A stretch of 64,000 nucleotides of DNA from Nitrospirota bacterium. GTDB taxonomy: Bacteria > Nitrospirota_A > Leptospirillia > Leptospirillales > Leptospirillaceae. Every line of letters begins with the position of its first letter. Positions within the stretch are counted from its first letter, which is position 1. The stretch is taken from NCBI GenBank assembly GCA_021838585.1, contig JAKCDE010000005.1, forward strand, positions 1 to 64,000, read 5' to 3'. The translations under genes were made by a program, and so were the position numbers. Below the pieces are notes generated by a model that was given only the letters and a program-made list of their open reading frames with translations, searched no databases and was not told the origin of the DNA. Shown in pieces: positions 1 to 64,000 of the stretch.

Positions 1-225
1 TCAAATCACCCCGGGGGCACCACACTCATCAAATGAAAACACAAGGAGTGTGAAAAATCTTGATCGTCTCCTCACCGGAATTCTTCTCGATCCTGCCATT
101 TGACTGTTAGTCTTCGATGCATTTCTCAGCCTTTCCGTTCCCCCTGGGTGTCACGTCCACCGATTTTCTTGAACTCCGGATGTCTCCGGAAAGGAGGACG
201 GGGCGTCCTGGTTTCTTTTATCGCG

Positions 226-2313
226 TCAATAGCGTGAATCCGATGGTTTTCCCCCGTGTGGCCAGTCCTTGATCTTGTCAGGAAAGTCCGGTCGCGCCAT
301 ATGGGTAAAATACGCTGAAACGTCCACGGCTTCCTGGTCTGTCAGCCCGCCCTGTCCCAGAGGCGTGTTTATTTCGTGGGAGATGGGCATATTGTTCTTG
401 ACGAAGGCCGCGGCGGTGTAAGTTTTGGCGATTCCAGCTCCGATATTGAAGGAATGTGGTCCCCATAAAGGTGGAAACACAAAGGTTCCGTGGGCGTCCA
501 GGAGGCCCTCTCCGTGGGTCCCATGACACGAGGCGCAGTCCTGACGGTAGATTTTCCGACCTTTTTGAATGTCGGGCACAAGTTTTTTGCTGACCCTCCC
601 GACTCCCCGCCCGGAAATGGCATCGTGGCGATGAAAGCCGCCGTTCATCCAGTTCATGTAAGCCACCATGGCGGACATCGCCTTTGAGTGTTTGTCGAGG
701 GCCCTTCCGCTCATGGAACGCAGAAAGCAGCCATTGATTCTGTCGGCCATGTCGATCACCTTTCCCGCCCGGGAGGAATAGGAGGGGAACTGGGAGGCAA
801 GTCCCACAAAGGGAGACGCATAAGCCACGGTTCCTGCATCAAGATGGCAGCTCGAACAGGTGAGCTCATCCCCCACATTCTTGGGAAGAAGAGTCTTCGT
901 CTCGATCATCAGGCGCATTCCGTAAAGGATTTCATTCCGATCGGGATCCTTTAGGATCCCTGCCAACCTCGGGGCAGCGTACGACCCCGGGGTGGGAGGG
1001 GGAGGGGAAATTTCGGAGCGGATCCTCCCAATCTCATCCCGGGTGACGGCCGGGGCATGATTGCCCCACGCGGTCCGGATGAATGTGACGATCTGGGCCA
1101 GCTCCTCATCCGTCAGCCCTCCATAGTTCGGCATGGCGAAGGCCTTCGGATACTCCGCAGTTACCGCCGAACGGGAGCCGGAGAGGATGACGTGGACGAC
1201 TGAAAGAGGATTGCGCGAAAGAAGGGACGGATTTCCCGCCAGGGGAGGGAACAGGTTGGCCACTCCCTTCCCGTCGAGCTGGTGACAGGAGGCACAGAAC
1301 TGAACATAGCCAAGTCCGCCTTCTGTCGCGAAGAGTGCATCGGAGGAGGTTTTCTGCCGGGACAATGTGTTGGCCGGTGGCGGGACTGAAGAGGATCCCG
1401 GATTCAGGACGAGCGATTTCAGATAGACATCCATCGCGTGAAGGTCGCTGTCCGTGTATTTCTGGGTGCTGAAGTGATCGACCTCCGCCATGATCCCGAA
1501 GGCGGCGGACCGGGTATTTCGCCCGGTTTTAAGAAAGGCCTCTATCCCTTTGAGGGACTGGGGATTCCTGAGGCTTGGCGCATACCACGAATCGATGGTA
1601 GCCCCGCTCAGATAGTCGCGTCCATTCGGTCCTCGCGCGTCCATGGCCTTTTCCTGTAATCCGAGTCCGCGAGGCGTGTGACAGGAACCGCAATGGCCCA
1701 GACCCTGGATGATGTAGGCCCCGCGATTCCAGGCCGCGGACTTGGTTGGATCAGGGCGATAGGGGCGATCGTCGAGAAAGAGCCATTTCCAGAGGGAGAG
1801 TCCCAGGCGGATGTTGAAGGGCCAATGGATCTGGTTTTCCCTGTTCTTCTGGTAGACAGGCCTGACCCCGTACATCAGGTAGGAGTAGAGCGCATACAGG
1901 TCCTGGTCCGTGATTTTCGCATAGGAGGGATAGGGCATGGCCGGAAAGAGGTTGTTTCCGTTCCGGTCGACCCCGTCACGCATGGCCCGGATGAACTGGG
2001 CCAGGGTATAGTTCCCGATCCCGGTCTCGCGGTCGGGAGTGATATTGGTCGAATAAAGAATGCCGAAAGGGGTGTTCATCGGGGTGCCGCCGGCCAGAGG
2101 CTTCCCACCGCGGGCGGTGTGGCAGGCAAAGCAGTCCCCCATATGGGCCAGATATTCTCCTTGTCGAATAGTATCCGCATTGGGAAGTGCGGGGACTGTG
2201 CCGGCCGAGGCCGGTTGCGTCTGGAAGATGAATCCGAATCCGGCTCCAATCACAAGAATGAGAAAAACGAGAGGCGGCCACTGGTTTCTGGAGAATAGGG
2301 CGGTCGTAGCCAT
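226..2313 (-). CDS. Five-heme cytochrome c, dehydrogenase-type cytochrome joined to a TsdA-like module
   Basis: Predicted exported or membrane-anchored electron-transfer protein of 695 residues. An N-terminal hydrophobic segment (residues about 11-30) is followed by five CxxCH heme sites near residues 61, 208, 340, 486 and 593. The first three hemes resemble the three-heme cytochrome subunit of membrane alcohol/gluconate dehydrogenases. The last two, with a GCF motif near residue 529 and the text around CSSCHLDAG, resemble thiosulfate dehydrogenase TsdA of the SoxA type, where such a cysteine can be a heme ligand. I start at the second Met (2313) because GGGGGA lies 7 bases upstream, while the longer reading frame to 2349 has no such site. 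Thiosulfate oxidation is inferred; other substrates are possible. Confidence 0.75.
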   Translation of the reverse strand: MATTALFSRNQWPPLVFLILVIGAGFGFIFQTQPASAGTVPALPNADTIRQGEYLAHMGDCFACHTARGGKPLAGGTPMNTPFGILYSTNITPDRETGIGNYTLAQFIRAMRDGVDRNGNNLFPAMPYPSYAKITDQDLYALYSYLMYGVRPVYQKNRENQIHWPFNIRLGLSLWKWLFLDDRPYRPDPTKSAAWNRGAYIIQGLGHCGSCHTPRGLGLQEKAMDARGPNGRDYLSGATIDSWYAPSLRNPQSLKGIEAFLKTGRNTRSAAFGIMAEVDHFSTQKYTDSDLHAMDVYLKSLVLNPGSSSVPPPANTLSRQKTSSDALFATEGGLGYVQFCASCHQLDGKGVANLFPPLAGNPSLLSRNPLSVVHVILSGSRSAVTAEYPKAFAMPNYGGLTDEELAQIVTFIRTAWGNHAPAVTRDEIGRIRSEISPPPPTPGSYAAPRLAGILKDPDRNEILYGMRLMIETKTLLPKNVGDELTCSSCHLDAGTVAYASPFVGLASQFPSYSSRAGKVIDMADRINGCFLRSMSGRALDKHSKAMSAMVAYMNWMNGGFHRHDAISGRGVGRVSKKLVPDIQKGRKIYRQDCASCHGTHGEGLLDAHGTFVFPPLWGPHSFNIGAGIAKTYTAAAFVKNNMPISHEINTPLGQGGLTDQEAVDVSAYFTHMARPDFPDKIKDWPHGGKPSDSRY

Positions 2314-2610
2314 AGAGATTTCCCCCTTGCGAAAGAAGTGCAGGAGCACAACCGAGGGCTTCAGTCCGTTTTCCCGGCCGGACAGAGGATCCGGGGGTCA
2401 GAGTTACGGATTCCCTCACTTTTCTGAACGCCTCGTCCCTGTCGATCGCCTTCCCCCAGCCGAATTTTTGGCTTTGTAACCGGTAGGGAAGCCGGTGACG
2501 AAAAAAGACGACCCGGATGTGTATCGTGTGAGCGGCTGGTAAGAAAATGCAAATTTTCATCATGCAGGGTGAGCCCTGTTCATGACGACAGAATCAAAAT
2601 GGGCGAACGG
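2314..2610. other. Intergenic leader without recognised gene
   Basis: This gap lies between the start of the five-heme cytochrome gene and the terminator of the binding-protein gene. The open frames in it lack ribosome binding sites and protein-like composition. It presumably carries the cytochrome promoter, but I could not pick a convincing -35/-10 pair. Confidence 0.5.
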
Positions 2611-2652
2611 GAAGAAAATGTGCCAGCCCGGGCTTTGCGAGCCCGCGCTGGC
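2611..2652 (-). terminator. Rho-independent terminator after the ModA-like gene
   Basis: Inverted repeat 2622-2633 / 2641-2652 (12-base arms with one mismatch, 7-base loop). On the minus strand it is followed by a T-rich tract (ATTTTCTTC). It lies 11 bases past the stop of the binding-protein gene and separates it from the cytochrome gene. Confidence 0.7.
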
Positions 2653-2663
2653 CAAAAAACATT

Positions 2664-3665
2664 CTATTTCAAATCATTCCGGGTGACGGGCTTGAATCCA
2701 TAGCGCTCGAATATGTGGAGCGCCTCGGGCGATCCGAGAAAGGAGAGCCATCGTTTGGCCCACGCCTTATGGCGGCTTCCCCGGATGAGTCCGGCCGCGT
2801 ATATGGCCCGGACGTTCTGGCTGTCGGGAATCGACACGTTTTCGATGGGGTGCCCCTCCTGCTCCTGAAAGATGGCCTCGGATCTCCAGGTGACACCGGC
2901 ATCCGCATTTTTGCGCATCAGGGACATCGGACTTTGACGGTGATGGATCCGGGTCAGAACCGTCTCCCCGTTTTTGACCTTGTCGACATAAACGGCCTGG
3001 ACGAGTTTCTTTCCTCCCGCCTTGTACAGCGCTCCCTTGATCTGACGTGCGACGCCTTCCCATGCCGGATTTGGCATCACCAGCCGGACCCCGGGCTTTC
3101 CAAGGTCTGCAAGACCCTTGATTCCGGCCGGATTTCCTTTCGGAACCATGATTGTCAGGTCATTGGTGGCATAGGCCACGGGTTTGCCGACAAGTAGTTT
3201 TTTGCCAAGCAGGATTCGGACCTTTTTGAGACCCGCGGCATAGACGTCGCCAGGGATGGTTATGGTGGCGTTTCCGATTGTCAGACGTCCCTTCTTCTCG
3301 ATCTGTTTGGCCAGGAGTCCCGGGGGGAGAGTTTCATAAAAAAGTCCACCCCGGATCCGGGGATACTTTTTTTCAAAGGCCTTGACGAGAGGGGCCATGG
3401 CAAAAAAATAGTTTCCGCCGACATACAGGACGAGTCGGGGATGGGAGAGGTTTCCATGGAGATCCGGAAGATTGTCGACATCCGGCACCGTAACGTCGAT
3501 GCCCTTGTCTTCCGAGGGGTTGTTCCGGCCATGGCTCCAGGGTGGGAAGATCTCCAAGCCATCTGCGAGAGCATCTGGCGGAGAAAGGGGCCCTCCATGA
3601 AGGAATATTGTAAAGCCTGTAAGGATAGCGGTAGCAAGTCTGGCATTTGTCATGTTTACCCCCAT
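2664..3665 (-). CDS. Periplasmic ModA-like substrate-binding protein
   Basis: A 333-residue protein with an N-terminal signal peptide (hydrophobic stretch about residues 8-30, Ala-rich cleavage region) and a type II periplasmic-binding fold of the molybdate/tungstate/sulfate-like class. The segment GGNYFFAMAPLVKAFEKKYP is the usual opening of this fold, and the mid-protein NDLTIMVPKGNP is a typical hinge motif. No ABC permease or ATPase gene lies beside it, so it may act alone, as a sensor, or with a distant transporter. The ATG at 3665 has AGGA 8 bases upstream; an in-frame ATG at 3653 preceded by GGGGG is an alternative. The ligand cannot be read from the sequence. Confidence 0.7.
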   Translation of the reverse strand: MGVNMTNARLATAILTGFTIFLHGGPLSPPDALADGLEIFPPWSHGRNNPSEDKGIDVTVPDVDNLPDLHGNLSHPRLVLYVGGNYFFAMAPLVKAFEKKYPRIRGGLFYETLPPGLLAKQIEKKGRLTIGNATITIPGDVYAAGLKKVRILLGKKLLVGKPVAYATNDLTIMVPKGNPAGIKGLADLGKPGVRLVMPNPAWEGVARQIKGALYKAGGKKLVQAVYVDKVKNGETVLTRIHHRQSPMSLMRKNADAGVTWRSEAIFQEQEGHPIENVSIPDSQNVRAIYAAGLIRGSRHKAWAKRWLSFLGSPEALHIFERYGFKPVTRNDLK

Positions 3666-3738
3666 GTTTAATTCCTGCAATCCTGCCTTTCCAGAGGCAA
3701 TCCCTTTCGGGCATTCTTGAGGGATAGGTGGATGGGCC

Positions 3739-4542
3739 TCAGGAATGGGCGTACTGGTAACCGGCCTCGGCCAGAAGGGGAATCGTACCTACAATGCCTG
3801 GCGTCAGCACAACGCCGGAAATCAGATGGTTGGTCAATTCGGCGGCAATCTCCCCGTGGGTTTTGTGGTCGGGGTTGATTCCCCCCTTTTTCAATGCCCC
3901 GGATAGCTCCCAGATCATGTTGTGGCAGGCCAGAAAGACAACACCCCGCGCCTGGAGAACAGGGATGTTGTTGTCCTCGGGGGAAAGAACCCCATGGGGA
4001 TCGTTCAGGGAGGAGAGGGGCTTTGACGATGCGGGGGAAAGACGGATCAGGGGGTTGGTTTTGGACTTGACCCCGGCCTTTTCGTAAAGACGGTATTTCT
4101 CCCACATATGGTCGTCAAACAAGGCCAGATGGGCTGTCCCATGGGTGGCGGAAAGAACCAGCGCATCCTTTTTCCCAAAGCTGTAGACCATGGCATTCAA
4201 AGAGTTTCTCATGAGGTTGAGCCAGGGAGAGCCGAAGACGGTGTTGTCCCAGACCTGTTTCGGCATTCCATGGTAGCGGAGAAGAAGGGCAAGGGACTCA
4301 TGATCCCATTCGTCGCGATGGAGGCTGATCATTGTCAGCGAGCGATAGTCCCGGCGTTTTTTCGCCTTGGCAAGCGCCGAAAGGAGTGCGTGGAGGCGAT
4401 GATCCCCCCTGGGTTCCAGATCGAGATGGTCCGAAGCCGATGCCAGGGGAACTTTCCCACCACCAAGACCAAGCGCCACTCCGGCCGTTCCCATCATGGC
4501 CACCATTCCCAGCATTTCCCGGCGTGACATAGATCGACTCAT
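3739..4542 (-). CDS. Tat-exported DsrE-like protein of unknown function
   Basis: A 267-residue protein beginning with a twin-arginine signal (SRREMLGM, then a hydrophobic stretch), so probably exported folded. The C-terminal part, with FLACHN around residue 208 and a final segment ending in GYQYAHS, resembles the DsrE/DsrF-like sulfur-relay fold, in which a conserved cysteine can carry sulfur. AGGAGG lies 7 bases before the ATG. The gene stands upstream of the ModA-like protein and the TsdA-like cytochrome on the same strand, which fits a periplasmic role in sulfur compound handling. The family assignment is by eye and the function is unproven. Confidence 0.55.
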   Translation of the reverse strand: MSRSMSRREMLGMVAMMGTAGVALGLGGGKVPLASASDHLDLEPRGDHRLHALLSALAKAKKRRDYRSLTMISLHRDEWDHESLALLLRYHGMPKQVWDNTVFGSPWLNLMRNSLNAMVYSFGKKDALVLSATHGTAHLALFDDHMWEKYRLYEKAGVKSKTNPLIRLSPASSKPLSSLNDPHGVLSPEDNNIPVLQARGVVFLACHNMIWELSGALKKGGINPDHKTHGEIAAELTNHLISGVVLTPGIVGTIPLLAEAGYQYAHS

Positions 4543-5229
4543 CGTTCGCCTCCTTGATCAGATCATAGGTTTTGATTTGTGCGGGAAGCTGACAGCGGAT
4601 GCTGTCCGCTTTCCGCCCTTGCTGCCATCCCGGAATCTCTCCGGAATTTCGGGGGTCCCTCACGGCGAGGGAAAAAGAGAGGCAATCTCCCCTTCCCGAA
4701 TCCATATCGACCACAAGAATACAGGAATCGGATTCGCGTTTCTCTTAATAAATTCTTATCAGAACAATAAGTCTTGCGAGGAAAAAGTAAATATGGAAGA
4801 AGGGAGGTGGTGGCGAACCTGTTTGCGCGTCGGATGGACAGTCCGGGACGGGAGGATTTCCCATGTTTGCTGGGGGCGATGTCTTTTCGGAATTTCCCTG
4901 ATTTTCTGACATATCTCCTTCCTGCCCAGACAGGATTCCAGGAGTCCGCATCTGTCCGGAGAGCGGCGTGATCCTGAGACAGGACTGGTGCAATGGGTGG
5001 GAGGGCTGTTCAAGATCCTTGTGCACATGGAGGCTCGCACCGCACAAATTTTGTTCGGGGCGGCTTTCATTTTTGGGATCGTGGTTTTTTTGCTTCAGGG
5101 GCGTTTGATTCCCATGTATGGATGAGGTTCGAGACCAGTCAATCGGCGACAGGGCGACGCTTCGGCCGGGAGTCTGCTCTTGGTCGCATCCCTTATTTTT
5201 CGAACAGGATCCTGAATGGGCGATGGGTC
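4543..5229. other. Long intergenic region, no firm gene
   Basis: About 690 bases between the divergently placed Tat-protein start and the terminator of a tiny membrane-protein gene. Frames of 60-140 codons occur on both strands, but none has a good ribosome binding site or protein-like composition. One short frame (5027-5125, plus strand) encodes a hydrophobic 32-residue peptide and is listed separately. The AT-rich tract at about 4740-4790 may hold the promoter of the Tat-protein gene. Confidence 0.5.
5027..5125 (+). CDS. Possible 32-residue single-span membrane peptide
   Basis: The short frame reads as a peptide with one hydrophobic span (FGAAFIFGIVVFLL) flanked by a polar start (MEARTAQ) and the tail GRLIPMYG, similar in style to the tiny respiratory membrane proteins at 44.5-47.4 kb. 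No good ribosome binding site is present just upstream of the ATG; GTG at 5021 is an in-frame alternative. It could be a chance frame. Confidence 0.25.
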   Translation: MEARTAQILFGAAFIFGIVVFLLQGRLIPMYG

Positions 5230-5271
5230 GGAAAAAGGAAAACGGGAGAGGCTTTGTAGATGCCTCTCCCG
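5230..5271 (-). terminator. Rho-independent terminator after the 41-residue membrane protein
   Basis: Perfect 10-bp stem (5243-5252 / 5262-5271) with a 9-base loop. On the minus strand it is followed by GTTTTCCTTTTTCC. It lies 37 bases beyond the stop of the small gene at 5309-5434, which supports that gene as a real transcribed unit. Confidence 0.8.
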
Positions 5272-5308
5272 ATGGAGTTCCGTGATCTTATAGGAAAAAT
5301 TTGAACTG

Positions 5309-5434
5309 TCAGGACTTGCTGCGGGACACGTGGTCGCTTTTGCCGAACATGTAAACCAGGAAGCCAACGCCTACCAAATATGTGAAAAGAACAAGAAAGA
5401 TACTGATCGGGCTTGCAGAAGGTCCGAGTCCCAT
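5309..5434 (-). CDS. 41-residue single-span membrane protein
   Basis: Tiny protein with one clear transmembrane helix (about residues 10-30, SIFLVLFTYLVGVGFLVYMF) and a basic tail (KSDHVSRSKS). The ATG at 5434 has AAGGGAG 6-7 bases upstream, so it is preferred to the longer frame starting at 5497. A strong terminator follows. It resembles the small accessory subunits of heme-copper oxidases or other membrane complexes, but the sequence gives no named family. Confidence 0.6.
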   Translation of the reverse strand: MGLGPSASPISIFLVLFTYLVGVGFLVYMFGKSDHVSRSKS

Positions 5435-5672
5435 GTCGTACTCCCTTTCACTGATAGTGTCGTCTGTCCTCCGGCCCAATGCCGAAGGTTGTTTCATGAT
5501 ACATGACGAAATTCATTTTGTCTCCATATTTTTACAAAATATGTTTCTTGTGTGCAGCATGGCTTATTGTCATGAAACATAAATGATTTATTTGGTTTCC
5601 GCCCGTAAGAGATTCCCGGAATGGACTCGAATGGGAGACCAGCTGTCGGCTTGACGAGAATGAAAAGACCGG

Positions 5673-6332
5673 TCAGGCTTGCCAGAGGTCGGGATAGAGG
5701 CGTTTCAGCGCGGCAAGTTTTGGAAGGTCGTGATAGACGATGTAGGGGTAGGTCGGATGTTCTTCCAGAAAATTCTGGTGATAGTCCTCCGCGGGGTAGA
5801 AGGTCTCGAGAGGGAAAATCTGGGTGGCGATCGGACGATGGAAGACCCCAGAAGCATTGAGCTGGTCGATGTAGGCCAGCGCGATTCTGCGCTGCTCATC
5901 CGTCAGGGTGAAGATTGCCGAACGATACTGGGTTCCGACATCGGGTCCCTGGCGATTAACCTGGGTCGGATCGTGAGCCACCGAGAAGAAAACCCTAAGA
6001 AGAGTGCCGTAGGAGACGGTGCCGGCATCGTAGGTAACTTCGACAGATTCGGCGTGGCCGGTCTGTCCGGAGCACACGATGTCGTACCGGGCCGTTTCCG
6101 CTGTTCCTCCGGCATACCCCGAAAGGACTCCCGTCACTCCGCGAAGGTGCTTGAAGACGGCCTCGACTCCCCAGAAGCATCCCCCGGCGAGAACCGCCTT
6201 CTGAATCCCTTTGGAGGGGGGATCGGCTGCCGGGGGGGGAATGGCGTATTCAGCTCCCGAAGACTCACCAAAGCAGCCAAGTCCGGCAAGGATAAAAAAA
6301 GAACCGGAGAGGAAGGTCTCGGGATGAATCAT
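5673..6332 (-). CDS. msrA: Peptide methionine sulfoxide reductase MsrA
   Basis: Reduces the S-epimer of methionine sulfoxide in proteins. The active-site motif GCFWGVEAVF sits near residue 51, followed by the expected GYAGG and FFSVAHDPTQVNRQGPDVGTQYRS blocks. The 219-residue chain carries an N-terminal hydrophobic segment (about residues 7-27) that looks like a signal peptide, so the enzyme may act outside the cytoplasm. Its start overlaps the msrB stop by four bases (ATGA), giving translational coupling. Confidence 0.93.
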   Translation of the reverse strand: MIHPETFLSGSFFILAGLGCFGESSGAEYAIPPPAADPPSKGIQKAVLAGGCFWGVEAVFKHLRGVTGVLSGYAGGTAETARYDIVCSGQTGHAESVEVTYDAGTVSYGTLLRVFFSVAHDPTQVNRQGPDVGTQYRSAIFTLTDEQRRIALAYIDQLNASGVFHRPIATQIFPLETFYPAEDYHQNFLEEHPTYPYIVYHDLPKLAALKRLYPDLWQA

Positions 6333-6826
6333 GGGAGGTCCTCCCGATTGGCGGGAAAAGGCACGAACGAAAGCGCGGCCATGTTGATGCAGTACCGGAG
6401 TCCCGTAGGAGGCGGTCCGTCGTTAAAAAGATGACCCAGATGGGCGTCGCAGAGGGTGCACAGAACCTCTGTTCGCCGCATGCCGTAACTTAAATCCTCG
6501 CGCAGTGCGATGTTTTCCTTTGCCATGGGAGCCCAGAAGCTGGGCCATCCCGTTCCCGAATCGAACTTGGTTCCCGAGGGAAAAAGAGCGTTTCCGCAAC
6601 AGATGCACCGGTAAATTCCGGGGGTTTTCCGGTCATATCCCGGAGCGGAAAACGGACGTTCGGTGGCATGCTTGCGGGTTACATCATAGGAGAGGGGGGA
6701 GAGGATTCTCTGCCAATGGAGGTCATCCTGCACCTTGGGCCTTTGGGCCGGTCCGAGGTTTGCTCCCTCATCGGTAAAGAGGACGACGGTGACATGGGCG
6801 GCGGGGGGGGAGAGGTCTGAAGCCAT
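6329..6826 (-). CDS. msrB: Peptide methionine sulfoxide reductase MsrB
   Basis: Reduces the R-epimer of methionine sulfoxide and complements MsrA just downstream. The 165-residue protein has two zinc-binding CxxC pairs (CICC and CTLC), the FDSGTGWPSFW block and the catalytic cysteine in RYCINMAAL near the C-terminus. I start at the ATG at 6826, which has GGAAG 6 bases upstream; the frame runs back to 6970 but that extension is not MsrB-like. The pair fits an organism exposed to strong oxidants in iron-rich acid. Confidence 0.92.
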   Translation of the reverse strand: MASDLSPPAAHVTVVLFTDEGANLGPAQRPKVQDDLHWQRILSPLSYDVTRKHATERPFSAPGYDRKTPGIYRCICCGNALFPSGTKFDSGTGWPSFWAPMAKENIALREDLSYGMRRTEVLCTLCDAHLGHLFNDGPPPTGLRYCINMAALSFVPFPANREDLP

Positions 6827-7059
6827 GAAGGACTTCCTTTTTCGATCGGGTTGGAACTCCCCGGCTGTCTGATTTGTCAGAGTGGGGGAATGGCTTTCCT
6901 TCACGATAACCGGCTCCCACAACGAGGTCAAGAGAGGAAATGCTGACTTCGTTCGGCGAAAAAGACGCATTCCCGGGAGTCGCAGGGCCAGGATCCCGTC
7001 CCGGACCGGTCCTCGGGGAGAGTCCGGGTGAGCCCGGGGGCGGACTCGTCAGGCGGGAG

Positions 7060-8319
7060 CTACGAGGCGCCTCCCTTTGCCGGTTCGGAGTTCTCCTGCA
7101 TCCGTCGGTCCAGAAAGAGCGCCTTTCGCAGGAAACTCTCCCCGTCGATCTTTTCGTTGTTCAGGGCCATGGCGATCAATTCGCCCCCGATCATCTCGGG
7201 TGAGAGGATCATGTCCGGGGAGACTGAGCGAATCCTGGAGAAGCTGGCCCGACTCCGGACGGAAACGATGGTCCGGGCCCTGGAGCCGATGTCCCGGGCG
7301 GCCAGGACGACAAAGGCATTCTCCGCATCCTCTTCGAGAAGGGCCAGGATGGCCTGGGCCTCAAGCGCTCCGGCCTTCTTCAGGACCTCTCCGTCCGTCG
7401 GATCCCCCACCACCTGGTCCGCTCCCGCGAAGGGAGCCTCTTCCAGAGGATGGGAGACGATGAGCGTGACGGGAAGATTGCGGGAGGAGAGCTCCAGGAA
7501 GACATGGCGGGCCAGACTTCCGGTTCCGACCAGAATGTAGTGGTCCTTTCGTGGCATTTTCCGTTTCTCCGGGATGAGGACCTTTTTCAGGCGCTCGTTG
7601 ATAAGGGGGATGAGGACGGATGAAATGGAGGCGCTGAAGACGGTGATGCCGAAAATGACCAGGCTCACGACGAAAAGCCGGGCGTCGTCCGTCGTTGGAA
7701 CGATATCCCCGTATCCCACTGTCGCCATTGTGATTACGGCAAAGTAGAAGGCGGTGACCAGGGAGGTGATGGGGGGCGTGAATCCCTTGCCCAGGATGAA
7801 GGAGCCGAAGATTCCGTATCCCATGAGCAGGAGGATGCTGAGAAGGGAAAAGAAGGACCCGGTGGAGACGGTGGACTGGTCGAAGGACTTCCTGGCGAGA
7901 AGAAGTCCCGTCAGCAAAAGGAGGATGAGTCCGAGCGTGAGGACGGGGAGAGGGCTTTGCCTCAGGACCACCACAAGAGAGATGGCCATCAGGAGGACGG
8001 TGATCACCCATGCGAACCGGGAGCGGAGAAACAGGCCCACGGACATGAGAAGCTGGACAAGGCCGATGATCGTCTGGGGGACACCACCTGGGATATGAAA
8101 GACGACCGGGAGATGGGCGAAGTCCTGGGCGGGGCCGAAGTGCCGCAGGTGAGTCTGGATGACTCGGATCTGGTCGAGGAGGGGGAGAACGTTCTTGAAC
8201 CCGTAAAGGCCCACGACGAGAGCCAGCAGGGCGTGGGGGAAGAACCATGAACCGCCGGGTGTCCCTCGGATGCGCCGCTCGAACCATTCCCGAAGACGGA
8301 CGATTCTCCTCCTAATCAC
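7060..8319 (-). CDS. Potassium channel with cytoplasmic TrkA-N domain (Kch-like)
   Basis: A 419-residue protein with several hydrophobic spans in its first half, a pore loop bearing the selectivity filter TVGYGD, and a C-terminal Rossmann-type domain (ILVGTGSLARHVFLEL) typical of TrkA/RCK ligand-gated K+ channels. An extra N-terminal hydrophobic block of about four spans precedes the two pore helices, as in E. coli Kch. The start is placed at GTG 8319, with GGGGAG 6 bases upstream; the TTG at 8340 lacks a site. It is divergent from the small membrane protein gene at 8442. Confidence 0.88.
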   Translation of the reverse strand: MIRRRIVRLREWFERRIRGTPGGSWFFPHALLALVVGLYGFKNVLPLLDQIRVIQTHLRHFGPAQDFAHLPVVFHIPGGVPQTIIGLVQLLMSVGLFLRSRFAWVITVLLMAISLVVVLRQSPLPVLTLGLILLLLTGLLLARKSFDQSTVSTGSFFSLLSILLLMGYGIFGSFILGKGFTPPITSLVTAFYFAVITMATVGYGDIVPTTDDARLFVVSLVIFGITVFSASISSVLIPLINERLKKVLIPEKRKMPRKDHYILVGTGSLARHVFLELSSRNLPVTLIVSHPLEEAPFAGADQVVGDPTDGEVLKKAGALEAQAILALLEEDAENAFVVLAARDIGSRARTIVSVRSRASFSRIRSVSPDMILSPEMIGGELIAMALNNEKIDGESFLRKALFLDRRMQENSEPAKGGAS

Positions 8320-8441
8320 CGTTGCTCCCCTGAGGTCCAATATTTGGTATCATGAAGCAAATGCTCAACGGAAAAACGATAGACTATCCGGGGTCCTCTG
8401 GCAAGGACATCGACCGGATCCAGAGGAAAAGGCGGAAAGAC

Positions 8442-8792
8442 ATGCTCACGATTCTTCTCCGGCTCCTTGTGAATGCCCTGATCATCTTCGCCGTTTCGCG
8501 CATGGTGCGGGGAGTGGAAATCCGGGGGTTCCCGACCGCCATCGCCGTCGCGGTCGTTCTTGGATTCATCAACATACTGGTTCGGCCGCTCCTGGTCATT
8601 CTGACCCTTCCGATCACCCTCCTGACACTGGGTCTCTTCATCTTCGTCCTGAACGCCCTCCTCCTCTGGGCCGTTTCGGCGGTGGTTCCCGGCTTCGATA
8701 TAAGGACTTTTTCCGCCGCTCTCCTGTCGGCTTTTCTCATCAGTCTCGGAAGTCTCCTCGCCTCGCTCCTCTTCCCCAGGGTCTGGGAATGA
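8442..8792 (+). CDS. Small four-span membrane protein, phage-holin-4 superfamily (PF04020-like)
   Basis: A 116-residue, very hydrophobic protein with about four helices and the ILVRPLLVILTLPITLLTLGLF pattern that marks the YvlD/PF04020 family, whose function is poorly known. I use the ATG at 8442, after GGCGGAAAG, because the upstream 30 residues are polar and lack a binding site. Its stop overlaps the start of the Crp/FNR gene (ATGA), so the two are probably one transcript. Confidence 0.8.
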   Translation: MLTILLRLLVNALIIFAVSRMVRGVEIRGFPTAIAVAVVLGFINILVRPLLVILTLPITLLTLGLFIFVLNALLLWAVSAVVPGFDIRTFSAALLSAFLISLGSLLASLLFPRVWE

Positions 8793-9478
8793 GCCCGTCT
8801 CACATGCCAGTGTTCCGGGACTGGATGAACGCGACAAGGCCTGACCGGGAGGTCGAGCTCCGGCGGAAGGGAGAAAGTCTGTTCCTGCAGGGCGATTCTT
8901 CAGACTACTTCTATGTCGTGAAGGAAGGACGGATCCTCTTCGTCAAGGAAAGCCCTTTCGGGACCCCCCTCGTTCTGGAGAGGCTTCTTCCCGGGGATTT
9001 TGTTGCGGGGTTTGCCGTCATCTTCGACTTCCCGTACCCGGCCGGAGCGATCGCCGACTGTCCGTCGAAGGCCGTCGGGTACGCCAAGAAAAATCTCCAC
9101 CTCGCCCTCGAAAGGGACAGGGAGCTTCGGCGGGAGGTCAACACCGAACTTGGAGAGCGATTCAGAATGTACCAATCCCGCCTTCTTTATGCCCACATGC
9201 CGATCGAGGTCCGTCTCTCCCAGGCGCTCGTGGCGCTTTCGGGAAGGAGCCCCGACTCCGCGCCCTCCGACGCGGGCACGAAGGCTTACAGGGATTCGAT
9301 CGCCATCACGCGAACCGTGCTGGCCCAGATGTGTCTGACAACCGTTGAGACAGCCATCCGTGTCACCCGCATGTGGGAGAAGTCCGGAAAGCTGGACCTA
9401 TCCCGAAAAGGAATCATCCGGATCATCGATCCGGCCTTCTTCGAAGGGATCGTCTGCGGACATTCCCTGAGACTCTAG
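8789..9478 (+). CDS. Crp/FNR-family transcription regulator
   Basis: A 229-residue regulator. Residues about 20-115 form a cyclic-nucleotide-binding-like barrel (GESLFLQGDSSDYFYVVKEG). The C-terminal region carries a winged helix-turn-helix (TRTVLAQMCLTTVETAIRVT, then KGIIRI). There is no N-terminal cysteine cluster, so it is not a classical iron-sulfur FNR. The ATG at 8789 overlaps the stop of the preceding membrane protein gene. The ligand and regulon are unknown. Confidence 0.85.
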   Translation: MSPSHMPVFRDWMNATRPDREVELRRKGESLFLQGDSSDYFYVVKEGRILFVKESPFGTPLVLERLLPGDFVAGFAVIFDFPYPAGAIADCPSKAVGYAKKNLHLALERDRELRREVNTELGERFRMYQSRLLYAHMPIEVRLSQALVALSGRSPDSAPSDAGTKAYRDSIAITRTVLAQMCLTTVETAIRVTRMWEKSGKLDLSRKGIIRIIDPAFFEGIVCGHSLRL

Positions 9479-9483
9479 ATCCC

Positions 9484-9654
9484 TTAGCCCTCCTCAGGAC
9501 CATACTCTCCGCCGTTGCAGGCCACGCATATGAAATCCCCGTCCAGCCAGCGCATCGGCTTCCCGCACACAGGACACGCTTTTTTCTTCATGGTTTCAAG
9601 TGTCATGTCGTCCTGGACATCGATGTCTTTCTTTCGGGGTTTCCCGCTGGTCAT
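9484..9654 (-). CDS. Small zinc-ribbon protein
   Basis: A 56-residue protein with two CxxC pairs (CPVCGKPM and CVACNG) spaced as in a rubredoxin-like zinc ribbon, with a charged N-terminus. GGAGGG lies 7 bases before the ATG at 9654; the ATG at 9669 is the alternative. Such proteins occur alone in many bacteria and have no assigned role. It is convergent with the Crp/FNR gene. Confidence 0.7.
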   Translation of the reverse strand: MTSGKPRKKDIDVQDDMTLETMKKKACPVCGKPMRWLDGDFICVACNGGEYGPEEG

Positions 9655-9704
9655 GGCCGCGCCCTCCATTGGATGATGGATTAATACTCAGGATCCGGAT
9701 GTCC

Positions 9705-11384
9705 TTATTGTACCTCTTCCCGAAGAATTTTGTCTTTGAAGTGCGCCCCGAGGAGACGGGTCAGGTTCTCCCTCTCCCGTTCGGGCCGGTATCGGGGAGG
9801 CCCGGAGGAGGTCGTCGAAAGGGCCAAGGCGGGGTCTTTTTTTTCAGGGGATCCGGGAATCAGGAGAGCGGCGCAAAAAAGGAAAAGGAGGAGAGGCGCG
9901 GAGCGCCGAATGGATGGTCGGGAGGAAATCATCAGAAGAAAGATCGCAAGATAGAACAAGAGGACCAGAAGCGGGTTTGCCCTGGGAAGCGTCAGGGCGC
10001 TTCCGGGAAGGGAGGCGAAGCCGGCGGCCAGGCCGAGGACGGCATGGGAGAGGGCTCCGGTCAGCAGAACAAGAACCCAGGGAGTATGGGGGAGGAGCAT
10101 TCTCAGGAAAAGATCGAAAAAACCCAGGGGAAGGAGCAGGTCCCCCGCGATCGGGACGAGGACGGGATTGGCCACGATCCCGGCAGGACTTGCGGTCCTG
10201 AAGACAAGGGCCAGGAGCGGGGTGGTGAAGAGCGTGATCAGGATCCCGGAGCGAAAGGATTGAAGAGGGGAATCGAATCCTTTCCCATTTTTGTTTTTTT
10301 CCGCCAGCGGGCTCTGCCTCAGGATCAGTGCCCAAAGGGCCAGGAGGGACAGGATAAAGGACAGGGAGCGGGCCAGGGAGGGCATGAAGGCCAGCATGAT
10401 GATGGTGGAAAGGCCCAGTATCTCCGGGAAGGAAAGGTCGACAAAGACTATCTTCAGGACGGCCAGGAGCCCGAAGGCGAGAAATGCCCGGACAGCGGCG
10501 GGCGGGAGACCGATCATCACGGTGTAGAGTCCCAGGAGGGGAAGCGTCGGGACAAGGAGAAGCCGCGATAGGGGAAATCGGACCGAGAGGGTCCGGAGAA
10601 GGGTGAGCGGCAGGATCCGGAGGATCAGCAGAAAAGCGCCTCCCAGGAAGAGTGCCAGGAGCGTCATGTGTTCCCCCGAAACGGACAGGAGATGGGAAAC
10701 CCCCGCTTTCCGGAAATCCGACAGGGAGTCTGGTGAAAGGAACCGGGTGTCCGAAAGTACGAGGGCCGCGAGGAGACCGGCCGTGTCGGCGGGGTAGTCG
10801 TCTCTGAGGGAGAGGGAAAGGTTTTCCGACAGAGCCGCGATTTTCCGGAAGAATCGGCTGGCGGGAGAGGTTCCCGGATAGAACGTGAGAGGGCTTGCCT
10901 CATCGATCCGGTAGGCGCCGCTTGCGTGGGCTACGGGAAAGCCATCGGGAGGAAGCCGCAAAGGAGTCACCTCTCCCGCCAGACAGTCTCCCCGGACGAG
11001 CGGATCGAGCGGCAGACGGCCCTCCGGAATGAAGATGCGAATGCGTTCTGATCCGGATCCTGGCAGGGCTTGCGCGATCCCGGCGACCCATACCCCTCCT
11101 TTGGCCGGGTCGGGTATGGCGTCAAGACACGTCTCGATGAGCCGTGGCCTTCGTTCGTGTGGGGATGGGGTGGCCGGAGACAGGATGAAGATGCCGCCCA
11201 GAAAGCTTCCGGACAGAAAAAGGGCGAGGAGCCCTGAGGATGAGGAAAGATTCGAGAGCATCAGGAGGAAAAAGAGGACCCCGAGCAGGAAAAGCGTCGA
11301 GACAGGAAAAAACGGGAAGAAGGCGGAAAGGAAAAGGCCCGCCGTGGTCGCGACAGAAGCGGGAAAACAGTCTCGTATCGTCAA
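9705..11384 (-). CDS. comEC: ComEC/Rec2-type DNA uptake protein, short form
   Basis: Inner-membrane channel for single-stranded DNA uptake in natural competence. The 559-residue protein has N-terminal hydrophobic spans, an OB-like soluble segment and then the Competence domain with its signature FRKAGVSHLLSVSGEHMTLL and many further spans. The C-terminal metallo-beta-lactamase-like domain found in full ComEC (about 750 residues) is missing; the chain ends about 60 residues after the last span. The apparent start is TTG with no clear ribosome binding site, so the first residues are uncertain. It follows glmM by 19 bases. Confidence 0.85.
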   Translation of the reverse strand: MTIRDCFPASVATTAGLFLSAFFPFFPVSTLFLLGVLFFLLMLSNLSSSSGLLALFLSGSFLGGIFILSPATPSPHERRPRLIETCLDAIPDPAKGGVWVAGIAQALPGSGSERIRIFIPEGRLPLDPLVRGDCLAGEVTPLRLPPDGFPVAHASGAYRIDEASPLTFYPGTSPASRFFRKIAALSENLSLSLRDDYPADTAGLLAALVLSDTRFLSPDSLSDFRKAGVSHLLSVSGEHMTLLALFLGGAFLLILRILPLTLLRTLSVRFPLSRLLLVPTLPLLGLYTVMIGLPPAAVRAFLAFGLLAVLKIVFVDLSFPEILGLSTIIMLAFMPSLARSLSFILSLLALWALILRQSPLAEKNKNGKGFDSPLQSFRSGILITLFTTPLLALVFRTASPAGIVANPVLVPIAGDLLLPLGFFDLFLRMLLPHTPWVLVLLTGALSHAVLGLAAGFASLPGSALTLPRANPLLVLLFYLAIFLLMISSRPSIRRSAPLLLFLFCAALLIPGSPEKKDPALALSTTSSGPPRYRPERERENLTRLLGAHFKDKILREEVQ

Positions 11385-11403
11385 GGCTCGGGCGGGACGA
11401 TTT

Positions 11404-12786
11404 TCAGTGGTGCGGAGAGATCTTGGCGAAATCCCGTGTGACGGCCTCCTCCAGGGACTCCATCATGCGCTCGAGCTTTTTTGTATCCGGCCCTTCCAGC
11501 ATGATGCGGATGGCCATTTCCGTTCCTGAATACCGGAGAAGAAGGCGTCCGTGTCCCTCCGAAAGCTCCCTGTCCACCTCGGCCTTTGTTTTGGCGAGAA
11601 AGGGGAGGGTGTCGATCGGGGGCTTGGAGGGGACGGGGATTGTCTTGAGCATTTGGGGATAGGGCTCCATGATGCGGGCGGCGTCATCGAGAGAAACCCC
11701 GTCAAGGGAAAGAATGGAGAGGAGCTGAAGGGTGGTGAGGAGCCCGTCTCCGGTCGAGTGAAAGTCCCTGAAAATGATATGCCCGGATTGCTCGCCCCCG
11801 AAGGAAAGCGCGAGCCGGTCCAGTTCCTCGAGAATATACCGGTCTCCGACCTGGGTTTTTCGCAGATTGATTCCATGGCTTTTCATGGATTCATCAAGGG
11901 CCAGGTTGCTCATGACAGTCGTGACGAGCGTGTCTCCGGGGAGACGTCCTTCCCTCTTCAGGAAAGGGGCGACGATCGCCATGATCCTGTCACCGTCAAG
12001 GATCTTGCCGGTGCTCGTCACGAAGACCGCCCGGTCGGCATCCCCGTCGAGCGCCACTCCGAGGTCGGATCCCGTCTCGACCACCCTTTTGGCCAGGTTC
12101 TCGGGATAGAGGGCTCCGCAATTGTCGTTGATGTTCACGCCGTCCGGAGTGTCGGCCATCGTGATGACCTCGGCTCCAAGTTCTCTGAGCGCCATCGGGG
12201 CGACCTTGTAGGCCCCGCCGTTCGCCATGTCGGCCACGATCCGGACTCCCTCGAACTTCTGTTTTCGGGGGAGGGTGTTCTTGACGAATTCGACGTAGCG
12301 CCCCTCCGCCCCGGAAAGTCGGGAGACCTTGCCGATCAGAGCTCCGGTCGGGCGAATGTGGTCGATCTCCGGATCGGTCACGAGACGCTCGATCCGGTCT
12401 TCGAGTTCGTCCGGAAGCTTCAGTCCTTCAGAGGAGAAAAACTTGATTCCGTTGTCGTCGTAGGGATTGTGTGATGCCGATATCATGATTCCCGCATCGG
12501 CGCGGAGGCTTCTGGTCAAAAAGGCAATGCCGGGGGTGGTGAAGGGACCGACCAGGATGACATTGACGCCCATCGAGGTGATCCCGGAGGTTAGCGCCAT
12601 CTCCAGCATGTAACCCGAGATCCGCGTGTCTTTTCCGATGACGATATGGTGTTCTTCTCCCGCACGGACAAAGAGATGGGCCGCCGCCCGTCCGAGACGG
12701 TATGCCATTTCCCCTGTAATCGGATGAACGTTGGCGCGTCCCCGGATTCCGTCGGTTCCGAAGAGTCTGTGATGTCCCTTGCCCAT
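11404..12786 (-). CDS. glmM: Phosphoglucosamine mutase GlmM
   Basis: Converts glucosamine-6-phosphate to glucosamine-1-phosphate on the way to UDP-N-acetylglucosamine. The 460-residue chain has the N-terminal FGTDGIRG motif, the phosphoserine loop ISASHNPYDDNG near residue 105, the metal loop DGDADR and the C-terminal phosphate-binding RYSGTE. The ATG at 12786 follows GGGAGGGAG; an ATG six codons earlier has none. It lies downstream of cdaA and cdaR, the gene order cdaA-cdaR-glmM well known from Firmicutes, where GlmM and c-di-AMP synthesis interact. Confidence 0.95.
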   Translation of the reverse strand: MGKGHHRLFGTDGIRGRANVHPITGEMAYRLGRAAAHLFVRAGEEHHIVIGKDTRISGYMLEMALTSGITSMGVNVILVGPFTTPGIAFLTRSLRADAGIMISASHNPYDDNGIKFFSSEGLKLPDELEDRIERLVTDPEIDHIRPTGALIGKVSRLSGAEGRYVEFVKNTLPRKQKFEGVRIVADMANGGAYKVAPMALRELGAEVITMADTPDGVNINDNCGALYPENLAKRVVETGSDLGVALDGDADRAVFVTSTGKILDGDRIMAIVAPFLKREGRLPGDTLVTTVMSNLALDESMKSHGINLRKTQVGDRYILEELDRLALSFGGEQSGHIIFRDFHSTGDGLLTTLQLLSILSLDGVSLDDAARIMEPYPQMLKTIPVPSKPPIDTLPFLAKTKAEVDRELSEGHGRLLLRYSGTEMAIRIMLEGPDTKKLERMMESLEEAVTRDFAKISPHH

Positions 12787-12858
12787 GCTCCCTCCCTCTT
12801 TCATGGTCTGATTTTTGCAATCATAACAGAAATTCCCTCGAGGCCAAAGGCTAAAAGG

Positions 12859-13551
12859 CTATCGTTCTTTCGTCGGAGCAAGCGGGCCGGTATGGGTGAT
12901 CTCGATGGAGACGCTCAACGGAGTAAGAAGCCTGATATGGGCATTGTCGGGAATGGCGATTGGGACGCTGAAGGTCTGAGGATGATTTCCGGAGAGAAGA
13001 GAAAGCTCGATCGGGCGGGTTTTCAGAAAATGAATGGAGGCCAGTTCGGCCTTGTCCCCTTCGATCAGGGCATGATCAGGAATCAACCGAACCCGAAGCG
13101 GAGCAATCCTGTGGCGGGTTTCCCCGATGAAAAGCGGCAAGATGCGGATCATCTTCCGGGAAAGAGGCATAAGTTCGAGTGACACCTTTTCAGGGACGAA
13201 GCGGACGACGGAAACCCCCGTGGGAAGGGACAGGGTTGCCCTGTCGAGACGAAGGGTCCTGAGGCCCGGACCCAGAGAACGGCCATCAAGGATGATCGAA
13301 AGGTTTTCCGGGTGAATCTGTCCTCCGAAGCCTGGCGGTCCCTCCAGAGTGAGTGTGACGCGGTCCGGAAGGGATTTTAGCAGCTCGAGATGCGGCGGGA
13401 GCTTGACGACGGTGACGGGGACGGTCAGTGAAAAATATTCCCGACCTGGCCTGCTGATGTGGAACCAGAGTGCCAGCGACAGGACCAATGCCAGGATCTT
13501 GAGAGGAAGGTTCCTCTCAAGGGATCGCCGAAAAGAGTCCCATCGGATCAC
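12859..13551 (-). CDS. cdaR: YbbR-domain protein CdaR
   Basis: A 230-residue protein with one N-terminal membrane span (LKILALVLSLALWFHI) and an extracytoplasmic region of YbbR-type beta repeats. CdaR-type proteins modulate the diadenylate cyclase CdaA encoded just upstream. The start is GTG at 13551, preceded by GAGGAA, and overlaps the cdaA stop by four bases. Its position between cdaA and glmM supports the assignment. Confidence 0.85.
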   Translation of the reverse strand: MIRWDSFRRSLERNLPLKILALVLSLALWFHISRPGREYFSLTVPVTVVKLPPHLELLKSLPDRVTLTLEGPPGFGGQIHPENLSIILDGRSLGPGLRTLRLDRATLSLPTGVSVVRFVPEKVSLELMPLSRKMIRILPLFIGETRHRIAPLRVRLIPDHALIEGDKAELASIHFLKTRPIELSLLSGNHPQTFSVPIAIPDNAHIRLLTPLSVSIEITHTGPLAPTKER

Positions 13552-14426
13552 GGTCGGTTCCTCGATGAGGGTCTGACGGACTTCATGAATTCAGAAAGTC
13601 CGGGGATGAGGGAGATCGACGAATAGAAGCGTTTTCGCAGGGATTGCATTCTCCGGTTTTTGGGGAGTCGGGCTTCTTTCCGGAAAAGTCGTGTGAGAGT
13701 CTGTCGCAGAAGGATCATGTCCGTCTGCGGTGTGACGCGTCCTGCGACGACAAGGGAGATCTGGGAAGTTTCCTCGGAAACGACGAGGGCGACGGCATCG
13801 GTCTCCTCAGTAATGCCGATGGCCGCCCGATGGCGGGTTCCGTATTGCCGGGAGAGATCGGAAGAGAGGGATATCGGCAAAAAGCAGCCCGCCGTCGAGA
13901 TTCTGTTCTTGCGGATGATGGCGGCCCCGTCGTGAATGGGAGAGTAGGGGAGAAAGAGGCTGACAAGAAGTTCGTTGGAAATGATGGCATCGAGGGGAAC
14001 TCCGACCTCGACGATCTCGGAAAGGTCGGTGTTCCTCTCGAGGACGATGATCCCCCCGATGCCGCGGCGACTGAGACTCTGGAGGGCCTTCACGAGTTCT
14101 TCGATGTCGAGCGAGGAGTCGCCCAGAGGGATACCCAGCAAGAGAGGGCTTTTCCCGACCCGGGCCAGAGCCTTGCGGATTTCAGGCTGGAAGAGGATCA
14201 ACAGTGCCAGGACGATCTGTGACCAGAAACTGGTGATCAGCCAGTTGAGAGTATAGAGCTTGAGCCATCCTGAAACGAAAAAAACCAGCAGGAAGACCAG
14301 GACCCCGATGACCATCTGGAAGGCGCGGGTTCCCCTGATGAGAAGAAGAATCTGGTAAAAGATGAACCAGACGGCCAGAATGTCGAGGATATTCCTCCAG
14401 AGGCTCCAGGAGGTCAGTTTATCCAC
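13548..14426 (-). CDS. cdaA: Diadenylate cyclase CdaA
   Basis: Makes cyclic di-AMP from two ATP. The 292-residue protein has N-terminal membrane helices (about residues 8-80) followed by a DisA_N domain with the catalytic IHDGAAII and RHRAAIGITEETDA motifs (DGA and RHR). The longer frame to 14582 overlaps folP and is not CdaA-like; GTG at 14426, with GGGAG 6 bases upstream, gives the expected membrane start [10 protein letters not shown]. It overlaps the folP stop by eight bases. Confidence 0.93.
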   Translation of the reverse strand: MDKLTSWSLWRNILDILAVWFIFYQILLLIRGTRAFQMVIGVLVFLLVFFVSGWLKLYTLNWLITSFWSQIVLALLILFQPEIRKALARVGKSPLLLGIPLGDSSLDIEELVKALQSLSRRGIGGIIVLERNTDLSEIVEVGVPLDAIISNELLVSLFLPYSPIHDGAAIIRKNRISTAGCFLPISLSSDLSRQYGTRHRAAIGITEETDAVALVVSEETSQISLVVAGRVTPQTDMILLRQTLTRLFRKEARLPKNRRMQSLRKRFYSSISLIPGLSEFMKSVRPSSRNRP

Positions 14427-15270
14427 CGCCGCTCCCTTGGATGGACTGGAGAACGCGACGGACCTGGAAGGCGATATCGGGACGGTGGGTCCTGAACAGC
14501 GAGGCCCCATGGAGGGTGCACCAGGCCATGACGGCGGCCGTAGGGATGTCTCGTTCCTCCGGGGAAAGGGGATGCGCCGCATCGTCCAGGAATCGCTTTC
14601 TGGACGGGGCTATCAGAAGGAGTTCCTTTCCGGAAAGGGAGTCCATGTGTCGAAGAAGGGTGAAGTTGTCTTCGGCCGTTTTTCCAAACCCCAGACCAGG
14701 ATCGAAGATAAGGCGGTCCCGCGCGATTCCGGATTGTTCCAGGCTGGATGCCCGCTCCGAAAAAAAATCCCGAACATCGGTCAAGACATCCTTGTAGAAG
14801 GGCGCGTTCTGCATCGTTTCGGGGGTTCCCTTCATGTGCATGACAACGGCCATGATCTCCGGATTGGCCCGAAGGATGGCGGAAAAGCCCGGATCTCTGA
14901 GGCCTCCGATATCGTTGATAAGGGTGGCCCCGTATGGGATGGCCTCGCGAAAAATCTCGGGACGACGCGTATCGATGGAAAGAGGGACCGGAATCCCTTC
15001 CAGGGCTTCGATGGCAGGAAAGAGTCGGGATCGTTCCTCCTCCTGGGAGATGAAACGGGAACCGGGTCGGGTGGATTCGGCCCCTATGTCGAGGATCTGG
15101 GCTCCCGCCTCGATCAATCGGAATGCCCGATCCCTCAGGGAGAAATTCCCGGACAAGAGACCGTCCCCCGAAAAAGAATCGGGGGTCATGTTGATGACCC
15201 CCATGATGAGCGGGAGACGCCCCTCCCTTCTCGCGTTTCTAAGAAGTTCCCGGAGGTCAGCCCGTGGCAT
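14419..15270 (-). CDS. folP: Dihydropteroate synthase
   Basis: Condenses p-aminobenzoate with dihydropterin pyrophosphate in folate synthesis. The 283-residue chain shows the family motifs [15 protein letters not shown] near residue 25, [16 protein letters not shown] and the late [11 protein letters not shown] with SRKRFL. It overlaps ftsH upstream and cdaA downstream, matching the common ftsH-folP-cdaA order. Confidence 0.94.
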
Positions 15271-17056
15271 TGGCCGCCTGGATGAGGGCGTCGATCTGGG
15301 GAGAATCGAGCGTTTCCTTTTCCAGGAGAGCTTCCGCGATGCTGTGCAGCGCCTTCAAATGGGTGGATATCAGGCTTTTAGCTTTGGCATAGGCATCGAA
15401 AATGATACCGCTCACCTCGCGATCGATATCGATCGCGGTTGATTCGCTGTAATCCCTGCGCTGAAACATCTCCCGCCCCAGAAATATTTCGTCGTTTTTC
15501 TGGGCGAAGGTGATGGGGCCGAGCTTGTCACTCATCCCCCATTCGCAAACCATTTTTCTCGCCAGATCGGTGGCCCGTTCAATATCGTTTCCGGCTCCAG
15601 TCGTGATGGATTTCGTCACGAGCTCTTCCGCGACCCGGCCTCCCATGAGAATGGCGATGTTGTTCAGCAGAAAGTCCTTCCCATAGGTGTACCGATCGTC
15701 GGTGGGAAGCTGCTGTGTGACGCCGAGCGCCCGGCCCCTGGGGATGATCGAGACCTTGTGAACAGGGTCCGTTCCCGGAAGGAGTTTCGCAACAAGCGTA
15801 TGGCCGGCTTCATGAAAGGCTGTCACGCGCTTTTCGTCCTCGGTGATGAGGATGGATTTGCGTTCGACCCCCATGAGGACCTTGTCCTTGGCATCTTCGA
15901 ACTCGCTCATTTCCACGACTTTTTTATCGCGGCGGGCGGCCAGGAGCGCCGCTTCGTTGACCAGGTTCGCAAGGTCGGCTCCTGAAAAGCCGGGGGTCCC
16001 ACGGGCGACCGTCTCAAGGTTGACGGAGGAGTCGAGCGGGATCTTTTTCGTGTGGACTTCGAGGATCTTGATCCGGCCCTTGAGGTCGGGTTTCCCGACA
16101 ATAATCTGTCGATCGAAGCGTCCGGGGCGGAGGAGCGCCGGGTCGAGAACGTCCGGCCTGTTGGTCGCGGCGATCAGGATGACCCCCTCATTGCTTTCGA
16201 ACCCGTCCATCTCGACGAGGAGTTGGTTCAGGGTCTGTTCGCGTTCGTCGTGGCCCCCTCCGAGGCCAGCGCCCCGGTGGCGTCCAACGGCATCGATTTC
16301 GTCGATGAAAATGATGCAGGGGGCATTTTTCTTTCCCTGTTCGAAAAGATCCCGGACGCGGGAAGCACCGACTCCGACGAACATTTCAACGAAGTCCGAG
16401 CCGCTGATATGAAAGAAGGGGACATCGGCCTCCCCCGCGATCGCCTTGGCGAGCAGGGTCTTGCCGGTCCCGGGAGGACCGACGACGAGCACGCCTTTGG
16501 GAATATGTCCACCCAGCCTCTGGAACTTGGAGGGATCCTTGAGGAATTCGACGATCTCGAAAACCTCTTCTTTCGCCTCGTCGACACCTGCAACGTCCGC
16601 AAAGGTAATCTTCTTCTTGTCCTCGGTCATCATCTTGGCCCTGGATTTTCCGAAGGACATGGCCTTGTTTCCCCCGGTCTGCATCTGCCGCATGAAAAAG
16701 ACCCAGAGAAGGACGAGGACGATGATCGGTCCCCAGGAGATGAGGAGGCTCATGTACCAGGGGCTCTCGCCGGGAGGAATGGCGATGATCCTGACATTGC
16801 GCTTCTGAAGCTCCTCGACGAGATGCGGATCGTTGGCGGCATAGGTTTGGAAATGGGATCCGTCCTTCATCACGCCATTGATATGGTTCCGCTTGATTGT
16901 CACTTCGCTGATCTGGTTCATTTCAAGCTTTGAAATGAAATCCGAGTAGATCAGGTTCTGGGATGTGGGCTGGCGGAACTGAAACATGTCAAAGACAAGA
17001 AAAACGACGATTCCGATGATCAACCAGAGGGCAAGATTCTTGTAGAACGGCTTCAT
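15257..17056 (-). CDS. ftsH: ATP-dependent membrane zinc protease FtsH
   Basis: Membrane-anchored AAA protease that degrades misassembled membrane proteins and regulators. The 599-residue chain has two membrane spans (about 9-24 and 103-123), Walker A GPPGTGKT near residue 193, Walker B IIFIDEID, the SRH region [18 protein letters not shown] and the zinc motif HEAGH. ATG 17056 and the adjacent TTG 17059 both fit AAGGAGG upstream. It is followed by folP and preceded by hpt, the same order as tilS-hpt-ftsH in many bacteria. Confidence 0.96.
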
Positions 17057-17171
17057 CAACAGATTCCTCCTTCAAGGGGTGCGATTTCTGATTCTAGCAT
17101 GGAGCCTACCCCTCTTCAATCGGATTTTGTGAAAAATCCGGCAAGGAGAAAGGGTTCCTCGGACCCTGGGA

Positions 17172-17699
17172 TCAGGATGTCTGATCGAGGACGGCGATGA
17201 AGGGGAGAGTCCGGTACTTGTTCTTGTAATCAAGCCCGTAACCGATGACGAAACGGTTCGGAATGGAAAATCCGGTATAGTCCGGTGAAAATGAGACTTC
17301 CCTGCCTCCTGTCTTGTCGAGAAGTGCGCAAAAACGGACGCTTTCGGGATGGTGCCGGGAGAGGACATCCATGATGAGCGTGGCGGTTTTTCCGGAGTCG
17401 ACGATATCCTCGATCACCAGCACATCGGTCCCCCTCAGGTTTAGGGATGGCTCTGACAGAAGTCTGGTCGTCCCTGTTCCGTCCGCAGAAGGAGCGGAGG
17501 ATGTCATCATGAAGTCGATCTGGGCGGGAATGCCGATCGATCGCGCAAGATCGGCGGTAAAGGCGAAGGCTCCCTTCAGGATTCCGATCAGAACCAGATT
17601 CTTCCCTTCATAGTCCCGGGTTATCCTCAGGCCGAGCTCTCGAATCCGGTGGACAATTTCTTCCTGGGTAATCAGGGGTCTTCCAAAAATTTTTTCCAC
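17172..17699 (-). CDS. hpt: Hypoxanthine phosphoribosyltransferase
   Basis: Purine salvage enzyme. The 175-residue protein has the PRPP-binding motif VLVIEDIVDSGKT and the flexible-loop and C-terminal GYGLDYKNKYRTLPFIAVL segment typical of bacterial Hpt. The true start is GTG 17699, with GGGAGA 7 bases upstream; the longer frame to 17867 is a read-back into tilS. It overlaps the end of tilS by 28 bases, fitting the conserved tilS-hpt-ftsH arrangement. Confidence 0.93.
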   Translation of the reverse strand: MEKIFGRPLITQEEIVHRIRELGLRITRDYEGKNLVLIGILKGAFAFTADLARSIGIPAQIDFMMTSSAPSADGTGTTRLLSEPSLNLRGTDVLVIEDIVDSGKTATLIMDVLSRHHPESVRFCALLDKTGGREVSFSPDYTGFSIPNRFVIGYGLDYKNKYRTLPFIAVLDQTS

Positions 17700-19165
17700 T
17701 CGGATCTCTCCCGCGACTGATAGGTTAATGCGACTTCCGTCCCTGAGCCGGTTTCCGGCAGGCAGCCTGTTCTGTCGAGGATTCCCGGGATCCAGATGGC
17801 CAGCGAGCCCCTGCAAAGCACTGGGAGAATGAACTTTCTGTAGGTGGTCATCGGTCGATCCTTCCATAAGGCAGAAACGGTGGGCGGGGCATTGTCATCC
17901 TCCCCAGGAAAGACCCGCTGACCCGAATCCCAGTAACGGAAAAAAAGTGATGACCCAGTATCCGTGACGGCAGGAATGGAGACGAAGGTTCTTGCGCCAG
18001 GCCGGGTCCGGTGCGGGTCCGGCACTCTCTCCACCGGTTTCCGGTCCACGATCAGAACTCCGCCGCGTGGTGGGAAAATCGTCAGGGTTGTCGAACCTTC
18101 CGGCAGAATCGAAGGGCTTAAATCGTATCGCCATTTTTCCGTTTCAGGGTACTTGTATACCAGATCCGCTCTTCCGAAGACAAGACTCAGAACCCATCCC
18201 TTGCCCAGGGGGAAATTACGGAGAGGCTTCTCCGGGTCGCTCTGTTCGAGAGAACGCAGCAGATTCCTTTCGTGCGGGATCGGCAAGCCGTGAAGGCTTT
18301 GCCGATTGAGAAGAGAACGGAGAAAAAATCCCTGGGCGGACGGGCGCATCGAGTGGTACAGAAAAAGGGAAAACCGGATGTGGCCGGGATATTCATCCTC
18401 GCAGAGAAGAGGTGGGGAAATCGTGGGAAGGGATGTTTCCCGCTCCATGAGCGAGGCCAGATGGCCGAGGTGGCGTGTGCCCTCCGGGGGAAAAAACCGG
18501 TCGATCTCTTTCCGAAGCGTCAGGCGTATCCGGTTTCTGAGATGTTTTGGATCCGTGTTTGCCGGATCCTCCCGGTAGGGTATCCCGGCCCCTTCCAGTG
18601 CCAGCCGTATTTCCTGACGGTCGAACGCAAGCAGGGGACGGAAGATTCTCCCGCGGCTTTCCGGTGCGATTCCGATCAGGGATCTCGGTCCGCCCCCCCT
18701 GAAAAGGTTGGCGAGGATCGTTTCGATCCGGTCGTCCAGCTGATGTCCGAGAAAGAGGGCCGCATGAGGATGGGCCAAGAGAAATCCATCGAAAAATGCG
18801 TGCCGCTCCTGACGCAAGACTGTTTCGGAGAGTTCCGGGCGGGAGAGGTCGGATGAGGAGGACTCTCCGGAGTGGAAGCGAAATCCCATCCTTTCAGCCA
18901 GGCTTCTTACGAAAGAGAGATCCTCCGCGTTCCTGTCCCGGTCGGTGTGATGGTTGAAGTGAAGGAGGGTGGTTCTGACTGACTGCGGGGCGAGCCGGCT
19001 CAGAATCTGGCAAAGAAGGACCGAGTCTCCTCCTCCGGATACGGCCACGGCCCATTCCGTGAAGCGGGGAGGGGAGTCGTTCCCGGTCAGAAGGCTGTGG
19101 CGTAAAAGAAAGTCCCGGATTCCTGTCTCAAAGGGGGCGAGGGGATCCGGTGAAAGGTTGATCAT
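17672..19165 (-). CDS. tilS: tRNA(Ile)-lysidine synthase TilS
   Basis: Modifies C34 of the tRNA-Ile with anticodon CAU to lysidine, so it reads AUA. The 497-residue protein has the N-type ATP pyrophosphatase loop AVSGGGDSVLL near residue 42 and the second family motif LGHQLDDRIETILANLFRGGG. The C-terminal half is long and divergent. I start at ATG 19165 with AGGA 9 bases upstream. It overlaps ribF upstream by 38 bases. Confidence 0.92.
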   Translation of the reverse strand: MINLSPDPLAPFETGIRDFLLRHSLLTGNDSPPRFTEWAVAVSGGGDSVLLCQILSRLAPQSVRTTLLHFNHHTDRDRNAEDLSFVRSLAERMGFRFHSGESSSSDLSRPELSETVLRQERHAFFDGFLLAHPHAALFLGHQLDDRIETILANLFRGGGPRSLIGIAPESRGRIFRPLLAFDRQEIRLALEGAGIPYREDPANTDPKHLRNRIRLTLRKEIDRFFPPEGTRHLGHLASLMERETSLPTISPPLLCEDEYPGHIRFSLFLYHSMRPSAQGFFLRSLLNRQSLHGLPIPHERNLLRSLEQSDPEKPLRNFPLGKGWVLSLVFGRADLVYKYPETEKWRYDLSPSILPEGSTTLTIFPPRGGVLIVDRKPVERVPDPHRTRPGARTFVSIPAVTDTGSSLFFRYWDSGQRVFPGEDDNAPPTVSALWKDRPMTTYRKFILPVLCRGSLAIWIPGILDRTGCLPETGSGTEVALTYQSRERSEWKKFLEDP

Positions 19166-20093
19166 GGAGAAGCTTCCTCGCTTTATCGACATCCGCCGCG
19201 ATCTGGAGCTTGAGAGCCTCGACGCTGGCGAAGGATCGCTCTCCCCGGATTCTGTTAAAGAAGAGCACTGTATGCCACTCGCCGTAACAGTTTTTGTCGA
19301 AATTGAAGAGATGGGTTTCGACCACGGGGCGGTGGGTCCCGAAAGTGGGTTTTGTTCCTATGTAGGTGGCCCCGTCGAGAAATCGTCCTCCAATCAGGGT
19401 CCGTGTGGCATATACGCCAGGGGGTGGGATGAGGCGGTGGTCTGGGGGAATCAGGTTCAGTGTGGGGAATCCGAGATCACGACCCCTTTTTTCGCCCTCG
19501 GAAACGGGACCCGACACCTCGATGGGGCGGGTCAGAAGCCGGTTGGCCTCTGCGATCTCTCCGTGGTCGATGGCTTTGCGGATTCGGGAGCTAGAGACCC
19601 GTCCTCCCATGTCCGCATAAGGGGGAACGGCGGAGACGGTCACTCCGAGCGGGGAAAGAATCCGGGACAGGTCGTCGATGGAGCCCGTACGGCCGTGGCC
19701 GAACCGGAATCCCTCTCCGACGATGAGGAGAACGGGATGAAAAAGGTCCCAGAGTATGGAAAGGGCGAATTCTTCGGGGGAGAGCATCTGGATGGACTTG
19801 TCGAAGGTCAGGATGGCCAGGATGTCCAGTCCGAGATCAGCCAGGACTTTTTCTTTTTGTTCCGGAGACATGATCATGCGGAAAGGGGATTCCGGCGACA
19901 GGAAAAAGAGTGGATGGGGATCAAAGGTCAAAAGGAGGGCCGGAACATGTCTTGTTCGGGCGTTATCCATTAGCTGTTTCAGGAGAAACTGGTGACCTGC
20001 ATGAACGCCGTCAAAGTTTCCGATGGTGATGGCGTGGGGACCCGGTGGAATGAGATTGCGCAGGGATTCCCGTGTTCCCCTGAAAGTTTTCAT
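19128..20093 (-). CDS. ribF: Bifunctional riboflavin kinase / FAD synthetase
   Basis: Makes FMN from riboflavin and FAD from FMN. The 321-residue chain has the N-terminal FAD synthetase motif TIGNFDGVHAGHQFLL, then VVGEGFRFGHGRTG (seen here as IVGEGFRFGHGRTG) and SSSRIR. The C-terminal flavokinase domain shows GFPTLNL and GVYATRT. Its start overlaps the hemB stop (ATGA). Confidence 0.95.
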   Translation of the reverse strand: MKTFRGTRESLRNLIPPGPHAITIGNFDGVHAGHQFLLKQLMDNARTRHVPALLLTFDPHPLFFLSPESPFRMIMSPEQKEKVLADLGLDILAILTFDKSIQMLSPEEFALSILWDLFHPVLLIVGEGFRFGHGRTGSIDDLSRILSPLGVTVSAVPPYADMGGRVSSSRIRKAIDHGEIAEANRLLTRPIEVSGPVSEGEKRGRDLGFPTLNLIPPDHRLIPPPGVYATRTLIGGRFLDGATYIGTKPTFGTHRPVVETHLFNFDKNCYGEWHTVLFFNRIRGERSFASVEALKLQIAADVDKARKLLHDQPFTGSPRPL

Positions 20094-21070
20094 GGCCGGC
20101 GTTGAAGGAGCTTGGCAGCCGGAACGGCGAAATAGGTGACGATCATCTGGGCCCCCGCCCGGCGGATGGCCGTGAGCGATTCGATCATCACCCTGTCCTG
20201 GTCGATCCAGCCATTCTGTCCCGCCGCGCAGATCATGGCGTATTCCCCGCTCACCTGGTAGGCGGCGATCGGCAGGTCCGAGGATCCTGCCACCCTGGCA
20301 ATGATGTCAAGGTAGGCCAAGGCCGGCTTGACCATCAGGATGTCGGCTCCTTCCTCTGCATCGAGACGGGCTTCCCTGAGGGCATCCTTGATGCCCCGGT
20401 AATCCATCTGGTAAGAGGCGCGGTCTCCGAACTGTGGACCCGACATCATGGCATCCCGGAAGGGGCCATAAAGTCCGGATGCGTACTTCACGGCGTAGGA
20501 CAGAATGAGGGTATCGGAAAAGGCATTCCGGTCGAGCGTTGTACGAATGGCGAGAACCCTTCCGTCCATCATGTCCGAGGGGGCGACGATGTCGGCCCCC
20601 GCCTGGGCATGGAGAAGAGCCATGGCTGAAAGAACGTCAAGGGTGGGGTCGTTCTCGATCCTTTCTCCGCAGACGAGGCCGCAGTGTCCATGCGTCGTGT
20701 ATTCGTCGATGCATATATCCGTCATGACGACAAAGTCGGGATAAGTTGCGCGGATGAGTCCGATGGCCTGCGGCACCGGTCCGTCCGGATTCAGGGCCTC
20801 CGATCCGTTTTCGTCCTTTCTTTCGGGAATTCCGAAAAGAAGGACGGACCGGATCCCCGCCGTCCAGGCCTCCTCAAGGGCTTCGGGAAGTCTGTCCAGG
20901 GAATAACGGTAGACTCCCGGCATCGATGAAATCGGCTCCTTGCGGTTGTGGCCGAAGGTCACGAAGAGAGGAAGAATCATGTGCTCGGGAGAGAGATCCA
21001 CTTCGCGCACAAGATTTCTGATGGTGGCCGAATTTCTGAGTCGCCTCGGACGTTCTAGGGGATGGCTCAC
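20090..21070 (-). CDS. hemB: Delta-aminolevulinic acid dehydratase (porphobilinogen synthase)
   Basis: Condenses two 5-aminolevulinate molecules to porphobilinogen. The 326-residue chain has the metal-site region MTDICIDEYTTHGHCG, the Schiff-base lysine segment VKPALAYLD and the active-site FSDTLILSYAVKYASGLYGPFRDA. It overlaps the upstream uroporphyrinogen gene and the downstream ribF by four bases each, so translation is coupled along the heme operon. Confidence 0.95.
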   Translation of the reverse strand: MSHPLERPRRLRNSATIRNLVREVDLSPEHMILPLFVTFGHNRKEPISSMPGVYRYSLDRLPEALEEAWTAGIRSVLLFGIPERKDENGSEALNPDGPVPQAIGLIRATYPDFVVMTDICIDEYTTHGHCGLVCGERIENDPTLDVLSAMALLHAQAGADIVAPSDMMDGRVLAIRTTLDRNAFSDTLILSYAVKYASGLYGPFRDAMMSGPQFGDRASYQMDYRGIKDALREARLDAEEGADILMVKPALAYLDIIARVAGSSDLPIAAYQVSGEYAMICAAGQNGWIDQDRVMIESLTAIRRAGAQMIVTYFAVPAAKLLQRRP

Positions 21071-22713
21071 GTGGTTACGCGCTCCTCGGAATCAAAGGGA
21101 TTATTCCCGTGGGAGGGGGACTCCCCCTTGGGGTTCTCTGCGATGCCAGAATTATTCCCTATCGGGGAAAGGAAATCCAGTGCGGATTCAATGATGCCCT
21201 TTGCCGTCGGGGTCTTGGACTCGATGATCCGTTGGACGTGGGCTTCCGAGAGGGCGCCTGCGGTTGTGGGTCCGATTGCGAGTGCGGGAATGGTGAGAAT
21301 TTTCGAATGATGGTCCGGAAAAAGTTTCAGAAGCCCCTGGACAGCCGAAGGACTGTAATGAATGACGAGATCGATGGCTCCCTGGTTCAGAAGGGACTCC
21401 AGTCTCTCTCTTTTGTAATCGGGAAGGGATGGAAGGTGATTTGCGTAAATCCCGATCGTCTCCACGGAGAATCCGAGTTTCCGGAGTCCTTCCGGTATCA
21501 GCCCGGTCCCCTTGTCTCCCCGGATGATGAGCACGCTTTCGTTGTGAGGCTCCGGAAAAGAGGCGAAGGTGTCGATGACCCCCTGGCCATGGGAGCTTTC
21601 CGGAGTGGAGTCCGGAAAAAGTCCGGCCATTTCGAGGGCCTCGGTGGTGGCCGGTCCCATGGAAAAGAACCGGATGCCCGCAAGCGAACGGAGGTCAATT
21701 TTTTTTTCGCAGAGTTTTCGGAGAAAGTGCCGCACCCCGTTCGGGCTCAAAAAAACAAGCCAGGAAAACCCGGCCAGGCCGAGAAGCGACGATTCGGCAT
21801 TTGCGGTTGACTCCGGAACCACGGAAATGGTCGGACAGGATATAACCGTCGCCCCCAATCCTTCAAGTATGGCCATAAGCTCGGTCGAGCTTTCCCGTTC
21901 CCGGGTCAGGAGAATTCTCTTTCCGAAAAGGGGAAGGCGTTGAATCCATGCGATCTCGGGACGGAGCGCGACCACTCCGCCGATCAGAAGAGTCACTGGC
22001 GGTGTCAGGGGGGTTCGGTCGAGAAATCTGGACAGGTCTCCCAGGGTAGTCTCGAAGGATTGCTGATCCGGGGTCGTTCCCCATCGGACCAAAAGAACGG
22101 GAGTTGTTTCTGAAAGTCCTGCCTGAAGAAGTCTTTTCGCAAGCTGCTTCATGAAAAGGACTCCCATCAGAACCACAATCGTCTGATTGGGGCTTGTAAG
22201 AGCCGCGACATCCTGGACGGTCCATTTTTCGGGGTTGTCGTGAGCCGTCAGAATGATGAGTCTCGAGTTGTGATCCCTGTGGGTGACCGGCACACCGGCG
22301 TAAGCTGGAACAGCAATGGTGGAGGAGATCCCGGGGACAACCGAGAAGGGAATGCCGGCATTTTTGAGCGCCTGTGCCTCCTCTCCTCCCCGTCCGAAGA
22401 CAAAGGGATCACCCCCCTTGAGACGAACCACCGTTTTTCCCTTGCGGGCATGGTCGATCATGATGGCTTCAATTTCCGACTGGGACATCCGGGGATGATT
22501 CCGGATCTTTCCCACATCGATCCTCAATGCGTGCGGGGGGGCGAGGTCGAGAAGCTCGAGGGAAACGAGATGGTCGTAAAGAACCACGTCCGCAGTTCCG
22601 AGGAGATGGGCCCCTTTTCTAGAAATCAGACCCGGATCTCCCGGGCCGGCCCCGACAAGATGGACGCGTGGGAGAATCATTCCAAACTGTTTATTCAGTG
22701 TATCCCGGGACAA
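21067..22713 (-). CDS. Uroporphyrinogen-III C-methyltransferase / uroporphyrinogen-III synthase fusion
   Basis: A two-domain 548-residue protein. The N-terminal half is CobA/SUMT type (VHLVGAGPGDPGLISRKG, VVRLKGGDPFVFGRGGEE), which makes precorrin-2 for siroheme or cobalamin. The C-terminal half is a HemD-type synthase (GKRILLTRERESSTELM, then PNGVRHFL and IGPTTAGALSEA). The fusion places branch-point enzymes on one chain. The first frame start is TTG 22713; ATG 22680, just before the conserved domain, is an alternative with a poor binding site. It lies between hemC and hemB. Confidence 0.9.
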   Translation of the reverse strand: MSRDTLNKQFGMILPRVHLVGAGPGDPGLISRKGAHLLGTADVVLYDHLVSLELLDLAPPHALRIDVGKIRNHPRMSQSEIEAIMIDHARKGKTVVRLKGGDPFVFGRGGEEAQALKNAGIPFSVVPGISSTIAVPAYAGVPVTHRDHNSRLIILTAHDNPEKWTVQDVAALTSPNQTIVVLMGVLFMKQLAKRLLQAGLSETTPVLLVRWGTTPDQQSFETTLGDLSRFLDRTPLTPPVTLLIGGVVALRPEIAWIQRLPLFGKRILLTRERESSTELMAILEGLGATVISCPTISVVPESTANAESSLLGLAGFSWLVFLSPNGVRHFLRKLCEKKIDLRSLAGIRFFSMGPATTEALEMAGLFPDSTPESSHGQGVIDTFASFPEPHNESVLIIRGDKGTGLIPEGLRKLGFSVETIGIYANHLPSLPDYKRERLESLLNQGAIDLVIHYSPSAVQGLLKLFPDHHSKILTIPALAIGPTTAGALSEAHVQRIIESKTPTAKGIIESALDFLSPIGNNSGIAENPKGESPSHGNNPFDSEERVTT

Positions 22714-22835
22714 GGTGTGCGAACTCCTCGCAAATTCAGGCCATGGGGCGTGAAAAAGTCATCTGACGTCACTATTTCCATTATGCGGGAGGAATTTCAG
22801 GTCTTCAAGAGAGAAAATTTGTCAGCAAGAGGACC

Positions 22836-23783
22836 TCAGTGAGGAATGACGGCATCCAGCAAGGCCTTGCCGCCGCGGTCGAGAAGCCTCTTTCCTGCTT
22901 CCTTCCCCAGATTTTCTGCGTGGATGGCCTCGCCAGTGATGGATTCTTCAAGTAGGGTGGTTCCTTCGGGGTCGAGGACTCTGGCAACGATTTCGATCAG
23001 TCCATCCGGGAGGAGGCGGCCATGTGCGGCCAGAGGAAGCTGGCAACCGCCATTGAGGGCCGCAAGGACGCCTCTTTCCGCCTGGACGCAGAGAGTCGTC
23101 TCCCGATCCGCGATCCGTGCAAGAATGTTTCCGATCCGCCGGTCTTTCTCCCGATATTCCAGCCCCAGAGCTCCTTGCCCCACGGCCGGCAGGGAAAGTC
23201 CGGTCGGAAGAAACTGCCGGATTCTGTCGGTATAGCCCAGTCTGATCAATCCCGCCGCGGCGAGAATGATGGCATCGACCTGTCCTTCTTCCATCTTCCT
23301 GAGGCGCGTTCCGACATTTCCCCGGAGAGACACGAACTCGAGGTCAGAGCGAAAGTGTCGCAGTTGCGCGATGCGTCGCAGCGACGAGGTCCCGATGCGG
23401 GATCCTGGAGGAAGGGATTCCAGGGAGGGATGAAGGACGGAAACGAATGCGTCCCTTGGATCTTCCCGGGAGAGGATGGCTCCAAGAATGAGCCCCTCCG
23501 GCAGAAAAGCGGGAACATCCTTCATGCTGTGAACGGCCAGATCGATGGAGCCTTCAAGAAGGGCATCCTCGATCTCTTTCACGAAAAGTCCCTTTCCTCC
23601 GACCTGGGAAAGTGGGACCGAGAGAATCATGTCTCCGGTAGTCTTTATGATCTTGAGCTCGCTCGGCATTTCAGCGCTTTTCTCGATCAGCTGAGCCACA
23701 TGGCGCGCCTGCCAGAGGGCCAGTTCGGAGCCCCGGGTGCCGATTCGAATGGGAGAGGGATTCACTTCAAATTCTTTTAGCAA
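22836..23783 (-). CDS. hemC: Hydroxymethylbilane synthase (porphobilinogen deaminase)
   Basis: Links four porphobilinogens to hydroxymethylbilane. The 315-residue chain has the opening IRIGTRGSELALWQARHVA, the SMKDVP motif and the cofactor-binding cysteine in NGGCQLPLAAHG. The start is TTG 23783, seven bases into the end of hemA, with only a weak binding site; GTG 23765 is an alternative. Confidence 0.95.
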   Translation of the reverse strand: MLKEFEVNPSPIRIGTRGSELALWQARHVAQLIEKSAEMPSELKIIKTTGDMILSVPLSQVGGKGLFVKEIEDALLEGSIDLAVHSMKDVPAFLPEGLILGAILSREDPRDAFVSVLHPSLESLPPGSRIGTSSLRRIAQLRHFRSDLEFVSLRGNVGTRLRKMEEGQVDAIILAAAGLIRLGYTDRIRQFLPTGLSLPAVGQGALGLEYREKDRRIGNILARIADRETTLCVQAERGVLAALNGGCQLPLAAHGRLLPDGLIEIVARVLDPEGTTLLEESITGEAIHAENLGKEAGKRLLDRGGKALLDAVIPH

Positions 23784-25156
23784 GATTGTTCGCCGGGGAT
23801 CGGGAAGCTCGATTGCGGGGACTCAAGAACGGAGGACTGTTTTTCTGCTGAAGAGGACTCGTCTCTTTGAAGGGGAGCTTCCTGTGATGGAAGTTCCGGC
23901 GAAAGTCCGTAGCAGCGCGAAATCCATTCCCAGGCTTCTTCCAGATTCGAGGAATTTCTCAAGGTCTGGTAGGTCGGATGCAGCATCTTGTTGACGAGAG
24001 ATTGGGCCAGAATGACAACCTGTTTTCTGGTTTCTTCGGGAAGAACGTCGAGTGTTCTTGAAAAGCGCTCGAGTTCTGATTGCTGGAGTTTTTCGGTATG
24101 GCGTCGGAGGGCCTGGATGAGGGGGACCGCCGAGCGATCAGAACGCCATTTCTGGAATTGGGCAAGTTCCTGACGCACTATTTCGCGGGCGGCGTATGTT
24201 TCCATCTCCCGCTCCCTCTGATTCGACTCCACCACCGATTTCAGATCATCGATGTTGTAGAGGAAGGTGTTGGCGAGCCGGGATATGTCAGGGTCTATGT
24301 TGCGGGGAACGGCGATGTCGATAAGGAAGAGCGGGCGGTAGCCCCGGCGTTCCATCGCCTTTTCCATGACGGAAACAGTGAGGAGATAGGTGTCCGCACC
24401 CGTCGAACAGACCACCATGTCTGCATCGGCCATAGCTTCCTCGAGCGTATCCATGGAGGCGTATGCGGCCTCGTATTCCGCGGCGAGAACCTTTCCTTTT
24501 TCGGGATCCCTTGTCATGACGGTCAAGGAGCGGACACCCATTTTTTTCATATGCCGGGCGGTCAGTTGAGCCATTTCTCCTCCTCCCAGGAGAAGAACGG
24601 ATTTGTTTGACATGTCCTGGAAAATTTTTCGCGCCAGCTGGCAGGCGGCATAGCTGATCGAAACAGGAAGGTGGCTGATCGCCGTTTCGGAGCGGACCCG
24701 CTTCGCCGTGCTGACAGCCCGCTGGAAGATCTGGCTCAGATAGGGACCGATGGTGTTTTCCTGCCGGCAGATTTCAAACGCTTCCTTGACCTGTCCCGTG
24801 ATCTGCGGTTCTCCGACAACCATGGAGTCGAGGCTCGCGGTCACTTCAAACAGGTGCTCGACGGCTTCGCTGTCCGTTTTGTAGTAGAGATGGGGTCTCA
24901 GGGGGATCGACGCGAGGGCTGGATGGGTTTTCGAAAGAAAGCGGGTGAAGAATTCCGGGTCCGGATGAATGTTTGAGGTAATCGTCAGAATCTCGACGCG
25001 ATTGCATGTGGACAGGAGCAGGCATTCGAGAACGTTTTCTTCCTGGGCCAGAAGTCGGACTGCCGGAGACAGATGCTCTTTCGGATAGGCGATTCTTTCT
25101 CTGACATCGACCGGAGCCGTCTTGTGGTTGACCCCTGCGAGGGTAATCTTGATCAC
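23777..25156 (-). CDS. hemA: Glutamyl-tRNA reductase
   Basis: First committed step of tetrapyrrole synthesis by the C5 pathway. The 459-residue chain has the catalytic cysteine in LLSTCNRVEIL near residue 50, the GGGEMAQL NADPH-binding region and the C-terminal dimerisation helix. GTG 25156 follows GGAGGTGGC by 4-7 bases and gives the normal N-terminus VIKITLAGVNHKTAP; the frame extends to 25201 without family similarity. The C-terminal tail is extended and Ser/Gln-rich. Confidence 0.95.
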   Translation of the reverse strand: MIKITLAGVNHKTAPVDVRERIAYPKEHLSPAVRLLAQEENVLECLLLSTCNRVEILTITSNIHPDPEFFTRFLSKTHPALASIPLRPHLYYKTDSEAVEHLFEVTASLDSMVVGEPQITGQVKEAFEICRQENTIGPYLSQIFQRAVSTAKRVRSETAISHLPVSISYAACQLARKIFQDMSNKSVLLLGGGEMAQLTARHMKKMGVRSLTVMTRDPEKGKVLAAEYEAAYASMDTLEEAMADADMVVCSTGADTYLLTVSVMEKAMERRGYRPLFLIDIAVPRNIDPDISRLANTFLYNIDDLKSVVESNQREREMETYAAREIVRQELAQFQKWRSDRSAVPLIQALRRHTEKLQQSELERFSRTLDVLPEETRKQVVILAQSLVNKMLHPTYQTLRNSSNLEEAWEWISRCYGLSPELPSQEAPLQRDESSSAEKQSSVLESPQSSFPIPGEQSC

Positions 25157-25215
25157 TATGCCACCTCCGCAGTCACCCGGTTCTCCTCCCGAGACGGACA
25201 AAGATCGTCTACAGT

Positions 25216-26064
25216 CTACAGTATGAAGTGCGAACCCTTAGAAAATAAGGCCAGCGCGACTATCGTCGCCGCGAATATCAGAAATCCCGAAATGGAGAGG
25301 TACGCGGCCTGCTTTCCCCGAAAACGCCGGCTCCACCGGAGCAGGACCGTTGCCGCATAGGCGATCCAGACCAAAAAAGCCCCAAGAAAAGCGAGTCTTC
25401 CTTGCGAGGCATGCGGAATGGTCGTACCAAATTTTTCCCATGACCAGATCATGGCAAAAATCAGCCCGGTGGTCAAGAAAACAAAACCGAGCCCACTGAA
25501 ATTGGTGTTCAATTGGTCGAGGGTCTCAAGGGACGGAATCCGGCTGAAAAATCGGTTGAAGATCTTTCGCCGCAGAAAAAAATCCAGAAGGAGATAAAGG
25601 AGTGCGACGATGAAGGATAGGGCGGCGGAGGCGAGCCCCAGGTCGATCAGGATGGTGTGAAGGGACAGAAGAAAGCCGATGGGAGCCGTTGCGGCAAAGA
25701 GAGGCGAGTGGACTGAGATCCCTATGACCATGAGCGTGGAAAGAAATGCGATGGCAAAAATGAAGAGGCCCAGGATTCTGGCCTTCTTCTGGTGTTCCAG
25801 ATAAAGGAATGCGAGGACGAGGGACCATGAAAAAAAAGAAAGGGCTTCCCGCAGCGAGAGAAGTGCGACATGGCCCTGAAACCCGAATCTGATGAAAATA
25901 GCAAGCGACTGGAAGAGGACCCCTCCGACCCCCGCGGTGACCGGTGCCCATGGAACACGGGTGGGGCGTGGGAGAAGAACCTCGAGAAGGTAGAGGACAA
26001 AGGCTCCCAGATAGAATCCGCTGGCCATTTCCAGCAGAAGAAGTTCGAGGGGGGATATCTTCAT
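25216..26064 (-). CDS. hemX: HemX/CcsA-like cytochrome c assembly membrane protein
   Basis: A 282-residue protein with eight or so hydrophobic spans, in the CcsA/HemX family (cytochrome c biogenesis, or HemX that tunes HemA levels). The late WSWEKFG segment lies where CcsA has its tryptophan-rich heme motif but is reduced. The location immediately upstream of hemA matches the hemA-hemX pairing of other bacteria. I start at ATG 26064, with GGAA 8 bases upstream, because the 50 residues before it are polar. Which of the two roles it has is undecided. Confidence 0.75.
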   Translation of the reverse strand: MKISPLELLLLEMASGFYLGAFVLYLLEVLLPRPTRVPWAPVTAGVGGVLFQSLAIFIRFGFQGHVALLSLREALSFFSWSLVLAFLYLEHQKKARILGLFIFAIAFLSTLMVIGISVHSPLFAATAPIGFLLSLHTILIDLGLASAALSFIVALLYLLLDFFLRRKIFNRFFSRIPSLETLDQLNTNFSGLGFVFLTTGLIFAMIWSWEKFGTTIPHASQGRLAFLGAFLVWIAYAATVLLRWSRRFRGKQAAYLSISGFLIFAATIVALALFSKGSHFIL

Positions 26065-26309
26065 CTGAATTCGTTCCGGACGGAACGGGGCTGGATCCCG
26101 GTTCCCTTCTCCGGTTTCCCTGTTTCGGAGGTTGTCTTTCGGAATTGTGGAAGCATGAAGGCCGATCGTTCTGATATGATTAACTAAAGTCTTGTGCCAC
26201 ATTCTCGATAACATTGTTCATTCTATCACAGTGGCAGGGTTCGGGCCAAAAAGTCCCGATGTCCAGCCTTCCTTGTTCGAAACCTCCCCCTTAATCACTG
26301 GAGGATCTT

Positions 26310-27716
26310 TTGTTCCGGAATTTTTTTTATACTCTCAAGGCTCTGGGGCTTTTTGACCGGACATTCAGAATCTCCCCCTCCCCTGTTTTACTGCCCGGAA
26401 TCGATCCCCAGTTTCTTGACCGCCTCGGCAACTCCCTGCTCTCTTTTTACCGGGCCCTGGATAAAATTTATCGGGAAGCTCCCCCCGGACTGGATTTCGT
26501 GAGGCACACGCTCGACAGGGGAAAGCCTGCAGAGCTTCTTTCGTTAGGCCTTTCCAAACGCTTCCGGCAGGACCTGCCCTGCGTTATCAGGCCCGATCTG
26601 CTTCTCACGCCGGACGGACCTGTGCTCACCGAAATGGATTCGGTTCCTGGAGGCCCTGGCCTGTTGCTGGCACTTTCAAGGATCTACCGGGACCTCGGGC
26701 AGGGGGAGATAATCGGGGGCCCCGAGGGAATTCTCGATGGATTTGCGGCCATGATCCGGGCCCAGGAGCCGGATCCCTGCCTGGGGATTGTCGTCTCGGA
26801 AGAGTCGGAAGAATACAGGGGAGAAATGCGTCTTCTGGCCAGTGGGCTTTCGAAAGCCCATTTCCCCTCGGTCTGTGTCCATCCCCGCGAGCTCCATTTT
26901 GACGAGGAAGGTCTATTCATCCATTCAAAGACCGGACCGATGAGGCTGAATATCCTTTATCGTTTCTTTGAGCTTTTCGATCTTCCCCACATACCCAAGG
27001 CGGAAATGATGCTTTATTTTGCCAAAGGTGGAAAGGTCAAGATCACCCCGCCTCTCAAGCCATGGCTGGAGGAAAAGGCCGGGATGGCCCTGTGGCACCA
27101 CCCGTCCCTCCGCCCGCTCTGGTCCCGTGAAATGCCTTCCGAATCCGTCGACCTTCTGGACCATCTCATTCCGCAGACATGGATTCTTGATCCCTCTCCG
27201 ATTCCATTTTCCGCTGCATTGTCCCCCCCGGTTCCGGTCGGAGACCGTTTTCTGAGAGACTTTTCAGGGCTTTTCGGGTTGACTCAGAAAGAGCGTCGAT
27301 TCATTATTAAGCCATCCGGTTTCTCTCCTCTCGCCTGGGGAAGCCGGGGGGTCGTCGTTGGACACGATCTTCCGGAAGAGTCCTGGCGTCAGGCGCTGCA
27401 GAACGCCTTCACTTCTTTTGACACGGGGCCTTACGTTCTGCAGCCCTTTCGGTCGACGAGCGTCCTTTCCCTTTCGGGGTTCGACTTCCAGTCGTATCAA
27501 ACCCGGGAGGAGGGGTATCGTGTGCGCGTTTGTCCCTATTTTTTTGTCGCGGGGAACAGGGTCATTAACGGCGGAGTGCTTGCAACCGCCTGTCCCAAAG
27601 ATAAAAAACTGATTCACGGAATGGTCGACTCTATCCTGTCACCTGTCAGGTCCGGCATGGATCTCTCAAGCTCCGGGCATGATGGGTTCGTCAGGCCACA
27701 TACTGGTTCAATGTGA
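26310..27716 (+). CDS. ATP-grasp-like protein of unknown function
   Basis: A 468-residue soluble protein that I cannot name. The pattern LTEMDSVPGGPGLLLALSRIY in the N-terminal third and the late FIIKPSGFSPLAWGSRGVVVG resemble circularly permuted ATP-grasp ligases, such as glutathionylspermidine-synthase-like proteins, which join a carboxylate to an amine. It starts with TTG, well supported by GGAGG five bases upstream, and overlaps the next gene's reading frame. Co-transcription with a lysine 2,3-aminomutase-like enzyme suggests that the amine could be a beta-amino acid. That is inference only. Confidence 0.6.
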   Translation: MFRNFFYTLKALGLFDRTFRISPSPVLLPGIDPQFLDRLGNSLLSFYRALDKIYREAPPGLDFVRHTLDRGKPAELLSLGLSKRFRQDLPCVIRPDLLLTPDGPVLTEMDSVPGGPGLLLALSRIYRDLGQGEIIGGPEGILDGFAAMIRAQEPDPCLGIVVSEESEEYRGEMRLLASGLSKAHFPSVCVHPRELHFDEEGLFIHSKTGPMRLNILYRFFELFDLPHIPKAEMMLYFAKGGKVKITPPLKPWLEEKAGMALWHHPSLRPLWSREMPSESVDLLDHLIPQTWILDPSPIPFSAALSPPVPVGDRFLRDFSGLFGLTQKERRFIIKPSGFSPLAWGSRGVVVGHDLPEESWRQALQNAFTSFDTGPYVLQPFRSTSVLSLSGFDFQSYQTREEGYRVRVCPYFFVAGNRVINGGVLATACPKDKKLIHGMVDSILSPVRSGMDLSSSGHDGFVRPHTGSM

Positions 27717-27772
27717 GTGTGCAGCGTTTTTTGCAAAGGCCCGGTCATCGGCACCCGGGAAGCGAGGATAAG

Positions 27773-29032
27773 ATGGATGAATGGCAGGAACTGCTTGTCG
27801 GGGGAATTCGAAGGAGCGAGGATTTGCCGCCGGACTGGTCTTTCGTTCGGGACGGGGTCGGTCCGGAAAATGTGGAGACGCTCTTCCCCATCAGGGTCAA
27901 TTCTTACTATCAGTCTTTGATAGAGCGTCCAGAGGATCCGATCGGGCTTCAGGTTCTGCCTGACCCTGAGGAATGGATGGACGGAGAGAGCCCTCTCGAT
28001 CCACTGGGGGAAGACGAGGACAGCCCGGTTCCCTCCATTGTCCACCGCTATCCCGACCGTGTCCTGTTCCTTGTCACAAACCAATGTCCGATTTATTGCC
28101 GATACTGCACCCGAAAGAGACTTGTCGGGAAGCCTGAAGGTGTTGTGACACGGGAGGAGATCCGGCAGGGCATTGCCTATATCAGGGAGCATCCCGAGGT
28201 TCGTGACGTCATTCTTTCGGGAGGAGATCCTCTCATGCTGAAGGACGAACTTCTGGAAGAAATCCTTTCGGGACTGCGCTCCATTCCCCATCTTGAAATT
28301 ATCCGCATCGGGACGCGCGTTCCGTCCGCCCTCCCCCAGAGGGTGACACCGGCGCTTTGCGAGATGCTCAAGCGCTATCATCCTCTTTATATGAACCTGC
28401 ACTTCAACCATCCACGGGAAATTACGCCGGAATCCTCCAGGGCCTGCAGCCTGCTCGCCGACGCGGGCATTCCCCTCGGATGCCAGACGGTCCTCATGAA
28501 AGGGATCAACGATGACGCCGGTGTTCTTGCGACGCTCTTCAAACAGCTTCTCAGAATTCGCGTCAAGCCCTACTACCTGTACCAGGCTGATCTTACAAGA
28601 GGTGCGAATCACTTCCGGACCCCCCTGTCCACGGGGCTTTCGATCATGCGGGAGCTGCAGGGCCATATTTCCGGGATGGCCATTCCTCATTTCGTGATCG
28701 ACGCCCCCGGAGGGGGAGGGAAAATCCCCGTTCTTCCGGACGACTACCTTGTCGGAAAAGAAGGAGAGAACATCATTCTCAAAAATTACGAGAACAAGCT
28801 GTTTTCCTACCCGGATGTCGACGCTTCTCCTTCCTCGCAGGCAGAGCACAACCGTTGTTCGATGGATTCAATCGGAAACATGAACGGTCTGTCCGCTTCA
28901 GGACCCATGGAAATAGACTCCGGGCCTTCCCTTTTTACGAATGGGCCATCTGGCAAGGATGACCGATCCAGACGAGTGCCGGGTGTCCCCTCCGCCCCCT
29001 TTACGAAACCCGCAGACCGGAGCCCCCTATGA
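27773..29032 (+). CDS. Radical SAM protein of the lysine 2,3-aminomutase family
   Basis: A 419-residue radical SAM enzyme with the iron-sulfur motif CPIYCRYC at about residues 105-112, the SAM-binding GGDPLML and PLP-region text LYQADLTRGANHF. The family moves an alpha-amino group to the beta position of lysine or glutamate. The start is ATG 27773 with GAGG five bases upstream; the frame reaches back to a GTG at 27713 overlapping the previous stop. The last 65 residues are a low-complexity Ser/Pro/Gly-rich tail without family similarity. The substrate cannot be decided from sequence alone. Confidence 0.8.
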   Translation: MDEWQELLVGGIRRSEDLPPDWSFVRDGVGPENVETLFPIRVNSYYQSLIERPEDPIGLQVLPDPEEWMDGESPLDPLGEDEDSPVPSIVHRYPDRVLFLVTNQCPIYCRYCTRKRLVGKPEGVVTREEIRQGIAYIREHPEVRDVILSGGDPLMLKDELLEEILSGLRSIPHLEIIRIGTRVPSALPQRVTPALCEMLKRYHPLYMNLHFNHPREITPESSRACSLLADAGIPLGCQTVLMKGINDDAGVLATLFKQLLRIRVKPYYLYQADLTRGANHFRTPLSTGLSIMRELQGHISGMAIPHFVIDAPGGGGKIPVLPDDYLVGKEGENIILKNYENKLFSYPDVDASPSSQAEHNRCSMDSIGNMNGLSASGPMEIDSGPSLFTNGPSGKDDRSRRVPGVPSAPFTKPADRSPL

Positions 29033-29778
29033 TCGATCCGACTGAGCGAAAAGGGCACCCGGATCTTTCCCTTCCCGAGGCTGAAAAGAGGGGGGTTTAT
29101 CATGCCATTTACACGCGCAGGGACATTCGAAGGGAGTTTCTTCCCGATCCGGTTCCGGAAGAGGTTCTGATACGCCTCCTGAAGGCGGCCCATCATGCTC
29201 CGTCGGTCGGATTCATGCAGCCCTGGAACTTCATACTGATCGAAAATCCAGCCGTCAGACAAGAGCTTAAAAGGGTTGTCGACAAGGAAAGAAAGGCGGC
29301 GGCCATTGTCTTTGAGTCTCCGCGTTCCGAGAAATTTCTGTCGCTTAAAGTGGAGGCGATTCTCGATGCACCCGTTCTCATCGGGGTTACGATTGATCCG
29401 GCCCGGGAGGGCCCTTTTGTCCTCGGGCGACTATCCGACCCGGATACCGATGTCTACAGCGCTTCCTGCGCGATCATGAATCTGTGGCTGGCCGCACGGG
29501 CCGAGGGAATAGGAATGGGCTGGGTGACGATCTTTCGCCGGGAAGATGTGCAGGGAATCCTGAATCTTCCCTACCATGTCAAGCCGATCGGTCTTCTTTG
29601 TCTCGGCTATGTCCGGGAGTTCCCCCAGAGACCCATGCTGGAAACGGAGGAATGGGCCTATCGTCAACCTCTGTCAAAGCATGTCTTCGTGGATGGATGG
29701 GGCAGGCAGGAAGGGCCATTCTGGGATTCGATCAGTAAAGACCTTGATAAAAAAGATGTGTGGCCTTGGGAACGCTGA
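29029..29778 (+). CDS. bluB: 5,6-dimethylbenzimidazole synthase BluB
   Basis: A flavin-destroying nitroreductase-like enzyme that turns reduced FMN and oxygen into dimethylbenzimidazole, the lower ligand of vitamin B12. The 249-residue chain shows the BluB pattern YTRRDIRREF, HHAPSVGFMQPWNFI, GIGMGWVTIF and the C-terminal EEWAYRQPL. It overlaps the preceding gene by four bases. No other cobalamin gene is adjacent, although a CobA-HemD fusion lies 6 kb away. Confidence 0.9.
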   Translation: MIDPTERKGHPDLSLPEAEKRGVYHAIYTRRDIRREFLPDPVPEEVLIRLLKAAHHAPSVGFMQPWNFILIENPAVRQELKRVVDKERKAAAIVFESPRSEKFLSLKVEAILDAPVLIGVTIDPAREGPFVLGRLSDPDTDVYSASCAIMNLWLAARAEGIGMGWVTIFRREDVQGILNLPYHVKPIGLLCLGYVREFPQRPMLETEEWAYRQPLSKHVFVDGWGRQEGPFWDSISKDLDKKDVWPWER

Positions 29779-30887
29779 GCGATTGTCAGATACGTGGACT
29801 TATTTCCGAAGGCTTTGTCAGTTCGGAGAGGGAGTGGGGCGTCCGCCAGATCCAGCCGGCGTCGCTCGACCTCCGTCTCGGAGCGGTCGCCTATCGCCTC
29901 CGGTCGAGTTTTCTTCCCCTCGAGGCTTCCGTTTCCGAGCTTCTGCCTGATCTGGCCCTGTATTCCTTCGACATCCTCTCTTCTCCATTTCTTGAAAAAG
30001 GGGCCGTCTATCTGGTTCCCCTGGCCGAGTCCCTGAGCCTGCCATCATACCTTTCGGCGAAAGCCAATCCGAAATCCTCGACCGGCAGGCTGGATGTCTT
30101 TACGCGGGTCCTGACGGAAAGAGGAGACCGTTTTGACGATATTCCGCCGGGATATGGAGGGAAACTATACCTTGAGATATTCTCCCGCTCCTTCACGTTG
30201 AAGGTTAGTCCCGGACTAGCCCTGTGCCAGTTGCGATTTTTCTCTGAAAGGAGATTCCTCTCCGACTCTGAAATCCTCGAGCGACATGGGCAGGCCTCCC
30301 TTTACCATCTCTCGGAGGACGCGCCTCCCCAAAGCTTCCGGGACAGGATCGTCGACGGCGGTCTTTATCTGGGTGTTCGCCTTCGGGGAGAGCCGATTGT
30401 CGGTTACAGGGCCCGACCTGATGCCGGCATCCTCAGTCTGGTACCAGGCGATTCTCAGCGGGCATCCGAGTTCTGGGAACCGATTCGGGGAGTCTCCCGG
30501 GGGGAGATGATTCTGGAACCGGAAAAGTTTTATCTTTTCGCATCTCGGGCCAAAATTCGCGTTCCTCTGGACCTGGCCGCCGAAATGCTTCCCTTCGATG
30601 CGGCGGCGGGGGAACTCAGGACGCACTACGCGGGTTTCTTTGATCCGGGGTTCGGCCTGTCCGGGGAGGGGGCCCGAGGGGTTCTGGAGGTCAGGCCGCA
30701 CGATGTTCCCTTTCGGATCGTCGATGGGCAGCCGGTCTTCAAGCTTAGATATGAGCGAATGGAACGGGAGCCGGATATTCCCTACGGTCAGGGACTGGGC
30801 TCAAACTACACCAATCAGGGACTCAACCTGAGCCGATATTTCATCAACGATTTTCCGGTAAGCGAATCCTCCTCCAAGGAGGATTGA
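29760..30887 (+). CDS. Two-domain deoxycytidine triphosphate deaminase
   Basis: A 375-residue protein of the long Dcd type (about twice the usual 190 residues), with two trimeric dUTPase-fold halves. The first half shows RQIQPASLDLRLG and SSTGRLDVFTRVLTERGDRFDDIPPGYGG; the second shows FDAAAGELRTHYAGFFDPGFG. It supplies dUMP or dUTP for thymidylate synthesis. The start overlaps bluB and appears to be GTG 29760, so the exact N-terminus is uncertain. A hairpin follows the stop. Confidence 0.85.
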   Translation: MALGTLSDCQIRGLISEGFVSSEREWGVRQIQPASLDLRLGAVAYRLRSSFLPLEASVSELLPDLALYSFDILSSPFLEKGAVYLVPLAESLSLPSYLSAKANPKSSTGRLDVFTRVLTERGDRFDDIPPGYGGKLYLEIFSRSFTLKVSPGLALCQLRFFSERRFLSDSEILERHGQASLYHLSEDAPPQSFRDRIVDGGLYLGVRLRGEPIVGYRARPDAGILSLVPGDSQRASEFWEPIRGVSRGEMILEPEKFYLFASRAKIRVPLDLAAEMLPFDAAAGELRTHYAGFFDPGFGLSGEGARGVLEVRPHDVPFRIVDGQPVFKLRYERMEREPDIPYGQGLGSNYTNQGLNLSRYFINDFPVSESSSKED

Positions 30888-30892
30888 TTTTG
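30865..30892 (+). terminator. Possible terminator after dcd
   Basis: Perfect 8-bp stem 30865-30872 / 30878-30885 with a 5-base loop, overlapping the stop codon and followed by GATTTTGG. The T-run is short, so termination may be partial. Confidence 0.4.
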
Positions 30893-30950
30893 GATGAAGA
30901 AAAAAATAAAATAGTGCAGATGTACCGTCGTTGATCAAACTCCTCCTTGT

Positions 30951-31026
30951 TCCCCGGTAGCTCAGTTGGCAGAGCGGGTGACTGTTAATCACCATGTCGC
31001 AGGTTCGAGCCCTGCCCGGGGAGCCA
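30951..31026 (+). tRNA. tRNA-Asn (anticodon GTT)
   Basis: Full cloverleaf of 76 bases. The acceptor stem TCCCCGG pairs with CCGGGGA. The D-arm contains GCTCAGTTGGCAGAGC, the anticodon stem GGTGA/TCACC holds the loop CTGTTAA, and the T-arm is GCAGGTTCGAGCCCTGC. The 3' CCA is encoded. Confidence 0.97.
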
Positions 31027-31154
31027 TTTAGCCTCTTAATACCTCCTCAGGCTCAATTCGACGTTTCCCTATTCAGTTGTCCGATTTCATTCGACACATC
31101 TGGGTTTCGCAGTGTCATGACAAGCCCAACAAGCTTCACTGTCTGGGAGGTTGC

Positions 31155-32369
31155 GTGATTTTCATCGATGACTGGAAATCACTTGGCAAGCACGAGCGCC
31201 ACATCGTGGCGGCCGCGTTCCTTGGGTGGACGCTCGATGCATTTGACTTTTTTCTTCTCGTCTTTGTCCTGAGGGATGTTTCCCGCACTTTTTCGGTAAG
31301 CCTGACGACGGTCACCGAAGCCATTTTCCTGACACTTGCCACCCGGCCTCTGGGCGCCCTGCTCTTCGGATCCCTGGCTGACCGGTACGGGAGAAGGCCG
31401 GTACTCATGGTTGTCGTCCTGCTCTATCCCCTCTTCGGTTTTTTGTCGGCTCTCTCACCGACCATCGGGTCATTCCTCGTTCTCAGGGGGCTGTTTGGCG
31501 TCGCAATGGGAGGTGAATGGGGGGCCGGGTCTTCCCTGGTCATGGAAAGCATACCCGTCACCTGCCGCGGCTTTGTTTCGGGCATTTTGCAGGCCGGATA
31601 TCCGGCCGGATATCTTCTGGCCTCCCTGGCCTACGCCTTCATCTATCCGGCCAGCGGCTGGAGAGGGCTCATGATGCTTGGAATTCTTCCGGCCCTGCTG
31701 GTTTTTTTTATTCGGAAAAAAGTTCCCGAATCGCCTGCCTTTTCTAGCAAGGCTCCTATGCCAAAAAACTGGGGAACGCTGGTCAGAGGGTACTGGAGAG
31801 TGGCCATTTTTGCTGTGGTGCTGATGACCGCTTTCAATTTTCTTGGCCATGGGACCCAGGATCTCTACCCGACATTTCTGGAGTCCGTCCATCATCTGTC
31901 CCCTGGGGACGTGGGCGGGATTGCCGTCTTCTACAACTTCGGGGCAATCCTGGGGGGGATCGTTCTCGGAAGCCTGTCAGAAAGGGTGGGAAGAAGACGT
32001 GCCATTCTCTGGGCCGCCCTGCTTGCGCTTGCCGTTTTGCCGTTCTGGGCGGGAGCCGACGGCATCGTGGCTCTGGCCGGCGGGGCCTTCCTCATGCAGT
32101 TCGCCGTTCAGGGAGCCTGGGGAGTTGTACCGGTCTATCTGAACGAGATATCCCCGCCAGAAATCAGGGGGGCCTTTCCTGGAGTCGTCTATCAGACGGG
32201 AAACCTTCTGGCCTCCGCAAACGCTACTCTTCAGGCAGTATTGGCCAGCCACTTAGGCGGAAATCTTGCGGTCGCCCTTGCAAGCGTTGCGGGAGGAGCG
32301 GCCCTGTCGATTGCCGTCCTGATCGGACGGGGGCCCGAGCGAAGGGGGGAACGCCTTCATTGCGGCTGA
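31155..32369 (+). CDS. MFS metabolite/proton symporter
   Basis: A 404-residue transporter of the major facilitator superfamily with about twelve spans. The GSLADRYGRRPVLM loop between helices 2 and 3 is the family signature, and the DxFDFFLLVF opening and GGEWGAGSSLVMES in helix 5 resemble metabolite:H+ symporters of the sugar acid/sialate/aromatic acid groups. I start at GTG 31155, directly after GGGAGG; the frame extends back to 31077 without a site. The substrate is unknown. It is convergent with the RuBisCO-like gene. Confidence 0.82.
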   Translation: MIFIDDWKSLGKHERHIVAAAFLGWTLDAFDFFLLVFVLRDVSRTFSVSLTTVTEAIFLTLATRPLGALLFGSLADRYGRRPVLMVVVLLYPLFGFLSALSPTIGSFLVLRGLFGVAMGGEWGAGSSLVMESIPVTCRGFVSGILQAGYPAGYLLASLAYAFIYPASGWRGLMMLGILPALLVFFIRKKVPESPAFSSKAPMPKNWGTLVRGYWRVAIFAVVLMTAFNFLGHGTQDLYPTFLESVHHLSPGDVGGIAVFYNFGAILGGIVLGSLSERVGRRRAILWAALLALAVLPFWAGADGIVALAGGAFLMQFAVQGAWGVVPVYLNEISPPEIRGAFPGVVYQTGNLLASANATLQAVLASHLGGNLAVALASVAGGAALSIAVLIGRGPERRGERLHCG

Positions 32370-32400
32370 CGCAATGGAGAGGTTCCCCTGTCGGAGAGTG

Positions 32401-33582
32401 CTAGACGTAAGTTGCAAATGCCGTTAGCGCGCGATCGAGGGCCTTGTGGCTCTTTCGATACTTTTCCAGGGGGATGCCCTGGGACCAGGCCTCCCAGGAC
32501 TGCCGGATGGATTGACCTCCGGCCCGGGCCCCGTCGGGGTGGCCGCAGACACCGCCTCCGCAAAGATAGGCGAAGTCGGGGCCGAAAAGATCGGCATGGA
32601 CTCCCAGTGTGCCCGCATGCATTCCTCCTCCTACGGCGATCAGGGATGACTTCATCGCCCCCATCGGGATCCGGCAGATCTCCCGAACCGTTTTAAGGTC
32701 CGATTTTTTCGCCTTGAGCGTTCCCTTGAGAGCCGGATAAAGAATGAGATCCGACCCCAGAATCCGCATGAACCGGGCCCAGGCGCGGACCGACATTCCG
32801 TGCTTCTGCCAGAGCCAGTCGCTTGTGGCCATGTGTGCCATGATCGGGACCTGAGAGTGGCGCGCAAGCTCCTCCAGCATGGGAAATCCGCTGGCGGCGG
32901 GAGAGAGCATGGCTATTTTGGCCCCCGTCCGGGCTCCATTAAGATAGCGGTCTATCATGGACTGGGGCCTGTCCACGGTATGCATCATGACCCATTTGGG
33001 CTCTCCCGTCTCGGCTTCGGCCCGACGGGCGGCATCGACCGTTGCCTCGAGCCTTTTGATATAATCGGCTTCCGGCTCCTGCAAAAGCTCATCCGACTTG
33101 ACGACATCCATTCCTCCGACGAGGCTTTCATAGGCGATCGACGCATACTCCTTGGGAGTCAGCCCCTGGGATGGCTTGAGAACGGTGATAAAAAGAGGGC
33201 GCTTCGGGTTTCCTCGTCTTGCGGCGATTCCCTCTTCGCCGAACTGCGGGCCGGGAAGTCTTGAAAGAAGGGCGGAAGAGGGCTCGAAGTCATTGAGTTC
33301 GATCGATTTCAGGATGTTGAGACAGCTGATTTCTCCTGCGATGGAGAGTACGAGCCCATAGGCCGAGGAAATGCGCTGGGAAGGGACCATGATTTCAACG
33401 ATGGCGTATTTCTTTCCTTCCTCGACCTTGAGCGGTTTGGCCGCGAAGCTCTCCGTCCCGGCCGTTTCGTACGCTGTTTTCTTGACTCCGAGACTCATCT
33501 CCCGGGCAATCAGGGCGGCCGCCCTGGGAACGTCGTTGGATCGAATCGTATAGGTTGTCCTGATGATCTCCGGTTTGCTCAT
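32401..33582 (-). CDS. RuBisCO-like protein (form IV, acid-mine-consortium type)
   Basis: A 393-residue large-subunit homologue. The metal-site cluster GGMDVVKSDE keeps the carbamylated-lysine equivalent (K162) with D164 and E165, and the KPSQG motif keeps the catalytic lysine (K136) but has Ser where true RuBisCO has a second lysine. Loop 6 and the SGG region are replaced by GGGMHAGTLG and CGGGVCGHPDG. Such changes argue against carboxylase activity; known form IV proteins act as enolases or isomerases in sulfur metabolism. No methionine-salvage genes are adjacent. The start at ATG 33582 follows AGAGGG; the frame to 33825 has no such site. Confidence 0.9.
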   Translation of the reverse strand: MSKPEIIRTTYTIRSNDVPRAAALIAREMSLGVKKTAYETAGTESFAAKPLKVEEGKKYAIVEIMVPSQRISSAYGLVLSIAGEISCLNILKSIELNDFEPSSALLSRLPGPQFGEEGIAARRGNPKRPLFITVLKPSQGLTPKEYASIAYESLVGGMDVVKSDELLQEPEADYIKRLEATVDAARRAEAETGEPKWVMMHTVDRPQSMIDRYLNGARTGAKIAMLSPAASGFPMLEELARHSQVPIMAHMATSDWLWQKHGMSVRAWARFMRILGSDLILYPALKGTLKAKKSDLKTVREICRIPMGAMKSSLIAVGGGMHAGTLGVHADLFGPDFAYLCGGGVCGHPDGARAGGQSIRQSWEAWSQGIPLEKYRKSHKALDRALTAFATYV

Positions 33583-33706
33583 GAACAAGGCCCTCTGTGC
33601 TATGGGATCGTAGGTGGACGGTGGGAATCCGGTCGCAATCCCATTACAATAGGTCAAAGAGGGAGCCACAGGCAAGGACCCAACTAAAAAGAGAGGATCA
33701 AAACAC

Positions 33707-34390
33707 ATGGGGGACCAGATCAAGGCCTCGGTCGAGGCAGTTGAACAATTTGCCGAAGATGTGAAACTCTTTCGCCTCGTCCCTTGCCAGACGCCGCTTT
33801 CATTTGTCCAGGGCCAGTTCATCAAGGTTCTCTGGGAGGGAGAAAAGGGATCCTATTTTGCGATCGCGTCCCCCCCCTATGAAAATCGATATATTGAAAT
33901 TCTGGTAAAGAAGGGAAAGGGTGTCTCGGAAAAGCTTTTCGACGTCCGGCCCGGACAGAGTGTGGTCTTCGAAGGTCCGTTGGGAAACGGATTTCCACTG
34001 GATCCCCATCGGCACAAGAACCTTCTCTTCGTGGGAGTCGGAACGGCGATTGCCCCGCTCAGATCAACCCTTCTCGAGGCTCTCAGCCGGCGGGACGAGT
34101 TCGGACGCATCGATCTTTATTTCGGAACGATGACTCCGGGACACCTCTATTTTGGTGAAGAGATGCTGGACTGGCACTCCAGGGGGGTCAATGTCGTTGT
34201 GACCGTGACATTTCCGGACGAGAAATGGGACAGCCATTCGGGATTTGTCCAGCATATTCTCCAGCGACAGTCCGATCCTCTCCATCAGACGATCGCCTAT
34301 GTATGCGGCATGAAAGAGATGGTCGAGGAAACAATCTCCGTACTGAAGGGACGGGCCATTCCCGAGGAGCATATTCTCCAGAACATCTGA
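33707..34390 (+). CDS. Stand-alone FAD/NAD(P)-binding oxidoreductase module
   Basis: A 227-residue ferredoxin-NADP reductase-like protein: a FAD-binding barrel (QGQFIKVL, YFAIASPPYENRYIEI) then an NAD(P)-binding domain (LLFVGVGTAIAPLRSTL, YVCGMKEMVEE). No iron-sulfur or cytochrome domain is attached, so it needs a partner such as a ferredoxin, hydroxylase or flavodoxin. It is transcribed divergently from the RuBisCO-like gene across 124 bases, which suggests shared control. AGAGAGGA precedes the ATG. Confidence 0.82.
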   Translation: MGDQIKASVEAVEQFAEDVKLFRLVPCQTPLSFVQGQFIKVLWEGEKGSYFAIASPPYENRYIEILVKKGKGVSEKLFDVRPGQSVVFEGPLGNGFPLDPHRHKNLLFVGVGTAIAPLRSTLLEALSRRDEFGRIDLYFGTMTPGHLYFGEEMLDWHSRGVNVVVTVTFPDEKWDSHSGFVQHILQRQSDPLHQTIAYVCGMKEMVEETISVLKGRAIPEEHILQNI

Positions 34391-34405
34391 CGGCCTGACT
34401 CAAAA

Positions 34406-34435
34406 TTGACGAGAGACTTGGGGGAGCCTTACGAT
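34406..34435 (+). promoter_or_regulatory. Candidate promoter of the proteasome operon
   Basis: TTGACG (34406-34411) and TACGAT (34430-34435) separated by 18 bases, a fair match to a housekeeping sigma-70 promoter. It lies about 75 bases before the first proteasome gene, in the only gap between the reductase gene and the operon. Not tested. Confidence 0.45.
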
Positions 34436-34512
34436 GAACCAATAGGCGATCTCAGGACGTTAAAGCCCTGGAAAGTGTGTGGCTGTTTTTCCCATCATGA
34501 GGACCTCTTGAC

Positions 34513-36225
34513 ATGGACAAGACCGATCCGTTCAGCCGAAAGAAAAGCGACTCCGAAAAAAATGGCGATAAAAAAGAGGGGGCCGTGACGGAACCCTTCT
34601 CGGAGCTGGTTGTCGCCATGGAGCGACTGATCCGCCTCCTTGATGGCAAGGAAGAAGAAATGCGGGAGGCTTACCGGATCAGAAAGAAGCTTCAGGAGTT
34701 TGAAAACGAATGGCAACGGATGCAACATGAGGCGACCCGTCTCTCGGATGTTCTGGAAAAGGTCACGAAGCCAGCCTTCAGGATCGGGACATGCCTCGGA
34801 ATTACGGCCGACGGGCTCGCCTGGGTTTCGGTCGGAGGGGGCGATTACCAGGCAACGGTTGACCCGCGTGTCTCCCTCGATACCCTGAAAAAGGGAGAAC
34901 GGGTCCGTCTCAATGAAGCCCTGTCCATACTGGGGACGGTCGGGCCCGATCTTTCCGGACCAATCGTGCGCGTCGGCCGGCTTCTTCCGGACGGCCGTCT
35001 CGAAATAGGGTCGGATCGTCCTGACAATACGCTGGGAACGGTTCTCGACCGCTCGGACCAGTTGAAAGACGAGGCTCTGTCGACGGGTGATTTTGTACGG
35101 CTCGACAGTACTTCCAGACTGGCAGTGGAAAAGGTCCGCAAACGGGAGGAAAGCTATCTTCTGGCTGAGGTTCCGACAATCGGATGGGAATCGATCGGGG
35201 GCCAGGAGGAGGCGATACGGGAAATCCAGAAGGCCATTCTTAATCCCATTCTGTATCCTGAAGCCTACTCACGGTATGATTTCAAATCTCCCCGAGGCTT
35301 TTTGCTCCATGGGCCACCAGGATGCGGAAAAACCCTGATCGGAAAGGCGACTGCCCGGGAAATCGCCAATCGTCTGGCCCAAAAGGAGGGGCGGACCGTC
35401 AAGGGGGTCTTTTTCCATATCAAGGGACCCGAAATTCTTAATATGTGGCTTGGGGAATCCGAGCGTATCGTCCGCGAGCTTTTCGAGGAGGGCGAAAAGA
35501 TCAGGAAGGGCGGAGATTTTCCCGTTCTGTTCATCGACGAGGCCGAGGCGATTCTCGGGACCAGACGAAACGGACGGGGGTTCAATATTCACAATACGAT
35601 CGTTCCCATGTTCTGCGCTGAGCTCGACGGCCTTGCCGGACCGGCCGGTTTTCAAATGGTGATTCTGGCAACCAATCGCCCGGAGATGATCGATCCCGCC
35701 ATACTGCGGCCCGGACGCATCGACCGGAAAATCAAGGTGAAGCGACCGACCTTCGAGTCTGCGATCGAAATTCTCGGGATTCATCTGGGAGCGGATGTCC
35801 CTGTCCGCTACACCTCGACCGGAAACGACTCCTCCCATGAACGGGAAAAGCTGCTGGAGACCTTCAGGGACAGATTCTTTGCCAGAACTGACGAAAATGC
35901 CGTTTTTGAAGTTTTGCGCAGATCCGGTAAACGAATGGCTATCTACCGATCGGACCTGGCTAGCGGGGCGATCCTCGAGTCGATCACGCTTCGGGCAAAG
36001 GAGCGGGCCCTGTTGCGTGAAATAGAAAGTGGGGACGGTGGTGTCGGCCTCGAGGATCTTCTCTGGGCGGCCCGATGTGAGTATGAGGAGGGGGATATAC
36101 TTCCCCCTGCCGAGATTGCGCTCGAGTGGATGAGCCTCCTTGATATCGATACCCAGGATGTGGTCGATGTCAGAAAGATTCGCTCGACAACAGACTCTGC
36201 CAGAAATCTCAGGACGATCGAATAA
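34513..36225 (+). CDS. arc: Proteasome-activating AAA ATPase (ARC/Mpa-type)
   Basis: Unfoldase that recognises the Pup-like tag and feeds substrates to the 20S core. Of 570 residues, about 30-85 form a coiled coil, about 86-215 form tandem OB barrels and the rest is the AAA module with Walker A GPPGCGKT (267-274), Walker B VLFIDEAE (338-345) and the sensor/arginine-finger segment TNRPEMIDPAILRPGRID. The C-terminus ends in RNLRTIE and lacks the terminal HbYX-type docking motif of Mycobacterium Mpa (QYL). First gene of the proteasome operon. Confidence 0.93.
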   Translation: MDKTDPFSRKKSDSEKNGDKKEGAVTEPFSELVVAMERLIRLLDGKEEEMREAYRIRKKLQEFENEWQRMQHEATRLSDVLEKVTKPAFRIGTCLGITADGLAWVSVGGGDYQATVDPRVSLDTLKKGERVRLNEALSILGTVGPDLSGPIVRVGRLLPDGRLEIGSDRPDNTLGTVLDRSDQLKDEALSTGDFVRLDSTSRLAVEKVRKREESYLLAEVPTIGWESIGGQEEAIREIQKAILNPILYPEAYSRYDFKSPRGFLLHGPPGCGKTLIGKATAREIANRLAQKEGRTVKGVFFHIKGPEILNMWLGESERIVRELFEEGEKIRKGGDFPVLFIDEAEAILGTRRNGRGFNIHNTIVPMFCAELDGLAGPAGFQMVILATNRPEMIDPAILRPGRIDRKIKVKRPTFESAIEILGIHLGADVPVRYTSTGNDSSHEREKLLETFRDRFFARTDENAVFEVLRRSGKRMAIYRSDLASGAILESITLRAKERALLREIESGDGGVGLEDLLWAARCEYEEGDILPPAEIALEWMSLLDIDTQDVVDVRKIRSTTDSARNLRTIE

Positions 36226-36234
36226 GAGGGTCTA

Positions 36235-37776
36235 TTGACGGAAGCTAAGGTTGTGCCGCTCTCTCCAGCCCAGATCGTCGTTGGAATCGAGACGGAGTTC
36301 GGGATCATTCGAAAGGATCTTGAGTCATCCGATCCGGTTCGGGAATCGATGGACCTTGTCAGGGCCTATCGTCCTCATTCCTTTGGGGCATGGGCCTATG
36401 AAGCCGAGGATCCGCGGGCCGATGCCCGGGGATTCCGCGTGGATAGGCTTGCCCAGGACGAGGAAGAGGATGCGTTTGTCCGATCAGACCAGCAACGGAG
36501 TTTTTCGTTCAGGGAATCGAAAAGCGACAGGATCCTTCAGAACGGAGCCCGCTTTTACAATGATCATACCCACCCTGAATACGCCACTCCCGAATGCCGC
36601 ACACTGCGTGACCTTATCCTTTACGATCGGGCCGGCACAGAGGTCGTCAGACAGGCCGTCAAGGCCCGGGAAGCGGAGCTCAACTCTTCCGGGGCGCTGG
36701 GTCTCTATCGGAACAATACCGATTTTCATGGTCACAGCTACGGATGCCATGAAAACTACCTTCTTCCACGAAGCCTCCCGTTTGGCAGGATTGTGGAGGG
36801 CGTGACCCCCTTTCTGGTGGCCCGGACCATTCTCCTGGGGGCTGGCAAAGTCGGAATGGAGGGGGCGGACGGCTTTTCCCGGGAGGGATATCAGCTGTCC
36901 CAGCGGGCGGATTTCATCGAGGAGCGGATCGGGGTCAACACGATGCACCATCGTCCCATCGTGAACAGCCGGGACGAGCCTCATGCCGATCGTACCCGTT
37001 ACCGGAGGCTGCACCTGATCTGCGGAGATGCAAACATGTCCGAGTGGCAAACCGCCATGAAGGTAGGGATGACCCGCCTCGTTCTCTCGGCCGTAGCCTC
37101 TCTTCCTCAGGACAAGTTTCCTATACTGGCCGATCCGGTTCACGCTTTCCGCCTTGTATCCCGCTCTGTCAACGGGAACGTCCTGTTGGCGCTGGATGGG
37201 GGGGAAACAATGACCTCCATGGAGCTTCTCCTTGTATACAGGGATCTGTGTTCACAGCTGGTGATGGATTCTGAAGGGGAGTGGATCATTTCGGAATGGA
37301 CCAAAGCCATGGAGGACCACCAAAAGGATCCGGAGCGCTTGGCCGACCGCGTTGACTGGATAGCCAAGCGGCAGCTTCTGGAACTATTCCGGAATGAAGA
37401 AGGACTCTCGCCGGGCGATCCATGGTTTCAAAGCCTGGATCTCGCCTATCATGATCTCGACCAGGATCTGGGAATGTTCTGGCCCCTGGAATCGGAGGGC
37501 CGGATGGTGCGGTTGACCGATCCCGGAGAGGTGGAGGATGCGATGATTGTTCCGCCTGCGCTGGGACGAGCCCGCATTCGTGCGGCCGTTCTTAATCGGT
37601 ATGAAAAAGAGATCCGTGATGCTGGGTGGGAACGGATCGCTTTTGTCGATGGGAGTTATATCGATCTCCCCCTCTTCATGACCCTGGATCGGGAGAATGT
37701 TGAAAATCTTTGCAGGAAGATTGAGGCTTGCGAGGAAAGGGTCAATCTGTCTGGAATTCTGTCAGGCATAGAATAG
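36235..37776 (+). CDS. dop: Dop-type deamidase/depupylase homologue
   Basis: Prepares the C-terminus of the Pup-like tag and removes it from substrates. The 513-residue chain belongs to the carboxylate-amine ligase fold shared by Dop and PafA: GIETEFG (17-23), FYNDHTHPEYATPECRT and SYGCHENYLLPR. Between the first two motifs it has about 25 extra residues compared with the second homologue at 39609, matching the Dop loop that distinguishes Dop from PafA. It starts with TTG after GAGGG, nine bases past arc and nine before the ubact stop-to-start gap. Confidence 0.9.
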   Translation: MTEAKVVPLSPAQIVVGIETEFGIIRKDLESSDPVRESMDLVRAYRPHSFGAWAYEAEDPRADARGFRVDRLAQDEEEDAFVRSDQQRSFSFRESKSDRILQNGARFYNDHTHPEYATPECRTLRDLILYDRAGTEVVRQAVKAREAELNSSGALGLYRNNTDFHGHSYGCHENYLLPRSLPFGRIVEGVTPFLVARTILLGAGKVGMEGADGFSREGYQLSQRADFIEERIGVNTMHHRPIVNSRDEPHADRTRYRRLHLICGDANMSEWQTAMKVGMTRLVLSAVASLPQDKFPILADPVHAFRLVSRSVNGNVLLALDGGETMTSMELLLVYRDLCSQLVMDSEGEWIISEWTKAMEDHQKDPERLADRVDWIAKRQLLELFRNEEGLSPGDPWFQSLDLAYHDLDQDLGMFWPLESEGRMVRLTDPGEVEDAMIVPPALGRARIRAAVLNRYEKEIRDAGWERIAFVDGSYIDLPLFMTLDRENVENLCRKIEACEERVNLSGILSGIE

Positions 37777-37785
37777 GGAGGAGCC

Positions 37786-38019
37786 ATGGAAAAGCTCGCT
37801 TGGTCCAAGTTTTTACCTGATAACGATCCATTTGGTTCACAAGCTTTCTCGCTTGATGAGCAGGAACGGGTTCCATTCCCTACCCGGCGCGGAACGAATC
37901 CGGAGAGCCCTGCGCCAAGGAATCTGGATCCAAAGCCGACGAAGGATCGCATGATGGACAGAATGCGAAAAGTAGATCCGAAGCAGTCCGAACGATATCG
38001 CCAGAGGACCGGAGAATAG
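37786..38019 (+). CDS. UBact, Pup-like protein tag
   Basis: A 77-residue, highly charged, disordered-looking protein without hydrophobic core, as for Pup. It ends in RQRTGE: the terminal Gly-Glu is the form from which the side-chain carboxylate can be ligated to lysines. It is located between the Dop-type and proteasome beta genes, exactly where Pup lies in Actinobacteria. Its overall sequence is not similar to actinobacterial Pup; it corresponds to the UBact tag described in Nitrospirae and relatives. GGGAGGAG precedes the ATG by two to six bases. Confidence 0.88.
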   Translation: MEKLAWSKFLPDNDPFGSQAFSLDEQERVPFPTRRGTNPESPAPRNLDPKPTKDRMMDRMRKVDPKQSERYRQRTGE

Positions 38020-38045
38020 GGTGTCCGAGGGGCCAGGGAGAAAGG

Positions 38046-38870
38046 ATGAATATGGGAGGAGGGACGTTGAGGATTGATCAGGAGGGGGGACCTTATCCGC
38101 CGAACACAGGGTATTTTCCGGATCTTCTGAAAAGGATCCCCGTCCAGGGGGCGCCGTCCAGGGAAAGGGCGCCTCTTCCTGGCGCCTCTCACGGAACCAC
38201 AATTCTGGCCTTTCATTTCCAGAATGGAGTTCTTGTTGCGGGGGATCGACGGGCGACAGCCTCCAACCGGATTATGTCGAACCGTGTCGACAAGGTGCTG
38301 GAGATAGACGATTCGGCACTTCTGGCCATTTCCGGGTCTCCGGCCATGGCGCTTGAAATGGCCCGGGTTCTTGATCATTCCCTCAAATATTATCGGCGGA
38401 GCCAGTTGACTGAAATTTCCCTGGAGGGAAAGGTTCGCATTCTTGCCCAGCTCCTTAAGGAAAATCTTCCGATGGCCGTGGAAGGGATAGGAGCCGTGGT
38501 TCCCCTTTTTGTGGCCAGGGATCCCGATTCACGAATCGTCCGTATCTATTTCTATGACATCCTGGGCGCTCACTTCGAAGGGGTCGAGTTTTCTGTCGGA
38601 GGCTCCGGTTCTCCGGAGGTCCAGGGAATCCTGCGCTATCTCGACCGCTGGAGTCCGCATCCCCTTCGGGAAATGTCCCGAGAAGAGGCTATCGTTCTCG
38701 CCCTTCGTCTTCTTGAAACGGCTTCCTACTTCGACTCGGCAACGGGGGGGATCGATTCGCAGGATCCGATCTGGCCTGTGATGAAAATCTTGACTGCGGA
38801 AACACTCGAAACTGTTGATGAGCCGACGCTGTCCACGATTTACAGAAACGAGGTGATGCGTGTTCGATGA
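38046..38870 (+). CDS. prcB: 20S proteasome beta subunit
   Basis: Proteolytic subunit of the core particle. The 274-residue precursor has a 50-residue propeptide ending in SHG, so cleavage would expose Thr51 (TTILAF) as the catalytic nucleophile. The following GDRRAT and VDKVLEI carry the expected active-site aspartate and lysine. The fold is Ntn-hydrolase. It overlaps the alpha-subunit gene by 11 bases. Confidence 0.95.
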   Translation: MNMGGGTLRIDQEGGPYPPNTGYFPDLLKRIPVQGAPSRERAPLPGASHGTTILAFHFQNGVLVAGDRRATASNRIMSNRVDKVLEIDDSALLAISGSPAMALEMARVLDHSLKYYRRSQLTEISLEGKVRILAQLLKENLPMAVEGIGAVVPLFVARDPDSRIVRIYFYDILGAHFEGVEFSVGGSGSPEVQGILRYLDRWSPHPLREMSREEAIVLALRLLETASYFDSATGGIDSQDPIWPVMKILTAETLETVDEPTLSTIYRNEVMRVR

Positions 38871-39612
38871 GCCCTACCGTTGGATCGATGCCATTCATCA
38901 GCGGAGGGATTATATCGCCGAGCAGCTAGACAGGGCGACCCCCGTCATCGGAATATCCGTCTCCGAAGGAATCCTCCTTGTCTCCTATCATCGCCAGAAC
39001 CCCAAAATTTATGAATTGTACGACCGGATCGCATTGGCCGGAATCGGCCATCCTGCAGACCTTGAGACGGTCAGGGGCATACTTCTCAATATGGCCCATG
39101 TCGAGGGATTCCAGCGATCGGTTTCCGATGTCAGCATCGAACGTCTGGCCCTTTTTGGCCTGGCTCCCCGCCTGAAGGCGGCTTATGAAGATATCTCGGC
39201 TCCTCCGATCATTCTCGATGTCCTGTTGTCCGAAGTCGGACGGACTCCTTCGGAGGACCGTTTCATCAAGGTGTCGTTTGACGGGAATCTGGAACGCTCC
39301 GTGGGTACGATGGTCCTGGCACCGACAGAGGAGGTCGATCTTAAGGTGGCAGGCCTTTTGAAAGAGCGGATCCCGCGCGAAGAACGGACTCTTCGTAAGG
39401 TTGTGTCGGCCCTTCCCGGTGTTTTTGTGGAAACTCTCTTTACCCGGGAGGAACGGGGGCTGGATGACTCCGGTAATCTTATCAGCCCTGAAAAACTTTC
39501 GGAGTGCGAAAGGATTTTGCGGGAGGATCGCCAGTGGGAGGGTGTTTTTCTCGACCGTCAGGCGCCGTCCAGGATAAAAAAGTTAAACGAGACGGGGGAT
39601 TTTCTCCTTTGA
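38860..39612 (+). CDS. prcA: 20S proteasome alpha subunit
   Basis: Structural ring subunit that gates the core particle. The 250-residue protein opens with YRWIDAIHQRRDYIAEQLDR, the gate helix region, followed by GISVSEGILLVSYHR and the YDRIALAGIGHPADLE block. It lacks a propeptide and catalytic Thr. The start is GTG 38860 with GAGG upstream, inside the end of prcB, so synthesis of alpha and beta is coupled. Confidence 0.93.
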   Translation: MFDEPYRWIDAIHQRRDYIAEQLDRATPVIGISVSEGILLVSYHRQNPKIYELYDRIALAGIGHPADLETVRGILLNMAHVEGFQRSVSDVSIERLALFGLAPRLKAAYEDISAPPIILDVLLSEVGRTPSEDRFIKVSFDGNLERSVGTMVLAPTEEVDLKVAGLLKERIPREERTLRKVVSALPGVFVETLFTREERGLDDSGNLISPEKLSECERILREDRQWEGVFLDRQAPSRIKKLNETGDFLL

Positions 39613-41042
39613 AGTTCTTGTGCGGCATAGAGACCGAATATGGTCTTCTGATCAGGGACTGGGACGGGAAAGGTTCCTCGATGATCCGCCAGGAAGAACT
39701 TTTCCGGCGGGTGCGCGATTACCTTTTTTTTGAAAAAAAAGCCGGCCTGATCGATTTGCATCAGCGCGCTTACGACGAGCCTCCCGGCAACGGAGGATTC
39801 CTGAAAAACGGGGGCCGACTGTATATCGACATGGGACATGTGGAATACGCTTCTCCGGAATGCGGCACGATCCTTGATCTTGTCGCCATGGATCGGGCCG
39901 GTGATCTCCTGCTTGAACAATCCATAAGAGAGCTTGGTCTCTCTAAAAGCATCTCCTTCATCAAAAACAACATCGATCATCAGACACTGGCCACCTTCGG
40001 ATCCCATGAAAACTATTCGGTTCCTCGAAGCTTTCCATTCAATGAGCGGGGGCTTGATCCTCTCGTCGCCTTTCTCGTCACCCGGCAAATCTTTTCAGGA
40101 GCCGGACGCGTCGGAGCCTCGATCATCAACGACAGTCTGATCTCGCTGGACGATTCCATCCCTGAGATTCCTTTCCAGATTTCCCAGAGGTCGGACTATG
40201 TGGTCAACAAGTTTTATCAATGGGTTCAGATGAATCGCTCCATTGTGAATACGCGTGACGAACCGCTGGCCGATCCCTTGCAATTCCGCCGCATTCATCT
40301 CCTTCTCGGAGACTCGAACATGTCCCAGTATGCGCTGGCGCTCAAAGCCGGCACGACAAGACTTGTCCTTGGCTTGATCGAGCGGGGGGAGGCCCCCTGG
40401 ATTCCGATCGCCGATCCGGTTCAGGCCATCAGATCTCTTTCGCACGACCTCTCGATGAACTGGCCTGTGGAGGTCGGAGGAGAGGGCATCATGAGCGCCG
40501 TTGATGTTCAGGGAAAATTCTATGAGGCGGCTGAAAAGGCCTTTAGGGGAGAAAGCGATGATGCGGACTGGATTCTGGATGCCTGGAACGAGATCCTGAC
40601 CGATCTTGATAAAAAGGACCCGGAGATCGTGGCAGACCGTGTCGATTGGGCCCAGAAATATGTGCTTCTCGATGCCTTCAGGAAAGAGGAGGGGCTGTCC
40701 TGGGAGGACCCATGGATGGAAAGCCTCGATCTCGCCTACCATGACCTCAACCCGGATACGGGACTTTTCTATCCCCTTGAAGAGGACGGAACCCACAGAA
40801 GACTGGTTTCTCCGTCGGCCATACGGGCCGCTTCGGAAATCGGTCCGGCAGGCACCAGGGCCCAAGGCCGGTCTGAAGCCGTTCACCGGATTCTTGAGGG
40901 GAAATCCGGAAAAAAGGTCTCCGATTACATCATCCAGTGGTTCGGTGTCCAGATTGACGGAGGGGAGATCCTTTACATGCTGGATCCTTACAAAACCTAC
41001 CGTCGTGAAGTCGCTTCCTATTTCTCCGAGGGGGGGCAGTGA
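39609..41042 (+). CDS. pafA: PafA-type ligase of the Pup-like tag
   Basis: Attaches the deamidated tag through its C-terminal glutamate to substrate lysines. The 477-residue chain shows CGIETEYG right at the start, NGGRLYIDMGHVEYASPECGT, FGSHENYSVPRSFPF and the C-terminal segment of the family. It lacks the extra loop present in the Dop homologue. TTG 39609 overlaps the prcA stop (TTGA) and puts the conserved motif at the N-terminus; the frame continues back to 39504 inside prcA. Confidence 0.9.
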   Translation: MKFLCGIETEYGLLIRDWDGKGSSMIRQEELFRRVRDYLFFEKKAGLIDLHQRAYDEPPGNGGFLKNGGRLYIDMGHVEYASPECGTILDLVAMDRAGDLLLEQSIRELGLSKSISFIKNNIDHQTLATFGSHENYSVPRSFPFNERGLDPLVAFLVTRQIFSGAGRVGASIINDSLISLDDSIPEIPFQISQRSDYVVNKFYQWVQMNRSIVNTRDEPLADPLQFRRIHLLLGDSNMSQYALALKAGTTRLVLGLIERGEAPWIPIADPVQAIRSLSHDLSMNWPVEVGGEGIMSAVDVQGKFYEAAEKAFRGESDDADWILDAWNEILTDLDKKDPEIVADRVDWAQKYVLLDAFRKEEGLSWEDPWMESLDLAYHDLNPDTGLFYPLEEDGTHRRLVSPSAIRAASEIGPAGTRAQGRSEAVHRILEGKSGKKVSDYIIQWFGVQIDGGEILYMLDPYKTYRREVASYFSEGGQ

Positions 41043-41121
41043 GGGCGTTGTTCTTCTGTTACCCCCACCCATATTCGCATGTCCTCCTTGGGGAAGAGAA
41101 ATTCACCAAGCAGGAAAATCT

Positions 41122-42201
41122 CTATCTGAGATTCTGTTGTTTCTGGTGAAATGCGAGATAGGGATCCCACATCGCCCCAGTTGCGGTCATGGCAAAGTCG
41201 GCCCCCGAAGCTAAAAAGAGGTCATAGTCCTCGACTGTCATCAGACCGCCCACGCCGATGACTGAAAGTGGGAGTCCCAAGGAGGCAATCCTGCCGGAAA
41301 GTCTGGCGACTACTTCCAGAGCGGCTTTTCGGATGCCGTTCCCGCAGACTCCGGAGCGTTCGCGACCGGGTCCCGGGAGCGCCGGGCGTCCCTCCGGATT
41401 GATCACCGTCGCCGAGAGAGTATTGATTGCCGCGATTGCATTGATGTGGGGTCCAATTTCGCGAAGTAGAACGTCCGCCTCGGTGTCACTTCCTATATAA
41501 CCGACTTTGACGATCAGGGGAAAGTCCGGGCCAAGTTCCCGCCGCACGGTTCTAGCCACTTTGCCGGCACTTGCCGGATCCTGAAAAATCTGACCCTCGG
41601 TTCCTTTCACATTGGGGCAGGAAAAGTTGACCTCAACGGCCTGGGCCCCGGATTCCTTGGCCATTTTTGCCGCCCGGGCAAAGTTTTCGGCAATGGATTC
41701 CCCCTCCCGTTCGGTTCCGACGACGCTGACGATCAGGACTTGTCCCGGCCCTATTTTTTTTCTGGCCCGGGCAATGTCCTCCTGCCAGACGGTCGGATCC
41801 TGGCTCGGCATTCCAAAAGAATTTGTGATGGTGATGTCACGCATGGAGGAGGGCTCCATGCGGGGAGATCCGATGAGGGGGGTTGAGAGGGATTGCGGGG
41901 TAAGATCTCCAGACACCGAGACATAGAGGCAGTTTGGGGGCGGGTAAGAAGGGTGGGCGTGAGTTCTGACTGTCTTGTAGACCAGTAGATCGAACCCCAT
42001 TGTCGCATAAAACCCGATCCAGTCAGAGTTGAGCAAGGGACCCGCCGGAATGCCGAGACGGCTGTTGGCCGGTATCCCGAGGAAGGAGACATTGGATGAT
42101 GTCGGCATGGCGGTTGGAATGCGCCCGTGAAAGACCGGTCCGTCCCGATAGTTGTCTTCGTAGGATTTATCAATATTGTAAACCGGTTCAGGAATTTGCA
42201 A
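41122..42201 (-). CDS. pyrD: Class 1 dihydroorotate dehydrogenase-like protein
   Basis: FMN-dependent oxidation of dihydroorotate to orotate in pyrimidine synthesis. The 359-residue barrel has VEVNFSCPNVKG (catalytic cysteine of class 1 enzymes), the phosphate/FMN loop GVGGL and GIPAGPLLN. The best start is TTG 42201, with AAAGGAG six bases upstream; it overlaps the thrB stop by 14 bases. Pyrimidine enzyme is the likely role, but related dihydropyrimidine or thiouracil enzymes share the fold. Confidence 0.75.
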   Translation of the reverse strand: MQIPEPVYNIDKSYEDNYRDGPVFHGRIPTAMPTSSNVSFLGIPANSRLGIPAGPLLNSDWIGFYATMGFDLLVYKTVRTHAHPSYPPPNCLYVSVSGDLTPQSLSTPLIGSPRMEPSSMRDITITNSFGMPSQDPTVWQEDIARARKKIGPGQVLIVSVVGTEREGESIAENFARAAKMAKESGAQAVEVNFSCPNVKGTEGQIFQDPASAGKVARTVRRELGPDFPLIVKVGYIGSDTEADVLLREIGPHINAIAAINTLSATVINPEGRPALPGPGRERSGVCGNGIRKAALEVVARLSGRIASLGLPLSVIGVGGLMTVEDYDLFLASGADFAMTATGAMWDPYLAFHQKQQNLR

Positions 42202-43135
42202 CGCGTACTCCTTTGGGGTCGATGGTCGAAAGAATGATGGAGGCTTCAATGCCTAGGATTTTCAGTGTCTTCTGAAGCTGATTTTCGATGGCCTGAATCC
42301 GGCCAGGATGTGGAGTCAGTGCGACCATTGTGGAGCCTGCTCCCGAAATGGCAAACCCAGTCGCTCCTGAGGAAAGAGCTGTTTCTTTCAGGGAATCGAA
42401 TCCCTTGATCAGATTTTTCCTGTAGGGTTCGATGAGGGGATCCGATACTCGCAAGCAAAAGAGTTCGGGGTCGTTTCTCATGATTCCCGCAAGAATCCCC
42501 GCTGTGTTGGCGAGAGCTCCCACGGCATCCTGCCTCGGGACCATGTCGGGAAGAATGCGGCGGGCCTCGGAGGTTTTGACTGTCGTGCGGGGAATCACGA
42601 AAAGCAGATGAACACCTTCAATGCAACCAACAGGCAGGGATGTTCGACTCGCTCCATGGCTGACGGTCACTCCTCCGAAAAGGCAGGCCGAGATGTTGTC
42701 AAGGAAAACCCCCCCGCTCACTTCGGATTCCGCTCTCAGGGCGGCGTCCAGAATTTCAGCGTCCCTGAATATTTCTCCCGCCAGGAGGTGTGCCAGATAC
42801 GCCCCGCCGACAGCCGAGGCGGCTGAAGATCCGAGGCCGGATCCGGGGACCCCTTTGGTGATGGTCATCCGGAAAGGAGTCTCTATTCCTGCCCTGTTGA
42901 GGAGTATTCGTGCCGAGATGCTGGCTGTATTCTGGTCCGGTATGGTCGGAAGGAGCGTCCAGGCTCCGGTAATTGAATCGATCCTGTCTTTGTCGAGCGA
43001 GGAGTCGAGTTGAGCCGAAATCAGGTCTCCCATCCCTGAAACAGCCATGCCGAGTGTATCAAATCCTGGTCCGATGTTTCCGACCGAAGCAGGCGCATAG
43101 ACCGATAGAAGGCGTGAGACTCGGGGGTCGGCCAT
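42188..43135 (-). CDS. thrB: Homoserine kinase
   Basis: Phosphorylates homoserine in threonine synthesis. A 315-residue GHMP kinase with the ATP loop GVPGSGLGSSAASAVGG near residue 95, the opening VYAPASVGNIGPGFDTLG and the late GFAISGAGSTMVAL. The gene ends inside the start of pyrD. AGGAG is 10 bases before the ATG. Confidence 0.92.
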   Translation of the reverse strand: MADPRVSRLLSVYAPASVGNIGPGFDTLGMAVSGMGDLISAQLDSSLDKDRIDSITGAWTLLPTIPDQNTASISARILLNRAGIETPFRMTITKGVPGSGLGSSAASAVGGAYLAHLLAGEIFRDAEILDAALRAESEVSGGVFLDNISACLFGGVTVSHGASRTSLPVGCIEGVHLLFVIPRTTVKTSEARRILPDMVPRQDAVGALANTAGILAGIMRNDPELFCLRVSDPLIEPYRKNLIKGFDSLKETALSSGATGFAISGAGSTMVALTPHPGRIQAIENQLQKTLKILGIEASIILSTIDPKGVRVANS

Positions 43136-43223
43136 GCCGTAGGTTCTCCTGAAAATTTAGAGGGAATTAAAGTCGATTAACCTTTGTCAATTCTATCATA
43201 ATGCGCATGAAAAATGAGATGGC

Positions 43224-43967
43224 TCAGTGGAGCAGGGAAAGGAGTCGTGGGAGAATCGTTCCAATAAAGAGGCCAGAAACACCGGCGATGCCTCCCAGCA
43301 AAAGCATTTCTCCCGCTCCCTTCAGCGGGGGTTCATTCGAAAGCCGGGACTTTATGCTTCCTGTCAGGAAAAGGGCCAGGCAGGAAAAAACAAGTGAATC
43401 TGTGAAGGCGGATCCGATTTGTCCAAGTAGGAAATAAGGGAGAAGGGGTGGAATGGCTCCGATCAGAAAGGAGCCTCCAAGAAGGAGTCCCCCTTTAAGT
43501 GGGGATTCAAGATCTTCCTCATGGAGACCAAGTTCTTCCCTGATCATGAATCGGTGCCAGGCCTCCGGATTGGATGTGATTTTTTCGGTGACAAGATCCG
43601 ACTGATCCGGAGCGAGGCCGAACGAAAGAAAAAGATTTCTGACTTCTTCGCGCTCTGTTTCGGGGATGTTGTCGATCTCCCATTTTTCCCGGGCGATTTC
43701 GCGTCTGAAAATGTCATTTTGGGTTCGGGATCCGAGATACCCTCCGATTGCCATGGAAAGTCCGCCGGCGATGGCGGTCATCAAGGCAGCGTAAATGATT
43801 GAAAGACGAGGCAGTGAGGAGCCGGTCAGTCCGCCCAGGAAGCTGAGCAAGGTCACCATCCCGTCATTCATTCCAAGTATGACGTCGCGAAACTTCCTTT
43901 TGGCGGGAAGATGCCCGCCTTCTGAGGAGTCCCGTGAAAAAATGGTATTTTTTCCCATTGTTCCCAT
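43224..43967 (-). CDS. VIT1/CCC1-type iron/manganese transporter
   Basis: A 247-residue membrane protein of the VIT family, which in bacteria and eukaryotes moves ferrous iron or manganese out of the cytosol. The hallmark DVILGMNDGMVTLLSFLGGLTG opens the first span and GGLSMAIGGYLGSR follows. A cytoplasmic Glu-rich helix bundle (NDIFRREIAREKWEIDNIPE) resembles the metal-binding domain of plant VIT1. Useful in an iron-rich acid habitat. The start could be ATG 43967 or 43958. Confidence 0.85.
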   Translation of the reverse strand: MGTMGKNTIFSRDSSEGGHLPAKRKFRDVILGMNDGMVTLLSFLGGLTGSSLPRLSIIYAALMTAIAGGLSMAIGGYLGSRTQNDIFRREIAREKWEIDNIPETEREEVRNLFLSFGLAPDQSDLVTEKITSNPEAWHRFMIREELGLHEEDLESPLKGGLLLGGSFLIGAIPPLLPYFLLGQIGSAFTDSLVFSCLALFLTGSIKSRLSNEPPLKGAGEMLLLGGIAGVSGLFIGTILPRLLSLLH

Positions 43968-44401
43968 AGGACAATCATAGACAAGTCGGCCGTCAGTATT
44001 CCATATGGCAGGAACTCCTTTTTTAAAATGGGAGCATTTGTTTGAAGCCGGAAGCCTTTTCGAGATTCGAATTCACGGAGTAGGTTTTCGCCGCAAATCC
44101 TTGGAACAATCTCGCTTAGGTCTAGGGCAGCTTCACGCCGACCATGACTTTCGTCGGAGCCCGCGTACTGTTTTCTCGCAAATTAAGGCCAGGGGTTATG
44201 CGTAAAGAATTAGGAAGTTGACACATGGAACCGTGAAAGAGGAAAGAATTGTCTTGAGGAAGGAGAATGGACCGAGGTATCCGGTAGGAGTTCCCTTACC
44301 GCAAATCTCCACTGATCCCCGAAATTGCGATTTTCGGCCAATAGCCGTTATCTGGTTAAATCATGGCCCATGAAAAAAGATGCAAACCTCCTCAGGTCGT
44401 C
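43968..44401. other. Intergenic region upstream of the cbb3-like cluster
   Basis: Divergent spacer of about 430 bases between the VIT-type gene and the promoter at 44402. Frames of 60-95 codons exist but have no binding site and are not protein-like. No repeats or stable hairpin with a T-run were seen. It may carry regulatory sites for the respiratory operon. Confidence 0.5.
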
Positions 44402-44430
44402 TTGACAAGCAATTCTTCAAGGCGTATTCT
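44402..44430 (+). promoter_or_regulatory. Strong sigma-70-type promoter of the cbb3-like cluster
   Basis: TTGACA (44402-44407), 17-base spacer, TATTCT (44425-44430). The -35 box is perfect and the spacing ideal. The first gene of the cluster begins at 44522, giving a leader of roughly 85 bases. Confidence 0.65.
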
Positions 44431-44521
44431 TCCGTGTGTAATGCCCTCAAAATACGGGTCCGCGAGGATCTGTGCGGATCAAGGCACTTATTCCTTATCT
44501 TCTTTTTGTAAGGGGGTTGTC

Positions 44522-44758
44522 GTGGCTCAAAGTCATCAGAAGGGAATCGTGGCCTATTGGCTCGGTGCGGCATTCTCGGCGGTAGGAAGTGGTTCGGTTG
44601 TCGGATTCTGCCTGCAGGAGTGGTTCGGTGCCCACCGGTTTGAAACATGGCGTGAATCCTACATCTGGATTTACTGGATCATGGTGCTTTCCACGGTTGC
44701 TGGTGCTCTGATCGGGCTGTACTCCTATTCCTACCACAGGAAGCGCGAGGGTTGGTGA
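44522..44758 (+). CDS. 78-residue two-span membrane protein, first gene of the cbb3-like cluster
   Basis: Small protein with two hydrophobic helices (IVAYWLGAAFSAVGSGSVVGF and IYWIMVLSTVAGALIGLYSY) separated by a charged loop. GTG 44522 follows GGGGG by five bases; the frame continues back to 44363 without similarity or site. It is unlike known oxidase subunits by name, but its position 56 bases before another small membrane protein and 420 before a CcoO-like cytochrome suggests an accessory subunit. Confidence 0.65.
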   Translation: MAQSHQKGIVAYWLGAAFSAVGSGSVVGFCLQEWFGAHRFETWRESYIWIYWIMVLSTVAGALIGLYSYSYHRKREGW

Positions 44759-44814
44759 TCGTGGTTTTCTGTGAGGCTAAAAGGTCAGAATCCTAAAACT
44801 TGGGAGGTGCCAGT

Positions 44815-45039
44815 ATGTGGATGTTAAGTGCAATTACATCGCTGTCAAGCGCACAACTTAAAGAGCTTTCCGATCCAAGTCACTGTTGCGGAATGACCCC
44901 CGGAGGGGCGAGCCAGGGTGTGGCTTCCTTTGCGGCCTTTATGGGGACGGCAACGGCAATCGGCAGCATGGTTCTGTTGCTTGTCTGCATGTCGGGGATT
45001 GCTGGACGGGCGAAATTCGATCCTTCTCGCAAAAAGTAG
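44815..45039 (+). CDS. 74-residue small membrane protein in the cbb3-like cluster
   Basis: One hydrophobic helix (FMGTATAIGSMVLLLVCMSGIAG) with an N-terminal segment holding a CC pair (PSHCCGMTP) that could bind metal. The ATG at 44815 follows GGGAGG by seven bases. No family recognised. It is co-directional with the cytochrome genes around it. Confidence 0.65.
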   Translation: MWMLSAITSLSSAQLKELSDPSHCCGMTPGGASQGVASFAAFMGTATAIGSMVLLLVCMSGIAGRAKFDPSRKK

Positions 45040-45176
45040 GGTGCTGGAATAGAAAAGGAATGCCGGGTTTCCCGGTCTCCTTTTCTTGGGGTGCAGAATA
45101 ACTTCTGTGCCTGGATTGTCTTCCGTTGTGTGTCGGAAAGACAGATTAAACCTCAAGAGCGTTTAAGGAGTGCGAG

Positions 45177-45707
45177 ATGGCATTTCGCGAGTACAAATTT
45201 GGGGTGATGATGACCGGCACAGTCTTCGCTGTGACGCTGTCCATTACGGTGTTGTTTCCTGCCATGGAGATGAGCAAAGTTCCTCCCTCTGCAACGGCGA
45301 TCCAGAAAGCCAAGGATTACGGCCCGGAGAGTGGATTCACGATTGAGGATCCCTTCATGACGGGTGAAAACCGTCCAACCATGATCGGAAAAGGAAAGGT
45401 GATCTTTGTCCGGGAAGGTTGCTGGTGGTGCCACACCCTTCTTCCCGAGCAGACTCAGGACTGGCAGTATTTTGGTGCTCCTCCAAGGGTTTCCGACTTT
45501 GTCGGCGAATCCCCGACCGTTTTCGGATCGGATCGCAAAGCTCCAGATCTGCTTCATGTCGGAAGCCGTTTGCCCATCAAGGGATGGCATCTTGTTCACC
45601 ATGCCAATCCCCGGGCGGTTCAGCCCATGTCACAGATGCCCGCATTTAACTATCTTTCCAAGCGGGATCTGAATGCTTTGGCTGATTATATGATGAGCCT
45701 CAAATAG
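45177..45707 (+). CDS. CcoO-like mono-heme cytochrome c
   Basis: A 176-residue membrane-anchored cytochrome, similar to subunit II (CcoO/FixO) of cbb3 oxidases. An N-terminal span (VMMTGTVFAVTLSITVLFPAM) is followed by one heme site CWWCH near residue 82, and the later MSQMPAF supplies a likely methionine ligand. Canonical CcoO is about 200-250 residues, so this is short. It would pass electrons to a subunit-I partner, but none of full length lies in the window. The ATG is preceded by TTTAAGGAG. Confidence 0.8.
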   Translation: MAFREYKFGVMMTGTVFAVTLSITVLFPAMEMSKVPPSATAIQKAKDYGPESGFTIEDPFMTGENRPTMIGKGKVIFVREGCWWCHTLLPEQTQDWQYFGAPPRVSDFVGESPTVFGSDRKAPDLLHVGSRLPIKGWHLVHHANPRAVQPMSQMPAFNYLSKRDLNALADYMMSLK

Positions 45708-45833
45708 CTTTTGGGGGAAGCTAGGCTCTATGAAGTATTGAGTGATCGTAGGGCCTGGCTTCCTCGGTATGGTAGACACTCAAGGTCGAACTGAACTTCC
45801 GGTTCTGTAAATACCTCTAAAAGGAGTGGTGTT

Positions 45834-46166
45834 ATGGCTGATGTTGAAGAGCTTCTGAATGAAAGATTTGACGGGATGCTCGAAGGAACGAACAATATCC
45901 CTGGAATTATTATTCTTCTGCTGGTGATGACTGTTGTGACCGCCGAGCTCTTGACTTTCCCGCTTTTCGGGGCCCGTCCGCAGCTTCCGGGTCATCTTCA
46001 TTACTGGCTCGTACAGGGTGTTCCGGTTTTGAAAGCACACACTTCTCCCAATCTGGCTCGTCCGTGGTGGGATCAAGGGTACGTGATCAATTCAATCTAT
46101 GTTTCTATTTTCTTTACGTGGGTCGGTTTGCTGATGAAAAGAACAGAAGTTGCCCGGGATTTCTAA
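45834..46166 (+). CDS. 110-residue two-span membrane protein of the cbb3-like cluster
   Basis: Two clear spans (IIILLLVMTVVTAELLTFPLF and INSIYVSIFFTWVGLLM), an N-terminal acidic stretch and a loop with HLHYW and Trp-rich ARPWWDQGY. AAAGGAGTGG lies 4-7 bases before the ATG. No family recognised; the conserved-looking histidines and position next to CcoO suggest a subunit or assembly factor. Confidence 0.65.
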   Translation: MADVEELLNERFDGMLEGTNNIPGIIILLLVMTVVTAELLTFPLFGARPQLPGHLHYWLVQGVPVLKAHTSPNLARPWWDQGYVINSIYVSIFFTWVGLLMKRTEVARDF

Positions 46167-46234
46167 CGCTAATTTGATGCCAATCCCGGCAACTTCTCTG
46201 TGTTCCACTCACAATCCAAGGGGAGGTGAGTCCT

Positions 46235-46339
46235 TTGTGGAATGTAAATAGTCCTATCGTTTTCTGGAGTATTACACTGATAATGCTTTTTTCTGCACTC
46301 ATCTATTCCTTCTTCATCGACGATGTGAAGCCTGAGTAA
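46235..46339 (+). CDS. 34-residue single-span membrane peptide
   Basis: Very small gene below usual annotation limits. It encodes one helix (IVFWSITLIMLFSALIYSFF) with a charged tail (DDVKPE), similar in style to CcoQ-type subunits. GGGGAGG lies eight bases before the TTG start at 46235, a strong site in an otherwise empty gap. A perfect terminator follows 55 bases later, so it is probably the last gene of its transcript. Confidence 0.6.
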   Translation: MWNVNSPIVFWSITLIMLFSALIYSFFIDDVKPE

Positions 46340-46393
46340 ATATAAGGCTTTATGAAGAGGGCCGGCGGGGGGAGCAGCTCCCCTCGTATACAT

Positions 46394-46428
46394 AAAAAAG
46401 GCGGTTTCCTGCGGAGGCCGCCTTTTTT
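46394..46428 (+). terminator. Strong bidirectional-looking terminator inside the respiratory cluster
   Basis: AAAAAAGGCGG (46394-46404) pairs perfectly with CCGCCTTTTTT (46418-46428) across a 13-base loop, giving a GC stem with A and T tracts on both sides. It splits the cluster into two transcripts: 44522-46339 and 46490-51862. Confidence 0.85.
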
Positions 46429-46440
46429 ATTGCTTGAAGG

Positions 46441-46470
46441 TTGCGGTTCCTTGCCCGGCAGGTGTACAAT
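46441..46470 (+). promoter_or_regulatory. Candidate promoter of the second respiratory transcript
   Basis: TTGCGG (46441-46446), 18-base spacer, TACAAT (46465-46470), directly after the terminator and 20 bases before the next gene. The -10 matches well and the -35 only partly. Confidence 0.45.
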
Positions 46471-46489
46471 CGGGGTTACGAGGTGTTGT

Positions 46490-46696
46490 ATGTCGATTAA
46501 GATGTCTGTCTCTGTTGTAATTTTTACTTTTCTTACCGCTTCTGTAATTACCTTTGCCATCATGTCCCGCTATATTATCGGCCCCTTCAAAAAGCTCAAG
46601 CGAGGAGAGCAAGTTATCATCGCCATGAGTTTCGTCGGAATTATCAGCGTCATTTCCTTTGCGATTATCCAGCTTTTATTGAGAATTCTGGTGTAA
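46490..46696 (+). CDS. 68-residue two-span membrane protein
   Basis: Two hydrophobic helices (VSVVIFTFLTASVITFAIM and VIIAMSFVGIISVISFAII) joined by a short positive loop (IIGPFKKLKRGEQ). The ATG at 46490 follows GAGG by six bases; the frame extends back to 46352 through the terminator and is not credible there. No family recognised. It is seven bases upstream of the next cytochrome gene. Confidence 0.65.
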   Translation: MSIKMSVSVVIFTFLTASVITFAIMSRYIIGPFKKLKRGEQVIIAMSFVGIISVISFAIIQLLLRILV

Positions 46697-46703
46697 TAAT
46701 CGA

Positions 46704-47135
46704 ATGAAAACAGGTGAAAAAGTCGTATTTCTCCTTTCCGGGTTAATGGTATTGTCGGCGGTTGTGCTATACATTTTGGCTCGGATGAATGTGGTGACCT
46801 TCTGGACGACGAACGACATCTACCTTTTTTCAAAAAAGTCGGATGCCGGGTATCAGGTTTTCCAGAAGTATGGATGTCGGGATTGTCATGTCGTTTATGG
46901 AGAAGGAGACTATGACGGTCCCGATATGGATGGGGAAGGAACGAGGCGTACCGCAGATTGGCTTCACCGCTACTTCGCCAATCCGGCGGCTCTTGTTCCG
47001 GGAACGGCCCATGCGGGGAAATTTGCCCCCACTTTTAACAAGTTGTCCCCGAAAGAGAAGGATGAACTTGTTGATTTGCTGATGAGTCTGAAGTCGTTAC
47101 CCGGATCCCCTAATTATCCAAAACCTCCCAAATAG
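46704..47135 (+). CDS. Membrane-anchored mono-heme cytochrome c
   Basis: A 143-residue cytochrome with an N-terminal span (VVFLLSGLMVLSAVVLYIL) and one heme site CRDCH near residue 58, with the sequence FQKYGCRDCHVVYGEGDYDGPDM and a later MSL that may supply the methionine ligand. It resembles NorC/CcoP-type single-heme cytochromes that feed heme-copper enzymes. The stretch GTAHAGKF follows the heme region. Confidence 0.8.
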   Translation: MKTGEKVVFLLSGLMVLSAVVLYILARMNVVTFWTTNDIYLFSKKSDAGYQVFQKYGCRDCHVVYGEGDYDGPDMDGEGTRRTADWLHRYFANPAALVPGTAHAGKFAPTFNKLSPKEKDELVDLLMSLKSLPGSPNYPKPPK

Positions 47136-47171
47136 CTGCTTTAGGGAGAAAGCCAAGGTCAAGGAGCCAAA

Positions 47172-47384
47172 ATGAAACTGCCAGAAGGTATTGTCGCCTA
47201 TCTATGGACTGCGACCGGACTCGTCTCACTCGTCATCATCGTGTTCGGGATTTATTGGGCTTACAAGAACGGGCAGTTCGATGAAAACATCAAGTATATC
47301 GTATTTAACGACGAAGACGGAGACGCTCAGAAGCCCCCCCACGAGCAGCCGGAAGTTCATCCCCAGGCGCCAAAGGGAAAATAG
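47172..47384 (+). CDS. CcoS-like small oxidase assembly protein
   Basis: A 70-residue protein with one span (LVSLVIIVFGIYWAYK) followed by NGQFDENIKYIVFNDED. This matches the CcoS pattern of a single helix then GQFDD and an acidic patch. CcoS is needed for cofactor insertion into cbb3 oxidase subunit I. The tail is Pro/Gln/His-rich (HEQPEVHPQ), which could bind metal. AAGGTCAAGGAG precedes the ATG. Confidence 0.65.
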   Translation: MKLPEGIVAYLWTATGLVSLVIIVFGIYWAYKNGQFDENIKYIVFNDEDGDAQKPPHEQPEVHPQAPKGK

Positions 47385-47417
47385 TTTTCAATAGAAGCTT
47401 TTTCAAAGGGGTCCCGT

Positions 47418-47858
47418 TTGAAAAAGAAATTGAACCGCGTCAATGCCCTCGCCGGAATAGCGATAGGTTTCCTGCTTTTCTGGTTGGCTGACAAGGCATT
47501 TGGATTGACGAATGGCGCGTTCCACCATATCTTCGGAACCGGAATTCTCTTCTCTTATCTGCTGGCTCCCCTCGCAGTCTCCCTGGTAACCGGTTATATC
47601 ATCGGCCCATTTGGTAAATTGCTTGCTCCTGTGCCGCCGATGGGATATCTTCTCTTCTCCTACCTTTATGAGGTCTATCATCCCACAGGGCAGACAGTCG
47701 GAATTCCCGTTGCCCCATTCATGATGATTTTCTTCATAACTGTTCCGGAGGTTTCCTTCCTGGGAGGATATGTCGGAGAGACCATCAAAAGAAAACGTTC
47801 GTCTGGAAAGACCGGAGAAGGCCGGCCCAAATCGAGGGGCCCTGAAAGGGTTTCCTGA
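47418..47858 (+). CDS. 146-residue four-span membrane protein of the cbb3-like cluster
   Basis: Hydrophobic protein with about four spans (GIAIGFLLFWLAD, ILFSYLLAPLAVSLVTGYII, MGYLLFSYLYEVY and PFMMIFFITVPEVSFLGGYVG) and a basic tail. TTG 47418 follows AGGGG by six bases. No family recognised. The stretch HPTGQTVG and the Glu in span four are unusual and might be functional. It is 19 bases before the short subunit-I-like gene at 47878. Confidence 0.6.
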   Translation: MKKKLNRVNALAGIAIGFLLFWLADKAFGLTNGAFHHIFGTGILFSYLLAPLAVSLVTGYIIGPFGKLLAPVPPMGYLLFSYLYEVYHPTGQTVGIPVAPFMMIFFITVPEVSFLGGYVGETIKRKRSSGKTGEGRPKSRGPERVS

Positions 47859-47877
47859 ATTTGAAAAGAGGGACATC

Positions 47878-48453
47878 ATGAACCAGGCCAGAGAGCCAGA
47901 AAAAATAGACAGCCCGGCAGATCGACTGGGACTTCGCTTTATTCTCTTCGGTGTTTTTTGCCTTTTTGTCGGAACGCTCCAGGGTTTTCTTCAGTCGACT
48001 CCCAGAATCCGCCACTGGATCCATATGACCGGACAGGCCGGGCATTTGGTGGATCCACTGGCCCATGCCCATATCAACCTGATCGGTGGAGTCGTTTCGG
48101 TTGTCATGGCCATGGTTTACTATCTTCTCCCGCGACTATCCGGAAGACAGATCTGGAGTCAAATGCTGGGGGAACTTAGCTTCGTTTTCATGGTATCTGG
48201 GGTTCTGGCGTTCTATAGTGTTCTTTTGACATTCGGCATCCTCGAGGGGAACAGGATGCTCGACCAGGGAATCGTCTATCCTCTGGCGCGCGCCGTTTAT
48301 CAACCCTATCACAGGATCGGATTCGTTCTGGCGGCTCTTCTGATGGGAATCGGCCACTGGACCTTTGTCTTCAATGTTTTTGCTACAGTCTGGTTCCGGG
48401 CCCCGAAAAAAGTTTTGAATCCGGTAACACGGCAGGCGAAAGAAAGGGTTTGA
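47878..48453 (+). CDS. Short heme-copper oxidase subunit-I-like protein (copy 1)
   Basis: A 191-residue protein with four to five spans. The motif LAHAHINLIGG at the start of the second span resembles the heme-ligand helix of CcoN/NorB. Full subunit I has twelve spans and about 480 residues; this one lacks the copper site helices. Start ATG 47878 follows AGAGGG; the frame extends to 47770 inside the preceding gene. It is a paralogue of the protein at 49611. Confidence 0.6.
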   Translation: MNQAREPEKIDSPADRLGLRFILFGVFCLFVGTLQGFLQSTPRIRHWIHMTGQAGHLVDPLAHAHINLIGGVVSVVMAMVYYLLPRLSGRQIWSQMLGELSFVFMVSGVLAFYSVLLTFGILEGNRMLDQGIVYPLARAVYQPYHRIGFVLAALLMGIGHWTFVFNVFATVWFRAPKKVLNPVTRQAKERV

Positions 48454-48458
48454 GCCGA

Positions 48459-49589
48459 ATGGAAGAGAAAAAGAAAAATGAATTCGAGGAAAAAAACATT
48501 CACCCTGAAACTCTTCAAAAGGAAACACCTCTTCACATCAGCCCGGACGACGATGATCTGGCTCCGGCGGAAATGTCGCCGTGGCAACTTCCCTGGAAGG
48601 CGATTACGATCACCTTCGTTCTGCTCATACTCATAGCGGGGGCGGTTCACGTCGTGGGACTGGCGTCAAACAGAATTGTACGCCTTTCAACGGCAGGTGT
48701 CCGAAAGCATGGGGCGGCTCCCGGAGAATTTCGCCCGATGGGGGGAGTCCTGACGGAGGCCCTTCCAGGAACGAACTCTTCCAAACTCAGCGCGGCCTCG
48801 AAAAACCTTCAGGAAGGAAAAAATCTCGCTCCCACACCCCAGATCCAGGTCGATGCTTCCGGATACAAAATTCCGAAGGGATTCGTCCTGATTCCCGCGG
48901 GTCCCTTCTGGATGGGATCCGATGACAATTTCGCGAATTTTGACGAAAAACCGGTTCACAAGGTGTTCCTTCCCCCGTATCTGATCGAAAAGACTCTGGT
49001 GACAAACAGGGAGTACAAGGAGTTTGTCGACAAAGCCCACTACATTCCTCCCGCCAATTGGAAGAACGGCACGTATCCCCCTGGGAGAGGCAATTATCCT
49101 GTGACATTTGTTTCCATGGAGAACGCCCGTGACTATGCGCGCTTCCGAAGAGCAAGGCTGTGTACGGAGGAAGAGTGGGAAAAAGCCGCCCGCGGTGTGG
49201 ACAAGCGGATGTGGCCGTGGGGAGACACCTGGGACCCAAGAAGAGCCAATGCGAACTACACGGTGGGAGATACCTCCCCCGTGAACCGTTATCCCATGGG
49301 GGCCAGTCCCTATGGCGTTCTCGACATGGCCGGAAATGTCTTCGAATGGACCAGCTCGAAGTACCGTCCCTATCCGGGAAACACGGCCAACAAGGCCCGG
49401 TTCTATTCATACCGGGTCGATGCGACGGGAGCCCTTCATCCTGTGAAGGGAAAGTCCTACTATGTTTTGAGGGGGGGGTCCTGGAAAAGCGACCAGTACA
49501 GCGCCCGGGTCAGCGCCAGAAATCCGACCTGGCCTTTTTATGCCTCGGACTTTTTTGGATTCCGGCTTTGCATGGATGCGAAACGATGA
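48459..49589 (+). CDS. Membrane-anchored SUMF1/FGE-sulfatase-domain protein
   Basis: A 376-residue protein with an N-terminal tail, one span (ITITFVLLILIAGAVHVVGL) and an outward C-type-lectin-like SUMF1 domain from about residue 145. The conserved opening IPAGPFWMGSDD is followed by WEKAARG, AGNVFEWT and the closing VSARN ... FFGFRLCMD. The canonical formylglycine-generating enzyme has GFRC with an active-site cysteine; here the text is GFRLC, so the catalytic cysteine is shifted. It more resembles NirV-like companions of respiratory clusters. ATG 48459 lies inside the tail of the previous gene's neighbourhood. Confidence 0.78.
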   Translation: MEEKKKNEFEEKNIHPETLQKETPLHISPDDDDLAPAEMSPWQLPWKAITITFVLLILIAGAVHVVGLASNRIVRLSTAGVRKHGAAPGEFRPMGGVLTEALPGTNSSKLSAASKNLQEGKNLAPTPQIQVDASGYKIPKGFVLIPAGPFWMGSDDNFANFDEKPVHKVFLPPYLIEKTLVTNREYKEFVDKAHYIPPANWKNGTYPPGRGNYPVTFVSMENARDYARFRRARLCTEEEWEKAARGVDKRMWPWGDTWDPRRANANYTVGDTSPVNRYPMGASPYGVLDMAGNVFEWTSSKYRPYPGNTANKARFYSYRVDATGALHPVKGKSYYVLRGGSWKSDQYSARVSARNPTWPFYASDFFGFRLCMDAKR

Positions 49590-49610
49590 ATGAAGGGGAA
49601 GGGGTCTGTC

Positions 49611-50213
49611 ATGACGAGGGATGAAAAAATCAAGGACTACATCATGAAGTTCTACTATGCCTGTCTCCTTTACGCGATTATCGGCTTTTCCTGGGGAGCG
49701 GTGATGGGCGGTGTGGAGACTTTCCGCAATTTTGTCCAGGCCGGGGCGGGCGGACCTTCTGACCTGATTGTGCTCGGTCACACCCACATCAATCTTCTGG
49801 GATGGGTCGAGATGGCTATCTTTGGATCGATGTATTATATTGTCCCCAAAATTTTCAGCGGCCCCCTCTACAGCTATCGTCTTCTCAAAATCCATTTCTG
49901 GATGCACAACATCAGCCTTGTCGGGATGGTCCTTGCCTTCTGCATCGCCGGGTACAAGGGCGGGATGATTCTCCTTCACGGAAATGTGGCCGATATCAAG
50001 CCCGTCGAGGCCCCCTACATGGAAATGGTCGGCATTTTCGGCCTTTTTGTGCTTCTGGCCAACATCATCTTTGCCTACAATATCTATATGACGGTCCAGG
50101 TAGCCAAGGGACGGCGGGAACTTCCGGTGAGCGAGCGTGAAGAGGCCTCAGCCCCTATCCTGCCAGCCATGTCGCCATCGACCGGAACCTTTCGCCAGTC
50201 ACAAAATCATTGA
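49611..50213 (+). CDS. Short heme-copper oxidase subunit-I-like protein (copy 2)
   Basis: A 200-residue protein with about five spans. LGHTHINLLGW sits at the start of the second span, as in copy 1 at 47878, and FWMHNISLVGMVLAF adds a further histidine-bearing helix. Its full-length partner is not in the window. AAGGGG lies six bases before the ATG at 49611; an ATG at 49590 is possible. Confidence 0.6.
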   Translation: MTRDEKIKDYIMKFYYACLLYAIIGFSWGAVMGGVETFRNFVQAGAGGPSDLIVLGHTHINLLGWVEMAIFGSMYYIVPKIFSGPLYSYRLLKIHFWMHNISLVGMVLAFCIAGYKGGMILLHGNVADIKPVEAPYMEMVGIFGLFVLLANIIFAYNIYMTVQVAKGRRELPVSEREEASAPILPAMSPSTGTFRQSQNH

Positions 50214-50227
50214 GAGCACGCCATCTT

Positions 50228-50485
50228 ATGACCCGACTTTACAAACCCCTTCTTCTGGGGGCAATATGGGGATTGGGGATTGTTGGAATTCCAGGAAATT
50301 CCTGGGCCTATCTTCCCCGATATGTTCATGTAACGCTTGGACTCCCTTGGTTTGCCTATCTTTTCTTTTTGCTGGGAGTTCTTGTTCCCGTTTTTCTCTA
50401 TCTCGGAATTTCCTGGTATTTCAAACGAGAACTGGAGAGGCCGGGGCACGGCAAGAATTCACGGGACGAAGACTCCGAGGAGTAG
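50228..50485 (+). CDS. 85-residue two-span membrane protein
   Basis: Two spans (LLLGAIWGLGIVGIPG and FAYLFFLLGVLVPVFLYLGI), then a basic-acidic tail ending in DEDSEE. The upstream ribosome binding site is poor; TTG 50210, overlapping the previous stop, and ATG 50228 are both possible. No family recognised. It lies between a subunit-I-like gene and the CcoG-like gene. Confidence 0.5.
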   Translation: MTRLYKPLLLGAIWGLGIVGIPGNSWAYLPRYVHVTLGLPWFAYLFFLLGVLVPVFLYLGISWYFKRELERPGHGKNSRDEDSEE

Positions 50486-50533
50486 GAACTCCGGGGGCTG
50501 GCTCATCCACTAAAGAATCGGGAGCCCCATTCC

Positions 50534-51862
50534 ATGGAACAGACGCAACCGCTCATACCGATGCCGAAAATCGGCACCGAGCCCATCAAGACCCAGAAGA
50601 TCCGGATCACACACATACGTTATGTCGTTCAGGCCCTTGTTATTATTCTTCTCATCCTCCTCCCCTTCACCGGCATCTTTCATATCGACCTTTCAACAGG
50701 ACGATTCGTTTTGTTCGGATACCAGGTGTGGTGGAGCGATTTCTTTTTGATTCTTCCTTTCTGGCTTTTTGTGATCACAGCCATGACGGCCGTATATGCC
50801 CTCCTCGGGATGGTGTATTGTGGCTGGGCCTGCATTCAGAACACTTTTTCCGAGTGGACAAACGGACTCGCACGGCTGGCCTTCGGATCAGCCACGCTTG
50901 GACCAGGAATCGGAGAGATTTCCCTGTCCCATCCCCGGCCCAAAAAGGTCTCTCTTTTCAGGAAGGGAATTCAGTGGACAATCTTCCTGGGAGGCGTGAC
51001 CCTGTTTTCCCTTGCAGTTTCCGTGATCATCACGGCCTATGTGATTCCACCGAGAACCCTGTTTCATGATCTCGCCACGGGGAGAAACCCTACCGCCTAC
51101 TGGTTGCTGTTCGGAATCGGAGGAGTGATGTTCCTGAATCTTCTCCTTGTCCGCCATTACTGGTGCAAGTGGGTCTGTCCCTATCCCCTCTGGCAGCATA
51201 TGTTCAAGACCGACGACACTCTGAAGGTTGCCTTCGACCACAAGCGGCGAAATGAATGCACCGGATGCAACCTCTGTGTCAAATCGTGCTTTATTGATAT
51301 TGATCCCAGGGATACGAAAAATTATTCGCGGTGCATCAACTGTGGGGAGTGCGTGGTTGCCTGCGAAGACTATTCGGCGAAGAGAGGACTTCCCTCCCTT
51401 TTGACCTTCCATAAGAACGGCGTCTATGTCGATTCAGAGGGGGCCATGAAGGGGAGAAGGCTTTCCCCGGGGACGGTGCGATTCGTTGTGGCCGGGGTTG
51501 GCAGCCTCATTCCTTTGTCGCTCTTTATCTATGGAATCGCGACCTACTCCCCATATCATGTGACGGTCAGCCAGGTTCCCGGGCGACTCGACCAGTTCGA
51601 GGTCGGGCTTTACAACAAGACTCCGCGGCCTGAGCGCTTCACAATCGCCGAATCCGGTTTGCCCTCCGATCGGGTTTCATTTGAAACCACAAAGGTAGCT
51701 CTTCCCCCAGGAGAGCACCGGAAGATCTATTTCACCGTGAAATCCGGTAGCGATCTTCCCCCTGGCCTGCACAACTTCATGGTCACCGTGAATGCCAGAA
51801 CTCCCAAGCCGGGACAATTCAGCCAGGTGGCGACTGTCTATATCCAGGGAGGGAAGTCCTAG
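50534..51862 (+). CDS. ccoG: CcoG/FixG-like iron-sulfur membrane protein
   Basis: A 442-residue protein with four to five spans, two [4Fe-4S] motifs (CTGCNLCVKSC and CINCGECVVAC), extra cysteine pairs at membrane edges (GWAC, WCKWVCP) and a C-terminal Ig-like extracytoplasmic domain, the CcoG/FixG layout. CcoG proteins reduce copper(II) for cbb3 oxidase assembly. It closes the respiratory cluster, six bases from convergent hisS. Confidence 0.85.
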   Translation: MEQTQPLIPMPKIGTEPIKTQKIRITHIRYVVQALVIILLILLPFTGIFHIDLSTGRFVLFGYQVWWSDFFLILPFWLFVITAMTAVYALLGMVYCGWACIQNTFSEWTNGLARLAFGSATLGPGIGEISLSHPRPKKVSLFRKGIQWTIFLGGVTLFSLAVSVIITAYVIPPRTLFHDLATGRNPTAYWLLFGIGGVMFLNLLLVRHYWCKWVCPYPLWQHMFKTDDTLKVAFDHKRRNECTGCNLCVKSCFIDIDPRDTKNYSRCINCGECVVACEDYSAKRGLPSLLTFHKNGVYVDSEGAMKGRRLSPGTVRFVVAGVGSLIPLSLFIYGIATYSPYHVTVSQVPGRLDQFEVGLYNKTPRPERFTIAESGLPSDRVSFETTKVALPPGEHRKIYFTVKSGSDLPPGLHNFMVTVNARTPKPGQFSQVATVYIQGGKS

Positions 51863-51867
51863 CCAGA

Positions 51868-53145
51868 TCAGGGAACCCAGGGTTCACGAATGGCGTCGGC
51901 CATGCGGTCGGGGGGAAAGATCGGCAGGGATTTCTGGATGCCCGAGGCGAGATGTTTGATCGTGATCGTTCCGGTCGACAGCTCGTCTCCTCCCAGGAGA
52001 CCGATAAAGCTTGCTCCCTCCCTCTCCGCCTGAAGAAAGGCTTTTTTGAGGCGAGCCTGGCCGAAAATGCCGACCGCCGATATTCCCTGTTCCCTTAGAG
52101 AGGCGAGGATTCTGTGGGCATAGGGTTTCGCAGCCTCCTCGAGGGGATGAACCGCCAGATGGACAGCGGGCCTTGAGGCTTTTGGAAGCGTTCCTGCGAG
52201 TTCCCTCAGAAGGAAGAGTCTTTCGATTCCGATGGCCAGTCCGACCCCCGGGACGTCGCCTCCACCGAGGTGACGGACCAGTCCGTTGTAGCGGCCGCCG
52301 GCAGCCCATGTGGACTGGGCCCCCAGCGCATCTGAAACCCATTCGAAGGCCGTTTCGGTGTAGTAGTCCAGACCCCGTACGAGTCTGTGGGACACGGTGA
52401 AGGCGATCCCTTCCCCTTCAAGCCCACGGCAGACGCGTTCGAAGTGGTTTCTGGAAGCAGGGCAGAGAAAGTCCGCCAGGTGTGGCGCAGACTCAAGGAC
52501 CGGCTGGCATGATGGAATTTTGCAGTCGAGGACCCTCAGGGGATTGGCGTGGGTGCGGCGCCGGCATGTCTCGCACAGGGTGTCGAGGTTCTTCTCAAGG
52601 TATCCGACCAGAATTTCCCGGTAGGCGGGGCGGCATTCGGGGCACCCCATGCTGTTGATGAGAAGGCGGGAAGCCGGGATTTTTGATTCCAGTGCGTGGC
52701 GGCTGACCGTGGCAATCAGGTCCACGTCATCGTCCGGGTCCGACGACCCGAGAATCTCGGCTCCGGCTTGATGAAACTGTCGGAGCCGTCCTGCCTGGGG
52801 CCGTTCGTGCCTGAACATCGGTCCCTGGTAGAACAGCCGTTCCAACCGTCCCGGTTCGGCCAGACGGTGTTCGATCGCGGCCCGGATCAGCGAGGCTGTC
52901 CCTTCGGGTCTGAGAGCCAGCGATTCACCTCCTTTTCCGGAAAAAAGGTACATCTCCTTTTCGACGATATCGGTTGACTCCCCGATCGATCGTGCGAAAA
53001 GATCTGCGGACTCGAAGAGGGGAAGCCGGATTTCTCGAAACCCTGAACGGCCGAAGACCTCCCTGACTTCGTCTTCCAGACGGCGAAAGGTTTCAGAGTC
53101 GGGGGGGAGAAGGTCTTTGACGCCACGGGGGGCCTGGTATTTCAT
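51868..53145 (-). CDS. hisS: Histidyl-tRNA synthetase
   Basis: Charges tRNA-His. The 425-residue class II synthetase has the motif 1 opening YQAPRGVKDLLPPDSE, the histidine-A motif LVRGLDYYTETAFEW, motif 2 RHERPQAGRLRQFHQ and motif 3 GVGLAIGIERL. It is convergent with ccoG and divergent from the methyltransferase gene. Confidence 0.96.
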   Translation of the reverse strand: MKYQAPRGVKDLLPPDSETFRRLEDEVREVFGRSGFREIRLPLFESADLFARSIGESTDIVEKEMYLFSGKGGESLALRPEGTASLIRAAIEHRLAEPGRLERLFYQGPMFRHERPQAGRLRQFHQAGAEILGSSDPDDDVDLIATVSRHALESKIPASRLLINSMGCPECRPAYREILVGYLEKNLDTLCETCRRRTHANPLRVLDCKIPSCQPVLESAPHLADFLCPASRNHFERVCRGLEGEGIAFTVSHRLVRGLDYYTETAFEWVSDALGAQSTWAAGGRYNGLVRHLGGGDVPGVGLAIGIERLFLLRELAGTLPKASRPAVHLAVHPLEEAAKPYAHRILASLREQGISAVGIFGQARLKKAFLQAEREGASFIGLLGGDELSTGTITIKHLASGIQKSLPIFPPDRMADAIREPWVP

Positions 53146-53243
53146 GGAGGTCCATTCTTATAGGTGAATGCGATCGGGAGAAAGTCCGAAGACTATTCCC
53201 TGATTAGCGATAAACGTTCGAACCTTCATTCTAGCAGAGGGCG

Positions 53244-54368
53244 ATGGGAAACAAAAAGAGTCGAAAGGTGGCTGTCCTTGAGGAGCTGTCCCGCGGGTTT
53301 ACGAAAAGAAGCCTTGACGGCGGATATATGGACGATCCCGAATTCCGGAAGGCCTACGGGGAGTATTTCGGGACGGTGGGATTCGAAAAGGGGATTGCGC
53401 TTTCCCGGGAGATCAAAAACAGAGGTATAACGGCCTTCAATGGGAAAAAGCGCCTGTCGGCGATCGACCTCGGCACGGGAACGGGGGAGTTTGTCCGGGG
53501 ACTGTCGGAGGGTCTTCTGGAGGAGAGCGCCCATGAGATCGATCTTCTGTGCGTCGACCGATCCAGAGCGGCACTGCAGGACCTCTCGGATCACTGGATC
53601 CGCCCCGTTCCCATCCGCCTCCGTCTCCGGGAGGCCATTCTGCCGGATCGAAAGGATCTTCTCGAAGAGGTGACGGGGGAGATCGATCTTCTCTCCATGG
53701 CCAATCTTCTGGCGGAAAACGAAGATCGCCTTTCCGGTTTCCGTGACCTGCTCGCCACCTTCTTCTCCCGCCTGTCGCCGGGCGGAATGATGATCCTCGT
53801 CGAGCCGGCCGACCGGCGCTCGTCCCGTGCGCTGCTTTCTCTCGGGGACGATCTCCTGGGCCGATTTCCGGATCTTCATGTCGAGGCTCCCTGTCCGAAC
53901 GACCGTCGAGGGCCCTGTCCGGCCCTTGAGGATCCGGCCGACTGGTGCCATGAAGACCGTCCGACGCCTTTTTCGTCCACAATGAAAAGGACCGCTGCCT
54001 CCCTCGGTCATATCAAGGATTCTCTCAAGATGACCTATCTTGTGCTTTCGAGGAGGGCGGGGGAGGGTGAGGCCGGTCCACGCTCCCTTCGCCTCGTTTC
54101 CCCTCTCCATAAGGAAAAAGGAATGGCGTGGGGGTTGTTCTGCGACGGGAAAGCCCTCATCCGGCTTCGTCTCCTGAACCGGAACCGTCATGAGGATACG
54201 AAGGCTTTCGGCCGGCTCAGGCGGGGCGATTCGATCGTCGACCCGCGAACCGCGGGGAGCACTCCGGGGCGGGAGGGAGGATTCGTGGAATGGCCGACCG
54301 GAGAGTCGGTGGTCGGAGTCCGTCGATCGGACGGAACCCTCTGGGAAATTTCCCGGGAGGAGAACTGA
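53244..54368 (+). CDS. Rsm22-type class I methyltransferase
   Basis: A 374-residue protein with a SAM-binding motif AIDLGTGTGEFV near residue 78 and the cysteine-rich region APCPNDRRGPCPALEDPADWCH near residue 210, the signature of the Rsm22 family. Mitochondrial members bind the small ribosomal subunit; bacterial function is little known. Its stop overlaps the next gene's ATG by one base. The proposed start has GAGGG very close to the ATG, so the exact start is uncertain. Confidence 0.75.
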   Translation: MGNKKSRKVAVLEELSRGFTKRSLDGGYMDDPEFRKAYGEYFGTVGFEKGIALSREIKNRGITAFNGKKRLSAIDLGTGTGEFVRGLSEGLLEESAHEIDLLCVDRSRAALQDLSDHWIRPVPIRLRLREAILPDRKDLLEEVTGEIDLLSMANLLAENEDRLSGFRDLLATFFSRLSPGGMMILVEPADRRSSRALLSLGDDLLGRFPDLHVEAPCPNDRRGPCPALEDPADWCHEDRPTPFSSTMKRTAASLGHIKDSLKMTYLVLSRRAGEGEAGPRSLRLVSPLHKEKGMAWGLFCDGKALIRLRLLNRNRHEDTKAFGRLRRGDSIVDPRTAGSTPGREGGFVEWPTGESVVGVRRSDGTLWEISREEN

Positions 54369-55162
54369 TGGAGCTCTGGCCGGTCATGGCTCCGCACAGC
54401 CCTGACCTTCTGTCTTCCTGGAAGGCGGGATCGGACAGGGAGACGCTGGGGAAGTTTGTCGGATTGCGGCAGGACCTCTTTTCCCGCTCGGCCGAACCCT
54501 TTTCCGCAGTCATCGCCTACACACCCGGGTGGCAAACGCGCCACGTGACCCTTGTCGATGGCTCCACCGAGCACTGTTCTTCCCGCGATTTCTCCGGATT
54601 CGGCCATCATTACCAGTATGACCCGCCGGGAGACCCCGACCTCGCCCGCCGGATTGTGGCATCGGGCCGACACCTGGGGATCTCCGTCGCGGAAGGGGTC
54701 CATGGAGTCGACCACGCCATCTCCGTCCCGCTCTTTTTTCTTCTTCCGGAAGGGACGACTCCTGTCGTTCCGGTGTCCCAGTCGCTCTCGGGGGTGAGGC
54801 AGGCTTCTCTTCTGGGGGAGTCCCTCAGGAGGCTCGAGTCCGCTGGTTTGAAACGGCTCCTTCTGCTCGTCTCGGGGGTATGGTCACAGAATCCGATGGA
54901 GATGGCCCGGGGGCAGGAAGATCCGGCGATACCGCTCTGGACGGAAAGGATCAGGACGAATGTCTTCGACCGGGAGAACCCGGACTGGAGCTTCCTTCCG
55001 GAGCTCACGCGGGAGACTCTCGACCGGCTCGATCCCCCCGGACGACTTCGGGAGCTCCACCTTCTGAAAGGACTGGGTGTCCGTGGGGGACGCTTGTGGG
55101 CCAAAGAGCGGATCCCTGGCCTTGTCCAGGTCCTTGCTGCCTTCGATCCGATCTTCGTGTAA
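54368..55162 (+). CDS. LigB/DODA-type extradiol dioxygenase-like protein
   Basis: A 264-residue protein with the class III fold pattern: HSP near residue 10, GHHYQYD, SVAEGVHGVDHAISVPLFFL and VVPVSQS. LigB-type enzymes use ferrous iron to cleave catechols, but MEMO-like relatives lack that activity. The usual late SGGLSH segment reads VSGVWSQ here, so a metal or substrate role may differ. The start at ATG 54368 follows GGGAGGAG and overlaps the methyltransferase stop by one base. Confidence 0.65.
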   Translation: MELWPVMAPHSPDLLSSWKAGSDRETLGKFVGLRQDLFSRSAEPFSAVIAYTPGWQTRHVTLVDGSTEHCSSRDFSGFGHHYQYDPPGDPDLARRIVASGRHLGISVAEGVHGVDHAISVPLFFLLPEGTTPVVPVSQSLSGVRQASLLGESLRRLESAGLKRLLLLVSGVWSQNPMEMARGQEDPAIPLWTERIRTNVFDRENPDWSFLPELTRETLDRLDPPGRLRELHLLKGLGVRGGRLWAKERIPGLVQVLAAFDPIFV

Positions 55163-55399
55163 GCCGGGGACGTCTTCATACATAAAGAGTCCCGGTCATT
55201 TTGCCAGGCACGGAGATCGTTCCGCCATACCCTCATCAGATTTTTCCTCTCCCTCCGACAGGAAGGTTTTCAGAGAAATCCTGTCCGCGGTTTTTGCGAT
55301 GTTTCTTTATAAGAGGGTCGATCCCGTCTTTCCTGCCGGACCCGGTGCGGAGGCTATGGCGCCTCTTTTCGGAGATAGGTCGGGGCTTATGTTCAGCTT
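55163..55399. other. Intergenic region before the chemoreceptor locus
   Basis: No credible gene and no terminator with a T-run was seen between the LigB-like gene and the promoter at 55400. Two short frames of 79-108 codons have no supporting features. Confidence 0.5.
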
Positions 55400-55427
55400 T
55401 TGAAAAAAGGCCCGATAAGAGTATCAT
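55400..55427 (+). promoter_or_regulatory. Candidate promoter of the chemoreceptor-ODP locus
   Basis: TTGAAA (55400-55405), 16-base spacer, TATCAT (55422-55427), 50 bases before the first gene. The same stretch contains CCCGATAA (55411-55418), seven of eight bases of the flagellar sigma-28 -10 box, but the corresponding -35 is poor. Either reading would place a start near 55430. Confidence 0.5.
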
Positions 55428-55477
55428 GGTGAGCGTTTAATGCTCCTGTGAGGGGACAGATTTCGGGGAGGGGTTTC

Positions 55478-56662
55478 ATGAGCTTGTTCGGCGGTGGCAA
55501 TCGTCGTGAGGAAGGACGGGAGCAGGTCGGCTTAAGAGAGAGATCCGGGGAGGATTTTCTCGAGGATTCCCGTGTTCTCCGGAAGATCCTGGACGCTGTT
55601 CCCGATCTCGGGATCGCGATCGCGTCGCCCGAGACGGGAAGCGGGCGCGCGGGGAACCGGATCCTTTACATGAACCAGGCCATGAAGAAGATCGTCTCCG
55701 CCATGGAGGCGGAGATGAAGCGCTCCTTCGGCGTCTCCGCCTCCGAGGTGATGGATGGCTCCATCCACCGGTTCCACAAGGATCCGGACCGGATCCGGAA
55801 GATTCTCGAGGGGCTTCGGCCCGGAGAGATCCGGAAAAATCAGGTGATGGAGATCGGAGGGATTTCCCTTCTCTCGACGACGGAGGTGGTGGCCGATCCC
55901 GTTTCCGGAAAGGCTCTGGGGTACATGACCGTTTTTCGGGACGTGACCGCCGACCGGCTCCTCGAACAATCGGCAGAGTCCCAGAGCCGCTCATCCCAGG
56001 TCCTCTCCCGGGCCGTCGGGGAGCTCGATTCCGGCATCCGGGAGATCGTGGTGGCGACCGGAAAGGTGGCGGCCGAATCCCAGAAAACCCGCTCGGAGGG
56101 GGAGGGCGGACGCCAGACCCTCGAAGCCCTGCTCTCCCAGGTTCTGGAGGCGGGGGAGGCCATGCGCGCTCTCGTGGAAGTCGTGAACGGGCTCAACGCC
56201 CGAAGCCAGGAGATCGGGAAGGTGGTCGAAGTGATCGACGACATCGCGAGCCAGACGAACCTTCTGGCCCTGAATGCCGCCATCGAGGCGGCCCGGGCGG
56301 GCGAGCAGGGAAGAGGGTTCGCGGTGGTGGCCGACGAGGTGCGTAAACTTGCGGAGCGGACCATTCGCGCCACGAAGGAAATCGGCACGACCATCCGGGA
56401 GACCCAGGGAGAGACGACCCGCACGGCGACCCTGATCCACGGAACCCTGGGAAAGGTCGAGGAAAGCCAGAAGAAGGCCCAGGGAGTGGGGACGGTCTTC
56501 GCCTCGATCGTCGACCGCGCGACGATTCTGTCCGAGACCTTGAACGGCATCGTCGGCGTGACGGAAAAACAGTCCCGCAACGTGTCGGAGGTCAGAAAGC
56601 AACTCGAATCCCTGGTGGTCGCACTTGACGAGAATCTCAAAAAGGTGAGGAAAGGACAGTGA
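55478..56662 (+). CDS. Soluble PAS-containing methyl-accepting chemotaxis receptor
   Basis: A 394-residue cytoplasmic receptor without membrane spans. A PAS-like sensing region spans about residues 25-155 ([16 protein letters not shown] ... [11 protein letters not shown]), followed by a coiled-coil signalling domain with the hairpin tip [17 protein letters not shown] and [15 protein letters not shown]. It binds CheA/CheW arrays. The start at ATG 55478 follows GGGGAGGGG. It heads a four-gene run with ODP, a second receptor and CheV. Confidence 0.88.
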
Positions 56663-56725
56663 TCCCCCTTCTCCCAGAAGATTCAATCCCGACCGGATGT
56701 CGGTCAACATCGATGAGGAGGTTCC

Positions 56726-57475
56726 ATGGCATCGGAGATCGTCTTTGATTCCCCCAACCACAAATTCGTCTGGCTTGGCCGCGACGAAACGGGCCTCGAG
56801 GAAGGGGTGCAGACGAACCAGTACCTGATCGTCGACAACGGCCGGGGGACCCTGCTCGACCCCGGGGGGTTCGGGGTCTTTTCCCGGGTGGTGGTGAACA
56901 TGAGCGAGTTCGCGGATCCGGAAAAGGTCGACCACATCTTCCTCTGCCACCAGGATCCTGACGTGGGAGGGGGGCTCGCCTCCTGGATGGACATGACCCC
57001 GGCCCGGGTTCACGTCTCCGCGCTCTGGATCCGGTTTCTCCTGCACTACGGGGTGACGGCCCTGGACAGGATCGAGGGGATCCCGGACGGGGGAGGGACG
57101 CTTTCCCTCCCTTCCGGCAACCGCCTGGATTTCATCCCGGCCCATTTTCTCCATTCCCCGGGGAATTTCCATGTCTTCGACCACGCCTCGGGCATCCTCT
57201 TCACGGGGGATCTGGGCGCCGCGATCTATCCCAAGGGGGAGACGCCCCTCTATGTGGAGAACTTCGAGGACCATGTCCGCCACATGGAGGGATTCCATGT
57301 GCGGTACGTGGCGACCTCGCGGGCGATCGAGTACTGGCTGTCGAAGATCCGGAACCTTCCGATCCGGATGATCTGTCCCCAGCACGGATCCATCTTCCGG
57401 GAGCCGGAAGCCCGGAAGTTCCTGGACTGGATCGGAAAGGCGCGCGTCGGCTTCGACGCGAACATCTTCACCTGA
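56726..57475 (+). CDS. ODP-type di-iron metallo-beta-lactamase-fold protein
   Basis: A 249-residue protein of the flavodiiron beta-lactamase-like fold without the flavodoxin domain. The ligand motifs HQDPDVGG near residue 78, HSPGNF, GDLGAA and CPQHG supply the di-iron site of ODP (oxygen-binding di-iron protein). In Treponema a chemotaxis-linked ODP senses oxygen and iron. Here it is placed between two soluble chemoreceptors, so it probably reports to them. GAGGAGG precedes the ATG. Confidence 0.85.
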   Translation: MASEIVFDSPNHKFVWLGRDETGLEEGVQTNQYLIVDNGRGTLLDPGGFGVFSRVVVNMSEFADPEKVDHIFLCHQDPDVGGGLASWMDMTPARVHVSALWIRFLLHYGVTALDRIEGIPDGGGTLSLPSGNRLDFIPAHFLHSPGNFHVFDHASGILFTGDLGAAIYPKGETPLYVENFEDHVRHMEGFHVRYVATSRAIEYWLSKIRNLPIRMICPQHGSIFREPEARKFLDWIGKARVGFDANIFT

Positions 57476-57525
57476 GATCCAGGTGAGACAGACCGTTGAC
57501 GGAAGGACCGAAAGGGAGGGACAGC

Positions 57526-58167
57526 ATGGGTGAGAGACTGTGCGAAAGGGAGCGTCTGGCCCTGGGCGAGCTTCAGGCGGATCTGGTTTTTGTACGAAAC
57601 TATATCGTGCAGCTCGAGGAAATCAACCGGATGCACGACCGGGACATCGGCTCCATGACCGACATCCTCCGGACGCGGATGGAACGGATCGACGTGTCGA
57701 CCATGATCCGGAAGGGGCAGGAGTCGATCGCGAACCTCGAGCGCTTCCAGACGGTTCTCGAACGGATTTCGGCGATCGGGCTCGAGATTCGGGAGATCTC
57801 GACCCAGGTGAACCTTCTGTCGATCAACGCCGCGATCGAGGCCGCCCACGCCAAGGAGGCCGGACGTGGGTTCGCCGTGGTGGCGGAGGAGATCAAGAAG
57901 CTCTCCGACAGGACGCGAAAGTCGGTCGAGGAAATTTCCAAGACGGTGGAGTCGATCGGCGCCGAACTCGGGGCCATGCGGGAGAGCATCGAGGATGTGC
58001 AGAGCCGGATCGGAGAGATGAAGGATTTCTCGGAGAAGATCGAGCAGAGCGTGGCCCACATGAAGGACGTCGCCTCCGGAAATCTTCTCAAAAAGTTTCT
58101 GGGGATCGTTGTCGGCCGGTCCGACCGGATGAGCCAGCTGATCCGGGGGGTCTTCTCGAAAGCCTAG
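57526..58167 (+). CDS. Short soluble chemoreceptor signalling protein
   Basis: A 213-residue protein that is mostly an MCP signalling coiled coil. The tip SIDQ-like region reads [20 protein letters not shown], then [15 protein letters not shown]. The N-terminal 70 residues ([20 protein letters not shown]) are too short for a usual sensing domain and may dock the ODP protein. No membrane span. ATG 57526 follows GGGAGGG. Confidence 0.82.
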
Positions 58168-58221
58168 GATCCGCGGGACGGAGTCCCGAAGATAAAAACA
58201 CCTTGTCAGGAGTCAGGAACG

Positions 58222-59208
58222 ATGAGCGGTAAAACAGATATCGAGAATCTCGTTCTCCAGGTCGGGACCAACCAGATGGAGCTTGTGGACTTTCGCATCT
58301 TTCAGGTGGACAAAAACAATCCCGATAAGGTCATGGAGGGGATTTACGGGGTCAACGTGGCCAAGGTGATCGAGATCATCAAACTCCCGGAAATCACCCC
58401 GGTGCCAAACGCCAACCCCTTCCAGGACGGGGTCATCAATCTTCGGGGCATCGTCATTCCCATCATCAATCTCGCCCGGTGGATGCGTGTGACGGAGCCT
58501 CCCGGCATCACCTCCTCCCAGGTGATCGTGACGGAGTTTTCAAATATCCGTCTCGGCTTCCTCGTCCATCAGAGCGTTCAGATCCGGCGGGTGTCCTGGA
58601 AAAGCATTGTCCCGATCAACCTTCCCTCTTCCGCCACCCACAAGGATTCGAGTGTCGTCGGGACAATCAAGCTCACGGAGGGACCGGACGCGGGGCGTGT
58701 CCTCCTGATCCTTGACTTCGAAAGCATCGTCGAGGAGATGGGGCTTTATTCGCGCCAGGTGCACGACATCGAGTCCCTGCCGAAGGCGGAGTCCACAGGA
58801 AAGACCGTTCTCGTAGTCGACGACAGCGGGGTCGCCCGCAACATGCTGTCCAAGGCACTGGACAAGGATGGCTACAAGGTCGCGCTGGCTCGGAACGGGG
58901 AAGAGGGACTGACAATGATGGCGCAGATCTGGAAGAAAAATCCGGAGGAGCTCGCGGCCGTCATCTCCGACGTCGAGATGCCTGTTATGGACGGGTACTC
59001 TTTCGTGAAGAAGATCAAGGAAAACCCTGAATGGAAGAGTATTCCCGTCATCATGAACTCCTCCATGAGCGGGACGGAGAACATGAGGAAAGGCCGGGAG
59101 CTGGGGATTGACGAGTATGTGGTGAAGTTCGAACCCCAGAAATTCCTGGACGCCCTCAACGCGGCCCTGACCCGTCACAAGGAGAAGGGGATCGCGGTCA
59201 AGCCTTAA
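58222..59208 (+). CDS. cheV: CheV (CheW-receiver coupling protein)
   Basis: A 328-residue chemotaxis adaptor. Residues about 20-175 are CheW-like (YGVNVAKVIEIIKLPEITPVPN, INLRGIVIPIINLARWM) and the C-terminal 130 residues form a receiver domain with VLVVDDSGVARNML, the phospho-acceptor in ISDVEMPVMDGYSF and the conserved lysine near VVKF. It couples receptors to CheA and can be phosphorylated. It closes the chemoreceptor-ODP locus; CAGGAG is near the ATG. Confidence 0.92.
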   Translation: MSGKTDIENLVLQVGTNQMELVDFRIFQVDKNNPDKVMEGIYGVNVAKVIEIIKLPEITPVPNANPFQDGVINLRGIVIPIINLARWMRVTEPPGITSSQVIVTEFSNIRLGFLVHQSVQIRRVSWKSIVPINLPSSATHKDSSVVGTIKLTEGPDAGRVLLILDFESIVEEMGLYSRQVHDIESLPKAESTGKTVLVVDDSGVARNMLSKALDKDGYKVALARNGEEGLTMMAQIWKKNPEELAAVISDVEMPVMDGYSFVKKIKENPEWKSIPVIMNSSMSGTENMRKGRELGIDEYVVKFEPQKFLDALNAALTRHKEKGIAVKP

Positions 59209-59226
59209 AAGGAATGTTCCCTCGTC

Positions 59227-59544
59227 TCAGAATTTGGGAAAATAAATGAACGATTCCCCGTACATCAGGGTCAGGGCGAAGATCCAGGGAAGCTGGGGGG
59301 ACATTCTCCAGAGAAGTCCCGGATCCCGTCCCGCCTCGGGCTCCGGACGGGCCTCCGAGAGAAGGGCCCCGAACCCGACTCCCGCTGCGAGACTTCCCGT
59401 AATGGCAAACCAGGAGATCATTTCCAGCCCGCCTTCGTTGTGTCTCGACCCATAAAGATTGAGGGTCATCCCCCCCTGAATCAGAAGAAATTCGATACCC
59501 AGATACAGAATCAGCTTCATGACGAAGGATTGGGACTCTTTCAC
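59227..59544 (-). CDS. 105-residue membrane protein of unknown function
   Basis: Small protein with three hydrophobic segments (MKLILYLGIEFLLI, ISWFAITGSLAAGVGFGALL and LPWIFALTLMYGESFIYF). GTG 59544 follows GGAGGAG at about ten bases. It overlaps the end of rlmN by four bases and is convergent with cheV. No family recognised. Confidence 0.55.
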   Translation of the reverse strand: MKESQSFVMKLILYLGIEFLLIQGGMTLNLYGSRHNEGGLEMISWFAITGSLAAGVGFGALLSEARPEPEAGRDPGLLWRMSPQLPWIFALTLMYGESFIYFPKF

Positions 59545-60623
59545 GAAACGGTCTCCTCCCTGTATTCGCTCCCTGCGGCCGGGATATTTTCTCTTGCCAG
59601 CTGCCCGCATGCCGCAAGCACGTCCGGACCCATGGATTTCCGTATTGTCGCCGTGATGTGGAATCCCGAAAGAATATCGGCAAAAACCTGAACGACATCC
59701 CCTTCCGGCCGCTCAAAGGGCGATCCCGGAAAGGGATTGAACGGGATGAGATTGACCTTCGACCGGAAAGGAGCCAGCAGACGGCCGAGTGCCCGGGCCT
59801 GCTCAGGCCGGTCGTTCTTGCCGCCCAGGAGAACGTATTCGAAGGTGACGCGCTCCCGGTTTTTGAGAGGAAACTCCCGGCACGCCTCCAGAATTTCGGC
59901 GATGGAGTAGATCCTGCCTACCGGCATGATCTCCCGGCGCAGAAGATCATCGGGGGCGCACAGGCTGACGGCGAGCTGGACTCCGAGGTTGGCCTCTCCC
60001 AGGAGTCTCATCTTGGGAACCAGTCCGGATGTCGAAACAGTGATCCTCCGGGGGGAGAGTCCGATCCCTTCGGGATGGGTCAGGCTCCGGATGGCCACAA
60101 CCAGGGCATCGAGATTGGCCAGTGGTTCCCCCATCCCCATGAAGACGATATGGTCGATGAGGAGTCTGTCCGTGGAGGGTTCCCCCGATCCTCCAAGATG
60201 GCGCATCGCCTGGATCCATTGTCCCAGGATTTCGGAGGGAGAGAGGTTCCGGATGAGTCCCATGGCTGCGGTTCGGCAAAACCGGCATCCGATGCCGCAT
60301 CCGGCCTGTGTGGAAAGGCAGAGGGTCATGCGCCCCTTCCGGGGGATCAGGACCGACTCGATGACAGGGCTGTCCGCCAGGCGAAGGGCCAGTTTCCGTG
60401 TTCCATCCACCGAGATGTGGGCGGATTCGAGGGAGGGAATTCCGAGCATTTCCTCCTCTTCCAGTCGTGTCCGGGTGGAAGGGGGAAGGTTTGTCATCGC
60501 CTGCGGATCGGTGACCCCTTTTCTGAAGACCCAATGGGCGGTCTGGCGACCACGATAGGGGGGCTCTCCCAGTTCCCGGAATTTTTCAGCCCAGAGTCCT
60601 GCGGGGATATCGAGAAGGTTCAC
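59541..60623 (-). CDS. rlmN: 23S rRNA/tRNA methyltransferase RlmN
   Basis: Radical SAM enzyme that methylates C2 of adenosine 2503 in 23S rRNA and A37 in some tRNAs. The 360-residue chain has the iron-sulfur motif CGIGCRFC near residue 115, GMGEPLANLD and the catalytic cysteine segment near SMGPDVLAACGQL. The true start is GTG 60623, overlapping the PAP2 stop by four bases; the much longer frame to 61352 is a shadow of the PAP2 gene. Confidence 0.93.
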   Translation of the reverse strand: MNLLDIPAGLWAEKFRELGEPPYRGRQTAHWVFRKGVTDPQAMTNLPPSTRTRLEEEEMLGIPSLESAHISVDGTRKLALRLADSPVIESVLIPRKGRMTLCLSTQAGCGIGCRFCRTAAMGLIRNLSPSEILGQWIQAMRHLGGSGEPSTDRLLIDHIVFMGMGEPLANLDALVVAIRSLTHPEGIGLSPRRITVSTSGLVPKMRLLGEANLGVQLAVSLCAPDDLLRREIMPVGRIYSIAEILEACREFPLKNRERVTFEYVLLGGKNDRPEQARALGRLLAPFRSKVNLIPFNPFPGSPFERPEGDVVQVFADILSGFHITATIRKSMGPDVLAACGQLARENIPAAGSEYREETVS

Positions 60624-61216
60624 GGAGTTGTCCCCGGGCCTTCCGGTTTTGCGGCGTTCGCCCGGATCCACCGGGGCGCAATCCACCGCATGACAAGAAA
60701 GGTTGAAAAGAGGCCGATGAACGCCCCGCCAAGAACATCGAGGGGGAAGTGGGCGCCCACGTAGATTCTGGACAGACCCGTCAGGGTCGCCAGGGTGAAG
60801 AGGGGGACGGCAATGGGGGGATACAGGCTTGAAAATAGCGAGGCCGTTGAAAATGCGGTGAAGGTGTGGCCCGATGGAAAGGAGTTGGCATAGAGGGAGG
60901 GGCCCAGAACGTGGACGGTCACGGCATGGGAGGCGATGGCCGAATGGAATGCGGCCAGGGGCCGGTCCCGTTGGACCAGATGCTTGAGGGTCGTTCCGAC
61001 GATGAAGGAGACGAAGGATGTTGAAGCCCAGAGGACAAAGTCCCGCCTGAAGTTCTTCCGGGCGAACAAGGCCATGAGGAGCAGTCCGATCGGGAAAAGA
61101 TAGAATCCATTGCCGAGTGCGGTGGCCGCCTCCATGACCGGATCGAGCCAGGAGCGTTCGAGTGTGTTGTTGAGCCAGAGGAAAAGGCTCTGGTCGGCAT
61201 GGATCAGGCTGTTCAT
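60620..61216 (-). CDS. PAP2-family membrane phosphatase
   Basis: A 198-residue protein with five or six spans and the three acid-phosphatase motifs KHLVQRDRP, PSGHT and SRIYVGAHFPLDV. Such enzymes dephosphorylate lipid phosphates such as undecaprenyl pyrophosphate. CGGGAGAGG-type bases lie near the ATG, and the gene overlaps rlmN. Confidence 0.88.
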   Translation of the reverse strand: MNSLIHADQSLFLWLNNTLERSWLDPVMEAATALGNGFYLFPIGLLLMALFARKNFRRDFVLWASTSFVSFIVGTTLKHLVQRDRPLAAFHSAIASHAVTVHVLGPSLYANSFPSGHTFTAFSTASLFSSLYPPIAVPLFTLATLTGLSRIYVGAHFPLDVLGGAFIGLFSTFLVMRWIAPRWIRANAAKPEGPGTTP

Positions 61217-61239
61217 CGTTCCTTTCGGGAGAGGACGGG

Positions 61240-61533
61240 CTAGTCCGAGCGGTCCTTGGCAAGAAGCGCCCTGAGACGGTCCCGGACGGCCTGCTTGGAC
61301 CAGTCGGAGGGATAGGAGATGCGGAAAACCCCGCCGGCTTCCGAGAAGCCATGTTTTTCGATCAGGTATCGCCCCACTTCAAAAATCTGTTCGCGCCAGG
61401 TGGCGGAGCTTGTCCATTGCATGGCCTCCAGGACGAGCTCGCCGAACTCCTCCTCGGGGATCCGCTCCGGATGCCAGAGGTCGATCTCTCCGGAATGATC
61501 CGGATCCCGGCTCACAAGGGAATAGACGGGCAT
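61240..61533 (-). CDS. 97-residue hypothetical protein
   Basis: Soluble protein with the opening MPVYSLVSRDPDHSGEIDLW and a C-terminal helix WSKQAVRDRLRALLAK. AAGGAG lies 11 bases before the ATG. No family recognised. It lies 23 bases upstream of the PAP2 gene on the same strand. Confidence 0.5.
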   Translation of the reverse strand: MPVYSLVSRDPDHSGEIDLWHPERIPEEEFGELVLEAMQWTSSATWREQIFEVGRYLIEKHGFSEAGGVFRISYPSDWSKQAVRDRLRALLAKDRSD

Positions 61534-61635
61534 GGGCTGTGGACTCCTTGAGTGGAGAGTGATTTGGGGATCCGTTTGACGCTATTATACACCAATCAAT
61601 ATTCTCCGGTATATCGGCGGTTATGAAAGGAACCC

Positions 61636-62856
61636 GTGGAAAAAGCCTCTCTCCTTCTCCTTCTTCTCTCCGGTCTTCTGATCGCGGCCCTTTTTCTTTC
61701 CCGCCTTTCCGAGCGCCTCCGCACTCCCGACATTCTCTGGTTCATGCTTTTAGGCCTCCTGCTCGGTCCGACGGGTCTTGGGATCCTCTCCGGAGAGTCG
61801 CTCATGGGTGCCGGCCACATCTTTCTTCTTGGGGCCGTCTTCCTCGTCCTTTACGAAGCCGGTCTCCGGACGCGGATCGACCGGGTTCGCGACCACGGGA
61901 TCGCCATCGCCCTTCTGGTATCCCTGGGGCTTTTTCTGACCTCGCTCCTCCTCGCCGTCGCGGTCCATTTCCTTTTTGGCATGACGTTGTACGAGGGCCT
62001 TCTTCTGGGAGCGATCCTTTCCACGACCGATCCCGCATCCATCCTGCCGATTCTCAGGAAGCTCCCCATTCCACCCCGGGTCTTTGAGACCCTGGTGGCC
62101 GAGAGTGCCCTGGGAGACGTCACGGGAAGTCTGATGACCCTTTTCATTCTCTCCCTCTCCCGGCCGGAGGGCTCCATTTCGGGAACGCTTCTGGATTTTT
62201 CCTTCTCCATTCTCTGGGGAGCCCTGACGGGCGCCCTTCTGGGTGTGGCTGTCATTCTGCTCGCCACCCACAGGAAAATAGGCCTTTTCCGGGACAACCT
62301 GCCGGTTCTGGTGTTATCGTCACTTCTTGCGGGGTTCGGTCTATCCCTCTTCCTTCATGCGCAGGCCCTCCTTTGCGCCTTCGTTCTCGGAATGGTGGTG
62401 GGCCGGGCTTCCGGCGCCGCGAAGAAGGACGTCTCCCCCTTTTCCGGAGAGGCGTTCAAGACGGTCAACGATCTAGTCGCCTATCTGGCGAGTTTCTTCA
62501 TCTTCCTGGTCATGGGAACGCTGATACCGGGCTCGACGGGAGGGGTTTCCTGGATCCGTCTTTTTCTCCTCGTTCTCTTTCTCGTTGTTTTGGTGCGCCC
62601 CCTGATCGTTTTTGTCCTTCTTCCCCTCGACCGGAGATCTCAGTTTACCCTCCAGGAAATGGGATTCATGTCCGTGGTCCGGGAGACCGGGATCATGGCG
62701 GGAGCCCTTCTGGGACTCTCCCACGACGCCCTCCCGCCTAAGGCCTCCCTCATCGTCTTCTCGGTCGTGGTGGGGACCATCGCGATCGGGGCTCTCGGCT
62801 CGGCGCCCATGGCCCGCTATCTGGGATTTGCAAACCATGACGGGAGACGACCGTGA
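61636..62856 (+). CDS. CPA-type cation/proton antiporter
   Basis: A 406-residue protein with about twelve spans. The pattern GLLLGPTGLGIL near residue 40 and GAILSTTDPASILPIL near residue 128 are typical of NhaP-like Na+ or K+/H+ antiporters, with the transport aspartate in the TDP motif. The start is GTG with AAAGGA upstream. It may help pH or salt control. It overlaps the lipoprotein gene by four bases. Confidence 0.85.
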   Translation: MEKASLLLLLLSGLLIAALFLSRLSERLRTPDILWFMLLGLLLGPTGLGILSGESLMGAGHIFLLGAVFLVLYEAGLRTRIDRVRDHGIAIALLVSLGLFLTSLLLAVAVHFLFGMTLYEGLLLGAILSTTDPASILPILRKLPIPPRVFETLVAESALGDVTGSLMTLFILSLSRPEGSISGTLLDFSFSILWGALTGALLGVAVILLATHRKIGLFRDNLPVLVLSSLLAGFGLSLFLHAQALLCAFVLGMVVGRASGAAKKDVSPFSGEAFKTVNDLVAYLASFFIFLVMGTLIPGSTGGVSWIRLFLLVLFLVVLVRPLIVFVLLPLDRRSQFTLQEMGFMSVVRETGIMAGALLGLSHDALPPKASLIVFSVVVGTIAIGALGSAPMARYLGFANHDGRRP

Positions 62857-63881
62857 AGGGTCTCGTCGGGGCGCTCCTGATCCCCCTGCTCCTCGGCCTC
62901 TCCTCCTGCGGGCTCCCCGCAAACCCCGTCACCCCTCCCGAGGTGCTGGTGGCAGGCGAATCGGGGGCCTCCGGAGGGAATGCCGTGACCTACAGTTTTC
63001 CTTTCTCCCAGTCTCCCGCCGTCCTCTCGACGCTTTCCATCCCGGCCGGAGACACGGTCTGGGGGAGCGCGGATGTGGACAACGCCCTGATCGTTCTGGC
63101 CCGGAGCAGCAGTCAGGGGTTCTTCCTCGTCGCGCCCTTGCCCCTTTCGTCCGCAAGTCCGTTCGTGAAGGTGACACTTCCTTCGGGATATACGCCATGG
63201 GCTCTGGCTACGGTGACCCCCCAGGTGCTTGTTGTGCTCATGACCACCCAGACAAATTCTCAGGGATGCCTCGCCCTCTTCGATGCCAACACCCTGGTTC
63301 AGGAAACGGGAGGGGGATCGATCGTGCCGTCGTCCTGCCAGCCTATTCCCGGTCAACACCCCTCTCTTTCCGGAGGATTTCTTATCCCCCTGACGGACGG
63401 GGTCATGTTTCTCGCCGGGGTCGTGACCGGAAGCGGATCTTCCGCCACAACCCAACTCTATCTCCTGACCCAGACCAGCGTCCTTTCGGGGGGCACCCTC
63501 TCGCCACAGGCCGTCTGGACCCTGGCCGATTCCTATCCGGGGGGGGGGCCGCTCTCCGGGGCGGCCGAGTCCGAGGCCGTCCTTTTGCCGGATCCCAGGA
63601 CCTCTGCCGTCGACCTCTATCCGGTCACCACCCTTTACAGCTCGCGAGGAGGGACTCTGTCGCCCATCTCCCGAACGTCGCTCTCTCTTTCGGTTCCTCC
63701 CACGCTTCTGGCCATCGATCCCGCCAATAATTTTCTTGTGGCGGGATCCCCCGCCAATATCTCACTCTTCGGTCTCGGTTCCATCCTGAATCCGGGGGGG
63801 ACTCTGGGGGCCCTGGGTTCCGTTTTCAGCCTGTCGGGAGAGTCCGTCGAGACCCTGACGATCTATACGGGAAGTTCCTGA
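62853..63881 (+). CDS. Putative lipoprotein with repeated beta-rich segments
   Basis: A 342-residue protein. The N-terminus has a lipoprotein signal (LLLGLSSC, cysteine near residue 19). The rest is Ser/Gly/Pro/Thr-rich with short beta-strand-like runs such as LYLLTQTSVLSGG, as in outer-surface beta propellers, but I recognise no family. GTG overlaps the antiporter stop (GTGA). Confidence 0.6.
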   Translation: MKGLVGALLIPLLLGLSSCGLPANPVTPPEVLVAGESGASGGNAVTYSFPFSQSPAVLSTLSIPAGDTVWGSADVDNALIVLARSSSQGFFLVAPLPLSSASPFVKVTLPSGYTPWALATVTPQVLVVLMTTQTNSQGCLALFDANTLVQETGGGSIVPSSCQPIPGQHPSLSGGFLIPLTDGVMFLAGVVTGSGSSATTQLYLLTQTSVLSGGTLSPQAVWTLADSYPGGGPLSGAAESEAVLLPDPRTSAVDLYPVTTLYSSRGGTLSPISRTSLSLSVPPTLLAIDPANNFLVAGSPANISLFGLGSILNPGGTLGALGSVFSLSGESVETLTIYTGSS

Positions 63882-63898
63882 GGGAGATGGGGGGAGAG

Positions 63899-64000
63899 AT
63901 GGTTCAGGTTGCGGCACTTGCAGGGATCTACCTCGGACTGGGAGGAGTCTCGGGATTTCTTTCGGGCCTTCTGGGGATCGGGGGCGGGGTGGTTCTCCTC
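63899..64000 (+). CDS. TauE/SafE-type membrane permease, 5' end only
   Basis: Only the first 34 codons are in the window. GVSGFLSGLLGIGGGVVLL is the opening signature of TauE/SafE transporters, which move sulfonates or sulfite out of cells. GGGGGGAGAG precedes the ATG. The gene is cut by the window end. Confidence 0.7.
   Translation, partial: MVQVAALAGIYLGLGGVSGFLSGLLGIGGGVVLL

Follow-up and report, generated by a model that had tools for sequence, protein, structure and literature searches.

The UBact family was reportedly described by Lehmann et al. in 2017 (BBRC 483:946). A Leptospirillum pupylation locus had been published by 2012, as one locus of probable acidimicrobial origin; the accessible part of that account (PMC3511204) treats one locus, specifies neither of the two operons considered below and does not mention two. 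The accessible text of a further paper (PMC4478699) cites the Leptospirillum proteasome to De Mot 2007 and Goltsman 2009, and that of PMC2588565 also names Leptospirillum in the context of such systems. Proteasomal ATPases are held to dock via a tail with a penultimate tyrosine (PMC8755798, in its accessible part). A search of the literature, covering few subscription papers and some sources in part, found no report of two coexisting systems, and a search for HbYX together with Mpa and isoleucine returned nothing.

The six-gene UBact operon and its tag

The window is the whole stretch of DNA analysed, 64,000 nucleotides of a Nitrospirota bacterium of the Leptospirillaceae (assembly GCA_021838585.1, contig JAKCDE010000005.1, positions 1 to 64,000). 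An earlier note, made from the sequence, claimed that it held a complete UBact-proteasome operon in the order arc, dop, ubact, prcB, prcA, pafA. This was borne out, as the reading frames of all six genes are open on the plus strand, their products match the families and the tag passed both UBact models (Table 1). That the six genes are a UBact-proteasome operon is near certain, and it is a member of the family already named in PF20513 and NF033388, not a new family.

The six genes were found together in 45 of the 49 stretches examined and at 72 of the 80 named Nitrospira loci, in 71 cases with the same order, so the grouping is not due to chance. Flanking reductase and RuBisCO-like genes were found beside the operon solely within its own genus, while the six genes are a unit conserved across families; the proposed borders of the operon were thus upheld.

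Table 1. Genes and short features of the UBact operon, numbered from the first nucleotide of the window.
Feature	Position	Strand	Description
arc	34513-36225	+	proteasomal AAA ATPase, 570 aa; coiled coil, OB domains, AAA module, WLG pore loop
last three arc codons, Thr-Ile-Glu	36214..36222	+	canonical ARC has its penultimate Tyr there (GQYL/GHYL)
dop	36235-37776	+	predicted deconjugase/deamidase, 513 aa; TTG start; carries Dop-loop
ubact	37786-38019	+	77-residue tag
tag C-terminal Gly-Glu codons	38011..38016	+	conserved G[EQ] end in collected UBact sequences
prcB	38046-38870	+	20S beta with propeptide
predicted catalytic Thr1 codon of mature beta	38196..38198	+	conserved beta triad
prcA	38860-39612	+	20S alpha, strongly diverged; GTG start; 11-base overlap with prcB
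PrcA Trp-Ile-Asp-Ala	38881..38892	+	replaces canonical alpha Ser-Pro-Glu-Gln turn; equivalence read from N termini
pafA	39609-41042	+	presumed ligase, 477 aa; TTG start overlaps prcA TGA stop

The 77-residue protein scored above the curated thresholds of the two UBact models, with 54.5 bits against PF20513 (cut-off 27.8) and 62 against NF033388 (cut-off 35). When Pfam was searched with it up to an E value of 10, UBact was the sole family and Pup (PF05639) gave no match. Instead of the Pup hallmarks, an acidic composition and a GG[EQ] end, the tag is basic and ends TGE. The earlier note was right that the tag ends in Gly-Glu. Its refuting condition, a lack of conservation of this end in close relatives, did not apply: 17 UBact genes were found among the 21 family genomes, and all of them have a G[EQ] terminus (14 GE and 3 GQ). 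The same end was found in 49/49 collected UBact sequences (39 GE, 10 GQ) and at 79 of the 80 named Nitrospira loci, the remaining reading ending in TV. The isoelectric points of the two kinds of tag do not overlap, the range being 9.10-10.58 for UBact (n=49) vs 4.43-5.54 for Pup (n=42). A candidate second UBact gene in one genome (G140), scoring 26.1 bits and so below the cut-off, was a low-complexity frame with no neighbours and was taken as a chance match.

Coexistence with a canonical Pup operon

UBact is not the sole tag system of the cell. A second, complete and canonical Pup operon is present on another contig of the same genome, with an ARC that ends VGHYL and a Pup that ends GGQ. The separate contig and its GC content of 0.62, compared with 0.57 for the window, could be read as an error of binning in an organism that has UBact only. 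This reading is hardly credible given that GC content was higher in the Pup stretch for 10 of 11 family genomes, counting the present one (the exception being G009), that both tags occur in 11 of 21 genomes at family level, that the PafA of this Pup operon groups with the PafA of family members G018 and G001, and that both systems occur elsewhere in the phylum within single-contig and complete genomes.

Among 395 sampled genomes of the phylum, single-contig genomes included, Pup was found in 122 of 132 UBact carriers, as counts uncorrected for kinship. The 10 carriers with no detected Pup gene include the single-contig genome G004 as well as G180, whose stated completeness is 99%, and the UBact-only clade G004-G006 retains all six genes of the UBact operon. 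Each of the single-contig genomes G140, G148 and G251 has four Pup-ligase genes, and the complete N. moscoviensis and N. defluvii chromosomes likewise have four, along with one Pup each. Both the UBact and Pup systems are found in N. moscoviensis strain NSP M-1, which can be cultured. One draft genome, G015, contributes two Pup-side entries to the comparisons. All 15 Pup stretches drawn from families f10 and f18 have a pup gene isolated from the other operon genes; in the six genomes of this kind for which the rest of the Pup operon was retrieved, it lies elsewhere.

Two tag systems in one genome raise the question of how the cell keeps them separate. Judged from the sequences, the UBact operon is probably a complete second system for tagging and degradation beside the canonical Pup-proteasome, and the two appear to be insulated from one another.

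Proposed pathway and proposed separation from Pup

The genes, their conservation, their coexistence with the Pup operon and the sequence differences between the two sides are the observations from which we infer every reaction, the docking and the insulation of the UBact system. By homology with the Pup pathway, the UBact-side PafA would activate the side chain of the C-terminal Glu of the tag with ATP and join the tag to lysines of substrates, and the UBact-side Dop would strip the tag and, in relatives whose tag ends in Gln, also deamidate it. The UBact-side ARC may then draw the tagged protein via its WLG pore loops into the PrcAB core, where Thr1 of the beta subunit would cleave the substrate. 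Insulation may be set at two interfaces. At one, the charges of the tag and its enzymes are shifted and opposite to those on the Pup side. At the other, the dock between ATPase and core looks re-keyed, the C-terminal Tyr of the ATPase having given way to Ile/Val and the alpha subunit having no Pro turn.

The enzymes on the UBact side are more acidic by 12-13 charges on average, calculated for the whole protein rather than the tag groove and with proteins below a minimum length excluded. The mean charge was -22.7 (n=48) for UBact-side PafA vs -9.8 (n=28) for Pup-side PafA, with ranges of -30 to -12 and -17 to +3 that overlap, and -21.7 (n=49) vs -9.4 (n=33) for Dop, where the ranges of -34 to -11 and -15 to +2 overlap as well. 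A charge swap was also sought in the ARC coiled coil, the part predicted to bind the tag, and not found, the mean being +0.63 vs +0.55 in the 41 UBact-side and 20 Pup-side sequences that the pattern caught.

The ATPase of the window passed the Pfam cut-offs for PF00004, PF17758 and PF16450 (proteasomal ATPase OB and AAA domains) and its best solved relative was 5kwa, 'Proteasome-associated ATPase' (E 1.5e-77). It fell below the TIGR03689 equivalog cut-off with 360.1 vs 504.75 bits, whereas the other ARC of the genome scored 718.6. Leaving aside ATPases truncated before the stop, the penultimate residue of the 46 UBact-side proteins was Ile in 40, Val in 5 and Lys in 1, and Tyr in none, vs Tyr in 33/33 on the Pup side. 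Penultimate Tyr was also absent from all 77 named Nitrospira ATPases, one of which ends RSG. The lone UBact-side ATPase lacking Ile/Val comes from G130, where prcB-prcA is a fused remnant; this is one case in a draft genome.

The core is recognisable but diverged. PrcB exceeded the PF00227 cut-off with 86.9 bits and fell below the TIGR03690 equivalog cut-off (158.5 vs 191.9), and the Thr1/Asp17/Lys33 triad was seen in 49/49 UBact-side and 33/35 Pup-side beta subunits, the other two having been missed by the pattern. PrcA had no Pfam match. It scored 55.1 against the NCBIfam bacterial alpha model TIGR03691, below the cut-off of 139.05 (E 7e-15), and a phmmer comparison with solved bacterial alpha subunits gave a best E of 2.2e-6. 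The AF2 model of PrcA, whose alignment combined the window protein with 30 of 75 distinct relatives, had a pLDDT of 57 and was too poor to use; the 50 Foldseek matches listed for this poor model had proteasome titles with TM (query) of 0.26-0.35, two of them at E <=0.001. In place of the canonical alpha turn, W[IVTA][DE]A was present in 49/49 UBact-side alphas, with Pro in 32/32 on the Pup side.

Insulation of the two systems is supported by the separate pI ranges of the tags, the charge shift of the enzymes, the ATPase tail and the alpha turn, and is weakened by the coiled coil without charge swap and by the overlap in enzyme charge. One ATPase or core might instead serve both tags, the differences having accumulated by drift since an ancient duplication. 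Both sides keep the beta triad and the alpha pocket Lys, which together with the unswapped coiled coil and the solitary pup genes of f10 and f18 would fit such sharing, but it is unlikely because single-contig and complete genomes retain both full sets of enzymes, the alpha turn and the tail (Ile/Val in 45/46 vs Tyr in 33/33) differ between the sides, and the mean enzyme charge has moved opposite to the charge of the tag. UBact might also serve chiefly as a reversible mark that does not lead to degradation, with the UBact-side ARC not docking on a core, given the absence of the penultimate Tyr and the retention of ubact and dop in G130 and G395 with no intact linked core. This is quite improbable, as prcB and prcA lie within the operon, the catalytic triad is invariant on the UBact side, the Ile/Val-X tail is conserved with an intact core and lost in the single broken-core case, and the UBact-only clade has kept the complete operon.

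Ligase and depupylase, and comparison with known systems

Both enzymes matched PF03136 (Pup_ligase), Dop with 495 bits and PafA with 413 bits. The Dop of the window favoured TIGR03688 (Dop, 419.5) over TIGR03686 (PafA, 329.2), though it was below the TIGR03688 equivalog cut-off of 492.3, and its Dop-loop was seen in the alignment. A strict pattern for this loop caught 34/51 UBact-side Dop, 29/35 Pup-side Dop and 0/82 PafA. The PafA of the window scored 295.2 against TIGR03686, below its cut-off of 551.3, and 294.9 against TIGR03688, so the models cannot separate the two identities for this protein; it is presumed to be the ligase from its place in the operon and the absence of the Dop-loop. 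A one-residue insertion beside the catalytic Asp marks PafA according to Table 1 of PMC7947786, a source accessible in part. No such insertion was seen in UBact-side PafA, where the loop, DMGH[LVI]EY, has seven residues in the 38 of 50 sequences caught by the pattern, as against eight in 31/32 Pup-side PafA.

This missing insertion, taken with full-length trees, suggested that the UBact-side ligase and depupylase arose independently of their Pup-system counterparts. The full-length trees united the UBact-side Dop and PafA (98/98; AU p 0.035 against the Dop/PafA split). Removing the trait columns strengthened the join (AU p 0.0024), and charge-blind recoding retained it, with SH-aLRT/bootstrap of 98.9/99 without these columns and 77.4/77 with them. 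However, the first 250 columns favoured the old Dop/PafA split (96/91), the alternative not being rejected there (AU p 0.096), and it was columns 250-400 that united the two UBact-side enzymes (100/100; AU p 8e-7 against Dop/PafA). The signal is local, and the Dop-loop is common to Dop of both sides. The conflicting segments indicate a mosaic, as expected from gene conversion or from parallel adaptation to one tag. An independent origin was dropped on this segment test and is highly improbable. The trees contain a single actinobacterial reference, Nonomuraea, the split was named after the tree had been seen and the segment borders were picked from the same data.

Taken together, we would tentatively propose, with slightly more doubt than confidence, that Nitrospirota have two insulated ubiquitin-like proteasome systems in one cytoplasm, separated by charge inversion between the tags and their enzymes and by a re-keyed dock that works without the penultimate Tyr, and that in the UBact-side ligase and depupylase the segment beyond the catalytic core evolved jointly, so that both enzymes read one new tag. 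If this is true, the conserved Tyr-free tail, paired with an alpha subunit that has no Pro turn, would be evidence that the dock between ATPase and core can be re-keyed, and parallel tag systems of opposite charge in one cell would offer a natural experiment on how ubiquitin-like specificity is encoded.

The locus is closest to the UBact family, with which it shares the tag, the C-terminal G[EQ] and the gene order of the relatives examined. The Leptospirillum locus in the accessible part of PMC3511204 represents the same pathway in what is presumably the same group of organisms. With the actinobacterial Pup-proteasome (PafA, Dop, Mpa/ARC and PrcAB) the UBact locus has in common six homologous parts, a Thr1 core and a Dop-loop confined to Dop. 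The Pup side has an acidic tag, a tail with penultimate Tyr, an alpha Pro turn and an insertion in the catalytic loop of PafA, whereas the UBact side has a basic tag, an Ile/Val-X tail, no Pro turn and no insertion.

The UBact operon and its conservation

The earlier note had described six genes in the order arc, dop, ubact, prcB, prcA and pafA with a 77-residue Pup-like tag. The six genes are adjacent in this order, each part is matched by family models of Pfam and NCBIfam, and the operon belongs to a known family. The 77-residue protein is UBact according to both curated models (PF20513 and NF033388), Pup was not listed for it by Pfam up to E 10, and it is the one UBact match in its own genome. 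Spacings are 9 bases for arc/dop and for dop/ubact and 26 for ubact/prcB, while prcB and prcA overlap by 11 bases and pafA begins with a TTG overlapping the TGA stop of prcA. All five larger proteins missed the NCBIfam cut-offs; PrcA matched the NCBIfam alpha model only, and PafA, the presumed ligase, scored almost equally with the NCBIfam PafA (295.2) and Dop (294.9) models. Only within the window's own genus were the neighbouring reductase and RuBisCO-like genes found next to the operon, so they are placed outside it. On contig C4 of its genome the window is given as 449-64448, although the locus list has 44760 as the length of that contig.

Features located in the window and on contig C51 of the same genome
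Feature	Location	Strand	Remarks
tRNA-Asn	30951-31026		Sole RNA family match at gathering score within the window
RuBisCO-like protein	32401-33825	-	PF00016; flavin reductase adjoins
arc-dop-ubact-prcB-prcA-pafA	34513-41042	+	Six adjacent genes
PafA (UBact side)	39609-41042		Distinct alpha-loop
Canonical Pup-proteasome operon	L109 5917-12475 (contig C51)		Complete

UBact was present in 17 of the 21 genomes of the window's family and in 132 of a phylum sample of 395, itself an even draw from a larger group. The operon recurs in relatives: all six genes were found in 45 of the 49 stretches surveyed (the window and L048-L095) and in 72/80 named Nitrospira loci. Among the exceptions, L088 lacked any operon gene, L074 had no prcB or prcA match, and L075, which reaches a contig end, and L080 were without a linked arc. 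The C-terminal Gly-Glu of the tag is likewise kept in relatives, as G[EQ] in 49/49 UBact sequences and in 79/80 named Nitrospira loci, the remaining reading ending in TV.

Broken or reduced loci were also seen. In one draft genome, G130, where an assembly error is possible, the UBact-side core is a single 180-residue frame whose start resembles PrcB (E 1e-19) and whose end resembles PrcA from residue 143 onward (E 4e-28); these matches overlap, alpha and beta subunits being homologous. A proteasome-domain search of that whole genome found no UBact-side beta subunit; its matches there were the pair of the Pup side and an additional gene on contig C10. Over residues 1-509 the UBact-side ATPase of G130 shares 73% identity with that of a relative, and its tail is YAPKN, not Ile/Val-X. 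In G351 an arc fragment on a separate contig retains a TII end. The locus of G395 (L112) is reduced to dop and ubact.

In published data, a gene of L. ferriphilum annotated as Pup, which could be either tag, is reported to be up 4.2-fold on NaCl adaptation (PMC9053815), and at three sites with acid mine drainage, proteasome genes are reported to account for 0.44-1.45% of transcript abundance for L. ferrodiazotrophum (PMC4478699).

A canonical Pup operon in the same genome

A proteasome-domain search of the window's own genome returned the window prcB and a further pair on contig C51, where ARC, Dop, Pup, PrcB, PrcA and PafA are encoded. This ARC terminates in VGHYL and the Pup has 66 residues with a GGQ end. 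Four of the six proteins exceeded the NCBIfam cut-offs, Dop (485.7 vs 492.3) and PafA (528.6 vs 551.3) falling slightly under.

The window's family comprises 11 genomes with both tags, 6 with UBact only, 3 with Pup only and 1 with neither; the corresponding numbers in the phylum sample are 122, 10, 60 and 203 (Fisher p 5e-43, kinship not corrected for). Pup was also present in 13 of 14 one-contig UBact carriers, the exception being G004. Four Pup-ligase genes were found in each of the single-contig genomes G140, G148 and G251 and two each in G004 and G089; N. moscoviensis and N. defluvii each have four in a complete chromosome, together with one Pup. In families f10 and f18, no other gene of the Pup operon accompanied pup in 15/15 Pup stretches, and the rest of the operon was located elsewhere in the six genomes where it was fetched. 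By eye, DHH-type and RelA/SpoT-like genes adjoin the lone pup (L174, L182 and L188 compared with L209-L211). A draft genome, G015, showed two Pup operons on separate contigs (L154, L155), possibly a strain mixture.

Differences between the two sides

The pI of the tags was 9.10-10.58 for UBact (n=49) vs 4.43-5.54 for Pup (n=42). Mean whole-protein charge on the UBact vs the Pup side was -22.7 (n=48, -30 to -12) vs -9.8 (n=28, -17 to +3) for PafA and -21.7 (n=49, -34 to -11) vs -9.4 (n=33, -15 to +2) for Dop. PrcB was alike on both sides (-3.7 vs -3.9), UBact-side PrcA was somewhat more acidic (-8.0 vs -3.2) and UBact-side ARC less so (-9.5 vs -13.0). In the alignment rows viewed, the alpha-loop of UBact-side PafA, FYQWVQMNR in the window, is unlike that of Pup-side Dop and PafA.

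The penultimate ATPase residue was Ile/Val in 45/46 UBact-side proteins and Tyr in 33/33 on the Pup side, the actinobacterial reference (Nonomuraea) ending in TGQYL. Tails of 77 ATPases from named Nitrospira, a set partly overlapping the unnamed one counted here, were QII (69), HII (5), PII (2) and RSG (1). The alpha subunit carries W[IVTA][DE]A in 49/49 UBact-side sequences and a Pro turn in 32/32 Pup-side ones (31 of the phylum and one Nonomuraea); the pocket Lys is present in all on both sides. Comparison of the N-termini suggests, in our reading, that the two motifs occupy equivalent places. Alpha turn and ATPase tail touch in other proteasomes.

History of the enzymes and the dual systems

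In Dop/PafA trees the sole actinobacterial pair grouped with the Pup-side pair, and UBact-side Dop and PafA were joined in full-length trees. Charge-blind recoding retained this join, at 98.9/99 without the trait columns (alignment columns taken out in some trees) and 77.4/77 with them. Site likelihoods over the first 250 columns favoured a split of Dop from PafA (96/91), the rival split not being rejected (p 0.096), and over columns 250-400 a split of UBact side from Pup side (100/100, p 8e-7). We read this, from sequence, as a downstream segment that would have changed in concert in two enzymes that both have to read one tag, perhaps by gene conversion or parallel selection.

No report of UBact and Pup coexisting was found in the literature searched, which did not cover the founding UBact paper. 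It is these dual, differently keyed systems that deserve a second look.
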